Below, piece after piece: positions 1 through 40,672 of a DNA stretch of 40,672 nucleotides. Each line of letters opens with the position of its first letter. Within the stretch, counting starts at the first letter, position 1. The stretch lies in contig VBMN01000074.1 of assembly GCA_005878385.1 (NCBI GenBank), positions 1 to 40,672 on the forward strand, in the 5' to 3' direction. This DNA comes from Methanobacteriota archaeon. GTDB taxonomy: Archaea; Thermoplasmatota; Thermoplasmata; RBG-16-68-12. A program made the translations under genes and the position numbers. Under the pieces are notes generated by a model. The model saw only the letters and a program-made list of their open reading frames with translations, was not told where the DNA came from and searched no databases.

Positions 1-654
1 GCCTGTGACATCGCTTCCCGGGCCTTCGAAGAGACCCTCCCCTTCATCCAGTCCGGAGTCACGGAGGCGGAGGTCGCTTCCGAGCTCGTGTACCGGATGC
101 AGAAGAACGGGGCGACCGCGCCGTCCTTCCGCACGATCGTGGGGTCCGGTCCGAACGGGGCGGAGCCCCACTATACCGCGGGTCCAAGGAAGATCGAGCG
201 AGGAGACATGATCGTGATTGACTTCGGGGCGCAGTACCACATGTACTGTTCCGACATCACCCGCACCGTCGTCGTGGGCCCTCCCTCCGCGGAACAGCGG
301 CGAATGCACGACACGGTCGCACGCGCGCAGGCGGCCGCCCTTGCGAAGATGAAGCCAGGGGCGAAAGGGAAGTCCGTCGACGCCGCGGCCCGATTCCTCA
401 TCGACCGCACGAAATACAAGGGGCGGTTCATCCACGGGCTCGGGCATTCCGTCGGACTCGCGGTCCACGACCCGAGCGGCGGGCTGAGTCCCTCGAGCGA
501 CCTCGTCCTTCGACCGAATATGGTCCTCACGAACGAGCCCGGCATCTACGTTCCCGGATTCGGCGGGGTGCGGATCGAGGACGACGTCCTCGTCACGAAG
601 AACGGCCCGCGGGTCTTGAGCACGGCCCCGCGGGAATTCCTGGAACTGGGATAG
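1..654 (+). CDS. M24 metallopeptidase, Xaa-Pro aminopeptidase-like (5'-truncated by window edge)
   Basis: The reading frame is open from the first base, so the N-terminal domain lies outside the window; 217 residues of the C-terminal pita-bread catalytic domain remain. The five expected dinuclear-metal ligands are all visible: D74 (VIDFGA), D85 (CSDITR), H149 (GLGHSVG), E179 (TNEPGIY) and E193 (RIEDD), counted in the partial protein. Family members remove an N-terminal residue preceding proline from peptides in the cytoplasm. The motif set fits aminopeptidase P/prolidase rather than methionine aminopeptidase, but the two cannot be separated firmly without the N-terminus. It ends 3 bp before the convergent acetyltransferase. 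Confidence 0.93.
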   Translation, partial: ACDIASRAFEETLPFIQSGVTEAEVASELVYRMQKNGATAPSFRTIVGSGPNGAEPHYTAGPRKIERGDMIVIDFGAQYHMYCSDITRTVVVGPPSAEQRRMHDTVARAQAAALAKMKPGAKGKSVDAAARFLIDRTKYKGRFIHGLGHSVGLAVHDPSGGLSPSSDLVLRPNMVLTNEPGIYVPGFGGVRIEDDVLVTKNGPRVLSTAPREFLELG

Positions 655-657
655 ACC

Positions 658-1206
658 TCACGGAATCGGGACGTCCGAGAGCTCCCGGGCCAAGATGCTC
701 ATGCGGATCACGTGCACGAAGCGGCCGTCCTTGTAGATGTCTTCGCGGTGCACGCCTTCGGGGCGGAACCCGAGGCGCTCATAGGTCCGGATCGCACGCG
801 TGTTGTACTCGAGCACGTCGAGGGAGACCTTGTTCAGGCTCAGTGGGCCGAAGGCATAGCGGAGCGCGGTCCGCATCGCCTCGGTCCCGTAGCCCTTCGA
901 CCAGAAGGTCGGTTCTCCGATCACGATTCCCACCTCCGCCTTCCGATGCACGCGGTCGATCTTATGCAACCCGATGTTCCCGATGTGGGTGCCTTCCGCT
1001 TCGATGGCGAAGATCTGTTCGTCCGTCCTCCGCTCGTAGTCTCGGAACCATCGCTCCTCCTCCGATAGGGTCACCGGAGAGTTCCGGCCGAGGAAATGGA
1101 TGATCTGCGGGTCTGAGAACCATTTCACGCAACGCCGGAGATCGGTCGAAGCGAGAGGCCGGAGCCGGAGGCGATCTCCTTGCAGGATCCGGCGGGTTTC
1201 CAGCAC
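658..1206 (-). CDS. GNAT acetyltransferase, RimJ/RimL type
   Basis: A protein of 182 residues when started at GTG 1206. It opens with the typical GDRLRLRPL strand, then has a WSKGYGTEA acetyl-CoA-binding loop (Q/RxxGxG/A variant) and the C-terminal signature NTRAIRTYERLGF, in which the N and the Y-x-x-LGF element bind cofactor. RimJ/RimL relatives acetylate protein N-termini or small amines; the substrate here is unknown. The frame stays open upstream to 1332, but that extension is arginine-rich, overlaps the divergent gene and precedes the only TATA-like box, which lies 27 bp upstream of GTG 1206. The shorter form is therefore preferred. Confidence 0.88.
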   Translation of the reverse strand: MLETRRILQGDRLRLRPLASTDLRRCVKWFSDPQIIHFLGRNSPVTLSEEERWFRDYERRTDEQIFAIEAEGTHIGNIGLHKIDRVHRKAEVGIVIGEPTFWSKGYGTEAMRTALRYAFGPLSLNKVSLDVLEYNTRAIRTYERLGFRPEGVHREDIYKDGRFVHVIRMSILARELSDVPIP

Positions 1207-1227
1207 GAGGTCCCGACTTGAAGCCGG

Positions 1228-1237
1228 CGCTAAAGAC
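1228..1237. promoter_or_regulatory. Shared bidirectional TATA-like box
   Basis: The element CGCTAAAGAC sits midway between GTG 1206 (minus strand) and ATG 1260 (plus strand), about 27 bp from each. That is the distance expected from an archaeal TATA box to a leaderless start on both sides. No second AT-rich element is visible in the gap. The bidirectional role is inference. Confidence 0.55.
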
Positions 1238-1259
1238 CTTTGCTCGTCTGCGTCGTTCC

Positions 1260-2342
1260 ATGAACTACCTCGGTCCCACTGACCGATCCGAACCGGACGA
1301 TGCTTTGAAATCGGCGCGGCCCTTCTCCGCAATCGTGATCGTATACGATCCGCGGTACCTCGATCATGTTCCGTCCCCCCTCCATGTGGAGAGGCCGGAC
1401 CGACTCCGGTCCATCGTCGAGCGATTGCAGCGGGAAGGACTCTTTAACGAAGTCGAAAAGCCTCCGAGCGCCACGGTCGTCGACCTTCGGCGCGTCCATC
1501 GGGAATCGTATGTGGAGCTGGTCCGCACCCTCGGCGAGGGTTTCGTGGATCCGGAGACCGCGATCCATCCTGATACATTCGACATCGCCCGGCTCGCGGT
1601 GGGTGGCGTCCTCCTGGCGACGCGCGTCGCCGTGCGAGACGGGCGCCCGACAGTCGCCCTCGTACGGCCTCCCGGCCACCATGCGGGTCCCGACTACGGC
1701 GGCGGGTTCTGCTATCTGAACAACGTCGCGATCGCCGCGGCGGAACAAGTCGCGCATGGACATCGGGTTGCCATCTTGGATTACGACGCCCACCACGGGA
1801 ACGGGACGCGGGACATCTTTGCGGAGGATCCCGCGGTCCTCTATGTGTCCACGCATCAATTCGGGATTTATCCGGGGACGGGTCCCGCGGAGGACATCGG
1901 GACCGGCGAGGGACGCGGCTTCACCGTGAACGTCCCGTTCACGGCGGGCTGCGGCGACGCATCGTATTCCGCAGCGTTGGACGCGGTGGTCGAGCCGATT
2001 CTCGAACAATTTCGTCCAGACCTGGTCCTGATGAGCCTGGGAATCGATGCGCACTACCGCGACCCGCTCACCTCGCTCACGCTTTCATCCCCCGCGTATG
2101 TGGATCTCGTCAAACGGAGCGCAGCCCTCGCCGCCCGTCTGTGTTCGAACCGGTTCGCTATCGCCTTGGAGGGCGGATACCACCTCGAGGCCCTCAGCGA
2201 AGTGATCGCCGGGGTCATGGCCGAGCTCGGAGGCCGCTCCATCCCCCTCGCGCTGTCCGAGGTCCTCGACGACAAGGGTCGCGGGCGGGAGGCGATCGAG
2301 GCGACGAAGCGGGCCCAGCGCGACGTTTGGAACTTACGCTGA
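1260..2342 (+). CDS. Histone deacetylase-like (AcuC/HDAC family) amidohydrolase
   Basis: A 360-residue zinc-dependent deacetylase of the arginase/HDAC fold. Visible hallmarks are PPGHHAGPDYGGGFCYLNN (the His-His charge-relay dyad), LDYDAHHGNGT (zinc ligands Asp and His), LGIDAHYRDPL (third zinc ligand Asp) and the C-terminal LEGGYHLEAL carrying the catalytic-site Tyr. Archaeal homologues act on acetylated lysine or on acetylpolyamines; the substrate cannot be told from sequence. ATG 1260 is chosen because it lies at leaderless distance from the TATA-like box at 1228-1237; an in-frame GTG at 1335 just before the first conserved strand is the alternative. Its 3' end overlaps the convergent CBS gene by 9 bp. 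Confidence 0.92.
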   Translation: MNYLGPTDRSEPDDALKSARPFSAIVIVYDPRYLDHVPSPLHVERPDRLRSIVERLQREGLFNEVEKPPSATVVDLRRVHRESYVELVRTLGEGFVDPETAIHPDTFDIARLAVGGVLLATRVAVRDGRPTVALVRPPGHHAGPDYGGGFCYLNNVAIAAAEQVAHGHRVAILDYDAHHGNGTRDIFAEDPAVLYVSTHQFGIYPGTGPAEDIGTGEGRGFTVNVPFTAGCGDASYSAALDAVVEPILEQFRPDLVLMSLGIDAHYRDPLTSLTLSSPAYVDLVKRSAALAARLCSNRFAIALEGGYHLEALSEVIAGVMAELGGRSIPLALSEVLDDKGRGREAIEATKRAQRDVWNLR

Positions 2343-3482
2343 AGGACGACGTTTGCGCTCCGTCATCCGGCGCTCCTTCTCCTTCAGGATCCGTTTGTGC
2401 AGGGTCTCGAGGAGGCCCTTCAACGCGGCGTGGAGGTCCCAGTCGAAATGATGCGCGTGGTACACGTGGTGCGCGGTCGTGAAGCGCGCCCGGAGGGAAT
2501 ACTTGAACCGGTCCCCTTCGGGACTATACTTCTGGAAGTGGATCGCGAAGGTCCGCGGCTCGACGAGTTCCGCGATCCGTCGCATCTCCTTCTGGATGAC
2601 CGCGTAGATCTCGTCGTAAGCTTCCGGCGGCTCGTCTTCGAGGCCGCTGATTTCGACGAACAGCTGCTCCCGTTCGCGAAGCGCGGCGAGGCCCTGCATG
2701 AGGTCCTGGGTCGTGATGATGCCGACGGGCTCGTCCTTCTCCGTGACGATGACCGAGGAGATGTGGTTCTTCGCCATCAGTTCCGCCGCGCGGTGGACGT
2801 CGGCGTCCGGACCGACCGTGATCGGCGGAGAGCGCATCACACTCTGCACTTCGAGGACGATCTTCTCCTCGCGTCCGGCATGGTCGCCATACTGCTCCCG
2901 GACTTTCGGGCGGGCGAACAGGTCGACGATGTCCTTCATCCCGACGATGCCTTTGATGCGCCGATGCTTGTCGACGACGGGGACGGAACGCTCCCCGAGG
3001 GAGCGCATGATCTGGACCGCGTGCTCCACCGTGTCGTCCTCCGCGACCGCTTGCGGGTTCGGAGTCATGAAGTCCTTAGCCACGACGCCCTCGAGGGCCC
3101 TTGTCTCCACGAGGGCTCGCACCAGGTCGGACCGCGAGAGGATCCCGATCAGGGACTTTCCTTTCGCCACAGGGATCGCGCGGAAGCCCGTGCTGATCAT
3201 CTTTTCCGCAGCCTCCGGCAAAAGAGTGTCGGGCGTGAGTTCGGGCGGTACCTGCAGGACGGTCGAGACCTTCGCGGTGGGGGGCAGGTTCCTCCGCCGC
3301 ATCAGCTCGCGCAGCGTCACCACGCCGACGAGCCTCTTCCGTTCGAGGACCGGGAGTTCGTGGACATCGTGGGTCTTCATCTTCCCGAGGGCGTCCCCGA
3401 TCGTGTCATCGGGCGCGATCGTCACGAGGTCCGTCGTCATGAAGTCGGACACCCGGAGGTCTTGGACCTTGTTCCGCTTCAT
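2334..3482 (-). CDS. Four-CBS-domain protein with C-terminal HPF/RaiA-like domain
   Basis: 382 residues. Four CBS motifs follow one another: about residues 10-60 (VSDFMTTDLVTI), 75-125, 135-195 (AKDFMTPNP) and 215-270 (VQSVMRSPPITV). The last ~110 residues resemble the ribosome hibernation/sigma-54-modulation fold: FAIHFQKYS, then YSLRARFTTAHHVYHAH, then FDWDLHAALKGLLETL, with a basic tail. CBS pairs normally bind adenosine nucleotides or SAM, and HPF-like domains bind the small ribosomal subunit, so an energy-sensing ribosome-silencing role is an attractive inference. ATG 3482 follows a TATA box at 3523-3533. It overlaps the HDAC-like gene at the 3' end. Confidence 0.88.
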   Translation of the reverse strand: MKRNKVQDLRVSDFMTTDLVTIAPDDTIGDALGKMKTHDVHELPVLERKRLVGVVTLRELMRRRNLPPTAKVSTVLQVPPELTPDTLLPEAAEKMISTGFRAIPVAKGKSLIGILSRSDLVRALVETRALEGVVAKDFMTPNPQAVAEDDTVEHAVQIMRSLGERSVPVVDKHRRIKGIVGMKDIVDLFARPKVREQYGDHAGREEKIVLEVQSVMRSPPITVGPDADVHRAAELMAKNHISSVIVTEKDEPVGIITTQDLMQGLAALREREQLFVEISGLEDEPPEAYDEIYAVIQKEMRRIAELVEPRTFAIHFQKYSPEGDRFKYSLRARFTTAHHVYHAHHFDWDLHAALKGLLETLHKRILKEKERRMTERKRRPSA

Positions 3483-3522
3483 GGTGAACCCGCCCCGGAG
3501 GAAGGCAACGATAGCGGAGGTG

Positions 3523-3533
3523 CGTATAAGAAA
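3523..3533. promoter_or_regulatory. TATA box between CBS-HPF gene and acyP
   Basis: GCGTATAAGAAA on the plus strand reads TTTCTTATACGC on the minus strand. It lies about 45 bp from the CBS-HPF ATG and about 35 bp from the acyP ATG. It can serve the minus-strand gene with a short leader and, being near-palindromic, possibly the plus-strand gene too. Confidence 0.55.
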
Positions 3534-3561
3534 GTTCTTTCGGGTCGTCTCAATCCACGAG

Positions 3562-3840
3562 ATGATGGAGGTCCGCGCGATCGTGATCTTTCGCGGTCGC
3601 GTCCAAGGCGTCTACTTCCGAGCGAATTGCGCGGAGAAGGCGGAGAGCCTCGGTCTCCACGGCTACGTCCGCAACATGCCCGACGGAAATGTCGAAGCCG
3701 TCTTCGAAGGGGACCGTCCCGGGATCGAGGCGTGCATCGACTGGAACAAGACGTCCCAGCCTTACGCGCGGGTCGAAGCGGTCGAGGTCACATGGTCGGA
3801 GCCCCGCGGCGATCTCCGAGGGTTCCACATTCGACATTGA
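3562..3840 (+). CDS. acyP: Acylphosphatase
   Basis: A 92-residue protein, the normal family length. It hydrolyses acyl phosphates to carboxylate and phosphate. The signature is intact: GRVQGVYFRANC, containing the phosphate-cradle loop and catalytic Arg (FRAN), and GYVRNMPDGNVE, carrying the catalytic Asn, followed by AVFEG. Two consecutive in-frame ATGs (3562, 3565) are possible starts; both leave the fold complete. It is divergent from the CBS-HPF gene and is followed directly by a small membrane protein gene beginning at the next base after its stop. Confidence 0.95.
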   Translation: MMEVRAIVIFRGRVQGVYFRANCAEKAESLGLHGYVRNMPDGNVEAVFEGDRPGIEACIDWNKTSQPYARVEAVEVTWSEPRGDLRGFHIRH

Positions 3841-4098
3841 GTGCCGCTCGTAATGTTCATCTCTCGGGCGGACGCGAGGGCGCCCGCAATGGAGATGGAT
3901 GGTCCCCTCCGCCAGGCCGCGGCCCACATCATTAGCGGGCTCGCCCTGCTCCTCTTCGGACTGGTCCTGGCGCTGATCGCCCTCCTTCCGAACGCCGGCG
4001 TGACCGCTCTCGTTGCGTTTTTCTCTTCCGTGTTCGGACTCATTTTCATGGTGTCGGGGGCCAACGAACTCCGAGGGCGACCGTCGGGCCTGCCTTGA
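3841..4098 (+). CDS. Small two-helix membrane protein, unknown function
   Basis: Up to 85 residues with two strongly hydrophobic segments, about HIISGLALLLFGLVLALIALL and VTALVAFFSSVFGLIFMVSG, separated by a short PNAG turn, and a short polar C-terminus. No family is recognised. GTG 3841 directly follows the acylphosphatase stop; ATG 3889 (preceded by GAGGG) would give a shorter N-terminus that still contains both helices and may be the true start. Probably co-transcribed with acyP. Confidence 0.6.
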   Translation: MPLVMFISRADARAPAMEMDGPLRQAAAHIISGLALLLFGLVLALIALLPNAGVTALVAFFSSVFGLIFMVSGANELRGRPSGLP

Positions 4099-4111
4099 TC
4101 GTCCGAATCGC

Positions 4112-4945
4112 TCAACGAATCTGAACGTGATACGTGCGTTCTGGCATCTCACGATGGACGATGGTCGCCTGGTCCTCCGTGAGAAGGCCTTTCGCGATCC
4201 ACGCTTTCGTCTTCTTGGGCACGGTCGCCGGCCCAAGGACCGCTCCCGGCCGTCTCGGGTCGTCGATGTAGTCCGTCTCGAGGAGGAAGCGAGGCTCGCC
4301 TTTCAGCGCCTCCACGACGAGATCTTCCTTGGCAAGGATGGAAGGGACGAGGCCATGCGTGTCTTCGGTCCTTGTGAAGGGCGTCGAGTGGTGCTTGACC
4401 AGCCGGTCCGGAGGAAGGCCTGTCTTCGACGCCATCCGAGCAAATTCTGCGAAGGTGGCCGGGGTCGGGTCCTCCGTGTGAAGCACGACGGCGCAACCGA
4501 GTTCCTTCGCGCGGACCATCGTGTACTCCAGGAGAGCGTTACATGCCGCGAGGATTTCCTCGGACACCGGGAAATGCGGCCGGCCGACCTCACCGAACGC
4601 GACGGCCTCCTGCGTCGCGATGTGCCGCGCAGCCCCGTCGATTCCAGACCGCATGATCTCGATGGCCGCGGAGCGGCCGAGGGCCCCCTGCAATCCGAGG
4701 AAATCGACCGGATAGGGACCCAGGGCGACGAGCACCTGGAGGCGGGTCGCCTTGCGAACGGCGTCCGCCATCGCGAGCGTCTTTGCGTACGCTCGGTCGT
4801 AGTCCTCCGCGCGAAGAATCGGGATCTCGTCATAGGGTGAATGGGTCAGGAGGATGGCGGTGCCGCCCGCGCGCTCGAAGTCTTTCGCGGCCTCGACACC
4901 CCGGAACTCCGCGCGCAAGTGGATGTGATTGTCGAAGATCGGCAC
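4112..4945 (-). CDS. TatD-like TIM-barrel metal-dependent hydrolase
   Basis: 277 residues, GTG start. The metal site of the amidohydrolase/TatD fold is visible: an N-terminal HxH (FDNHIHL), a Glu in AFGEVGRPHF, His in VVLHTED, His in LVKHHSTPF and the terminal Asp in LETDYIDDP. It resembles an archaeal set of TatD-related hydrolases of unknown substrate rather than TatD DNase proper. It is the last gene of the minus-strand unit tbp, SRPBCC protein, hydrolase, separated from the SRPBCC stop by 24 bp. Confidence 0.85.
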   Translation of the reverse strand: MPIFDNHIHLRAEFRGVEAAKDFERAGGTAILLTHSPYDEIPILRAEDYDRAYAKTLAMADAVRKATRLQVLVALGPYPVDFLGLQGALGRSAAIEIMRSGIDGAARHIATQEAVAFGEVGRPHFPVSEEILAACNALLEYTMVRAKELGCAVVLHTEDPTPATFAEFARMASKTGLPPDRLVKHHSTPFTRTEDTHGLVPSILAKEDLVVEALKGEPRFLLETDYIDDPRRPGAVLGPATVPKKTKAWIAKGLLTEDQATIVHREMPERTYHVQIR

Positions 4946-4969
4946 GCACCGCGGATTCGCAGCGGTCTC

Positions 4970-5434
4970 TTAGGCTTTCCCGGTCGGGACGGCGTTCTGG
5001 GGCGGACGCGACGCGCGCTCGCGCAAGGCACGGTTCATCTCCTCGAATCCCCGGCGCACATCCTGTTCCAGCCGTCGTGCGAGGAACGGCAGAAAAATTC
5101 CGCGGAACCGTTCCCGCTGCACGAACCGCGTGGAGCCCGCGTTCAGCGGCGTGAGTTCGAAGATGTGTTCCCCGTCGAAGAGACCTCGGATGCCTAAGTG
5201 GCCCAACCAGCGGAACTCTTGGTTCGGGACGACGACCTTCACCGTCGGACGGAATCGCATCGGGCGGGTACCGGACGCGCCGAGCTCCACCTCGAGGCGG
5301 GATCCGACGTCCGGCTTTCCCTGAACCGACCGAATGAACGGGTTCCACTCAGGGTAGGCAGCGAAGTCCATCAAGACGTGCCAGACGCGTTCGACCGGCG
5401 CGTCGATATCCGTCTCGGTTTGGAGTTCCAACAT
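4970..5434 (-). CDS. SRPBCC (START/polyketide-cyclase-like) domain protein
   Basis: 154 residues. The N-terminal strand and first helix read TDIDAPVERVWHVLMDFAAYPEWNPFIR, split here between a conserved DAPVERVW motif and the YPEWNPF motif typical of SRPBCC lipid-binding folds. A C-terminal long helix (LEQDVRRGFEEMNRAL) closes the cavity. Proteins of this fold bind hydrophobic ligands; no substrate can be assigned. The ATG lies 3 bp downstream of the tbp stop, so it is translated from the tbp transcript. Confidence 0.88.
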   Translation of the reverse strand: MLELQTETDIDAPVERVWHVLMDFAAYPEWNPFIRSVQGKPDVGSRLEVELGASGTRPMRFRPTVKVVVPNQEFRWLGHLGIRGLFDGEHIFELTPLNAGSTRFVQRERFRGIFLPFLARRLEQDVRRGFEEMNRALRERASRPPQNAVPTGKA

Positions 5435-5437
5435 CGT

Positions 5438-5989
5438 CTAGCGGAGGAGCCCGGCCGCTTTCAGCTCTTCCGTGATCTTCTCGACCGCCTGCTCGACGTC
5501 CTGCGGCTTGCGGGCTCCCGTGCACACGAGTTTGCCGCTCCCAAAGAGGAGCACGACCACCTTCGGCACGTCGATTCGGTAGACGAGCCCGGGGAACTGC
5601 TCCGGTTCGTATTCCACCTTCTCGAGGCCGAGGGAAATCGCGATTGCGTTCAGATTGATTTCCGTGCCCAGGTCGGACGAGGCGACGATGTTCTGGACCT
5701 CGATCTCCGGGTTCTTCTTGATGGGGATGCCGGCGGCCTCGATCTGCTTCGCGACGATTTCAATCGCCTGCTTCACGTGCTCGAGGCTCTTCGCCCCCGT
5801 GCAGACGACCTTGCCGCTCCGGAACAGGAGGGTCGCGGTCTTCGGCTCCTTGAGGCGGTAGATCAGTCCGGGGAATTGCTCGGGCTCATACTCCGCGCCT
5901 CCGAGGGCGAGGGCGATCGCCTGGAGGTCGAGCTCCTCCCCAAGGGAGGTCGAAGCGACCACGTTCTCAATTTTGATTTTAGCCACCAT
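5438..5989 (-). CDS. tbp: TATA-box binding protein
   Basis: 183 residues made of two direct repeats of the saddle fold. Each repeat contains the QFPGLIYR/QFPGLVYR strand and the GSGKVVCTGA-type stirrup motif (RSGKVVCTGAK, GSGKLVCTGAR), which insert Phe pairs into the TATA minor groove. The frame continues upstream to 6091, but ATG 5989 is the start: it begins the standard MVAKIKIENVVAS sequence and is preceded by a strong Shine-Dalgarno. It is the essential archaeal basal transcription factor and leads an operon with the SRPBCC protein and the TatD-like hydrolase. Confidence 0.97.
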   Translation of the reverse strand: MVAKIKIENVVASTSLGEELDLQAIALALGGAEYEPEQFPGLIYRLKEPKTATLLFRSGKVVCTGAKSLEHVKQAIEIVAKQIEAAGIPIKKNPEIEVQNIVASSDLGTEINLNAIAISLGLEKVEYEPEQFPGLVYRIDVPKVVVLLFGSGKLVCTGARKPQDVEQAVEKITEELKAAGLLR

Positions 5990-5990
5990 A

Positions 5991-5998
5991 TCACCTCC
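5991..5998 (-). promoter_or_regulatory. Strong Shine-Dalgarno of tbp
   Basis: On the minus strand GGAGGTGA lies immediately before TATG, with a core GGAGG to ATG spacing of about 5 nt. It fixes the start at 5989 rather than the upstream frame extension. Such clear sites are rare here, where most genes look leaderless. Confidence 0.8.
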
Positions 5999-6060
5999 GA
6001 GCTTGCCGGCGGTCCCATGGAGCCTGCCGGGGCTCGGCAAGGTTGGGGAGTTAAATAGTC

Positions 6061-6070
6061 CTTTATAAGG
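6061..6070 (-). promoter_or_regulatory. TATA box of tbp
   Basis: CCTTATAAAG on the minus strand, placing transcription start near 6037 and giving tbp a leader of about 45 nt that carries the Shine-Dalgarno. Confidence 0.7.
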
Positions 6071-6096
6071 TTTGGTCGCAGACGTGCGCATTCCGA

Positions 6097-7014
6097 CTAC
6101 TCAGCCGCCGACTCGCGGGCTCGCACGACCGCGTACATGGCCTGGTTCAACGGGACACCGATTCGGTGGCGGGCTGCCGCCCGGACGATGGGTCCCGTGA
6201 TGGCGTCGATCTCCGTCCGATGGCGTCGGTCCAGATCCTGCAACATGCTTCCACGATTCGCGGCGGTCCGCTTGGCGATCAACAAGGTGCGGTGACGGAG
6301 CTCCTCCGCGTCCACGTGGGCGCCCTCCGCTTTGGCGACCGACGCGGCCTCTCGACACACGGCCTCAAGGACCGCAAGGAGCCTCTTGTCGCGGATCAAG
6401 CGGCCATTCGGGACGCCGGCCACCGCCGCGAGCGGATTGATCGACGCATTCACGACGAGCTTGGACCACAGCTCGGTCCGGACGTCGCTCGTGACCTGCG
6501 CAACGATCCCGACATCGGCGAGGACGTCCCTCAGCCGGACGAGATCGGCCTCGTCCACGTGGGACCACGCACCGAGGACGGTGTCGCCGACTCCGGCATG
6601 TCGGATCTCACCGGGACCGACATAGGTCACGCCGATGGCCGTCGTGCCAGCGACGACGCGGCGCGCCGTCTTCGCGATCGTGTCCGCATTCCCGAGTCCG
6701 TTCTGGAGTGTCACAAACGTGGACCGATCCGCGAGGCGCTGCAGAGCGAGCATCGCGTCCGGCGTGTCATACGCCTTCGTCGTCACGAAGACGAGATCGG
6801 GTTTTGCGTTCTGCGGTACCGTCGTCGATGCATCGGGCTTCGCGATCACGGATGTCTTCCCCATGATGCGAAGTCCGTGCGCGCGAATTGCATCGACGTG
6901 TTCCGATCGTCCGATCAGCACGACGTTGTGTCGGCGCGAGAGCATTCCGCCGATGAAACTGCCCATCGCGCCCGCTCCGAACACGAGAATTTCCACAGTT
7001 CGCCGGAGTAGCAT
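6097..7014 (-). CDS. panE: 2-Dehydropantoate 2-reductase (ketopantoate reductase)
   Basis: 305 residues. It would reduce ketopantoate to pantoate with NADPH in coenzyme A synthesis. The N-terminal Rossmann motif is VFGAGAMGSFIGG; TLQNGLGN and the catalytic Lys region ELWSKLVVNASINPLAA match the ApbA/PanE family, as does the C-terminal helical region with NRGSMLQDLDRR containing the Ser-Met-xx-D motif. ATG 7014 is used; GTG 6996, closer to the Rossmann strand, is an alternative. Archaea use this reductase or variants for CoA synthesis, often with pantoate kinase, which is not in this window. Confidence 0.9.
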   Translation of the reverse strand: MLLRRTVEILVFGAGAMGSFIGGMLSRRHNVVLIGRSEHVDAIRAHGLRIMGKTSVIAKPDASTTVPQNAKPDLVFVTTKAYDTPDAMLALQRLADRSTFVTLQNGLGNADTIAKTARRVVAGTTAIGVTYVGPGEIRHAGVGDTVLGAWSHVDEADLVRLRDVLADVGIVAQVTSDVRTELWSKLVVNASINPLAAVAGVPNGRLIRDKRLLAVLEAVCREAASVAKAEGAHVDAEELRHRTLLIAKRTAANRGSMLQDLDRRHRTEIDAITGPIVRAAARHRIGVPLNQAMYAVVRARESAAE

Positions 7015-7056
7015 CGTGTGAAAAAACGGTTTCGGTGCTCTCGACGCATTGCTCGC

Positions 7057-7068
7057 TTTTTATAAAAA
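7057..7068 (-). promoter_or_regulatory. TATA box of panE
   Basis: TTTTTATAAAAA on the minus strand, with predicted transcription start near 7037 and a leader of about 23 nt to ATG 7014. It is one of the most A/T-rich stretches in the window. Confidence 0.65.
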
Positions 7069-7101
7069 TCGAAGAATGTCCGAATTTTCTCGCCTTCGCT
7101 A

Positions 7102-7111
7102 CTTTTAAAAC
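7102..7111 (+). promoter_or_regulatory. TATA box of the micro-ORF gene
   Basis: CTTTTAAAAC on the plus strand, 35-40 bp from and divergent to the panE TATA box. Predicted start near 7131, just upstream of the Shine-Dalgarno GGGAGGA (7134-7140). Confidence 0.65.
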
Positions 7112-7145
7112 CCCTTAGACTATTACAGATTTAGGGAGGAAACAA

Positions 7146-7184
7146 GTGGCCAAGAAGAAAAAGGGCAAGAAAAAGAAGCGATAG
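7146..7184 (+). CDS. 12-residue lysine-rich micropeptide
   Basis: A GTG-started 12-codon frame encoding MAKKKKGKKKKR, ended by TAG. It is preceded by GGGAGGA at 7134-7140 with a 5-nt spacer, one of the best Shine-Dalgarno sequences in the window, and by a TATA box at 7102-7111. A GC-rich stem and T-tracts follow. Nine of 12 residues are basic, which suggests RNA or ribosome binding like the tiny basic ribosomal protein eL41, although it does not resemble eL41 in sequence. It is far below the usual gene-calling limit. The alternative is that the transcript is a small RNA and the frame is incidental. Confidence 0.6.
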   Translation: MAKKKKGKKKKR

Positions 7185-7206
7185 GCCGCTTGCCCACACA
7201 ACCCTA

Positions 7207-7274
7207 GCGGTGATTCGCCCTTCGCGGCTCACCGCGCCGCACCCTTTTCCCGTTTTTCATTCCCTTTTATTTCT
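7207..7274 (+). terminator. Stem-loop and T-tracts downstream of the micro-ORF
   Basis: GCGGTGA (7207-7213) pairs with TCACCGC (7229-7235) around a 15-nt loop. Runs of T follow at 7244-7247, 7252-7256 and 7264-7267. Archaeal termination often uses T-tracts alone, so this is a plausible 3' end for the micro-ORF transcript. The right arm overlaps the stop codon of the convergent endonuclease V gene. Confidence 0.5.
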
Positions 7275-8176
7275 CTCGAGACTCGATCTGCAATTCGCAG
7301 CGCTTCCGGGTATCTGTGCTGCGTGGTCTTACGGACCAAATCCAGTGCGCGCGGGAGAGAAATGCGATGACCGACGGAGACGTAGATCGCGCGCGATCGA
7401 TTCGGCGGTGTCCACGCATATCCGCGTGTGACTCCGTCGATGCGGACCGAGTGAGCGGCCGCATGTTTCTCGGACGTCGGTTGAACGCGACCGGCGAGCG
7501 GATGCTTTGCCACACCGATCGTCGGCAGATCGAGGCGGATTCCCGTGTAACAGGCGATGCCGAACAGCGCGGGGTGCAATCGCCCGTGTCCATCGATCAT
7601 GAGCACATCGGGTCGCCGGGAGAGCCGCCGGACCGCCGACTCGATTCCCGGGAACTCTCGGTAGGCGAGGTACGTCGGGATGTATGGGAAATCCACCTGC
7701 CTTCGGACGAGGGCGATCTCAATCGTCTCGAGATTTCCGAGAGCGATGGAAACGGCGGCCGCATACATCTCATCCCCTTGGTAGCCCACATCGACGCCGC
7801 CGATGATCTCGATCGGTCCGGGAGCGTCCCGCTCGATGACCCTGGAAGCGAGTCGCCGCTGTTCAGCACGAAGGAGTCCGAGGAATTTGACGCTGGGCAA
7901 CGAGGCGACAATCCGGGAATCATCGACGCGACCTCGGGCGAGGTGGAGGCCCTCTCGCTCAAGGCGCCGCCGGGCTTGTGCGAGGACGGGCCGACCGTCG
8001 GCGCGGACGACGCGGTGGCCTTCCGGCGTGTCCGGATGATCTACTAGCCAGGTTGCGACGGCACGTGCGGCTCGTACGTCGCCGAGGGCGCGGGCGACGG
8101 CACCGCACGTCGCCACTCGCCTGCGCGGAATTTCGGCGAGGCATTGCGACACGGCCTTCGCGAAGTTCGAGTCCAC
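7229..8176 (-). CDS. nfi: Alkyltransferase-like domain fused to endonuclease V
   Basis: 315 residues, GTG start. Residues ~5-70 match the DNA-binding C-terminal domain of O6-alkylguanine-DNA alkyltransferase (QCLAEIPRRRVATCGAVARALG, split by a wing helix), but the acceptor-site PCHRV reads EGHRV, so the methyl-accepting Cys is missing and this half can only sense or bind alkylated DNA. The rest is endonuclease V: GGVDVGYQGD (first metal Asp), FPYIPTYLAYREFPGI, and MIDGHGRLHPALFGIACYTG with the catalytic Asp and His, then LPTIGVAKHPLAG. EndoV cuts next to deaminated inosine. An active AGT-EndoV fusion is known from Ferroplasma; the Cys loss here is notable. Confidence 0.9.
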   Translation of the reverse strand: MDSNFAKAVSQCLAEIPRRRVATCGAVARALGDVRAARAVATWLVDHPDTPEGHRVVRADGRPVLAQARRRLEREGLHLARGRVDDSRIVASLPSVKFLGLLRAEQRRLASRVIERDAPGPIEIIGGVDVGYQGDEMYAAAVSIALGNLETIEIALVRRQVDFPYIPTYLAYREFPGIESAVRRLSRRPDVLMIDGHGRLHPALFGIACYTGIRLDLPTIGVAKHPLAGRVQPTSEKHAAAHSVRIDGVTRGYAWTPPNRSRAIYVSVGHRISLPRALDLVRKTTQHRYPEALRIADRVSREIKGNEKREKGAAR

Positions 8177-8244
8177 GGACTTACATCGTCGCCAGCCCGC
8201 AAAACCTTTCTACGGAACGGTCCATCGACGGACCTACGACTTCT

Positions 8245-9525
8245 CTGCTCTTCCGCGGCGGCCTGATTGTCACGCAAGACTCCGAGCGCCGCGTGGTCTC
8301 TGGCGATGTCCTCGTCGAGGAGGGACGCATCGTTTCGGTGGGTTCCTCGGACCTCTCGGCCGATGAAGTGATCGACTGCACGGGTTGCGCGATCGTGCCC
8401 GGACTCATCAACCTCCACAACCACGTCCCGAACACCCTGCTCCGCGGCGTGGCCGACGATGTCCCGCTGGAAGAGATGTTGCCGAAGGCCGCCGTCATCG
8501 ATGCGAAGCTGACACGGCGCGACGTGCAGGTAGGCGCGTTGCTCGGTTGCGTCGAGATGATCCGGTCCGGGACGACGAGCTTCCACGACCTGTTCTATTG
8601 GGAGGACGAGGTCGCGCGGGCCGTCCGGGAATCCGGGATCCGCGGATTCCTGTCGTGGGTCACCCTGGACGAATCTCGGACGACCCAGCATGGCAGTCCC
8701 CTGAAAAATGCGGACGCGTTCGTCGCGAAGCAGAAGGGAGACCCCCTCGTGACACCGTCCATAGGCGTGCAAGGCGTCTACGCGGCGTCCGAAGAGACAT
8801 GCACGAAGGCGAGGGAGATCGCGGACCGCCACCAGGTCCGACTCCACATGCATCTCTCCGAAACCCGCGGGGAGGTGGAGCACCATCGGAAGGAGACCGG
8901 TCATCGACCGATCGCGTGGCTCGAGAAGATCGGCTTCCTAGGTCCGGGTCTCACCGCGGCCCACTGCGTCTGGGTCACGATCAACGAGGTGCGGACGCTC
9001 GCACGCCATGGTGTGAGCGTGGCCCACTGTCCGGTCTCGAACATGAAACTCGCGAGCGGTGGCGTCGCGCCGGTGCCGGAGATGTTGCGAGAGGGAGTCG
9101 TGGTGGGCCTCGGGACCGACTCCCCGATTTCGAACAACGCGATGGACGTGTTCGCGGATATGAAGATCGCCTCTCTCTTACACAAGGCCACTCGCTGGGA
9201 TGCGCGCGCGATGCCCGCGCAAGCGGTCCTCGATCTCGCGACGATCGGAGCCGCACGGGCGTTGCACGTGGACTCGGAGCTCGGCTCGATTGAGGTCGGG
9301 AAGCGCGCGGACCTCGCAGTCGTCTCCCTGCAGGGTGCCCACACGACTCCTTTTTATCCGGAAACACTCATCAGCCAACTCGTCTACAGTTGCCGGGGGA
9401 GCGATGTGCGGGCGACGATTGTTGATGGCCAGATTCTCATGGCGGACCGGGTCGTGCAGACCGTCGACGAGGCCGAGGTGGTCTCCCGGGCTCAGGAGAC
9501 CGCGCGTGAGCTCTTCGAGGCGTGA
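8245..9525 (+). CDS. Amidohydrolase, MTA/SAH (5'-deoxyadenosine) deaminase-like
   Basis: About 426 residues of the amidohydrolase superfamily, closest by motif to the methylthioadenosine/S-adenosylhomocysteine deaminases. Seen: PGLINLHNHVPNTLLRG (metal HxH), HMHLSETRGE, AAHCVWVT (metal His), AHCPVSNMKLASG and the metal Asp in GLGTDSPISNNAMD, with a C-terminal composite sandwich (GSIEVGKRADLAVV). The start is uncertain: no ATG, GTG or TTG lies in frame near the conserved N-terminus (SLLFRGGLIVTQD). The nearest upstream candidates (TTG 8053, GTG 8065) fall deep inside the divergent endonuclease V gene. A CTG at 8245 is taken provisionally. RNase HII follows 3 bp after its stop. Confidence 0.85.
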   Translation: MLFRGGLIVTQDSERRVVSGDVLVEEGRIVSVGSSDLSADEVIDCTGCAIVPGLINLHNHVPNTLLRGVADDVPLEEMLPKAAVIDAKLTRRDVQVGALLGCVEMIRSGTTSFHDLFYWEDEVARAVRESGIRGFLSWVTLDESRTTQHGSPLKNADAFVAKQKGDPLVTPSIGVQGVYAASEETCTKAREIADRHQVRLHMHLSETRGEVEHHRKETGHRPIAWLEKIGFLGPGLTAAHCVWVTINEVRTLARHGVSVAHCPVSNMKLASGGVAPVPEMLREGVVVGLGTDSPISNNAMDVFADMKIASLLHKATRWDARAMPAQAVLDLATIGAARALHVDSELGSIEVGKRADLAVVSLQGAHTTPFYPETLISQLVYSCRGSDVRATIVDGQILMADRVVQTVDEAEVVSRAQETARELFEA

Positions 9526-9528
9526 GCC

Positions 9529-10185
9529 GTGATCGTCGGTGTGGACGAAGCCGGGCGAGGGCCAGTCATCGGCCCGCTCGTGGTCGCCGGAGTGGCCGTC
9601 GAATCGGATGTCCCCCTTCGTCACCTGAACGTCCGCGATTCGAAGAAACTCTCGCCGGAGCGCCGGGAGGCCCTGGCCCCGGAGATCGAGAAAGTGTCGA
9701 CGTACGAGCTCGTCGTGATCCCCGCGGAACGGATCGACGTGATGCGGTCGGAGATGTCGCTCAACGATTTCGAGGCGAAGCTGTTTGCCGAGGTGATCGA
9801 CAAGTTGCGCCCGGAGACCGCGTACGTGGACGCCGCGGACGTCGACGAGATCGAGTTCAAACGTTGCGTCCGCAAAGAGCTCGCGTTCGACGTGGAGATC
9901 GTGTCCCAGCACAATGCCGACGAACTGTTCCCCGTCGTCAGCGCCGCCTCGATCCTCGCCAAGGTGTGTCGAGACCGCGAGATGCGGTTGATCGAGGACG
10001 AGATCGGGCTGCACATCGGATCCGGCTACGCCTCGGACACGGACACGATCGCGTTCTTGGAAACGTGGATTCGCCAGCATGGATCGCTGCCGCCGCACAC
10101 GCGGGCCTCGTGGGACACCGCGCGGCGCCTGCTCGCGGGATCCCGGAACCACAAGCTCGACGAGTTCGGTGGGGGAATCCCATGA
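9529..10185 (+). CDS. rnhB: Ribonuclease HII
   Basis: 218 residues, GTG start. It cleaves RNA in RNA-DNA hybrids and single ribonucleotides in DNA. The catalytic acidic residues are in GVDEAGRGPVIGP (D6, E7), TAYVDAAD and the later DRE/Asp motif; the Tyr-type ribonucleotide-recognition GRG triad is intact. The C-terminus FLETWIRQHGSLPPHTRASWDTARR matches archaeal RNase HII. It starts 3 bp after the deaminase stop and shares an ATGA overlap with the next gene, so the three are probably one operon. Confidence 0.96.
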   Translation: MIVGVDEAGRGPVIGPLVVAGVAVESDVPLRHLNVRDSKKLSPERREALAPEIEKVSTYELVVIPAERIDVMRSEMSLNDFEAKLFAEVIDKLRPETAYVDAADVDEIEFKRCVRKELAFDVEIVSQHNADELFPVVSAASILAKVCRDREMRLIEDEIGLHIGSGYASDTDTIAFLETWIRQHGSLPPHTRASWDTARRLLAGSRNHKLDEFGGGIP

Positions 10186-10511
10186 GGGAGATGCTCGAGG
10201 ACCTAATCACGAAATTCAACGCGAAGGTAGGGACCGATCCGGCCTTGCGAGCCGAGATCGGCGACCTGACGAAGACCGTCCTGATCGAATTGAAGGACGG
10301 GACGAAGTTTCATTTCATCCTGAAGGACCAGCACGTCGCCGCGCTCCTTGATGGCGCCGTGGACCGCGCGGACATCACGATCTCGACCGATGCCGAGACG
10401 TTGGGGGCCCTCATCCGACGCGAGGTCGGACCGTTCAAGGCGTACGCGACGGGAAAACTCCGACTCAAGGGAAGTCTCGAGGACCTCGCGCGCTTCCGGA
10501 AGTTCTTTTGA
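10182..10511 (+). CDS. SCP2-like sterol/lipid-carrier fold protein
   Basis: 109 residues, with its ATG overlapping the rnhB stop as ATGA. The sequence runs through a predicted SCP2 fold: a first helix (DLITKFNAKV), strands VLIELKDGTKFHFILKD, the DITISTDAETLGALI helix and the terminal TGKLRLKGSLEDLARFRKFF, where the G-K-x-K/R-x-x-G-x-(L)-x-D-x-x-x motif is characteristic. Such small single-domain proteins bind hydrophobic ligands in bacteria and archaea; the role beside RNase HII is unknown. Confidence 0.8.
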   Translation: MREMLEDLITKFNAKVGTDPALRAEIGDLTKTVLIELKDGTKFHFILKDQHVAALLDGAVDRADITISTDAETLGALIRREVGPFKAYATGKLRLKGSLEDLARFRKFF

Positions 10512-10525
10512 CGCCGCGCGCGATA

Positions 10526-10534
10526 GGTTTATCC
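10526..10534 (+). promoter_or_regulatory. TATA-like box upstream of initiator tRNA
   Basis: GGTTTATCC, about 65 bp upstream of the mature tRNA 5' end. Predicted start near 10556 would leave a ~40-nt 5' leader for RNase P to remove. It is the only AT-rich element in this GC-rich spacer. Confidence 0.45.
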
Positions 10535-10634
10535 TGCACGGTCCAATGCGGACGGACGACCGCCGTCGCGGGCCTGCGGCTCGATGTGGGCAGGTAGCGG
10601 GGTGGGGTAGCCAGGATATCCCGTCGGGCTCATA

Positions 10635-10663
10635 CCCCGGGACTCCCAGGTCCCCGGTGAGAC
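10635..10663 (+). other. Canonical 37/38 tRNA intron with bulge-helix-bulge
   Basis: A 29-nt intron. CUCA (10629-10632) pairs with UGAG (10658-10661) as the 4-bp central helix; 3-nt bulges UAC (10633-10635) and ACA (10662-10664) flank it, and cutting after the second bulge base on each side gives exactly A37 and A38. The intron's own stem GGGAC/GTCCC (10639-10643 with 10650-10654) extends inward. This is a textbook substrate for archaeal splicing endonuclease. Confidence 0.9.
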
Positions 10664-10685
10664 ACCCGGAGATCGATGGTTCAAA

Positions 10686-10718
10686 AGGGCCGGCAGGACC
10701 CGCCTCCGGTTCGGAATG
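10686..10718 (+). other. T-loop (59/60) tRNA intron with relaxed bulge-helix-bulge
   Basis: A 33-nt intron splitting the T-loop TTCAAA|T. The inner stem GGGCCGG (10687-10693) pairs with CCGGTTC (10706-10712) using two G-U pairs. The central helix TTCA (10680-10683) against GGAA (10713-10716) has three pairs plus one A-G mismatch. Bulges AAA (10684-10686) and TGT (10717-10719) put the cuts at 10685/10686 and 10718/10719, which restore a perfect T-arm. Confidence 0.85.
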
Positions 10719-10732
10719 TCCATCCCCCGCTA

Positions 10733-10922
10733 TCGACCGCGGACCTCGTGCGGCGGTCCCCCTTCGAGGCCGTGCCCCTGATTTCGTTCCGTGAAAATAC
10801 GTCAACCTTGCGTAAGGTTAATCGAAGTCGGTCCTTCGGTCTCCGATGGGTCGGACTCTGATTCTCAGGTCGCAACTTTTATCGTCGATGGGCCGGGTGG
10901 TCCGACGCTCGGCAGGCTTTCA
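10733..10922 (+). promoter_or_regulatory. tRNA-to-KaiC spacer with hairpin and TATA box
   Basis: No gene seen. GACCGC (10735-10740) and GCGGTC pair loosely just after the tRNA. AACCTT-GCGT-AAGGTT at 10804-10819 is a perfect 6-bp hairpin. ACTTTTATC at 10875-10883 is a TATA box with predicted start near 10904, giving the KaiC-like gene a leader of about 20 nt. Confidence 0.55.
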
Positions 10923-12005
10923 ATGGATCGAGTGAAAACTGGCATCGTCGGCTTGGACACGATGCTGAACGGCGGATTCCTGCCCGCGCGACCGTATGTG
11001 ATTTCCGGCCCGACCGGAAGCGGAAAGACCGTGCTCATCGCCCATTTCCTCCTCGAAGGCCTCCGGCTCCAGGAACCTTGCCTCCTCGTGACCCTCGACG
11101 AACCCCCGATCGAGGTGAAGTCGAACATGGCCACCTTCGGGTGGAATATGGACCGCCTGAAGATCCTCGATGCGACCCCGGACGTGCGGGCGCACAAGCG
11201 CCAGCGGTCCGTGATTGACGTCGGGACCTCCCTCGATGTGCGCGACATGGAAGACGTCACGGACATCCGACAGTCCTCTCAGGTGCGGGCCCTCGAGGTC
11301 ACCGTCCACAGCGTCCAGAAGATGATCAAGCAAGAGTTCTCGCAGCACCTGGAACGCACGAAGCAGCGATACAAACGGATCGCGGTCGACTCGATGACCG
11401 CCCTCAAGATGTTCTCGATGGAGGGCCAGGACAGTCGCATCTTGATTCAGTCGTTCCTCCGGTTCCTCGCGGAACTCGAGGCGACGACCCTCATCGTCTC
11501 CGAACGCCTGGACCGCAAGAAGCTCGAAACCGAGTTCTTCCTCGGGCGGGGGGAGATCCGGATGCACAAGTGGATCGACGGGAACATGATCCGCCACGCG
11601 ATCTCGATTGACAAGTTCCGCGGCTCCGCCTTTGACGACAAGATGCATCCCGTGACAATCGGCGACAAAGGGATGGTCGTCGCCCTCGACGCCCCCTCCC
11701 AGATTCGCGGGACCTCTCCCGAAGGGAAGCCGGGCGAGTCCTTGCTGGAAACGCGCCTGATCGACGAAGTGTCCAACGTGATCGAGTCCGTGATGCGCCA
11801 GATTGAGGAGGCGCACCGACGCCAGATCCCGATTCGAGATGTCGAGGTCGCTCTGTCGCGCGCGATGCTCGCGTTCCAGCGGCGCAACTACCAGAAGGCG
11901 ATGAAGATCGCCCTCGCCTGCGATTCCCAACTGAGGGAACGGATCGCGGAAGCCCCGCCTCCGCCGCCTGTGGCCATGCCGCCGCGACCGCCGGTGATCC
12001 GATGA
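10923..12005 (+). CDS. KaiC-like RecA-superfamily ATPase with C-terminal extension
   Basis: 360 residues. A single KaiC/RadA-like P-loop domain: the opening KTGIVGLDTMLNGGF motif, Walker A GPTGSGKT at residues 29-36, TLDEPPIEV (catalytic Glu region) and Walker B RIAVDSMTAL near residue 155. After the ATPase (ending ~270) it has a unique ~90-residue helical tail (RLIDEVSNVIESVMRQIEEAHRRQI... onwards) and a proline-rich end. Archaeal KaiC-like proteins are diverse signalling or regulatory ATPases; the partner is unknown. The tail is absent from the next gene, which overlaps by 4 bp, so the two products may form a hetero-oligomer. Confidence 0.88.
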   Translation: MDRVKTGIVGLDTMLNGGFLPARPYVISGPTGSGKTVLIAHFLLEGLRLQEPCLLVTLDEPPIEVKSNMATFGWNMDRLKILDATPDVRAHKRQRSVIDVGTSLDVRDMEDVTDIRQSSQVRALEVTVHSVQKMIKQEFSQHLERTKQRYKRIAVDSMTALKMFSMEGQDSRILIQSFLRFLAELEATTLIVSERLDRKKLETEFFLGRGEIRMHKWIDGNMIRHAISIDKFRGSAFDDKMHPVTIGDKGMVVALDAPSQIRGTSPEGKPGESLLETRLIDEVSNVIESVMRQIEEAHRRQIPIRDVEVALSRAMLAFQRRNYQKAMKIALACDSQLRERIAEAPPPPPVAMPPRPPVIR

Positions 12006-12784
12006 TCCCCGCCGCCCGGATGCGCACGGGTATCGCTGGACTCGACAAGATGCTCCACGGCGGCTTCGTCCCGGGCCGGCCCTACATCGTGTCCGGGCCG
12101 CCTGGTGCGGGCAAGACGATCCTCGCGATGCAGTTCCTGCGGGAGGGCCTGGAGGGCGGCGAACGCTGCCTCTTTGTCTGTCTCGAGGAGCCACCAAACG
12201 AACTCAAGATCAACATGCGCGCGTTCCGATGGAATCTGGACGACCTCGATGTGCTCGACGCGAACTCGGACATCCGGCGTTTCGAGCCGACGCCGCTCTT
12301 GGAGATCTCCACAGAAGAAGAGCCCGCGAAGATGCGATCGATCGGGGAACGGATTCGGAAGACGCCGGATTTCGAGAGCAAGGAAGTCTCGGTCCATTCG
12401 CTACAGCAGCTCCTCAAAACCCTGCTCGTGAAGAAGCACTACGAGCGCGTCGTGATCGACTCGATGACCGCGCTGCGGTACTTTTGCATGCGGGAGTTCG
12501 AGGAGGCCGTGACGACCCAGTCGTTCATGCGGTACCTCGCCGAATCGAAAGTGACGTCCCTCCTCACGGTCGAGCTGCCCGATGAGAGCGAGGTCCTCGC
12601 GGAGGCATTCCTCGCCCGCGGAGAGGTCCGCCTCCATAAGCTCCGGGACGAGACCGGGATCAAGCGCTTTGTCTCCGTGGAGAAGTACAAGGGCTCCTCC
12701 CACGACGACGCGGTCTATTCGTTCGACATCACGAACGCGGGCATCGCGATCAACATGACACCGAGGGCGCCCACCGCTTCGTGA
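12002..12784 (+). CDS. KaiC-like RecA-superfamily ATPase
   Basis: 260 residues, a paralogue of the preceding gene. It starts with RTGIAGLDKMLHGGF, has Walker A GPPGAGKT at residues 32-39, CLEEPPNELK and Walker B RVVIDSMTALRYF. It consists of the ATPase domain only. The ATGA overlap with the upstream gene indicates translational coupling and a shared operon, and a tandem duplication is the likely origin. No archaellum or circadian partners are nearby; ftsZ follows on its own promoter after 126 bp. Confidence 0.88.
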   Translation: MIPAARMRTGIAGLDKMLHGGFVPGRPYIVSGPPGAGKTILAMQFLREGLEGGERCLFVCLEEPPNELKINMRAFRWNLDDLDVLDANSDIRRFEPTPLLEISTEEEPAKMRSIGERIRKTPDFESKEVSVHSLQQLLKTLLVKKHYERVVIDSMTALRYFCMREFEEAVTTQSFMRYLAESKVTSLLTVELPDESEVLAEAFLARGEVRLHKLRDETGIKRFVSVEKYKGSSHDDAVYSFDITNAGIAINMTPRAPTAS

Positions 12785-12828
12785 GCCCGAAAACCTTGGC
12801 AGCCGGACGGCGGATGTCAATGAGGCGA

Positions 12829-12860
12829 TTGTCTGACGAATGTATGACTACTTTTAAATA
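12829..12860 (+). promoter_or_regulatory. ftsZ promoter with palindromic upstream site
   Basis: CTTTTAAATA at 12851-12860 is the TATA box, with predicted start near 12881 and a leader of about 30 nt to ATG 12911. Twelve bases upstream lies TTGTCTGACGA (12829-12839), an imperfect TTGTC-N-GACAA palindrome that recurs between the HTH regulator and folD at 40183-40238. Confidence 0.6.
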
Positions 12861-12910
12861 GCCCTGGATGGATGCGTCCGGCGTCAGTCTCCACGGGATG
12901 GGATGGCACA

Positions 12911-14050
12911 ATGAAATCGCTTCTCAACGAGGCCCTGGCTCGACACCAAGAAGCCGAGGCAAAGGAAGAGCGCGAGGCCGCCAAGGCCGCGAAGACGCCG
13001 GAGAAGGGGAAGAACAACGACGACCAGGAGATCGAGAAGATCGTCGAATCGATCAACGTCTCGATCAAGATCGTCGGCTGCGGCGGCGGCGGGTCGAACA
13101 CGGTCAACCGGTGCAGCGAGGCGGGCATCACGGGTGCGCAGCTCTGCGCCGTGAACACGGACGCGAAGCACCTTCTGTCCGTGCACGCTCCGAAGAAGAT
13201 CCTGATCGGCAAGCGCCTCACGAAGGGCTTGGGGGCCGGCGCTCTCCCCGAAGTGGGAGAACAGGCGGCCCACGAGAACGAGGAAGAGATCCGCGAGTTC
13301 CTCCGCGGCTCCCACGTCGTGTTCATCACCGCAGGCATGGGCGGCGGCACCGGAACCGGCTCCGCGCAGTACGTGGCTCGGATCGCAAAGGAGGAAGGCG
13401 CCTTGACGATGGGCGTCGTCACGATGCCGTTCAAGTCGGAAGGCCGGATCCGCATGGAGAACGCCGAGGCCGGGTTGGACAAGCTCCGCAAGTTCACCGA
13501 CACCGCGATCGTGATCTACAATGACAAGCTCCTCGAGCTCGTTCCACGCCTGCCGATCAACGCCGCGTTCAAAGTCGCGGACGAAATCCTCATGCAGTCG
13601 ATCAAGGGCATGACGGAGATCATCACGAAGCCCGGACTCGTGAACCTGGACTACGCCGACCTCATGACGATCATGAAGGGCGGCGGCGTCGCGATGATCG
13701 GGATTGGCGAGAGCGAGGAAGAGCGGGACCGGATCGAGTACGCGATCAACGAGGCCCTCGAATCGCCGTTGCTCGGTGAGGTTGACCTGACTCACGCCCG
13801 CGGCGCCCTAGTCCGCGTCGTCGGCGGCGGCGACATGACCGTCTCCGAGGCGGAGCGGGCCGCGGAGATCGTTGGCCAGAAGATCAACCCGCAGGCCCGG
13901 ATCATCTGGGGCTGTTCCGTCGACGACGAGCTGGACCACACCGTCCGCGTGCTCCTCGTGATCACAGGTGTGAAGTCGAAGTCTCTCCTCGGCAAAGAGG
14001 TGTACACCGGTCCGGTGAAGACCTCGGCCGAAGTGGACGAAGTACGCTGA
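12911..14050 (+). CDS. ftsZ: Cell-division GTPase FtsZ
   Basis: 379 residues. It polymerises into the division ring. An N-terminal charged extension of about 50 residues (Lys/Glu/Ala-rich) precedes the nucleotide-binding domain: [14 protein letters not shown] near residue 54, the tubulin signature GGGTGTG near 143-149, [12 protein letters not shown], and the T7 region [11 protein letters not shown] with the catalytic Asp. The C-terminal domain ends soon after [21 protein letters not shown]; there is little extra tail. ATG 12911 is chosen over 12872 because the TATA box at 12851-12860 puts transcription start downstream of the latter. Confidence 0.97.
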
Positions 14051-14101
14051 CCTCCTCCTCTTTTTCCGAACCTTTTTCCGTTTCTTCCCTATCGCGCAAG
14101 C

Positions 14102-14431
14102 GTGAGCACCCATCGGCCCCGGTACCGCTATGTGGCGTTCCGGCTGGAGAGCCCGCGGGCCTTTCGGCGCGAGGAAATCCTGCAAGTCATGCATGCGTTG
14201 ACTCCGCCCCTCTGGCTCGTGGACTTCGAAGGGACTTCGGGTCTGGTCCGAACGACGAACACGGAGAAAGATGCGGCCATTGCGGCGCTGAATCGAATTG
14301 AAGCGGTGGCGGGCGAGGCGGTCCGTGTGAGGACGGTGGGCACCTCCGGGACGATCCGGGCCGCGACGCGGAAGTATCTGAGTTCGCGGGACCGCGCCGG
14401 TCGGGACTCACAAAAGAACCCTTATAAGTGA
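14102..14431 (+). CDS. rnp2: Ribonuclease P protein component 2 (Pop5/Rpp14 family)
   Basis: 109 residues, GTG start. The Pop5 pattern is visible: RYRYVAFRLES at the N-terminus, SGLVRT in the middle strand, LNRIEAVAGEAVRVRTVGTSGTIRAATRKYL at the end, where the TxGxSGTI motif is diagnostic. Archaeal Pop5 pairs with Rpp30 to activate the catalytic core of RNase P, which matures tRNA 5' ends. Position immediately before psmA is the conserved arrangement of the archaeal exosome/proteasome superoperon. Rpp30 is not in the window. Confidence 0.9.
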   Translation: MSTHRPRYRYVAFRLESPRAFRREEILQVMHALTPPLWLVDFEGTSGLVRTTNTEKDAAIAALNRIEAVAGEAVRVRTVGTSGTIRAATRKYLSSRDRAGRDSQKNPYK

Positions 14432-14446
14432 CCGCTTTATTAGCGG
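14421..14446 (+). promoter_or_regulatory. psmA promoter and inverted repeat
   Basis: CTTATAAG (14421-14428) overlaps the rnp2 3' end and predicts a start near 14450, 13 nt before the psmA ATG. CCGCT-TTATT-AGCGG (14432-14446) is a perfect 5-bp inverted repeat between the TATA box and start, a position suited to an operator. Confidence 0.55.
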
Positions 14447-14462
14447 CCCAGAGGTTTATCAA

Positions 14463-15188
14463 ATGCAGCCGGGCCAGATGGCATACGACCGCGCGATTAC
14501 GGTCTTCAGCCCCGACGGCCGCCTGTTTCAGGTCGAATATGCCCGCGTCGCCGTGACCCGGGGAAACACGACGGTCGGCCTGAAATTCAAGAGCGGCATC
14601 GTGCTGATGGCCGACAAGAAGCTCGGTTCCCGGCTCGTGGAGACCTCTTCGATCGAGAAGATTTTCCAGATTGACGACCATGTGGGAGCGGCAACCTCCG
14701 GCCTGGTCGCGGATGCCCGGGTCCTGGTGGACTACGCCCGGCTCGTCGCGCAGATCAACAAGGTCACGTACAGCGAGCGAATCGGCGTGGACCTGCTCGT
14801 GAAACGGATCTGCGACTACAAGCAGAACTACACGCAGTACGGCGGCGTGCGGCCGTTCGGGACCGCGCTCCTGGTCGCCGGCGTTGACGACCTCGGGACC
14901 CACCTCTTCGAGACCGACCCCAGCGGAGCCCTCGTCTCGTACAAGGCGGGGAGCATCGGCCAAGGCCGGCAGGCGGTCATGGAACTCCTTGAGGAGAAGT
15001 ACAAGGAAGGGATGAGCCAGGACGATGCGATGGTCCTCGGGCTCGAGGCCTTGCAGAAGGCCTCCGAAGGCGAGAAACTGGACGCGCGGGCGATCGAGGT
15101 CGGACTCGTGACGGAAGTGGACAAGTTCCGGCGCCTGTCGGAGTCGGAAGTGGGCCAGTACCTCACCCGGGTCCCGACGGCGTCCTAG
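14463..15188 (+). CDS. psmA: Proteasome subunit alpha
   Basis: 241 residues. It forms the outer, gating rings of the 20S proteasome. The N-terminal signature [20 protein letters not shown] is intact, including the gate-forming Y-D-R motif; the [11 protein letters not shown] strand and [11 protein letters not shown] region with the conserved Lys pocket (used by ATPase HbYX tails) follow. It is an alpha and not a beta subunit because it keeps the N-terminal helix and has no Thr-exposing propeptide. It is followed 8 bp later by SBDS. Confidence 0.97.
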
Positions 15189-15196
15189 GCGACTTC

Positions 15197-15937
15197 ATGC
15201 CCAAAGAGCTCCGAAGCGATCGACGAGACGACATTTTCAAGGAATACGGGATCGCCCGCTTCGAGAAGGCGGGCGAGAAGTTCGAGGTCCTGGTGAAGCC
15301 GGAGGCCGTCCAGAAGGTCCGCGACGGCAAGGACGTCGACCTGCTCAAGGAGCTCGCGATCGACGAGATCTTCAAGGACGCCCACAAAGGCTCGAAGGCG
15401 TCCGAGGAGAAGATGGTCGAGTTCTTCGGGACGACGGAGCCCCTGGCCGTCGCGAAGCAGATCATCCAACGCGGCGAGATCCAGCTGACGACGGAACAGC
15501 GTCGGCAGATGCTCGAAGCGAAGCGCAAGCAGAGCGTCCAATATATCGCGGCGAACGCGATCAACCCACAGACGAGCGCTCCCCATCCGCCCCAGCGTAT
15601 CGAAAACGCGATGGAGGAGGCCAAGGTGCACATCGACCCATTCAAGCCCGTCGAAGAGCAGGTGAAGGAAGTCCTCGACGCGCTCCGGCCCCTGATCCCG
15701 ATCCGCTTCGAGAAGGTCCGGATCGCGGTGAAGCTGAGTGCGGAGGACAGCGCGAAATGCTACGGGGACATCAAGGGCTACGGTGCGATCCTGAAGGAAG
15801 AGTGGTCCCCGACGGGAGCCTGGCTCGGCGTCGTCGAGATGCCCGCGGGCCTGCAAACGGACTTCCTAGAACGGTTGAACGCGAAGACGAAGGGAAACGT
15901 GGAGACGCGGATCCTGAAGGCGGACCAGCGAGTCTGA
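15197..15937 (+). CDS. SBDS ribosome maturation factor
   Basis: 246 residues, the usual archaeal length. It has the three-domain SBDS layout: an N-terminal FYSH domain ([17 protein letters not shown], the [20 protein letters not shown] helix-loop), a central helical domain ([36 protein letters not shown]) and a C-terminal ferredoxin-like RNA-binding domain ([22 protein letters not shown]). With EF-2 family GTPases it releases anti-association factor aIF6 from the large subunit. It is placed between psmA and rrp4 as in many archaea. Confidence 0.96.
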
Positions 15938-15980
15938 TCCGGAGGGAGCCGCCCGACGTCGCGTCGAGAGGCGGTTACCT

Positions 15981-16211
15981 ATGACCAGCGGACGGGCGCT
16001 CCGTTGGATATCGCCTCGGACCGGCTTCGTGGCGATCGTGGCCTTGACCGGTCTCTGTCTCGTCGCGACCATCGTGTTCGCGCTCCTCACGACGACGTCT
16101 TCGTTCGTGCTCGCGTGGGTCGCCCTGACGGCGATCCTGGCGGTGAGTTCCGTATACGCATGGTGGGACTGGAAACACCCGCCGAAGGGACCCAGGCTTC
16201 CCGGTCGCTGA
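15981..16211 (+). CDS. Small two-helix membrane protein within the exosome superoperon
   Basis: 76 residues, ATG start. Two hydrophobic segments, about FVAIVALTGLCLVATIVFAL and SFVLAWVALTAILAVSSVYAW, are joined by a short TTTSS loop; a basic N-terminus and a KHPPKGPRLPGR tail suggest both ends cytoplasmic. No family is recognised. It lies between SBDS and rrp4, two genes that are normally adjacent in this superoperon, so it is an insertion whose function is open. Confidence 0.65.
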   Translation: MTSGRALRWISPRTGFVAIVALTGLCLVATIVFALLTTTSSFVLAWVALTAILAVSSVYAWWDWKHPPKGPRLPGR

Positions 16212-16295
16212 CCGCGGGCCGGGACCTCCCCTTCGAAACCGGAAGCCTCAAGTAGCGGCCTCCATTTCGACGCCTCGCGTGAGAGAGAAACACAC

Positions 16296-16994
16296 ATGCA
16301 GGGTAGCGGGTCGCTTCGCCCGATTGTCATTCCAGGCGAAGCCGTCGGCGGCCCCGGGCTAAAACCGGGACCTGGAACCTATAGCGAAGGCGGACAGCTT
16401 TTCGCGGCACAATTGGGTATTCGGAACGAGCATGACGGCCTCGTCAGCGTGATCCCTCTCAAAGGGCGGTACATCCCCCAACGCGGGGACGCGGTGATCG
16501 GCGAGGTCACCGACCTCGGGGCATCCCACTGGCTCGTCGACATCAACTCTCCCTATCCCGCGCCCCTCCATGCGACGGAATCGCCGTGGCGGGTCGAGTT
16601 CGGCGACACCTCACGGTATCTGAAGGTCGGCGACGTGATCATGGCTCACGTGCTGAGCGTGGACGAGATCAAGCGCGTCCAGCTCACGATGCAAGAGCGT
16701 GAGGCGCGACGGCTGAACGGCGGCATGGTGATGGAAATCTCCCCGACGAAGGTCCCCCGGGTGATCGGGAAGGAGGGGAGCATGATCTCCCTCATCAAGG
16801 ACCTCACGCACTGCCAGATTTACGTCGGGCAGAACGGCCGGATCTGGCTGGACGGGAATGACCAGGACACCGCGATTGCGGCGCGGGCCATCCGCCTGAT
16901 CGAGGAACGCGCCCAGGCGTTCGGCCTCACAGAGGTCGTGCGCGAGCTGATCGAGGGGGCGCGTCGGGAGACACGAGGGCCGAGGCCCTCCTGA
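16296..16994 (+). CDS. rrp4: Exosome complex RNA-binding protein Rrp4
   Basis: 232 residues. It is a cap subunit that binds RNA at the entrance of the archaeal exosome. Domains in order: N-terminal domain (VIPGEAV, GPGTYSEGG), S1 domain (PQRGDAVIGEVTDLGASHWLVDI, VGDVIMAHVLSVDEIKRV) and a KH domain with the GxxG loop in PRVIGKEGSMI. The C-terminal helix (LIEERAQAFGLTEVVRELI) closes the KH fold. It is 12 bp upstream of rrp41 in the same operon. Confidence 0.96.
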   Translation: MQGSGSLRPIVIPGEAVGGPGLKPGPGTYSEGGQLFAAQLGIRNEHDGLVSVIPLKGRYIPQRGDAVIGEVTDLGASHWLVDINSPYPAPLHATESPWRVEFGDTSRYLKVGDVIMAHVLSVDEIKRVQLTMQEREARRLNGGMVMEISPTKVPRVIGKEGSMISLIKDLTHCQIYVGQNGRIWLDGNDQDTAIAARAIRLIEERAQAFGLTEVVRELIEGARRETRGPRPS

Positions 16995-17006
16995 GGAGCG
17001 ATTGGA

Positions 17007-17843
17007 ATGGAAGACATCGAGCACATCGAGAAAGAGATGAAACTGATCAATGCGGACGGACGGCGTCTGGATGGCCGGAAAGCGGACGAATTGAGGCCGG
17101 TGCGGATCGAGGCGGGCGTCCTGCGTCGTGCGGACGGCTCTGCGTACATGGAGTGGGGAGGGAACAAGGTCCTAGCGGCCGTGTACGGGCCCCGGGAGGC
17201 CCACCCGCGCCACCTGCAGGACCCCGCCCGGGCACTCGTCCAGTGTCGGTACAACATGGCGCCCTTCAGCGTCTCCGACCGGAAGCGGCCAGGCCCGGAT
17301 CGACGTTCCGTCGAAATCTCGAAGGTCATCTCGGAGGCGTTCTCCGCCGTCGTCTTCAAAGAACAATTCCCGCGGACCTCGGTCGACATCTTCATCGAAG
17401 TCCTCCAGGCCGATGCCGGCACGCGGTGCGCGGGCCTGACCGCCGCGAGCGTGGCCCTCGCCGACGCCGGCGTACCGATGCGGGACCTCGTCACGTCCTG
17501 CGCGTCCGGGAAAATCGATGGCGTCGTGTGCGTCGACCTGAACAAGGAAGAGGACAACTTCGGGGACGCTGATTGCCCCATGGCGATCGTCCCGCGGACG
17601 GGCGAGATCGTGCTCCTCCAGATGGATGGACATCTCACGTACGACGAGTTCCAGAAGGCGATGGAGATGTCGATCGCCGCGACGCACCGCCTCTATGAAT
17701 TGCAACGGGACGCCCTGCGCCGTCGGTATTCCACGACCCTCGAAGATATCATGAAGGAATCGCCCCCAGCCCCTGCGGCACCAATGTCGGAGTCCGAGTC
17801 GCCGCTCCCACCCGAGGACGACTTCGGCCCGGAGGGGATCTGA
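17007..17843 (+). CDS. rrp41: Exosome complex exonuclease Rrp41
   Basis: 278 residues. It is the catalytic RNase PH-fold subunit, which degrades RNA phosphorolytically and can add 3' tails. Seen: [31 protein letters not shown] (the RNA-binding Arg loop), the [15 protein letters not shown] phosphate-binding motif and [17 protein letters not shown] with the catalytic Asp. The last ~35 residues form an acidic, proline-rich tail ([19 protein letters not shown]) beyond the usual end. GAGGAG at 16993-16998 is a Shine-Dalgarno 8 nt before ATG. The stop overlaps the rrp42 start by 1 bp. Confidence 0.97.
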
Positions 17844-18622
17844 TGAGCGAGGAGATCGTCTCGGAATTGATGCGGGCCCACGTCTATCGGTTGGCCTCCA
17901 GTGGCCAGCGCGTGGACGGCCGCGTGCTCGATGAGCCGCGGAAGCTTTCGATCGAACGGTCCTTCGTGAAGACCGCGGAAGGGAGCGCCCGCGCGAAGCT
18001 CGGGAACACGGATATCCTCGTCGGAATCAAGATGTCCGTCGGCGAGCCGTACCCCGACACGCCGAACACGGGCGTCCTGTCGACGAGCGTCGAGCTGATT
18101 CCGATGGCGAGCCCGACGTTCGAAGCGGGACCGCCGAGACCGGACTCGATCGAACTCGCCCGCGTCGTGGACCGCGGGATCCGCGAGTCGAAGATGGTGA
18201 ACATGGAGAAGCTGTGCATCACCCCGAAAGAGAAGGTCTGGATCATGTTCATCGACATCCACGTGCTCGATTACGACGGGAACCTGTTCGACGCCTGCTC
18301 CTACGGTGCGGTCGCAGCCCTCGCATCGGTCGTCGTCCCGGCGAAGAACGTGAACCTGGGCGAGAACTTCCCGCTCCCGGTCGAGCATTGGCCGGTGAGT
18401 GTCACGACGGCGAAGATCAAGGACATCCTCGTCGTCGATCCGAGCCTCGACGAGGAGCGCATGGCGGATGCGCGCATCACCGTGACGACGGATGAGAACG
18501 GCGATATCCGCGCGATGCAAAAAGGCTTAAGTGGAAGTTTCTCCTATGACGAAGTGAAGCGGATCATCGAGACGGCCCAGCGCGTCGGCCGCGCGATCCG
18601 CCCCATCCTTCGATCGTCTTGA
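17843..18622 (+). CDS. rrp42: Exosome complex protein Rrp42
   Basis: 259 residues of the RNase PH fold. It pairs with Rrp41 to form the hexameric ring but lacks its own phosphorolytic site. Typical sequences: QRVDGRVLDEPRKLSIE, GSARAKLGNTDILVGIK, GPPRPDSIELARVVDRGIRES and WIMFIDIHVLDYDGNLFDAC. Stop and start overlap with rrp41 (TGATG) implies coupled translation, which suits equal stoichiometry of the two ring subunits. Confidence 0.97.
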   Translation: MSEEIVSELMRAHVYRLASSGQRVDGRVLDEPRKLSIERSFVKTAEGSARAKLGNTDILVGIKMSVGEPYPDTPNTGVLSTSVELIPMASPTFEAGPPRPDSIELARVVDRGIRESKMVNMEKLCITPKEKVWIMFIDIHVLDYDGNLFDACSYGAVAALASVVVPAKNVNLGENFPLPVEHWPVSVTTAKIKDILVVDPSLDEERMADARITVTTDENGDIRAMQKGLSGSFSYDEVKRIIETAQRVGRAIRPILRSS

Positions 18623-18630
18623 GGTCTTCC

Positions 18631-18915
18631 ATGGCACGTCGCACGCGAAAGGCAGGCAGCGTCGCCCGGTTCGGGCCCCGGTATGGCGTGCGGATTCGCC
18701 GCCGGATGCAAGAGATCGAGGAGGGCCTGAAGCATCGGCACGTCTGCCCGCGGTGCGCCGCGATCTCCGTGCGGCGATCGTCGACCGGTGTATGGACATG
18801 CCGCCGTTGCGGGTACGTGTTCGCGGGAGGGGCCTACCGCCCGATCGTGACGACGTCCTTCAAGCGGGAGGTCCAGGCGGCGGACAAGCCCGAGGCGAAG
18901 GCGGAGGAGGCCTGA
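18631..18915 (+). CDS. rpl37ae: 50S ribosomal protein eL43 (L37Ae)
   Basis: 94 residues. It begins with the expected MARRTRKAGSVARFGPRYG and carries a C4 zinc ribbon: CPRCA then CRRCG, 15 residues apart. The GVWTCRRCGYVFAGGAY stretch is diagnostic. The last ~15 residues (EAKAEEA) are an acidic tail beyond the normal end. ATG 18631 is preferred over the upstream in-frame TTG at 18619. Location after rrp42 and before rpoP is the conserved archaeal order. Confidence 0.97.
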   Translation: MARRTRKAGSVARFGPRYGVRIRRRMQEIEEGLKHRHVCPRCAAISVRRSSTGVWTCRRCGYVFAGGAYRPIVTTSFKREVQAADKPEAKAEEA

Positions 18916-18916
18916 G

Positions 18917-19051
18917 ATGTATAAGTGCGCGAAGTGCCTCGAGCCGATCCGGGCGAACATCAACACGGTCGGCATCCAGTGCGAGCGGTGCGGCTCCAAG
19001 ATGTTCTACAAAGAGCGGCCGAACGTGAAGAAGGTCGTCAAGGCGCGGTGA
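18917..19051 (+). CDS. rpoP: DNA-directed RNA polymerase subunit P (Rpb12 homologue)
   Basis: 44 residues, starting 1 bp after the eL43 stop. MYKCAKCLEPI and GIQCERCGSKMFYKERP give the four zinc-binding cysteines (C4, C7, C22, C25) and the hallmark C-terminal GxKxFYKERP-like motif that contacts the polymerase platform. It is required for open-complex formation in archaea. Its small size makes it easy to miss, but motif, spacing and neighbours agree. Confidence 0.96.
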   Translation: MYKCAKCLEPIRANINTVGIQCERCGSKMFYKERPNVKKVVKAR

Positions 19052-19053
19052 CC

Positions 19054-19287
19054 ATGCGGCGCGCGACGATCACCTTCGCGGGTCCGGATGCGGGGGTCGT
19101 CTATGAATCCCTGCGACCCGAGGCAGGACGCGATGTCCCGAAAGCCCGCGTCTCTCTCCGAGCCGCTCGAGGCCGCGTGACCCTCACCATCGACGCGGAC
19201 GACACGAGCGCCCTGAGGGCCGCCGTGAATTCGTATCTTCGATGGGCGGACATCGCCGCCCGAGTACGGCGCGAGGTGACGTCGTGA
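19054..19287 (+). CDS. pcc1: KEOPS complex subunit Pcc1
   Basis: 77 residues. Start ATG 19054 is 2 bp after the rpoP stop. The small alpha/beta fold shows the ITFAGPDAGVVYESLRPEA strand-helix, the RGRVTLTIDADDTSALRAAVNSYLRW segment and a final helix (ADIAARVRREV), matching archaeal Pcc1. KEOPS installs the t6A modification at position 37 of ANN-decoding tRNAs, and Pcc1 dimerises the complex. The last bases overlap the prefoldin GTG start as GTGA. Confidence 0.85.
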   Translation: MRRATITFAGPDAGVVYESLRPEAGRDVPKARVSLRAARGRVTLTIDADDTSALRAAVNSYLRWADIAARVRREVTS

Positions 19288-19652
19288 AGGACATCTCCCC
19301 GCAGCTTCAGAACCAGATCGCGCAGTACCAGCAGTTGCAGAACCAGCTCCAGGTCCTCGCGAGCCAACGCATGCAACTGGAGGCCAAGCTGCGCGAGGTC
19401 GAAGGGACCCTCGAGGAACTCAACAAGCTCACCGGCGACACGCCGATCTACAAGAGCATCGGCATGCTCCTCGTGCGGCAGGACGACCGCGACGGACTGA
19501 AGAAGGAGCTCGAGGAGCACAAGGAGACGCTCACGATCCGAGTGAAATCGCTCCAGAAGCAGGAGAAGGCCCTCTCCGAACGGTATGAAGATCTCGCGAC
19601 GAAGATCCAGACGGCCCTCGGGACCTCGCCCGCAGCCGCGGAAGGCAACTGA
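19284..19652 (+). CDS. pfdB: Prefoldin subunit beta
   Basis: 122 residues. Two long coiled-coil helices (QLQNQIAQYQQLQNQLQVLASQ and KKELEEHKETLTIRVKSLQKQE) flank a beta-hairpin linker with the GDTPIYKSIGMLLVRQD motif typical of the beta subunit. Six-subunit prefoldin holds unfolded chains for the thermosome. GTG 19284 is used because it overlaps the pcc1 stop; the earlier frame start at 19242 would overlap pcc1 and add unrelated residues. Confidence 0.95.
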   Translation: MKDISPQLQNQIAQYQQLQNQLQVLASQRMQLEAKLREVEGTLEELNKLTGDTPIYKSIGMLLVRQDDRDGLKKELEEHKETLTIRVKSLQKQEKALSERYEDLATKIQTALGTSPAAAEGN

Positions 19653-19680
19653 GTTTTCTCCGGGCCGGGCGCTGGCAAAT

Positions 19681-19692
19681 CCTTATATTAAC
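19681..19692 (+). promoter_or_regulatory. TATA box for the DUF106 gene
   Basis: CCTTATATTAAC is centred 25 bp upstream of GTG 19711, exactly the spacing for a leaderless transcript. It marks a transcription restart inside the superoperon. Confidence 0.7.
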
Positions 19693-19710
19693 AGGTCCAT
19701 TGGCGAATCC

Positions 19711-20520
19711 GTGAACGAGGATTCCGGCTCCACGGGAGAGGATTCCAGCTCCGCCGAGGAAGGGTCCGACTCCGAAGAAGAGTCCGAGGAGCAGCCCGAA
19801 TCCGAAGAATTCCCCAAGCCGGAGGAGAAAGCGGCTTCCCCACCTACCACGCCGCGGGCCCCGCCGAGTTTCAGTCGCTTCATCATGATCTTCCTGGGCC
19901 TCCTCGCGGTCTATGCGATCATCAGCCCGGACGTGGGCATCGGGTTCGCCTCGATCGCGAACGTCGCGCTCTTTCCTGTCATCGGGTTCGGCGGTGCCTT
20001 GCCGACCCTCACGATCCTGCTCGCGGGCATCCTGACGACGACGATCTCGTCCGTCATCCGGGATCACTACACGAACTGGGTGAAGATGGCGCGGACCCAG
20101 AAGGTGATGGGTGCATGGCGGAAGGAACAGATGGAAGCCATGCGAAAGGGCCAGACGACGAGGTTGGCCAAACTGAAGGAGGCCCAGCAAGGATTCATGA
20201 AGGACACCATGGAGATGCAGACCACGCCGCTGAAGTCGATGGCGTGGACTCTGTTCCTCTTCATCGTGATCTTCACTTGGTTGCGTCTCTTCGTGGATGT
20301 CGTCCTGAATAACCACGGGAACCAGTGGATCGCGGTCCCGTGGTCGAATCATGTGTACCTGAATTCCGTCTACGTCCTTCCGTCGTGGGTCCTCCTCTAT
20401 TCCCTCCTCGCGATCCCGTTCGGCCAGATCATCACGCGTGTGCTGAAGTACGTCCGATTCCGACGGCGTCTCGAGGCGATGGGGGTCCCGCTCCGGCCCG
20501 GGCCGGCCGATGCCGCGTGA
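19711..20520 (+). CDS. DUF106 (EMC3/TMCO1/Get1-like) membrane protein
   Basis: 269 residues, GTG start, leaderless from the TATA box at 19681-19692. Three hydrophobic segments (around residues 55-80, 90-115 and 185-205, plus a fourth near 230) surround a long cytosolic coiled-coil (ARTQKVMGAWRKEQMEAMRKG, KLKEAQQGFMKDT). This is the Oxa1-superfamily layout of archaeal DUF106 proteins, thought to help insert membrane proteins. The N-terminal ~45 residues are an unusual Ser/Glu tail (EDSSSAEEGSDSEEESEE). Placement before cmk is the usual archaeal neighbourhood. Confidence 0.88.
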   Translation: MNEDSGSTGEDSSSAEEGSDSEEESEEQPESEEFPKPEEKAASPPTTPRAPPSFSRFIMIFLGLLAVYAIISPDVGIGFASIANVALFPVIGFGGALPTLTILLAGILTTTISSVIRDHYTNWVKMARTQKVMGAWRKEQMEAMRKGQTTRLAKLKEAQQGFMKDTMEMQTTPLKSMAWTLFLFIVIFTWLRLFVDVVLNNHGNQWIAVPWSNHVYLNSVYVLPSWVLLYSLLAIPFGQIITRVLKYVRFRRRLEAMGVPLRPGPADAA

Positions 20521-20530
20521 GGGAATCCGG

Positions 20531-21070
20531 ATGATCCTCGTGATCGGAGGACCGCCCGGCAGCGGCAAGACCACGGTCGCGGAACGGTGGGCCGCGACCC
20601 ATCACTACATCCTCGTGTCCGCGGGGACGAAGTTCCGCGCGATGGCGAAGGAACGCGAGATGAGTCTGGAGGCCCTCGGTCGGGCAGCCGAGAAAGACCC
20701 ATCCATCGACCGGGCCCTGGACCGGGCCATTCTGGAAGAAATCCGTGCCAGACAAGCCGCGGGCGCGAACGTGGTGGTCGACGGACGAATCCAAGCGCAT
20801 CTCTTGGCGAAGGAACGCATCCCGTGTCTGAAGGTCCTCATCGACGCGCCCCTCGAGGTGCGGGCCCGTCGGATCGCGGGTCGCGAGAAGAAGGGCGTCC
20901 CCGACGCCAAGCGAGAGATCGTCGCCCGGGAGGAGTCCGAACGGATCCGCTACAAGGCGATCTACGGGATCGATTTGAGGGACACGAGCGTGTTCGATTT
21001 CGTGATTGACTCCGGCGAGAAGACGCCGGATGAGATCGTCGGGATGATCGCCGCCCGGGTGCGGGGATGA
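20531..21070 (+). CDS. cmk: Cytidylate kinase, archaeal type
   Basis: 179 residues. It phosphorylates CMP/dCMP with ATP. The P-loop is GGPPGSGKTT at residues 6-15; the NMP-binding segment (SAGTKFRAMAKEREM) and the LID-like RIAGREKKG... EESERIRYKAIYGID region match archaeal Cmk, where ERIRYKxIYGID is diagnostic. ATG 20531 sits directly before the first strand; the earlier ATG 20510 would overlap the DUF106 gene. It overlaps cbf5 by 4 bp (ATGA). Confidence 0.94.
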   Translation: MILVIGGPPGSGKTTVAERWAATHHYILVSAGTKFRAMAKEREMSLEALGRAAEKDPSIDRALDRAILEEIRARQAAGANVVVDGRIQAHLLAKERIPCLKVLIDAPLEVRARRIAGREKKGVPDAKREIVAREESERIRYKAIYGIDLRDTSVFDFVIDSGEKTPDEIVGMIAARVRG

Positions 21071-22023
21071 GCGATCTCGTCGTCCTCCATGAAACGCCGG
21101 ATTCGAAGCACGGAACCCGCCCCGAGGACCGAACGATCCAAGAGCGGATCCGCCTCGGGGTGGCGATCGTCGACAAGCCGGCCGGTCCGACGTCGCATCA
21201 GGTGAGTGCTTGGGTCCGGGACATGTTCTCGGTCCCGAAGGCCGGCCACTCCGGGACCTTGGATCCCCGGGTGACCGGAGTCCTGCCGGTGGCCCTCGCG
21301 GACGCCACCCGGGCGGTCGAGGCCGTCCTCGCGGGAGACAAGGAGTACGTCGGCGTGTTCCAACTCCACCAGGATGTGGACCCGCGACGGGTGCGGTCGA
21401 TGATGGCCCGGTTCATCGGGGAGATTTACCAGGTCCCGCCGGTCCGCTCGGCGGTGAAGCGGGAACAGCGGACGCGACGCGTGTTCGAACTCGAGCCTCT
21501 CGAGATCGAGGGGCGTGACGTGCTCTTCCGAGTTCGTTGCGAGTCGGGGACCTATATCCGCACCCTCGCCGTGGACATCGGCGATGCCCTCGGGGTCGGC
21601 GCGAACCTGGTCGACCTTCGGAGGACCAGGACCGCGAGCTTCGGAGAAGCGGACGCCCATCCCCTGAACGCATTCCGTGACGCCCTCGCATTTGCCAAAG
21701 AAGACGGCAACGAGAGCGCGGTCCGCGCGATCCTGAGGCCCATCGAAGACCTGTTGCGGCATCTCCCTCGAATGATCATCAAAGATACCGCCGTGGACGC
21801 GCTCTGCCACGGCGCGAATCTGGCGGTCCCCGGCGTCGCGAAGCTGTCCCCCCGCATCCGACGAGGTGACGCGGTCGGGGTCTTCACGGGGAAAGGCGAG
21901 GCAGTCGCGCTGTCGAAAGCGCTCATGACGACCGACGAGATCGTCATCGCGAAGTCGGGTGCGGCGGCGGACACCGGCCGCGTCCTGATGGAGCCAGGCA
22001 CGTACCCGAAGCTGTGGAAGTGA
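21067..22023 (+). CDS. cbf5: rRNA/tRNA pseudouridine synthase Cbf5 (TruB family)
   Basis: 318 residues. The catalytic Asp lies in the TruB motif GHSGTLDPRVTGVLPVALADATR. It is preceded by the VDKPAGPTSHQV motif I and followed by YVGVFQLH, SAVKREQRTRRVFELEPLEI and CESGTYIRTLAVDIG. A C-terminal PUA domain (VDALCHGANLAVPGV, RGDAVGVFTGKGEAVAL) is present. Archaeal Cbf5 acts in H/ACA RNPs and can also make Psi55 in the tRNA T-loop, the loop that is split by introns in both tRNA genes of this window. Confidence 0.96.
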   Translation: MSDLVVLHETPDSKHGTRPEDRTIQERIRLGVAIVDKPAGPTSHQVSAWVRDMFSVPKAGHSGTLDPRVTGVLPVALADATRAVEAVLAGDKEYVGVFQLHQDVDPRRVRSMMARFIGEIYQVPPVRSAVKREQRTRRVFELEPLEIEGRDVLFRVRCESGTYIRTLAVDIGDALGVGANLVDLRRTRTASFGEADAHPLNAFRDALAFAKEDGNESAVRAILRPIEDLLRHLPRMIIKDTAVDALCHGANLAVPGVAKLSPRIRRGDAVGVFTGKGEAVALSKALMTTDEIVIAKSGAAADTGRVLMEPGTYPKLWK

Positions 22024-22026
22024 TCC

Positions 22027-23160
22027 ATGGCCGTCGATGCGTGGGGCTTTGACTCGGATCGACAGGCGAAGGCGCACCGTCTGCGGACCTTACGGTTCCG
22101 ACTCTCCATCGCACGGACGGGGGCGCTCGTGTCGCTCGTCGTGGGTCTGGTAATCGTCGGCTCCGCGAGCCTTCGAGATGCCGTCCTCTCCCTTCGATGG
22201 CCCTCGTGGACCTCCACGATCCTGTTCCTCGCGGTCCTCTACCTGGCCTTCTTCGCCGTCGAACTTCCTTTCACCTACGTCGGTGGATATCGATGGGAGA
22301 AGGCATCGGGGCTGTCCTCCCAATCGATGTGGGGATGGATGAAAGACCTCGCGAAGACGGCCGGCCTCGGCCTCGGGGCATCGGTCGTCGCGGGTGGCGT
22401 CCTCCTCTGGCTCCTCGCCACCTCGACCTGGTGGTGGCTCGTTGCGTGGCTTCTCGGACTCATCGTCTCCGCGATTCTCGGCTTCCTCGCGCCGGTGGTC
22501 TTGGTGCCCCTCTTCTATCGATTCCGGCCTCTGACCGACGCCGTCCTCCGCGGTCGCTTCGAGGCCCTCGCCGCGAAGGCTGATGTCCCCATCCTCGGCG
22601 TGTTCGAGTTACGCGCGTCGGAGAAGACCCGGCGGTCGAACGCGGCGGTCATGGGCCTCGGTCGCACGCGCCGGGTGATCGTGACGGACACGCTCCTCCA
22701 AGGCTTCACCCCGGAAGAGGTGGAGACCGTCCTCGCGCACGAACTCGCCCACCAGAAATATCGGGATCCGATCCGCGGGTTCTTCTCCGGCTCCCTCGTG
22801 TCCCTTCTGGTCCTCGCCCTAGTGGGCTGGGCCTATGCCGCGACCTACTCCTCGTTCGGGATTCGATCGCCGGCGGACATGGCCGGATTGCCGTTCTTGG
22901 TGGCGCTCTTCAGCCTTCTCGCCCTCCCCTTTCGTCCGCTGGAACTCCGAGCGTCGCGGTCCCGTGAGGCTCGCGCGGACCGGTTCTCCCTCGGCCTCAC
23001 CGGCGATCCCGCGAATTTCGTCGCGGCGATGGTGAAGCTTCACGATCGCAACCTCGGCGTGGCGGATCCACGCCCCTGGGAGAAGTGGCTGTTTTACAGC
23101 CATCCGACGGGACGCGATCGTGTGGAGATGGCGCGCGCATTCCGCGCTTCCTCCGGATGA
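22027..23160 (+). CDS. M48 (Ste24-like) integral membrane metallopeptidase
   Basis: 377 residues. It contains the zinc motif HELAH at 238-242 and the distal ligand Glu near 314 in SREARAD, with RRVIVTDTLLQGFTPEEVETVLAHE preceding it as in Ste24/CAAX proteases. Hydrophobic segments are seen at about 30-50, 60-80, 110-130, 135-160, 255-275 and 290-305. The ending PWEKWLFYSHPTGRDRVEMA closely matches Ste24 (SHPP..R). Eukaryal homologues trim prenylated proteins; archaeal substrates are unknown. Confidence 0.93.
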   Translation: MAVDAWGFDSDRQAKAHRLRTLRFRLSIARTGALVSLVVGLVIVGSASLRDAVLSLRWPSWTSTILFLAVLYLAFFAVELPFTYVGGYRWEKASGLSSQSMWGWMKDLAKTAGLGLGASVVAGGVLLWLLATSTWWWLVAWLLGLIVSAILGFLAPVVLVPLFYRFRPLTDAVLRGRFEALAAKADVPILGVFELRASEKTRRSNAAVMGLGRTRRVIVTDTLLQGFTPEEVETVLAHELAHQKYRDPIRGFFSGSLVSLLVLALVGWAYAATYSSFGIRSPADMAGLPFLVALFSLLALPFRPLELRASRSREARADRFSLGLTGDPANFVAAMVKLHDRNLGVADPRPWEKWLFYSHPTGRDRVEMARAFRASSG

Positions 23161-23170
23161 GCGCGCGGGG

Positions 23171-23183
23171 AATCTTTATACCG
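23171..23183 (+). promoter_or_regulatory. TATA box of tRNA-Ser
   Basis: AATCTTTATACCG, centred about 32 bp upstream of the mature tRNA 5' end, so a short leader of under 10 nt is expected. Confidence 0.65.
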
Positions 23184-23209
23184 ACGGACCCGATGGGCGC
23201 GCGCTGGGT

Positions 23210-23325
23210 GCCGAGGTCGCCTAGTCCGGTAGGGCGCCAGCCTGGAGAGCTGGTGGGCGTAAGCCCTCGGGAGTTCAAATGGCTCCCGCTCTGGTGACGG
23301 CTGCCTGGAAGTCTCCCCCTCGGCG
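23210..23325 (+). tRNA. tRNA-Ser (GGA) with a T-loop intron
   Basis: Acceptor GCCGAGG (23210-23216) pairs fully with CCTCGGC (23318-23324); discriminator G is 23325. Anticodon stem CCAGC/GCTGG (23237-23241 with 23249-23253) presents GGA at 23244-23246. The long variable arm GGGC-GTAA-GCCC (23255-23266) marks a class II tRNA-Ser. T-stem GGGAG (23269-23273) pairs with CTCCC (23313-23317) only after removing an intron between A59 (23279) and T60 (23312). CCA is not encoded. It ends 1 bp before the stop codon of the convergent isomerase gene. Confidence 0.95.
23280..23311 (+). other. T-loop (59/60) tRNA intron with bulge-helix-bulge
   Basis: A 32-nt intron. The central helix TTCA (23274-23277) pairs with TGGA (23306-23309), with one U-G pair. 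Bulges AAT (23278-23280) and AGT (23310-23312) place the cuts at 23279/23280 and 23311/23312. The inner stem GGC/GCC (23281-23283 with 23303-23305) continues to CCG/CGG (23286-23288 with 23298-23300) across a small internal loop. Confidence 0.88.
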
Positions 23326-23326
23326 T

Positions 23327-24388
23327 TCAGCTCTTTCGATGGCTCTCGGCGAGTTTCGCCTTGAGGGCCTGGATTGGTTTCAAGACGAGCGGGTCGACGC
23401 GGCGCAACGCGGCGAGATACAGGCTCACGTAGTCTCCGAGGAACAGGGTCCCGAGCATGCGGCTCACGAGGCTGGGCCCGTCATCCCGGATCTGCTCAAC
23501 CTTCGTCTTGCGGGACATGAGGCCCACGGTGATGTCGAGCTGACGGCGGATGTCCGGTGCCTCATCGCGGTCCCGGAGGAGGATCGCGCGATGGGCGCGT
23601 GCGCGAGAGTCCTCCATCCAGCCGACGAGTTCGTTGTGGTCCGCTTCGGGGAAGGTGGACGAAAACGCGAGGACCTTCGAGTTCTCGTTCAGCTGGGTCT
23701 GCCATCGCCGGGCGACCGCGACGAAGGGCGGGGCCGCATAGATGACGGGGACGACCGCTCGGATCCTCACGGCGAGGGCTTTCGCCCGGTTCGATCGGAC
23801 CCCGCTCTCGGGGCGCAGGCGGGTGCGGACGGCTTGCAAGTGCGCGATTGCTTCCTTGAGCTCGTCGTCCAACGCACCAACCGCCCATCCTCCGCCGATC
23901 CCTGCGAGGATTCCGAACAGATGGCCGAAGGCCCCGCGAGGGGGAAGGCCCGTCGGGACCGGGAGGACTCGCATGTCGTTGCCCCGGGCGAGATCGCGCA
24001 GGGTTCCCCCCGAGGTGACGGCGACGACGCGACAACCCAGCTTGATCCCCTGCGCCGTGGCGGCCAGGGTCTCTTCCGTATTGCCGGAATAGGAGACCGC
24101 CACGAGAAGATCTTCGGGTCGCGCGTACGCCGGTAGCCGGTAGTCCCGGACCACTTGGATGGGGATCCTCGTGCGATCCGCGAGCCACGCCGCGAATACG
24201 TCGCCGCCGATCGCCGAACCTCCCATCCCGACGATGAAAATCCGCTGTGCATCCCCGATCGGGACGGGCGCCGCGCTCCCGACCTTCATGCCGGTCGCCA
24301 GTTGCTCTGGAAGCGACGCGATGATGTCCCGCATCCCTCCGGGATCGATGGCCGCGACCGCGCGGGCCTCTAGCATCCGGAGCACCAT
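23327..24388 (-). CDS. Bifunctional phosphoglucose/phosphomannose isomerase
   Basis: 353 residues with two SIS domains. SIS 1: IFIVGMGGSAIGGDVFAAW, then VAVSYSGNTEETLAA, the phosphosugar-binding Ser/Thr loop, and VVAVTSGGTLRDLA. The KALAVRIRAVVPVIYAAPPFVAVARRWQTQLNENSK region with FPEADHNELVGW carries the conserved His/Glu of the PGI/PMI family. It interconverts fructose-6-P with glucose-6-P and mannose-6-P. Its stop codon is separated from the tRNA-Ser 3' end by one base, so convergent transcripts must overlap. Confidence 0.94.
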   Translation of the reverse strand: MVLRMLEARAVAAIDPGGMRDIIASLPEQLATGMKVGSAAPVPIGDAQRIFIVGMGGSAIGGDVFAAWLADRTRIPIQVVRDYRLPAYARPEDLLVAVSYSGNTEETLAATAQGIKLGCRVVAVTSGGTLRDLARGNDMRVLPVPTGLPPRGAFGHLFGILAGIGGGWAVGALDDELKEAIAHLQAVRTRLRPESGVRSNRAKALAVRIRAVVPVIYAAPPFVAVARRWQTQLNENSKVLAFSSTFPEADHNELVGWMEDSRARAHRAILLRDRDEAPDIRRQLDITVGLMSRKTKVEQIRDDGPSLVSRMLGTLFLGDYVSLYLAALRRVDPLVLKPIQALKAKLAESHRKS

Positions 24389-24458
24389 CCATGGGGACGA
24401 AATAAGGGCTCCGCTTCGCCCCGCTCATTACCAGCAAAATAGTTCTTACAAATATCTT

Positions 24459-24467
24459 GATATATTC
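24459..24467 (+). promoter_or_regulatory. TATA box of the riboflavin operon
   Basis: GATATATTC is centred 25 bp upstream of GTG 24487, supporting a leaderless ribB transcript. The AT-rich 24437-24467 stretch contrasts with the surrounding GC-rich DNA. No bacterial-type FMN riboswitch fold is apparent, and there is no room for one. Confidence 0.7.
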
Positions 24468-24486
24468 CGCCCGGGGTCGGAGAACC

Positions 24487-25182
24487 GTGGACTTCGAGCG
24501 CGCCATCACCGCTCTGCGCCGCGGGGAATTCGTCCTCGTTTACGATGGGGACGGCCGCGAGGCGGAGACGGATCTGACGATCGCGAGCGAGTTCGTCACG
24601 CCCGCCGGGATCCGGACCCTCCGCAAGGAGGCCGGGGGATTGATCTGCATGACCTTGTCAGGCGAAGTCCGGGCCCGGATTGGTCTTCCGTTCATGACCG
24701 ACGTCCTCCGTCGCGCCGGATCCGCCTATCCCGTCCTCGATGCGGTCTCCGCGGAGGACTTCAAGTACGATCGGCACAGCGCGTTCTCGATTGCGGTAAA
24801 CCACCGCGACACGTTCACGGGGGTGACCGACGTGGACCGCGCGAGGACGATCGCACGACTGGCGGCCATTGCGAAAGAAGCCGTGAAGCGCGAAAACGGA
24901 TGGGCCGCCCATGCGTTCGCGGAGGAATTCCGTTCCCCGGGCCATGTCCCGCTCCTGAACGCGGCGGAACCGATCCTCGATGACCGCCGCGGACACACGG
25001 AGCTCACGACGGCCCTCATGATCATGGCCGGACTCGCGCCCTCCGCGACCATCTGCGAGATGATGGCGGACGACGGACGAGCCCTCTCCAAGGAAGATGC
25101 AAAGGCATATGCTCGGGAGAGGAATCTCGTGTTCCTGGAAGGCCAGGACATCGTCCGAGCGTGGCGTTTGTGGTCCGTGTAA
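24487..25182 (+). CDS. ribB: 3,4-Dihydroxy-2-butanone 4-phosphate synthase
   Basis: 231 residues. It converts ribulose 5-phosphate to DHBP plus formate, feeding the riboflavin ring. Seen: the acidic loop VLVYDGDGREAETDL (usual DDExRExE motif, here modified), ASEFVTPAGI, the GLICMTL strand, YDRHSAFSIAVNHRDTFTG with the conserved Ser/Asn/His, RSPGHVPLL (the catalytic H) and GHTELTTALMIMAGL. GTG 24487 is favoured over the upstream TTG 24457 because the TATA box overlaps the latter. It is the first gene of a four-gene operon. Confidence 0.94.
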   Translation: MDFERAITALRRGEFVLVYDGDGREAETDLTIASEFVTPAGIRTLRKEAGGLICMTLSGEVRARIGLPFMTDVLRRAGSAYPVLDAVSAEDFKYDRHSAFSIAVNHRDTFTGVTDVDRARTIARLAAIAKEAVKRENGWAAHAFAEEFRSPGHVPLLNAAEPILDDRRGHTELTTALMIMAGLAPSATICEMMADDGRALSKEDAKAYARERNLVFLEGQDIVRAWRLWSV

Positions 25183-25673
25183 TGGCGACGGGGGTCTTCG
25201 ATCTCCTCCATCCCGGTCACCTCTATTTCATCCGCGAGGCGCGGAAGCTCGGCGACGAGCTGTGGGTGGTCGTGGCGCGCGACAGCACCGCGCGACGGTT
25301 CAAGCACGAGCCGATCACGCCGGAGGAATCGCGGATCCAGTTGGTGGGCGCGCTCAAGCCCGTCGACCGGGCGGTCTTGGGCCACGAGGGGAACATCTAC
25401 GACATCCTGGACGAGATCCGCCCCGACGTCATCGCCCTCGGCTTCGACCAGGTCCACGATGAGACTCGGATTCTGGAAGAGTGCCGGAAGCGCGGTCTCT
25501 CGACGAAGGTCGTCCGGCTCCCGAAGTTCGAAGGCGACCTGGACGGGACGCGAAAGATCGTGAGGAAGGTGGCGGAATGGCTCGCGCTCCAAGAGCGACT
25601 GTCCGGAGTCGAAGGCGGGAAGGTCGAACTGCCCGCGGATCCCCCCGCACGGCGTCGCAAGGGAAAGGCCTGA
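25170..25673 (+). CDS. ribL: FAD synthetase, archaeal RibL type (cytidylyltransferase fold)
   Basis: 167 residues from GTG 25170. The nucleotidyltransferase signature VMATGVFDLLHPGHLYFI contains the HxGH motif; VVVARD, then VGALKPVDRAVLG and IRPDVIALGFDQ follow as in archaeal FAD synthetases. These transfer AMP from ATP to FMN, and the operon context with riboflavin genes supports that over a glycerol-3-phosphate cytidylyltransferase. ATG 25182 would cut off the first beta-strand; GTG 25161 is also possible. The preferred start overlaps ribB by 13 bp. Confidence 0.88.
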   Translation: MVRVMATGVFDLLHPGHLYFIREARKLGDELWVVVARDSTARRFKHEPITPEESRIQLVGALKPVDRAVLGHEGNIYDILDEIRPDVIALGFDQVHDETRILEECRKRGLSTKVVRLPKFEGDLDGTRKIVRKVAEWLALQERLSGVEGGKVELPADPPARRRKGKA

Positions 25674-26143
25674 TGCGGATCGGGATCGTCGACACGTCCT
25701 TCTCCCGGTACGACATGGCATCGGCCGCCATCGACGAACTCCGGAAGCAAGGGGGCGGCTTCCTCGTCGAGCGATACACGGTCCCCGGAATCAAGGATCT
25801 CGCGGCGGGTGCGCGGATCCTCTTCGACCGGGGTTGCGACCTCGTCATGGCCCTGGGCATGGTCGGCCGGCAGCCCGTCGACAAAGATTGCGCGCTCGCG
25901 GCGGATTTCGGCTTGCAGGTCGTCCAGGCGAACCTGGGCCGGCACATCCTCGGCGTGATGGTGCACGAGGAAGAAGCGGCCGATGAGGTCCAGCTGGCCC
26001 GACTCTTCGACCGACGGACCCGGGAGCATGCGGTGAACGCGTACGACCTCCTGCTCCGCCCCGACGCGATCCGGGCCCGTGCGGGGACGGGGCAGCGGGA
26101 GGGCTTCTCCGATGCGGGCCCGCTCCGGGTGAACGACCGATGA
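25673..26143 (+). CDS. ribC: Riboflavin synthase, archaeal type
   Basis: 156 residues. Archaeal riboflavin synthase is unrelated to the bacterial trimer and resembles lumazine synthase. Seen: IGIVDTSFSRYDMASAAIDEL at the N-terminus, YTVPGIKDLAAGARILFDRGCDLVMALGMVGR (the VPGIKDLP-like and LGMxG motifs) and GRHILGVMVHEEEA. It dismutates two dimethyl-ribityllumazine molecules to riboflavin. Start overlaps the ribL stop (TGATG). It is homologous in fold to the following ribH. Confidence 0.93.
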   Translation: MRIGIVDTSFSRYDMASAAIDELRKQGGGFLVERYTVPGIKDLAAGARILFDRGCDLVMALGMVGRQPVDKDCALAADFGLQVVQANLGRHILGVMVHEEEAADEVQLARLFDRRTREHAVNAYDLLLRPDAIRARAGTGQREGFSDAGPLRVNDR

Positions 26144-26547
26144 GACTCGCAATCGTCGCCGCGGAATTCCATCGCGACGTGACGGACCGGATGGTGGAGA
26201 AGGCACTCGCCCGGGCCAAGGAGCGTGGCGTTCGCGTGACGTCGGTGGTCCGTGTGCCGGGCACATTCGAAATCCCTCTCGCCGTCGAGCGGCTCCTGGG
26301 CCGTCCGGACGTGGACGGGGCCGTGGCGATCGGCGCCGTGATCAAGGGGGAGACCCTCCATGACGAGGCCCTCATGGCCGTCGTGCCGCGGGCCCTCCTC
26401 GACGTCGGATTGCGGGCGGGCAAGCCGGTGGGCCTGGGCATCACGGGACCGGGGATGACCGACGAACAGGCGCTTGCACGCGTCGACAAGGGGGCCGACG
26501 CGGTCGATGCGGCGCTCGCTATGCACGAACTCCTCCGGGCGCTTTGA
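26140..26547 (+). CDS. ribH: 6,7-Dimethyl-8-ribityllumazine synthase
   Basis: 135 residues, joined to ribC by an ATGA overlap. It condenses DHBP with the pyrimidine to give lumazine. Seen: VAAEFHRDVTDRMVEKAL, RVPGTFEIPLAVERLL (substrate loop), AIGAVIKGETLHDEAL (phosphate-binding GxxIKGxT/E with catalytic His) and KPVGLGITGPGMTDEQALAR. It is the last gene of the riboflavin operon; the pyrimidine branch (RibA/ArfA-type GTP cyclohydrolase, reductase) must be encoded elsewhere. Confidence 0.94.
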   Translation: MRLAIVAAEFHRDVTDRMVEKALARAKERGVRVTSVVRVPGTFEIPLAVERLLGRPDVDGAVAIGAVIKGETLHDEALMAVVPRALLDVGLRAGKPVGLGITGPGMTDEQALARVDKGADAVDAALAMHELLRAL

Positions 26548-26575
26548 CGTGCCTCCTTGAGATTCGAAGCGGAAA

Positions 26576-26585
26576 GGTTTAATCC
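26576..26585 (+). promoter_or_regulatory. TATA box of the roadblock gene
   Basis: GGTTTAATCC, with predicted start near 26605 and a leader of about 20 nt to ATG 26624. Confidence 0.55.
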
Positions 26586-26623
26586 CGCGAGGCCTCCATC
26601 CGGGCCTTCCGAGGCCTTCGGCC

Positions 26624-26983
26624 ATGGTGGACGCAGCCGCGCTCGAATCGATCCTCAAGGAGATCGAGCAGAACGAGGGAGTGCACGAAGCGATGCTCGT
26701 GTCCCTCGCGGGCACCTACCTGGCGGGGAGCTTTCCGAAAGGGGTCCACGTGGACACGTTCGGATCGATGTTTGCGGTCCTGATCGGCTCGGCCGAGACC
26801 GTGACGTCGGAGGCGAGGGACGTCCTCGACAGCGTGATCATCCGCTCCAAGGCGAGCCAATACCTGATCATCCACGGTGGCCGGAAGGCCCTCCTGGTCA
26901 TGCGAATCGGGGTGGGGAACGACCCGCTCAAAGCGAAGCTCGCGGTCGAGAAATACATCCCTCGCATCGAGGAGCATTTGTAG
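26624..26983 (+). CDS. Roadblock/LC7 domain protein
   Basis: 119 residues with the alpha-beta-beta-alpha-beta-beta-beta-alpha pattern of the roadblock fold: helix LESILKEIEQNEGVHEAMLVS, strand TYLAGSF, GSMFAVLIGSAETVTSE helix, then YLIIHGGRKALLVMRIG and the terminal helix. Roadblock proteins commonly control small Ras/MglA-type GTPases, but no GTPase gene is adjacent. It ends 1 bp before the convergent PHP gene's stop. Confidence 0.82.
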   Translation: MVDAAALESILKEIEQNEGVHEAMLVSLAGTYLAGSFPKGVHVDTFGSMFAVLIGSAETVTSEARDVLDSVIIRSKASQYLIIHGGRKALLVMRIGVGNDPLKAKLAVEKYIPRIEEHL

Positions 26984-26984
26984 T

Positions 26985-27647
26985 CTAGATCCTCCGCATC
27001 CCGCGGACGATCCACTCTCCGACCGCCTTGGTCACGTATCGGACCGTCGCGCTCGCGCCTCGGTCTCGCCCTTGCGCCAATGTCTTTCCTTCGCCTAAGA
27101 TCTGGACCACGTCGTCCGGACGGAGCAAGCCCGCATCGATCACGGTTACCGCCCGGGCCACCTCGTCGAGGAAGTGGCTGTCGCTCCCGCCGGTTTGTCC
27201 GACGCCTCGCTCCCGGGCCAGGGCTTGGGCCCGCAAGTTCCCTCTCGCCAAGGTTCGGGCATTGAACGTCTCGTATGCGGCAAAGGGAGATTCTACCACC
27301 GCCGCTTCTCCGAGTCCCGACCAAAACCGGTAGGGATGAGCGGCGACGGCCACGCCACCAAGCGCCACGATCCGCTCCACCGTCTCCGTCACGGACATGT
27401 CTCGAGGGACGATCTGGCGGACGCCGTAGGCCAGCACGTGGCCGGACTTCGTGGAGACCTCGATGGCCGGAATCACGAGGAAATCGGACCCCGCGGCCTC
27501 TTCCGCCCTCGGGATGCCTCCGACCGCGTTGTGGTCGCTGATGGCCACGCCGGCCAGACCCGTGGCCTTGGCGCGGGCCACGAGCTCCGCCGGCACGACC
27601 CGCGAGTCCGGAGAGTACCGCGTATGGTTGTGCAGGTCCAATCGCAT
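26985..27647 (-). CDS. PHP-domain phosphoesterase (TrpH/YciV-like)
   Basis: 220 residues. The PHP metal site is visible: DLHNHTRYSPDS (HxH), ISDHNAVGG (DH), IPAIEVSTKSGHVLAYG (Glu and His), VAAHPYRFW (His) and GGSDSHFLDEV (final SDSH). Relatives hydrolyse nucleoside 3',5'-bisphosphates or RNA 5' ends; the substrate is not fixed by sequence. ATG 27647 begins the core and lies ~30 bp from the TATA box at 27674-27682; the longer frame to 27731 would start upstream of that box and adds a Ser-rich, non-conserved segment. Confidence 0.9.
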   Translation of the reverse strand: MRLDLHNHTRYSPDSRVVPAELVARAKATGLAGVAISDHNAVGGIPRAEEAAGSDFLVIPAIEVSTKSGHVLAYGVRQIVPRDMSVTETVERIVALGGVAVAAHPYRFWSGLGEAAVVESPFAAYETFNARTLARGNLRAQALARERGVGQTGGSDSHFLDEVARAVTVIDAGLLRPDDVVQILGEGKTLAQGRDRGASATVRYVTKAVGEWIVRGMRRI

Positions 27648-27673
27648 GGAGAAGTTCGCGGAACGGGCCGCCT

Positions 27674-27682
27674 CGCTTAAAG
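27674..27682. promoter_or_regulatory. TATA-like box between the PHP gene and the divergent hypothetical gene
   Basis: CGCTTAAAG (plus) or CTTTAAGCG (minus). Spacing to the PHP ATG 27647 fits a near-leaderless transcript. The core TTTAAA-like symmetry and resemblance to CGCTAAAG at 1228-1237 suggest it might also drive the plus-strand gene. Confidence 0.5.
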
Positions 27683-27757
27683 ACTTGGGAGACGGAATTC
27701 CCGACGAGGACTTATCCTCCGACGCGGTCATTGGGAAGCGTGACGGTCGACTTGCGA

Positions 27758-28171
27758 ATGGGGTTCGTTCGAGACCGCATTCAGGTGGGGCCGAGCGAGT
27801 ATGTGGTACGACGCGGTCGGCAGGGCTGGCGGCATGTCGTCGATCCGCGGGGAAATGGCGGGAGGGTTCGCTACGACAGTTGGCGTGACCGGATCTTCAT
27901 CGAATCCCCGGTCGGGTCCCTTCAGATCCGGTTTCGGTGGCGGAATACGACCTTTCTCTGGCGAGGTCGCAGGTATCGGATCACGCCGATGATCTGGAGT
28001 CGCATCACGATCTTCGACGGGGATCGCCCCGTCGTGGACGCGCGATTGACATGGAGTGGCGTCCACCTTGAGTGCCTCGGTCCCGACTTTCAACCGATTG
28101 AGCGCGAACTCGCGATTGGGCTCGGCCAACGTGCTGTCGCGCTCACGATGGCCATGGCATCGGTCGGCTAG
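27758..28171 (+). CDS. Hypothetical basic beta-rich protein
   Basis: 137 residues from ATG 27758; GTG 27740 and TTG 27731 are alternative in-frame starts. No family is recognised. The sequence is strongly basic and predicted beta-rich, with alternating hydrophobic strands such as RIQVGPSEYVVRR, RIFIESPVGSLQIRFRW and TTFLWRGRRYRITPM, ending in a helix (ERELAIGLGQRAVALTMAM). That pattern recalls beta-barrel lipid-scramblase-like or LURP-type folds, but this is only an impression. It converges on metG with a 4-bp gap. Confidence 0.65.
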   Translation: MGFVRDRIQVGPSEYVVRRGRQGWRHVVDPRGNGGRVRYDSWRDRIFIESPVGSLQIRFRWRNTTFLWRGRRYRITPMIWSRITIFDGDRPVVDARLTWSGVHLECLGPDFQPIERELAIGLGQRAVALTMAMASVG

Positions 28172-28175
28172 CGGA

Positions 28176-30308
28176 TCAGTGGACCCAGCTGCCTTCGTTC
28201 AGGTTCTTGTCCACGCGGACCGGGGTCCCCTCGACGGCCAGGGTGAGTTTCATCGCTCCATCGCGGCCGCGGAACTCGACCGTGCCGTCGGGGCCCACTT
28301 GGAACTTGTATTCTTGGAACTCGGAGAAGGGCAACGTCGGGGCCCCTTTGACGCCGAGGATCTGGGCGCCGACCGCGGCCTGTTCGGGCGGCATCAGGAG
28401 TCCAACGGTCGCCTGGTCCTCGGCCGCCAGCAGCATCCCGCGGCTCTCGACCCCCCGGAGCTTCGCCGGCTCCAGGTTGGCGAGGAGGGCGACCTTCCTC
28501 CCGCGCAGCTGGTCGATCGTGTAGTCCGTTCGAATGCCCGCGACGATCTGGCGGCGTTCGTCCCCCAGTTCTACCTGGAGGATGTACAGCTTGTCGGCGT
28601 TCGGATGCTCTTGCACATCCACGATCCGAGCCACCCGGACATCGAAGCGGTGGGTCGGGTCCGCGGCAGGTTCCTCGAGTTCGATCTTGGAGAAGAGCGG
28701 TTTGCCGACGCGAAGCCGCTGCCCTGCCGGCGCATCTTCCAAGGCGTCCTCCCACCGAGTCGCGTGGACGTCGGAATCGTATCCGAGGGCGTGCCACAAC
28801 CGCGAGGAACTGAAGGGCAGGAACGGGGCCATGAGGACGGCGAGGGCCCGGCTCACCCGCAGGGCGACATGGATCGCCGTGCCGCACGCGGCGCGGTCCG
28901 TCTTGATCAGATTCCAGGGCGCCTTCTGATCGACGTACTGGTTCCCGAGGCGGGCGAGTTGGATCGCCTCCTTCATCGCGTCCTTCAGATGCACGTACTC
29001 GAGATTATGACCGACTTTCTTCCATTGTTGCTCGATGGCGCGAATTATCGCCTTGTCCGATCGGTCGAGGAAGGCCGCGGGCGGAATCTCGTGGTTGAAG
29101 TTCTTGTCCGCGAACGTGAGGGCGCGATGGACGAAGTTCCCATAGACCGCGAGGAGTTCGCTGTTGTTCCGTCGCTCGAAGTCCTCCCATTCGAAGTCCG
29201 TGTCCTTCGTCTCCGGCATCGTCGCGATTCCGTAATACCGGATCTGGTCCGGGTCGAAACGTTCCAGGAGGTCGGGAAGCCAGACGCCCCTCCCTCTCCC
29301 CGCGCTCATCTTCTCGCCGGAGAAGTTCAGGAATTGGGTAGCGGGTACGTCGTACGGAAGGTCGAGTCCTTGGTCGTACCCGAGGAGAATCGCGGGCCAA
29401 ATGATGGTGTGGAACACGATGTTGTCTTTCCCGATGAAGTAGTAGTGGCGCGCCTCCGGATCGTACCAGAAGTCCTTCCATCCGTCGGGCTGATTGCGGC
29501 GGCGATACCATTCCTTCGTCGCGGTCAGGTAGCCCATCACGGCCTCGAACCAGACGTAGATGCGCTTGGATTCATATCCGGGGACCGGGACCTCGATGCC
29601 CCAGTCCAGGTCCCTCGTGATCGGTCGGTCCTTCAGGCCTTCGCGGAGCCAGCTGCGCATGAACGTGAGGACGTGGTGCCGCCAGTGTTCCTTGTCGTCC
29701 GCGGCCCATTTCGAGAGAGGTTTCTCGAAGGCGCTAAGGCGGAAGAAGAAATGCCTCGTCTCTTTCGGGATCGGCGTGGTCCCGTGGATCTTGCATTTCG
29801 GGTCCTTCAACTCGAAGGGATCCAAGATCCTCCCGCAGTTCTCGCACTGATCGCCTCGGGCTCTCGGAAAGCCGCAATGCGGACACGTCCCCTCCACGTA
29901 GCGGTCCGGGAGAAACCTCTGGTCCGTGGTGCAGAAGGGGGAGGTCATCGTCGCTTCGTAGACATGGCCCTTTTCCCGTAGGGAAAGGAAGATCTCTTGG
30001 ACCCACGCCTCGTGATGCGGATCCGCGGTGTTCCAGTACAGGTCGTAGCGGACGCCGAGTTGCTCGATGTTCTTCTCGTGCATCGCGTGGTAGCGCTCCG
30101 CGACGGCGCGCGGGGACACGCCTTCCCGATCCGCGAGGACCATCGTCGGCGTCCCGTGCATGTCGCTCCCGCCGACCATGAGGACCTGGTCTCCCTTCAT
30201 GCGGTGGTAGCGGGCGATGATGTCCGCGGGGATGAACGTCGAGATCGCATGTCCCAGGTGGCGCGGACCCGCCGCGTACGGCCATGCGACGCACACGAGG
30301 ATCTTCAT
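28176..30308 (-). CDS. metG: Methionyl-tRNA synthetase with C-terminal tRNA-binding domain
   Basis: 710 residues. It charges initiator and elongator tRNA-Met. Class I motifs are AAGPRHLGHA (HIGH) and FSGEKMSAGRGRG (KMSKS equivalent). The zinc-binding insert has CPHCG, CENCG and a final CKIHG in which one Cys is replaced by His. The anticodon-binding helical domain follows (FADKNFNHEIPP to NQYVDQKAPWNLIKTD). An EMAPII-like OB fold (FDVRVARIVDVQEHPNADKLYILQV) occupies ~570-665, and a further ~60-residue extension ends the protein. ATG 30308 lies 30 bp from a TATA box, so the upstream frame to 30335 is excluded. Confidence 0.97.
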   Translation of the reverse strand: MKILVCVAWPYAAGPRHLGHAISTFIPADIIARYHRMKGDQVLMVGGSDMHGTPTMVLADREGVSPRAVAERYHAMHEKNIEQLGVRYDLYWNTADPHHEAWVQEIFLSLREKGHVYEATMTSPFCTTDQRFLPDRYVEGTCPHCGFPRARGDQCENCGRILDPFELKDPKCKIHGTTPIPKETRHFFFRLSAFEKPLSKWAADDKEHWRHHVLTFMRSWLREGLKDRPITRDLDWGIEVPVPGYESKRIYVWFEAVMGYLTATKEWYRRRNQPDGWKDFWYDPEARHYYFIGKDNIVFHTIIWPAILLGYDQGLDLPYDVPATQFLNFSGEKMSAGRGRGVWLPDLLERFDPDQIRYYGIATMPETKDTDFEWEDFERRNNSELLAVYGNFVHRALTFADKNFNHEIPPAAFLDRSDKAIIRAIEQQWKKVGHNLEYVHLKDAMKEAIQLARLGNQYVDQKAPWNLIKTDRAACGTAIHVALRVSRALAVLMAPFLPFSSSRLWHALGYDSDVHATRWEDALEDAPAGQRLRVGKPLFSKIELEEPAADPTHRFDVRVARIVDVQEHPNADKLYILQVELGDERRQIVAGIRTDYTIDQLRGRKVALLANLEPAKLRGVESRGMLLAAEDQATVGLLMPPEQAAVGAQILGVKGAPTLPFSEFQEYKFQVGPDGTVEFRGRDGAMKLTLAVEGTPVRVDKNLNEGSWVH

Positions 30309-30333
30309 TCCGCCGGTCCAAGATGGGAGGTCC

Positions 30334-30342
30334 ACTTAAATC
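30334..30342 (-). promoter_or_regulatory. TATA box of metG
   Basis: GATTTAAGT on the minus strand, about 30 bp upstream of ATG 30308; transcription start is expected within 5 nt of the start codon. Confidence 0.65.
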
Positions 30343-30420
30343 ATTCGTGAGACCGGTCGGGCTCGGGAGGACGGGGGCGGACTCGCTCCTGATTATCACA
30401 CCCAACAAGTCGTAACAAAG

Positions 30421-31086
30421 ATGCTTTGGTCAAAAAGCACGATGCCCCGCCGTCCTATGGAGCGCGGTTCGACAATGATGCGTCCACGGTCGCGAGGGAG
30501 TGGTTCTCGCCGCGACGTCGACAGCATCATGAAGTCGCTCGGGACCCTGCCGAGGATCCTCTGTTGGAAATGCCGACAGCTCACGTCCTTCGATCTGGAC
30601 CGTTGCCAACATTGCGGCTCCGCCTTCGCGGGCGGCACGGGAGGCGCGTACCGTTCGGGGCGCATTCCGACGTCCGATTCGTTCACACGAGCGGAGAACG
30701 AGTCGGGGATCCGACCACGGTCCCTCCGTGAGATTGTCGAGGACCTCCAACATGTGCGCGATCTAGCCTATTCCCCCAGGGAGCCTCCCCAAGACGAGGA
30801 GGTCTCCCTTCTTCTCTATCAGTGTCCGTCCTGCAGTCGGTTCGTGTCGCAGGCGTCCGAAGATTGCGCCTGCGGCGTCCGATTTGCCCCCGCCTCCGAG
30901 GTGACGTTCCAATGCCCGGAGTGCGCCTCGAGCGTGCCATCCGGCGAGGACTGGTGCCCCGTGTGCCGGGTCGAATTCCGAGCCGCGAGTCTGCGGGACC
31001 ATCTGGTCTATTCGTGCCCGCGGTGCGGGACGCAGGTCGACTCCGAGGCGATCCGGTGCTCGTGCGGCGCGTGGTTCGAAGACTGA
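30421..31086 (+). CDS. Protein with four zinc ribbons, unknown function
   Basis: Up to 221 residues. Four Cys-pair modules are evenly repeated: CWKC...CQHC, CPSC...CAC, CPEC...CPVC and CPRC...CSC, each a candidate four-cysteine zinc ribbon. A charged, partly helical linker (RSLREIVEDLQHVRDLAYSPREPPQDEE) separates the first ribbon from the other three. The N-terminus is uncertain: ATGs at 30421, 30442, 30457, 30475 and 30529 are in frame, and the sequence before LGTLPRILCWKC is basic and low in complexity. TGATTATCA at 30388-30396 is a weak TATA candidate for a leaderless start at 30421. Such proteins are often nucleic-acid or protein scaffolds. Confidence 0.72.
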   Translation: MLWSKSTMPRRPMERGSTMMRPRSRGSGSRRDVDSIMKSLGTLPRILCWKCRQLTSFDLDRCQHCGSAFAGGTGGAYRSGRIPTSDSFTRAENESGIRPRSLREIVEDLQHVRDLAYSPREPPQDEEVSLLLYQCPSCSRFVSQASEDCACGVRFAPASEVTFQCPECASSVPSGEDWCPVCRVEFRAASLRDHLVYSCPRCGTQVDSEAIRCSCGAWFED

Positions 31087-31106
31087 CCCTGTCCAAGTAT
31101 CAGGGT
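31086..31106 (+). terminator. Hairpin after the zinc-ribbon gene
   Basis: ACCCTG (31086-31091) pairs with CAGGGT (31101-31106) around a 9-nt loop, immediately after the stop codon. Only a short T-run follows, so its terminator role is tentative. Confidence 0.35.
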
Positions 31107-31195
31107 TGAGAACTGTTGGAAAGATTCCTTATCTTGCCACCTCGTCGTTCCTTGGTCGACGGACCCACCCCCGCCGAAAGGAACCCTCACCCGAG

Positions 31196-31486
31196 ATGAA
31201 ACCGAAACGCCCACGGATCTCGAACCGGAAGACGTATTATCTGGTCCTCTGGTGGATGTCCCAGACGCCGTACGCGGCGATCTTCGAGAACGAAGTGGCG
31301 GCTGAGGCGGCGGCGAATGTCCGAAACGCCCTCATGGTGACGATCTCAGGTCGCGACGCTAAGGTGGATACCATTTTGGACTGGTACCGCCGGGACGAAT
31401 CGGGCCGACCGATGCCCGCGGAGTGGCGGGACCTCGTCGGTCAGATTCACGTGCCGTGGCTCGCGAAGCCCAAGGCCGCCGTCTGA
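31196..31486 (+). CDS. Hypothetical 96-residue protein
   Basis: Starts at ATG 31196 after a ~75-nt stretch with a weak TATA-like TTCCTTATC near 31123. No family is recognised. It has an N-terminal basic patch (KPKRPRISNRK), an aromatic strand YYLVLWWMSQTPYAAIF, an alanine-rich helix NEVAAEAAANVRNALMV, and a C-terminal WYRRDESGRPMPAEWRDLVGQIHVPW. It is likely a small soluble alpha/beta protein. Codon use is like that of its neighbours. Confidence 0.6.
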   Translation: MKPKRPRISNRKTYYLVLWWMSQTPYAAIFENEVAAEAAANVRNALMVTISGRDAKVDTILDWYRRDESGRPMPAEWRDLVGQIHVPWLAKPKAAV

Positions 31487-31552
31487 TCGCGCGATCCGAG
31501 GGACGCCCCAGCCGGCCCACCCGCCGACTCGGGCTAAGGATCCCGATGGGGA

Positions 31553-31590
31553 CTCTATCAAATCGGATAGAGAGGAAGAAACGACTATAG
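31553..31590 (+). promoter_or_regulatory. Inverted repeat and TATA box before the zinc-ribbon membrane gene
   Basis: CTCTATC (31553-31559) and GATAGAG (31566-31572) form a perfect 7-bp inverted repeat with a 6-nt spacer. GACTATAGCC (31582-31591) is a TATA-like box with expected start near 31611, 8 nt before ATG 31619. A palindrome directly upstream of the TATA box fits a regulator site. Confidence 0.5.
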
Positions 31591-31618
31591 CCTCAGACCG
31601 CAGGAGCGGGTTGCCGCC

Positions 31619-32077
31619 ATGGCGCAATCGCAAGACGTCGTCGCGGAGTGTCCGACCTGCAAGGCGGTCGTGGCACTCGACGCGACGGAATGTCCGCAAT
31701 GCGGAGAATTGTTTGACCAGGGGGTCGCCACCGACAGCCCGGTCGGCGCGGACGCGCGCGGGGTGGACCGAAGTGCCAGCGAGGATTCCGCGGAGGAACC
31801 AAAGACCGGGTTCCGAGAGAAGTTCCTCTTCTACACCGGGATTTTCCTTATCCTGCTCGGTGGGCCTGGCATTGCTCTGGGGTCCTGGCTCCACGACGTG
31901 CTTCAGATTAGCGTCGGGGAGTTCCGTGCGTTCGACGTCTTCGGGCCCTGGAACCGGCTCGTCACCGCCATCGGACTCATTGTCCTCATCGTGGGAATCG
32001 TCTTCCTCATCCTGAGCCTCCGGTTTTCGCGTCCCTCGGACGTCGAGAAAGACCTCGATGCCCTCCGCGAATCGTGA
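31619..32077 (+). CDS. Zinc-ribbon membrane protein
   Basis: 152 residues. An N-terminal zinc ribbon (CPTCKAVVALDATECPQCG, residues ~11-29) is followed by an acidic Ser-rich linker and two transmembrane helices (about FLFYTGIFLILLGGPGIAL and LVTAIGLIVLIVGIVFLIL), then a short charged tail. The zinc ribbon probably faces the cytoplasm. Its family is widespread among archaeal small membrane proteins but has no known function. Confidence 0.72.
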   Translation: MAQSQDVVAECPTCKAVVALDATECPQCGELFDQGVATDSPVGADARGVDRSASEDSAEEPKTGFREKFLFYTGIFLILLGGPGIALGSWLHDVLQISVGEFRAFDVFGPWNRLVTAIGLIVLIVGIVFLILSLRFSRPSDVEKDLDALRES

Positions 32078-32111
32078 CGATTGCAGGAGCGCTCCCTCCC
32101 TCGCCTATATC

Positions 32112-32121
32112 GTTATATACC
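32112..32121 (+). promoter_or_regulatory. TATA box of the TRAM gene
   Basis: GTTATATACC, with predicted start near 32141. This places ATG 32132 upstream of the RNA and makes ATG 32165 the usable start. Confidence 0.65.
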
Positions 32122-32164
32122 GTACATCGCGATGCGAAAGAAGCCGGCGACGGGGGGTCGCCGC

Positions 32165-32398
32165 ATGGAGTGGGGAATGGCGTATTCAGGGTCTGGCCTC
32201 CGACCTTCGAACGTACCGGTAGAAGAAGGGAAGGTCTACGAGGCCAAGATCGAGGATATCGGACGCGAGGGCGATGGACTCGCACGGATCCAGAACTTCG
32301 TCGTGTTCGTCCCAGGGACGAAGGTCGGGGATCAGGTGAAGATCCGGATCACGAAGGTCCACCGCCGCATGGCCTTCGGAGAAGTCCTCAAGGAATGA
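32165..32398 (+). CDS. Single-TRAM-domain RNA-binding protein
   Basis: 77 residues from ATG 32165. A short Gly/Ser-rich N-terminus precedes a complete TRAM domain: VEEGKVYEAKIEDIGREGDGLARIQNF, split at KIEDIG, then VVFVPGTKVGDQVKIRITKVHRRMAFGEVL. Free-standing TRAM proteins are abundant in archaea and have been proposed to be RNA chaperones that replace bacterial cold-shock proteins. It has its own promoter at 32112-32121 and no operon partner. Confidence 0.92.
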   Translation: MEWGMAYSGSGLRPSNVPVEEGKVYEAKIEDIGREGDGLARIQNFVVFVPGTKVGDQVKIRITKVHRRMAFGEVLKE

Positions 32399-32501
32399 TG
32401 CGGCACGGTCCGGGGGAGGCGCGCATGGCACCAGCGGCAGCCGCGCGCGGGTGACGGAGTCGAGGCGGGATCGCAGGCTTCGAAAACTGTAAAATAACTT
32501 C

Positions 32502-32509
32502 CTTATACC
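32502..32509 (+). promoter_or_regulatory. TATA box of the secreted protein gene
   Basis: CTTATACC, with predicted start near 32530, 8 nt before ATG 32538. The preceding 32399-32500 spacer otherwise holds only GC-rich sequence. Confidence 0.6.
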
Positions 32510-32537
32510 TGCGGAACCCCATCGACTCTTTAGGCCG

Positions 32538-33599
32538 ATGTCCATGGTTTTCACCCGCGCTGCCGCGATAGCTTTCGCGTCCTCTGCCGCCTTGGCTGTG
32601 GTGCTCGCGTCCTCCCTGGCCGTCGCGGACGGGACCGATTCGGACGGTGACGGGGTCTCGGACGGGCTCGAGGATGCGACCCAGCGGACCGTCGCCGCGA
32701 GCGCCGCGGGGGACGAATTCAGCGTGTCGAGCCACCTGGGAACCGCTGCCCTGGAGGACCAGTTTGATCTGTCATACCATGCGGGGACGTTCGAGGTGGC
32801 CTACAGCCGGACCGATGGGATTGGCAGCTCCTACGAGCTTAACCTCCTGAATCTGATCGCATGGAAGGACGGGAACGGCAACGGTCGGATCGACAACGGA
32901 GAGATCGTCCGGACGACGGCCTTGGGCAGCGCCGCCTTCGGCAACGCCCCGGTCCTCGCGTCGAATTGGACCGACACCGACGGAGGCCGTGTCTTCGAGT
33001 TCCTTGTTCAGAGCCGCGACGGCAACGCCACCCTGAACATCACCGTCGCGCAGCGCTTCGAGCGCATCGACACCATCGTGCTCACGCCGATGGAAGCGAG
33101 ATTGGACATTCGGATCAAGCCGGCCGTGGTTCCACCGGGTGCGAACCTCGGCCTCGAATTCCGCATGGACACACACGAACGGGTGCTCCTCGAGGACCAC
33201 AGTTGGGACGAGGTGCAAGGCTTCGCCCCGAATGAAAAGGAGATCAATGTCACCGCGAGCGGTCGAGGCCATTCGTCGACCGTGTTCTTCTCCTGGTCCA
33301 ACACGGTCCTTGCGGACGGCAGCGGGATCCCGGTCGCACTCTTAGGCGGGCCCTTCGAGCCCGGTCCGTACAACCTGACCCTCAATTACGCCTTCGGATC
33401 TTCCACGCCGAGCAACACGATCCTTCAGCACGCGACGCTCGGGGTGCGCAGCGCCCTCTTCGACATCCGTCGAGCCACGGAGCCGAGTTCCGGACCCCAA
33501 GGCGATTTCGTCCTCTACGCGGCGACTCTCGCTGGTGTGACCGCCTTCGTGGCGGTGACGATCGTCCTCGCAAATCGCCGCACGAGCCGCAAGCCTTAA
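32538..33599 (+). CDS. Exported, membrane-anchored protein with Ca-binding-type repeats
   Basis: 353 residues. A signal peptide (about residues 1-30, AAAIAFASSAALAVVLASSLAVA) is followed by two acidic loops of the EF-hand/thrombospondin-3/dockerin type: DSDGDGVSDGLED and DGNGNGRIDNGE. The middle is a predicted beta-sandwich with several N-x-T/S sequons (NATLNIT, NVTAS, NLTL). A C-terminal transmembrane helix (LYAATLAGVTAFVAVTIVL) with an RRTSRKP cytoplasmic tail anchors it outside the cell. No enzymatic motif is seen; a cell-surface structural or adhesive role is inference. Confidence 0.78.
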   Translation: MSMVFTRAAAIAFASSAALAVVLASSLAVADGTDSDGDGVSDGLEDATQRTVAASAAGDEFSVSSHLGTAALEDQFDLSYHAGTFEVAYSRTDGIGSSYELNLLNLIAWKDGNGNGRIDNGEIVRTTALGSAAFGNAPVLASNWTDTDGGRVFEFLVQSRDGNATLNITVAQRFERIDTIVLTPMEARLDIRIKPAVVPPGANLGLEFRMDTHERVLLEDHSWDEVQGFAPNEKEINVTASGRGHSSTVFFSWSNTVLADGSGIPVALLGGPFEPGPYNLTLNYAFGSSTPSNTILQHATLGVRSALFDIRRATEPSSGPQGDFVLYAATLAGVTAFVAVTIVLANRRTSRKP

Positions 33600-33635
33600 C
33601 GCCTTTCTCCGTTACGGTTCGCGGCGGTCTCCTTG

Positions 33636-33899
33636 GTGGCCATCGAGAACATCCTACTCGCAGCCGTCTCCGTCTTTGCGCTCGCCCTCACCCTCATCGC
33701 GGTCGTCGCATTCAGGCGAACCCGAGATGGACACCTCGTGTTCCTCGCGGCCGCGTTCGGCGTCTTCTTCCTGAAGGGTCTGCTCCTCACGATTTTCCTC
33801 TTCACACCGACCATCGACCTTCGACAGGCGTTCCTCCTGTCGGGCGCCCTCGACCTCGTGATCCTCGCCCTGTTCTACGGGTTCACGTTGCGGCGTTGA
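33636..33899 (+). CDS. Small three-helix membrane protein
   Basis: 87 residues from GTG 33636 (TTG 33633 is adjacent). Three transmembrane helices: ILLAAVSVFALALTLIAVVAF, LVFLAAAFGVFFLKGLLLTIF and AFLLSGALDLVILALFYGF, with basic residues (FRRTRDG, TLRR) at cytoplasmic ends. The architecture is common among archaeal small membrane proteins that sit next to winged-helix regulators, as here. It is separated from the regulator by 7 bp and likely co-transcribed. Confidence 0.72.
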   Translation: MAIENILLAAVSVFALALTLIAVVAFRRTRDGHLVFLAAAFGVFFLKGLLLTIFLFTPTIDLRQAFLLSGALDLVILALFYGFTLRR

Positions 33900-33906
33900 G
33901 CGGTGC

Positions 33907-34464
33907 ATGGCGTCCAAGGACGAAGGGATCCTGGCGGTCCAAACTCGAAGGGACCTCTACGATTTTGTCCGCCGGAACCCCGGATTTCACCTTCGTGAGC
34001 TGTCTCGCGCTCTCAATCTCTCGATCACCCTGGCGGACTATCACCTCCGGTTCCTCGAGAGACACGACCTGATCACGTCCTCGATGGACGGAGAGTACAA
34101 ACGGTTCTATCCGCGGTCCACGCCCGGACTCTCGGACTCCCGCCCCGCCCTGACCGATGCGGGTCGACAGATCCTCGCGTTCCTCCGCCAGCCCGTGCCC
34201 CTCCGCGTGATCAATTTTCTGATGGAGCGGGAGGATGCGACCCACAAGCAGATCTTGGAGCAAGTGTCGGTATCGCCGTCGACCCTCTCCCATCACCTGA
34301 AGAAAATGCAGGCGGCGGGAATCATCGACCGCGCGGAATTGAAGGAACGTGGGTATCGAGTCGTCGATCCAAAGACCGTCGCCCGCCTCATGACGACGTA
34401 CGAGCTCGCGACCTCAGACCAGGTGGACACGTTCATCCGCGTTTGGGGCGAGTTTCGGTTGTAG
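33907..34464 (+). CDS. Two-winged-helix transcriptional regulator
   Basis: 185 residues with tandem winged helix-turn-helix domains. The first: TRRDLYDFVRRNPGFHLRELSRALNLSITLADYHLRFLERHDLI. The second: LRVINFLMEREDATHKQILEQVSVSPSTLSHHLKKMQAAGIID. The HTH cores are ArsR/MarR-like. The small membrane protein upstream may be its signal partner; this pairing is recurrent in Thermoplasmata-type genomes but functionally untested here. No metal-binding cysteine cluster is seen. Confidence 0.85.
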   Translation: MASKDEGILAVQTRRDLYDFVRRNPGFHLRELSRALNLSITLADYHLRFLERHDLITSSMDGEYKRFYPRSTPGLSDSRPALTDAGRQILAFLRQPVPLRVINFLMEREDATHKQILEQVSVSPSTLSHHLKKMQAAGIIDRAELKERGYRVVDPKTVARLMTTYELATSDQVDTFIRVWGEFRL

Positions 34465-34506
34465 CACCGATCGGCGGCTCGTGGGCGCACGATTCCGGAC
34501 AGGCCA

Positions 34507-35004
34507 TCACATAATGCTGCGCAGGTCCTCAGCGACCCATTCGAGGAATTCCTTGTCCGTCGCTCCAAAGGCGTTCAGTTGATCCGAGTCGATGTCGATC
34601 TCCGCAAAGGGGGCGCCGTCCCGAAGGATTGGGACCACGATTTCGGCACGCGTGTTGATGAAGCACTGCAGGTATCGCGGGTCGGTGTTCACGTCCGGGA
34701 CGATCACGGTCGCCTTCTCCGCGACCGCGGCTCCGCAGATCCCCTCCCCGATTGGAATGCGGGCGTGTTGCGTCGCGCTGGGCCCCGACCACGAGACGAG
34801 GACAAGTTCGGGACCGTCGACCACGTAGATGCCGACCCAGGTGTAGTGCGGGATCTTCCGGAGTTCTCGGCAGACGAAATCCGTGATTGCCTTTCGCTGA
34901 CTGCCGGAGTGGATGATCTTCTGAAGGCGGGCGGCGACTTCGTCGTAGCTCACCTTGCCCTTCTCGCCCGCCATGACCTCCCCGAACTTTCCGACGCCCT
35001 TCAT
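34507..35004 (-). CDS. GAF-domain protein, free methionine-(R)-sulfoxide reductase-like
   Basis: 165 residues. The GAF fold resembles fRMsr: YTWVGIYVVDGPELVLVSWSG, IPIGEGICGAAVAEKATVIVPDVN, RYLQCFINTRAEIVVPI, AEIDIDSDQLNAF. Two of the three redox cysteines of that enzyme family are present (GICG and LQCF), whereas the third, normally just before the IPxGxGxCG motif, is absent (ATQHARI). It may therefore reduce free methionine sulfoxide with a changed recycling step or act as a small-molecule sensor. Confidence 0.8.
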   Translation of the reverse strand: MKGVGKFGEVMAGEKGKVSYDEVAARLQKIIHSGSQRKAITDFVCRELRKIPHYTWVGIYVVDGPELVLVSWSGPSATQHARIPIGEGICGAAVAEKATVIVPDVNTDPRYLQCFINTRAEIVVPILRDGAPFAEIDIDSDQLNAFGATDKEFLEWVAEDLRSIM

Positions 35005-35220
35005 GTCGTATTCCGCGGCGTCGAAGGGTCGGGTTCGCCATAAGCCTTGCGGAAGAAGGTGCAGAGTCGATTATCGCCCGTCATCTTGAGGCAGCTTCTG
35101 TGGAACCGAAAGGATCGCAAGCCCGACGTCGAGTCCGAACATGTTCTGTGAAAGCTTGAAATACTTCACCTTGATGAACCGCAACCGGCCCTCCAGAACG
35201 AACGCCGTTCTCATTTCTCG

Positions 35221-35247
35221 AAGGGGGGCGAAGGGCCTTCCCCCCTT
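35221..35247. other. G-run/C-run stem-loop
   Basis: AAGGGGGG (35221-35228) pairs with CCCCCCTT (35240-35247), 8 bp; inside it AAGG (35231-35234) can pair with CCTT (35236-35239). No promoter or T-tract is clearly linked to it. Confidence 0.45.
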
Positions 35248-35313
35248 TGCTCGGGGGGTCGGAGGACGCGCGATTCGAAAAGCTGACCACAGTTTTGAGC
35301 CGCATTCGAAAAA

Positions 35314-35323
35314 CGTTTTATAG
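35314..35323 (+). promoter_or_regulatory. TATA box upstream of the candidate small RNA
   Basis: CGTTTTATAG, with predicted start near 35343. No protein-coding gene lies downstream on this strand, which suggests a non-coding transcript. Confidence 0.5.
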
Positions 35324-35333
35324 ATTCGAGTTA

Positions 35334-35403
35334 TTGTGGGAGTTGCTTAGACAAGCATCCCTCCACAACGAGGCCGTTCAGGATTCCTGGACGGCCCTTT
35401 TTT
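35334..35403 (+). ncRNA. Candidate structured small RNA with terminator
   Basis: Two consecutive stem-loops. The first joins TTGTGG (35334-35339) with CCACAA (35363-35368), and inside it TGCTT (35344-35348) with AAGCA (35353-35357) around AGAC. The second is an 11-bp stem (35372-35382 with 35386-35396, one G-U pair, 3-nt loop) followed by C and six T. A TATA box lies at 35314-35323; the ideal start at ~35343 would fall inside the first 5' arm, so the RNA could begin there with only the inner stem. No known RNA family is recognised. Confidence 0.5.
35372..35403 (+). terminator. Intrinsic-type terminator hairpin
   Basis: GGCCGTTCAGG (35372-35382), loop ATT, CCTGGACGGCC (35386-35396), then CTTTTTT to 35403. 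It is the best hairpin-plus-T-tract in the window and reads on the plus strand, although both flanking protein genes are on the minus strand. Confidence 0.65.
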
Positions 35404-35429
35404 CCAGGGTTGATCGACCTCATTCTCGG

Positions 35430-36071
35430 CTAGGACATGGGTGGAAGCGAAATGTCTTTCGTATTGACTTTCACCCGGCGCCCCTCCACTTTGAGTCGTC
35501 CTTCCGCGAACAGGCGGACCGCGAGGGGAAGGAAGATGTGCTCCTGCTCCAAGATTCGCGCTGCGAGCGTCTCCTCCGTATCGTCCTCATGGACGGGGAC
35601 CGCTTTTTGAAGGATAATCGGTCCCCCGTCGATGGACGCATCGGTGAAATGGACTGTGCATCCGGTGACCTTGACCCCGGCCGCGAGGGCATCCCGTTGG
35701 GCGTGGGCCCCGGGGAAGGCCGGCAACAGTGAGGGGTGGATGTTCATGATGCGCATCGGGAATTGCCCAATGAAGTAGGTGGTCACGAGGCGCATGAACC
35801 CCGCGAAGACGACGAGGTCCGCCCGCTTCTTTCGCAGGACCTTCACGACCTCCCGTTCGAATGCGGTCCGGTCTTTCCCGAAAGGCCGATGGTCCACGAC
35901 GACGGCGGGGACACTCGCCTTCTTCGCCCTCTCGATCACTGGCGCTCCTGGGACGTTGCAGACGAGGACGACGATCTCCGCCGCCAGATCCCCGCGGTCG
36001 CGCGCGGCCACGAGGCTTTGGAAGTCCGTACCCCTCCCGGACGCGAGCACCCCGACGCGGAGACGGTCCAT
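35430..36071 (-). CDS. purN: Phosphoribosylglycinamide formyltransferase
   Basis: 213 residues. It transfers formyl from 10-formyl-THF to GAR in purine synthesis. Seen: VGVLASGRGTDFQSLV (phosphate loop, where Asn is usual and Asp is present), FAGFMRLVTTYFIGQFPMRIMNIHPSLLPAFPGAHAQRDAL with the catalytic Asn and His, then TVHFTDASIDGGPIILQKAV with the catalytic Asp. ATG 36071 is 8 bp after the purH stop; a TTG at 36083 would overlap purH. Co-transcribed with purH. Confidence 0.95.
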   Translation of the reverse strand: MDRLRVGVLASGRGTDFQSLVAARDRGDLAAEIVVLVCNVPGAPVIERAKKASVPAVVVDHRPFGKDRTAFEREVVKVLRKKRADLVVFAGFMRLVTTYFIGQFPMRIMNIHPSLLPAFPGAHAQRDALAAGVKVTGCTVHFTDASIDGGPIILQKAVPVHEDDTEETLAARILEQEHIFLPLAVRLFAEGRLKVEGRRVKVNTKDISLPPMS

Positions 36072-36079
36072 CCGATCCC

Positions 36080-37333
36080 TCAATGCTTGAACAGCCGCGT
36101 CCCCGTGAACACCATGGCGATTCCGGCCTCATCGGCGGCCGCGATCACTTCCGCATCGCGGATCGAACCGCCCGGTTGTGCAATCACGGCGACGCCCCCT
36201 TTCGCCAATTCGTCGAGGCCGTCCCGGAACGGGAAATAGGCGTCGCTCACCGCGACGCTCCCGCGAGCCGCCCCTTTCGCCTTGTAGCAGGCGAACGTCC
36301 CTTTCTTCTTTCCTTTCAACATCTCGAGCGCCTGCGGCTCGTACCCCGGGGCGATGACCGCGTCGAGCACGTCCCCCTTCATCGCCTTCGCCGTCGGAAG
36401 GTCGATCGTTCGGTTCACGCCGACGACGCCCCCGTAGGCGGAGATTGGATCGGCGGCATGGGCCTCCTCGTAGGCCTGCGCGAGGGTCGGGCCCAGTGCA
36501 ACCCCCGAAGGGTTCGTGTGCTTGATCACGACCGCGGCGGGACGCTCGAATTCCGTCGCGACGCGGAGGGCCGCGTCGAGGTCGATCAGATTGTTGTACG
36601 ACAGCTCCCGGCCCTGGAGTCGCTCCGCGGTCGCGGTCGCCGCGAATCGGTACGGTTCCCGATACAGCGCGGCCCGCTGGTAGGGGTTCTCGCCGTACCG
36701 GAGGTCAGCAATCTTGTCATACGCGAGGCGGAGAGCCGGGGGGAGCGATCCTCCTTGGCGGGAGGCGAGGTAGTTGAAGATCGCGGCATCGTACCGGGAC
36801 GTGTATTCGAACGCCTCGAGGGCGAGATCCTCCCGGAGTTTCGCCGGAAGCCCCTTGTGTTCCCGCCACGCCTGAAGCACGTCGCGGTACCGGGCGGGGT
36901 TCACGAGCACGCCGACCCGCGAGGCATTCTTTGCGGCGGCCCGAATCAGGGAGACACCTCCGATGTCGATGTTCTCGACCGCGTCGTCCGCCGTCACGTC
37001 CGGCTTGGCCACGGTCGCCTCGAACGGGTACAGATTCACGATGACGAGATCGATCGCGACGGCGCCCAGATCCTGGAGGTCCTTCTCGTCTCCGGTCGGC
37101 GCGAGGATTCCGGCGAAGATGCGGGGATGCAAGGTTTTCACGCGGCCGCCGAGTCCTTCGCGGAGGCCCGTGTAATCGGCGACGGTCGTGACGGAGAGGC
37201 CTGCTTCCATCAGGGCCTTCGCGGTCCCGTCCGTGCCGATTAACTCAAAGCCGAGGTCCCGCAAACCGCGGGCCAACTCGACCAGCCCCTCCTTGTCCGA
37301 TACGCTGAGGAGCGCCCGCGGGGGAGAAACCAT
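36080..37333 (-). CDS. purH: PurH (IMP cyclohydrolase/AICAR transformylase) with shortened transformylase domain
   Basis: 417 residues, whereas family members are usually 450-535. The N-terminal IMP cyclohydrolase domain is complete (SVSDKEGLVELARGL, GRVKTLHPRIFAGIL, NLYPFEATV, ENIDIGGVSLIRAAAKN). The transformylase begins normally (LRYGENPYQRAALY, Lys-His pair in VIKHTNPSG near residue 271, SAYGGVVGVNR, IAPGYEPQALEMLKGKKKG). It then jumps at ~342-355 directly to SVAVSDAYFPFRDG and the normal end IQPGGSIRD-like, FTGTRLFKH. About 100 residues are absent, including the SNA-VYA strand and GIGAGQ-SR loop. There is no stop or frameshift. Confidence 0.92.
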   Translation of the reverse strand: MVSPPRALLSVSDKEGLVELARGLRDLGFELIGTDGTAKALMEAGLSVTTVADYTGLREGLGGRVKTLHPRIFAGILAPTGDEKDLQDLGAVAIDLVIVNLYPFEATVAKPDVTADDAVENIDIGGVSLIRAAAKNASRVGVLVNPARYRDVLQAWREHKGLPAKLREDLALEAFEYTSRYDAAIFNYLASRQGGSLPPALRLAYDKIADLRYGENPYQRAALYREPYRFAATATAERLQGRELSYNNLIDLDAALRVATEFERPAAVVIKHTNPSGVALGPTLAQAYEEAHAADPISAYGGVVGVNRTIDLPTAKAMKGDVLDAVIAPGYEPQALEMLKGKKKGTFACYKAKGAARGSVAVSDAYFPFRDGLDELAKGGVAVIAQPGGSIRDAEVIAAADEAGIAMVFTGTRLFKH

Positions 37334-37361
37334 CCCTATTACCGAGTCCCCATAGGGAGAA

Positions 37362-37373
37362 CCCAATTAAAGG
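37362..37373 (-). promoter_or_regulatory. TATA box of purH-purN
   Basis: CCTTTAATTGGG on the minus strand, predicted start near 37342 and ATG 37333. It excludes the upstream TTG 37366 as start. Confidence 0.6.
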
Positions 37374-37411
37374 TTGGGACAACCGTGGATGAATCCGCTC
37401 GCTCGCGGCAT

Positions 37412-38359
37412 TCACCCGGGTAGATCGGGACGGGGCGCGAGGCCCGCGTCCTTCAGCACCTTCGATACCACGCCGTCCCAGCCCACGGGCATGATATGAA
37501 CGCCGCGGACGCCTTCGATTTTTTTCAACGCCTTGATCGTTCGGACCGCGATGCTCACGCCTTCCGCCTTCGGATTCGGCGCCTTCTCCATTCGGTCCAT
37601 GATATGCTTGGGGACGACCGCTCCGAGTTTGTCCTCCATGAACCGCGCCATCTTCAATGATTTCAATGGGATCACGCCGGCGAGGATATACACCTTCTCG
37701 TGAAGCCACTCCTTTCGCACGAGGCGCATCCATTCCTCGAAGGCGGCGACGTCGTAGACCCCTTGGGTCTGCACGAAATCGGCGCCGGCCATGACCTTCG
37801 CCCGAAGTTTGCCGAACGACTCCTCTTTCGAGCCGCGAAACGGATCCGCCGCGGCGCCGATGAACACCCTCGGCGGCGTCTCGACGGTGTCGCCCCCTCG
37901 GAGGGTCCCGCTCTCTCGAAGATTCCGAACCGTCTCGATCATCTCCTCCGTCTTCAGGTCGAAGACCCCCTTCGCCTCCCGCTCGTTCCCAGCGGAAGGA
38001 GGGTCGCCCCAGAGACACAGCACGTTCCGGATTCCGAGGGCGGCCGCCCCGAGCAGGTCTGCTTGGAGCGCGATCCGATTCCGATCGCGGACGACCATTT
38101 GCATGACCGGCTCGACGCCTTCCTGGAGCACGATCGCCGCGGCCGCGAGGGAGGAGATCTGCACACGGGCCCGCGTGCAGTCCGTCACGTTGCACGCATC
38201 GACGGCCCCTCGGTACCGGGCGGCGTTCTGCCGGATTTCCGTCGCATCCGCCGACGCCGGCGGCGCGATTTCTGCTGTGACCGCAAATGCGCCCGAGGCC
38301 AGGACGCGTTCCAGGCGACTCCCCGAGCGGATCGCGCGGACGCCCACCGCCTCCGCCAT
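37412..38359 (-). CDS. metF: Methylenetetrahydrofolate reductase-like protein
   Basis: 315 residues of the MetF TIM-barrel. Seen: VTAEIAPPASADATEI (the Glu of the E-x-x-PP motif), DACNVTDCTRARVQISSLAAAAIV, PVMQMVVRDRNRIALQADLLGAAALGIRNVLCLWGDPP, split around the QxxxRDxN motif, FIGAAADPF, FVQTQGVYD and VYILAGVIPL. It reduces 5,10-methylene-THF to 5-methyl-THF; archaeal members often pair with other proteins for electron transfer. It sits between purH and geranylgeranyl reductase on the same strand. Confidence 0.92.
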   Translation of the reverse strand: MAEAVGVRAIRSGSRLERVLASGAFAVTAEIAPPASADATEIRQNAARYRGAVDACNVTDCTRARVQISSLAAAAIVLQEGVEPVMQMVVRDRNRIALQADLLGAAALGIRNVLCLWGDPPSAGNEREAKGVFDLKTEEMIETVRNLRESGTLRGGDTVETPPRVFIGAAADPFRGSKEESFGKLRAKVMAGADFVQTQGVYDVAAFEEWMRLVRKEWLHEKVYILAGVIPLKSLKMARFMEDKLGAVVPKHIMDRMEKAPNPKAEGVSIAVRTIKALKKIEGVRGVHIMPVGWDGVVSKVLKDAGLAPRPDLPG

Positions 38360-38412
38360 CGGGGCGATGGAACACGCCGAATGCTATCTATGCTTCGCTC
38401 GAATCTGAGATC

Positions 38413-39564
38413 CTACCATCCGTATCGATCGCACAGTTCCAAGGTGCGGATCATGCGGAGGAAGTCGCGTGCATGGAGCGCAAGCCAAGGCTTCCGGACG
38501 ACGACCCGAAGAGTCAGTCTCGCATCCACCGCACGCCAATCGAGCCCTTGCAGTTCCTCGGTCACGGAGTTCATCAGGCGATCGCTCCAGGTTCGAACGC
38601 GCTCGATCATCCAGGAAAGGAGGGGGTCGAGGAACGGGGACGACCGCAAGATCCGATCGTAGGCCATCATCGCGTTCGGGTCCTCGCCTTCGAGGGCCGC
38701 CACGGCGCATTCCCCTGCGATGCGCCCGCTGAAGAGTCCCGGATGGATTCCCGCGCCGTTCATCGGATTCGTGATGCCACCCGCATCACCGACGATCGCG
38801 AGGCCGGGCATCGCGAGCGCGGACAAATCATATCGGTACGGGATCGAGCCGGCGATCGTCTGCGTGCGGCGCGCGATGTCGATCCCGAACTTCCGACAGA
38901 AGGCCACCGTCGCGGCGTGTCCATCGATCGGTCCTCCCGCGCCGACGTTCACGTGCTCCCCTTTGGGGAAGACCCACGCGTAGCCGCCTTCGTATGCTCG
39001 ACTCACAAACAGGAGAAAGAAATCCGGATCGAGGATGGGCACGTCCTCGCGGCGGAAACGGTACTCGTACGCGACGATCTTCTCGAGGCTCCGCACCAGG
39101 CCCGCCTGCCTCGCGACGAGGCTCGCCGGTCCATCCGCCCCGATGACGATTCGCGTGTCGACGTGTCCGCCATTCGCTTCGATCCGCCAGCCCCCGTCGT
39201 GCCGGGAGATCGCCGTCACCCGGGATGATGTCCGCAGGTCCGCGCCATCGTCCACCGCCCCATCCACGATCCACCGATCGAAGGCCGGCCGATCAATCGC
39301 GTATCCGGGCAGCCGCGTGATGTAGAACCACTTCCCGTTCGGGGCGACTGCCTTCGCACCCGACACCCGCTGCGCGATCCACTCCTCGCGGGGCCGGAGG
39401 CCGTTTGACTCGAGGCCAAACTCGCTCACTCCCTCCGCGCATTGCACCGGCTCGCCGACGACCTTCTTCTTATCGAGGAGCGCGGTTCGGAAGCCCGCGG
39501 CCGCGAGCTGCCGCGCGGCCATTCCTCCGGAAGGACCGGCACCGACGACGACCGCGTCGAACAC
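38413..39564 (-). CDS. Geranylgeranyl reductase family flavoprotein
   Basis: 383 residues from GTG 39564. It saturates isoprenoid chains of archaeal lipids or quinones using FAD. Seen: FDAVVVGAGPSGGMAARQLAAAG (dinucleotide fold), EPVQCAEGVS (conserved Cys), IGADGPASLVARQAG, YEGGYAWVFPKGEHVNVGAGG (substrate motif P/GxYxWxFP) and GLAIVGDAGGITNPMNGAGIHPGLFSGRIAGE (second FAD motif). The frame is open to ATG 39645, but a TATA box at 39586-39594 lies 25 bp before GTG 39564, favouring the shorter form. Confidence 0.9.
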   Translation of the reverse strand: MFDAVVVGAGPSGGMAARQLAAAGFRTALLDKKKVVGEPVQCAEGVSEFGLESNGLRPREEWIAQRVSGAKAVAPNGKWFYITRLPGYAIDRPAFDRWIVDGAVDDGADLRTSSRVTAISRHDGGWRIEANGGHVDTRIVIGADGPASLVARQAGLVRSLEKIVAYEYRFRREDVPILDPDFFLLFVSRAYEGGYAWVFPKGEHVNVGAGGPIDGHAATVAFCRKFGIDIARRTQTIAGSIPYRYDLSALAMPGLAIVGDAGGITNPMNGAGIHPGLFSGRIAGECAVAALEGEDPNAMMAYDRILRSSPFLDPLLSWMIERVRTWSDRLMNSVTEELQGLDWRAVDARLTLRVVVRKPWLALHARDFLRMIRTLELCDRYGW

Positions 39565-39585
39565 GTCGGCTCGGGAGCCGGGTGC

Positions 39586-39594
39586 GGATATATC
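39586..39594 (-). promoter_or_regulatory. TATA box of the geranylgeranyl reductase gene
   Basis: GATATATCC on the minus strand, 25 bp upstream of GTG 39564, fitting a leaderless start. It lies just beyond the HTH regulator stop codon. Confidence 0.65.
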
Positions 39595-39598
39595 GGCC

Positions 39599-40126
39599 TT
39601 ACGCCGTGGCCTCGGCGGGGAATCGTCCCGCGAGGTCTTCACCATGGGCGGTCGTCCGATAGACGTAGGGCGGGACGCCGCGGCGAAGCGCGGGCCCGCG
39701 CTGCTTCGAGACGAGCTGGACCGCGGTCAGGACGCGGAGGCTGTTCACGGTCGTGTATTCGGAGAGGCCCATCTCCTCCACGATCTCATTCGCGCTCGCG
39801 TCGGGATGGTCCCGCAGGAAATGGAGGATTGCGACCTTCTGTCGGTCGAGGACCTCCGAGATCGGTCGTTTCTCCGAGCGCGGCTCGAGTTCCAGTCGCT
39901 CGTACAACCGCTTGCCCTGCTCCGAGGGGGTCACGACGACCTGGAGGAGGGCCTCCTTTTCGATCTCGAGCAGGTGCTTCGCCACCGCCGCAGGCGCGAT
40001 CCCCATCTGGGCGGCGAGCTCCGAGATCTTCGAGTCCCGATTTCGATACACCTTGTTCTCGACCACGATCGAGAGGACCTCGCGCTGGCGCTCCGTGAGG
40101 AGTCGAGACCAGTCGGTAGAGTGCAT
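39599..40126 (-). CDS. Two-domain winged-helix transcriptional regulator
   Basis: 175 residues. N-terminal HTH: LTERQREVLSIVVENKVYRNRDSKISELAAQMGIAPAAVAKHLLEIEKEAL, split at RDSKIS. C-terminal winged helix: KVAILHFLRDHPDASANEIVEEMGLSEYTTVNSLRVL. The first half resembles the archaeal bacterioopsin-activator/MarR-type HTH. It faces folD divergently across a spacer with two copies of a 14-bp repeat, which suggests autoregulation or control of the folate gene. ATG 40126 is ~28 bp from its TATA box. Confidence 0.84.
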   Translation of the reverse strand: MHSTDWSRLLTERQREVLSIVVENKVYRNRDSKISELAAQMGIAPAAVAKHLLEIEKEALLQVVVTPSEQGKRLYERLELEPRSEKRPISEVLDRQKVAILHFLRDHPDASANEIVEEMGLSEYTTVNSLRVLTAVQLVSKQRGPALRRGVPPYVYRTTAHGEDLAGRFPAEATA

Positions 40127-40150
40127 CCGCAGGTCAAAGGCCGGGACCCG

Positions 40151-40160
40151 TCTTAAGCGT
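40151..40160 (-). promoter_or_regulatory. TATA box of the HTH regulator
   Basis: ACGCTTAAGA on the minus strand, ~28 bp upstream of ATG 40126. Confidence 0.6.
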
Positions 40161-40182
40161 TTTTGTGGGACGCCGGCGAAGG

Positions 40183-40238
40183 GTCGTTGTCAGACAAAAA
40201 CAGCGTACGAAATCGCGGCGTGGCGTCGTTGTCAGACA
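40183..40238. repeat. Two direct copies of a palindromic 14-mer
   Basis: GTCGTTGTCAGACA occurs at 40183-40196 and 40225-40238, 42 bp apart (four helical turns), in the divergent spacer between the HTH regulator and folD. The first contains a perfect TTGTC-A-GACAA palindrome; the second differs by one base at its end. A related TTGTCTGACGA lies before ftsZ. Probable operator sites. Confidence 0.6.
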
Positions 40239-40260
40239 CGTCGCTCTCCATCGTCTCCAA

Positions 40261-40270
40261 GGCTATAACC
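40261..40270 (+). promoter_or_regulatory. TATA-like box of folD
   Basis: GGCTATAACC, with predicted start near 40291 and a short leader to GTG 40304. The nearer palindromic repeat ends 22 bp upstream. Confidence 0.5.
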
Positions 40271-40303
40271 GGTGGGCCGTCTTCCCGATTTTCCGGTGAT
40301 GGA

Positions 40304-40672
40304 GTGCCCGGCGCGCTCATCGACGGGAAGAAAATTGCGGACGACGTTCGCGCGGATCTGAAACCGCGCCTCGCCGCCCTCGCCGACCGCGGGATCGTGC
40401 CGGGTCTCGCCGCGATCATCGTCGGAGAGGATCCGGGGTCGAAGCTCTATGTGAAGATGAAGGGCAAGGCCTCCGAGGAAATGGGCCTCGCGCATTGGAC
40501 CGTCGAGTTGCCCGAGCAGGTACCCGAGCGTCGTTTGCTCGACGAGATCGCCCGGCTGAATGCGGATTCGAAGGTCCACGGGATCCTCGTCCAGCGGCCG
40601 CTCCCCCCGCAGATCCGCGTGGACGCGGCCGTCTCCGCGGTGGATCCGCAGAAGGACGTGGACTGCTTCCAT
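40304..40672 (+). CDS. folD: Methylenetetrahydrofolate dehydrogenase/cyclohydrolase (3'-truncated by window edge)
   Basis: The first 123 residues of FolD from GTG 40304; the frame runs off the window. It interconverts methylene-, methenyl- and formyl-THF. Seen: LIDGKKIADDVRADL, GLAAIIVGEDPGSKLYVKMKGKASEEMG with the active-site Tyr-x-x-x-Lys (YVKMK), HGILVQRPLPPQI, and VDPQKDVDCFH where the usual KDVDGFH motif has Cys for Gly. The NADP-binding domain is outside. It would supply 10-formyl-THF to PurN. Confidence 0.93.
   Translation, partial: MPGALIDGKKIADDVRADLKPRLAALADRGIVPGLAAIIVGEDPGSKLYVKMKGKASEEMGLAHWTVELPEQVPERRLLDEIARLNADSKVHGILVQRPLPPQIRVDAAVSAVDPQKDVDCFH

Follow-up and report, generated by a model that had tools for sequence, protein, structure and literature searches.

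A conserved twelve-codon lysine-rich micro-gene between panE and nfi in an archaeal order, with a predicted polycationic product

The spacer between panE and nfi raises the question of whether a reading frame of only 12 codons is a gene in its own right and, if so, what its product does. In the window, the whole 40,672-nucleotide stretch of soil-archaeon DNA analyzed here, the micro-ORF lies on the forward strand at positions 7146–7184, running from a GTG start (7146–7148) through the 12 codons of MAKKKKGKKKKR to a TAG stop (7182–7184). The peptide contains eight Lys and one Arg, and beyond Met1 and Ala2 it consists only of Lys, Gly, and Arg. Upstream on the same strand, the core promoter TTCGCTACTTTTAA occupies 7095–7108 of an element spanning 7095–7110, with the TATA-like TTTTAAAA at 7103–7110 ending 23 nt upstream of the Shine-Dalgarno (SD) sequence. 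The latter, GGGAGGA (7134–7140), is separated from the GTG start by the 5-nt spacer AACAA. On the 3′ side of the micro-ORF, GCGGTGA (7207–7213) and TCACCGC (7229–7235) form a hairpin. Since its 3′ arm shares sequence with the stop codon of nfi, which runs convergently, the hairpin probably serves as a shared terminator or 3′-end element for the two convergent genes. It is followed by T-tracts at about 7242–7275 on the forward strand, antisense to the nfi 3′ end, which form a probable archaeal termination region; they are kept within the genus, yet are partly constrained by nfi coding. The parts listed in the first-pass annotation (TATA box, GGGAGGA, 5-nt spacer, GTG, stem, and T-tracts) are thus all present in the sequence. 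The neighbors are panE on the reverse strand (6097–7014; ketopantoate reductase family, Pfam PF02558 and PF08546), which is divergent, and nfi on the reverse strand (7229–8176; endonuclease V, PF04493 and PF01035), which is convergent and present in 36 of the 37 genomes of the order. The TATA-binding protein gene (5438–6091, reverse strand) lies on the panE side, and the RNase HII gene (9529–10185, forward strand) lies beyond nfi.

Such an arrangement is not readily produced by chance. The ORF pattern, with three mismatches allowed, has a single match in the window, and 100 shuffles produced none. Ten SD-preceded ORFs of 9–20 codons occur in the window; the micro-ORF has a Lys content of 67%, while the runner-up reaches 14%, and the maximum for ORFs of this kind in 60 simulated windows (2.4 Mb) is 19%. 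The earlier statement that so good a ribosome site on a 12-codon frame is unlikely by chance is upheld by the shuffles and by the simulated Lys maximum. The accompanying remark that most starts in the window look leaderless is fair as regards the rarity of SD sequences: a 5-mer SD at any start in the first quarter was found in 8 of 44 crude ORFs, defined as those of 100 aa or more, and several of these are internal.

Twenty-three genomes carry the micro-gene in their panE–nfi spacer; from isolate names, we take the order to which they belong to be GTDB RBG-16-68-12, or Ca. Angelarchaeales. The order RBG-16-68-12 has been described as Ca. Angelarchaeales (PMC9038741). Records named "Euryarchaeota archaeon isolate EA_n" carry the same ORF. 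A DNA similarity search across 60 relatives recovered the spacer from the majority of genus members, and further out the similarity is weaker and confined to the SD-ORF core. A codon-degenerate pattern gave exactly one match per genome in 19 of the 37 genomes of the order, and no further match among 400 genomes of the class. The total of 23 comprises these 19 together with diverged copies read from the panE–nfi junctions, namely MAKKGKKGKKGKKR in G003, MAKKAKKGKKGKKR in G009, MQKKKGKKKKR in G025, and, in G024 of another family, MPKKIPKKKAKKSHK following the SD TTGGAGG. The length of the peptide varies in frame from 11 to 15 aa among the orthologues (11, 14, and 15 besides 12). The panE–nfi alignment in relatives proposed by the first-pass annotation revealed a frame that is open in 23 of 23, with neither a frameshift nor an internal stop; its caveats are ACG at the start position in two genomes and one loss. 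G021 contains a further candidate (L139, MAKKGKKGKSKKR), which was discarded because its frame stays open for 67 codons upstream.

Families f2, f3, and f6 include nine genomes whose panE directly adjoins nfi with no ORF in between, and several sister families never had the micro-gene at this position. G002, a 98% complete genome from the same genus as carriers, has lost it, and the micro-gene therefore appears dispensable rather than indispensable. G019, whose contig ends inside nfi, was left out of the presence count. In an EF-2 tree, the carriers fall into one clade (93/93), in which G002, the sister of the carrier G009, represents the only loss. The distribution fits a single origin, with one gain and one loss.

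The substitution pattern points to selection at the peptide level. Among the 19 twelve-codon copies, the varying positions in codons 2–12 comprise seven third positions, versus two first and one second. A minimum spanning tree of the haplotypes contains 12 synonymous versus 2 nonsynonymous changes, and both nonsynonymous changes reside in a single codon (K5S) of G021. The synonymous excess has a P of about 3e-7 for an expected fraction of 0.2, and of 1e-5 under strong transition bias. The synonymous changes fall at Lys, Ala, and Arg codons, and Gly, Ala, and Arg are kept as well as Lys. The signals are similarly conserved: in 16 genus members, identity is 100% for the SD, 97% (mean pairwise) for the TATA element, and 94% for codons 2–12, as opposed to 57% for the TATA–SD spacer and 69% for the 3′ flank. 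GGAGG is found in all 23 orthologues, and the start codon is GTG, ATG, or TTG in 21 of the 23 genomes. The other two, G001 and G016, have ACG at this position; as they are close sisters in the EF-2 tree, this counts as one event. The first-pass view that this is a real micro-gene thus receives strong support from the retained SD and frame and from Lys codons that, apart from K5S, vary only synonymously. We conclude that the locus is very probably a genuine monocistronic coding micro-gene under coding selection.

Three rival readings must be weighed against this conclusion. The ORF could have arisen by chance within a conserved promoter region and never be translated, and the ACG start in the two sister genomes and the loss from another are in keeping with this idea. 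The synonymous bias, the absence of the pattern from the shuffles, the in-frame length changes, the exchange among GTG, ATG, and TTG, and the SD that is invariant in the genus leave it only a slim chance. Alternatively, the RNA could be the functional product, as a small or dual-function RNA whose ORF serves mainly for ribosome loading or RNA stability. The promoter is kept, and the transcript would head towards the nfi 3′ end as an antisense RNA. Folding of the 23 orthologues places a hairpin at the position 3′ of the ORF in most, not all, of them: both arms are altered in G010 and G015 (GCGATGA/TCATCGC), and one arm is altered in G007, G001, and G016. Selection on the peptide, as shown by synonymous-only substitution and frame-preserving length changes, and the rapid divergence outside the SD and ORF make this reading improbable. 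Rfam yields no match at the micro-ORF, and its only match in the window is a tRNA at 23210–23272. Amino-acid attenuators are likewise short SD-led ORFs rich in one codon, and the micro-ORF could by this likeness be a regulatory leader peptide or a lysine-sensing attenuator for a neighboring gene. There is, however, no co-oriented gene downstream for it to control: at all junctions examined nfi is convergent, and the forward strand carries its next gene only on the far side of nfi, at a distance of more than 1 kb. Because nfi converges just downstream, and given that Gly, Ala, and Arg are kept besides Lys, a leader peptide is very unlikely, and this reading carries the least weight of those considered. 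A type I toxin or membrane-active peptide was set aside, as the composition of MAKKKKGKKKKR includes no hydrophobic segment.

For the coding micro-gene, the parsimonious reading is a free peptide with a charge of roughly +10. The dedicated TATA promoter would give rise to a very short leadered mRNA, with a transcript start just upstream of the SD as judged from the usual archaeal TATA spacing. The SD would then direct translation of a free dodecapeptide, the charge of about +10 arising from eight Lys, one Arg, and the N-terminus. Such a peptide is predicted to be unstructured, with no fold of its own, and to bind RNA through its charge, with rRNA inside or on the surface of the ribosome as the probable target; there the peptide may fill an electrostatic role like that of basic ribosomal-protein tails or of bTHX, bL37, and eL41. 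Ribosome or RNA binding, also suggested by the first-pass annotation, is a predicted function, plausible from the composition, for which the chances are about even. It is favored by analogy with basic ribosomal tails, by the continuing discovery through ribosome structures of small ribosomal proteins missed by annotation, such as bS22 and bL38 (PMC10618245), and by the link between Lys-rich low-complexity segments and nucleic-acid binding (PMC6821194). We assign a probability of roughly 0.5 to the complete statement, in which a coding micro-gene produces a free peptide that binds RNA or the ribosome. No ribosomal-protein genes adjoin the micro-gene. The promoter 13-mer TTCGCTACTTTTA, sought at other genes in three genomes with up to one mismatch, occurs once per genome, which hints at gene-specific control over a shared ribosomal-protein promoter and argues mildly against a simple ribosomal role.

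The peptide may instead be translated but act on DNA or other polyanions, polyphosphate included, as a mini nucleoid or condensing peptide comparable to a free histone-H1-type tail, or as a genetically encoded polyamine substitute. The bacterial analogues of the AAKK/GGKK type described below resemble histone-H1-like tails. The composition by itself suits any polyanion equally, and an enrichment of Lys-rich low-complexity regions among DNA-binding proteins is documented (PMC6821194). Nothing specific speaks against DNA or polyphosphate binding, as charge is not discriminating; 12 residues would nevertheless bind DNA weakly unless very abundant, as condensation needs. It is a serious rival to the RNA or ribosome reading, even though we judge it unlikely.

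Known small basic proteins offer partial parallels to the predicted RNA- or ribosome-binding peptide. eL41, bTHX, and bL37 are also very small and strongly basic, and are usually missed by annotation. They are about 24–26 residues long and contain Arg, Trp, and structured or Arg-rich segments, whereas the archaeal micro-peptides comprise 11–15 residues of nearly pure Lys and would have no fold of their own. The small, helical bL37 of mycobacteria lies close to the peptidyl transferase center (PMC10618245). The eL41 profile PF05162 gave no match in 61 genomes, with control genomes equally silent. The Lys-rich tails of ribosomal and histone-like proteins are alike in composition and in non-specific nucleic-acid binding, which is documented there (PMC6821194) and predicted here. 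Such tails, however, are appendages of larger proteins, while here nothing but the tail is encoded, under a promoter and SD dedicated to it. An archaeal precedent for translating hundreds of unannotated small ORFs comes from Methanosarcina mazei, in which Ribo-seq identified 314 translated unannotated sORFs of at most 70 aa (PMC11456600). We found no description of a Lys-rich dodecapeptide in that study, and the word "lysine" is absent from its main text (PMC11456600).

When about 85,000 species genomes of bacteria and archaea were scanned for an SD followed by MAKK...KKR and a stop, at least 119 matches were obtained. Most of these mark where a long gene begins, a recurring 229-aa Enterococcus protein being one example, and were rejected, as were two lying inside longer ORFs in another frame (L091 and L096) and one cut at a contig end (L086). 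Among the matches listed, free-standing SD-led MAKK...KKR micro-ORFs (9–16 aa) are found in many phyla; those of bacteria belong to Acidobacteria, an FCPU426-like order, Patescibacteria, and others, and many end in terminators. In several groups, pairs of related contigs keep the SD, the ORF, and the flanking hairpin or terminator-like sequence. A Patescibacteria pair encodes MAKKRKKKR, related Acidobacteria contigs encode MAKKGGKKKGGKKR and MAKKAAGKKKGAKKR, and the Levybacteria micro-genes, MAKKKKRKKR and MAKKKKKKKR, lie downstream of a seryl-tRNA-synthetase-like gene as judged by eye. The micro-ORF occurs once in each of 13 bacterial look-alike genomes. At the level of orders, micro-ORFs are present in 8 of 149 genomes of the Acidobacterium order, with synonymous codon differences and with two neighboring copies in two genomes, in 4 of 9 genomes of the order of L099, where one of five matches is not Lys-rich, and in 2 of 15 genomes of the order of L080; the search pattern was narrow, and these counts are minimum values. 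Rfam detected nothing at the micro-genes on the bacterial contigs, with tRNAs and one PyrR site elsewhere. The 41 matches in viral contigs include no convincing free-standing analogue, and a viral origin was set aside.

Several details accompany these bacterial loci. The Acidobacteria micro-genes (L107, L126, and L295–L305) are free-standing, SD-led MAKK[A/G/T]..KKKGGKKR frames, some duplicated 250 bp apart, that lie by eye between TPR-like and HEAT/cyclophilin-like genes; their upstream leaders are long and resemble one another, and they have hairpin terminators. In Patescibacteria, MAKKRKKKR is accompanied by a near-identical 3′ region, AAGACTTTGCAAAGTCTGCCCACCTTAACGG...GGAAGGTGGGTTTTT, at L080, L117, L306, and L307, in genomes whose names assign them to different candidate phyla. 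The MAKKKKRKKR-type frames of Levybacteria and a relative (L138, L149, and L160) have an inverted repeat, TTACCAATTGATCAGTTGGTAA, conserved on their 3′ side, together with a terminator.

The bacterial micro-ORFs resemble the archaeal gene in their 9–16 codons, M-A-K-K start, K-(K-)R end, strong SD, and free-standing position, often with a hairpin terminator, and in being kept within several groups. They differ from it in neighbors, promoters, and Ala/Gly spacing, and some Acidobacteria have two tandem copies. The sequences are too short for homology to be provable, and the bacterial and archaeal micro-genes are most likely convergent. It is tentatively proposed, at slightly short of even odds, that MAKK...KKR genes of 9–16 residues constitute a recurrent unannotated class with independent origins in archaea and several bacterial phyla, providing a polycation for ribosomes or other nucleic acids. 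If this is correct, the class would be among the smallest dedicated proteins known. The literature searched contained no description of the peptide strings or of such a gene class. The length cutoff of common gene finders exceeds twelve codons, and digestion with trypsin would leave no intact peptide; genes of this kind are thus invisible to both annotation and routine proteomics. The bacterial look-alikes suggest that many genomes may hold a standalone polylysine gene, which makes testable the question of whether small polycations are encoded as dedicated ribosome or nucleic-acid factors.

Some minor observations concern the neighbors and the marker gene. In the nfi product, endonuclease V is preceded at the N terminus by a DNA-binding domain of the MGMT type (PF01035, residues 4–74); this domain reads PEGHR where the PCHR motif is usual, and its alkyl-accepting cysteine therefore seems to be missing. 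In Ferroplasma, an alkyltransferase is fused to endonuclease V. In G016 and G001 (L043 and L046), the sisters whose micro-gene begins with ACG, the nfi gene also ends earlier, with a stop after MKGE. Directly upstream of panE, CGAAACCGTTTT at about 7021–7036 on the reverse strand is kept in the genus, G009 included, and, being near the expected panE transcription start, is a possible operator. The aEF-2 match splits near residues 32–35 within one long open frame in L239, L241, L242, L244, G025, and G000, an example being the 1238-codon frame of G018; the split hints at an intein located in the P-loop region.
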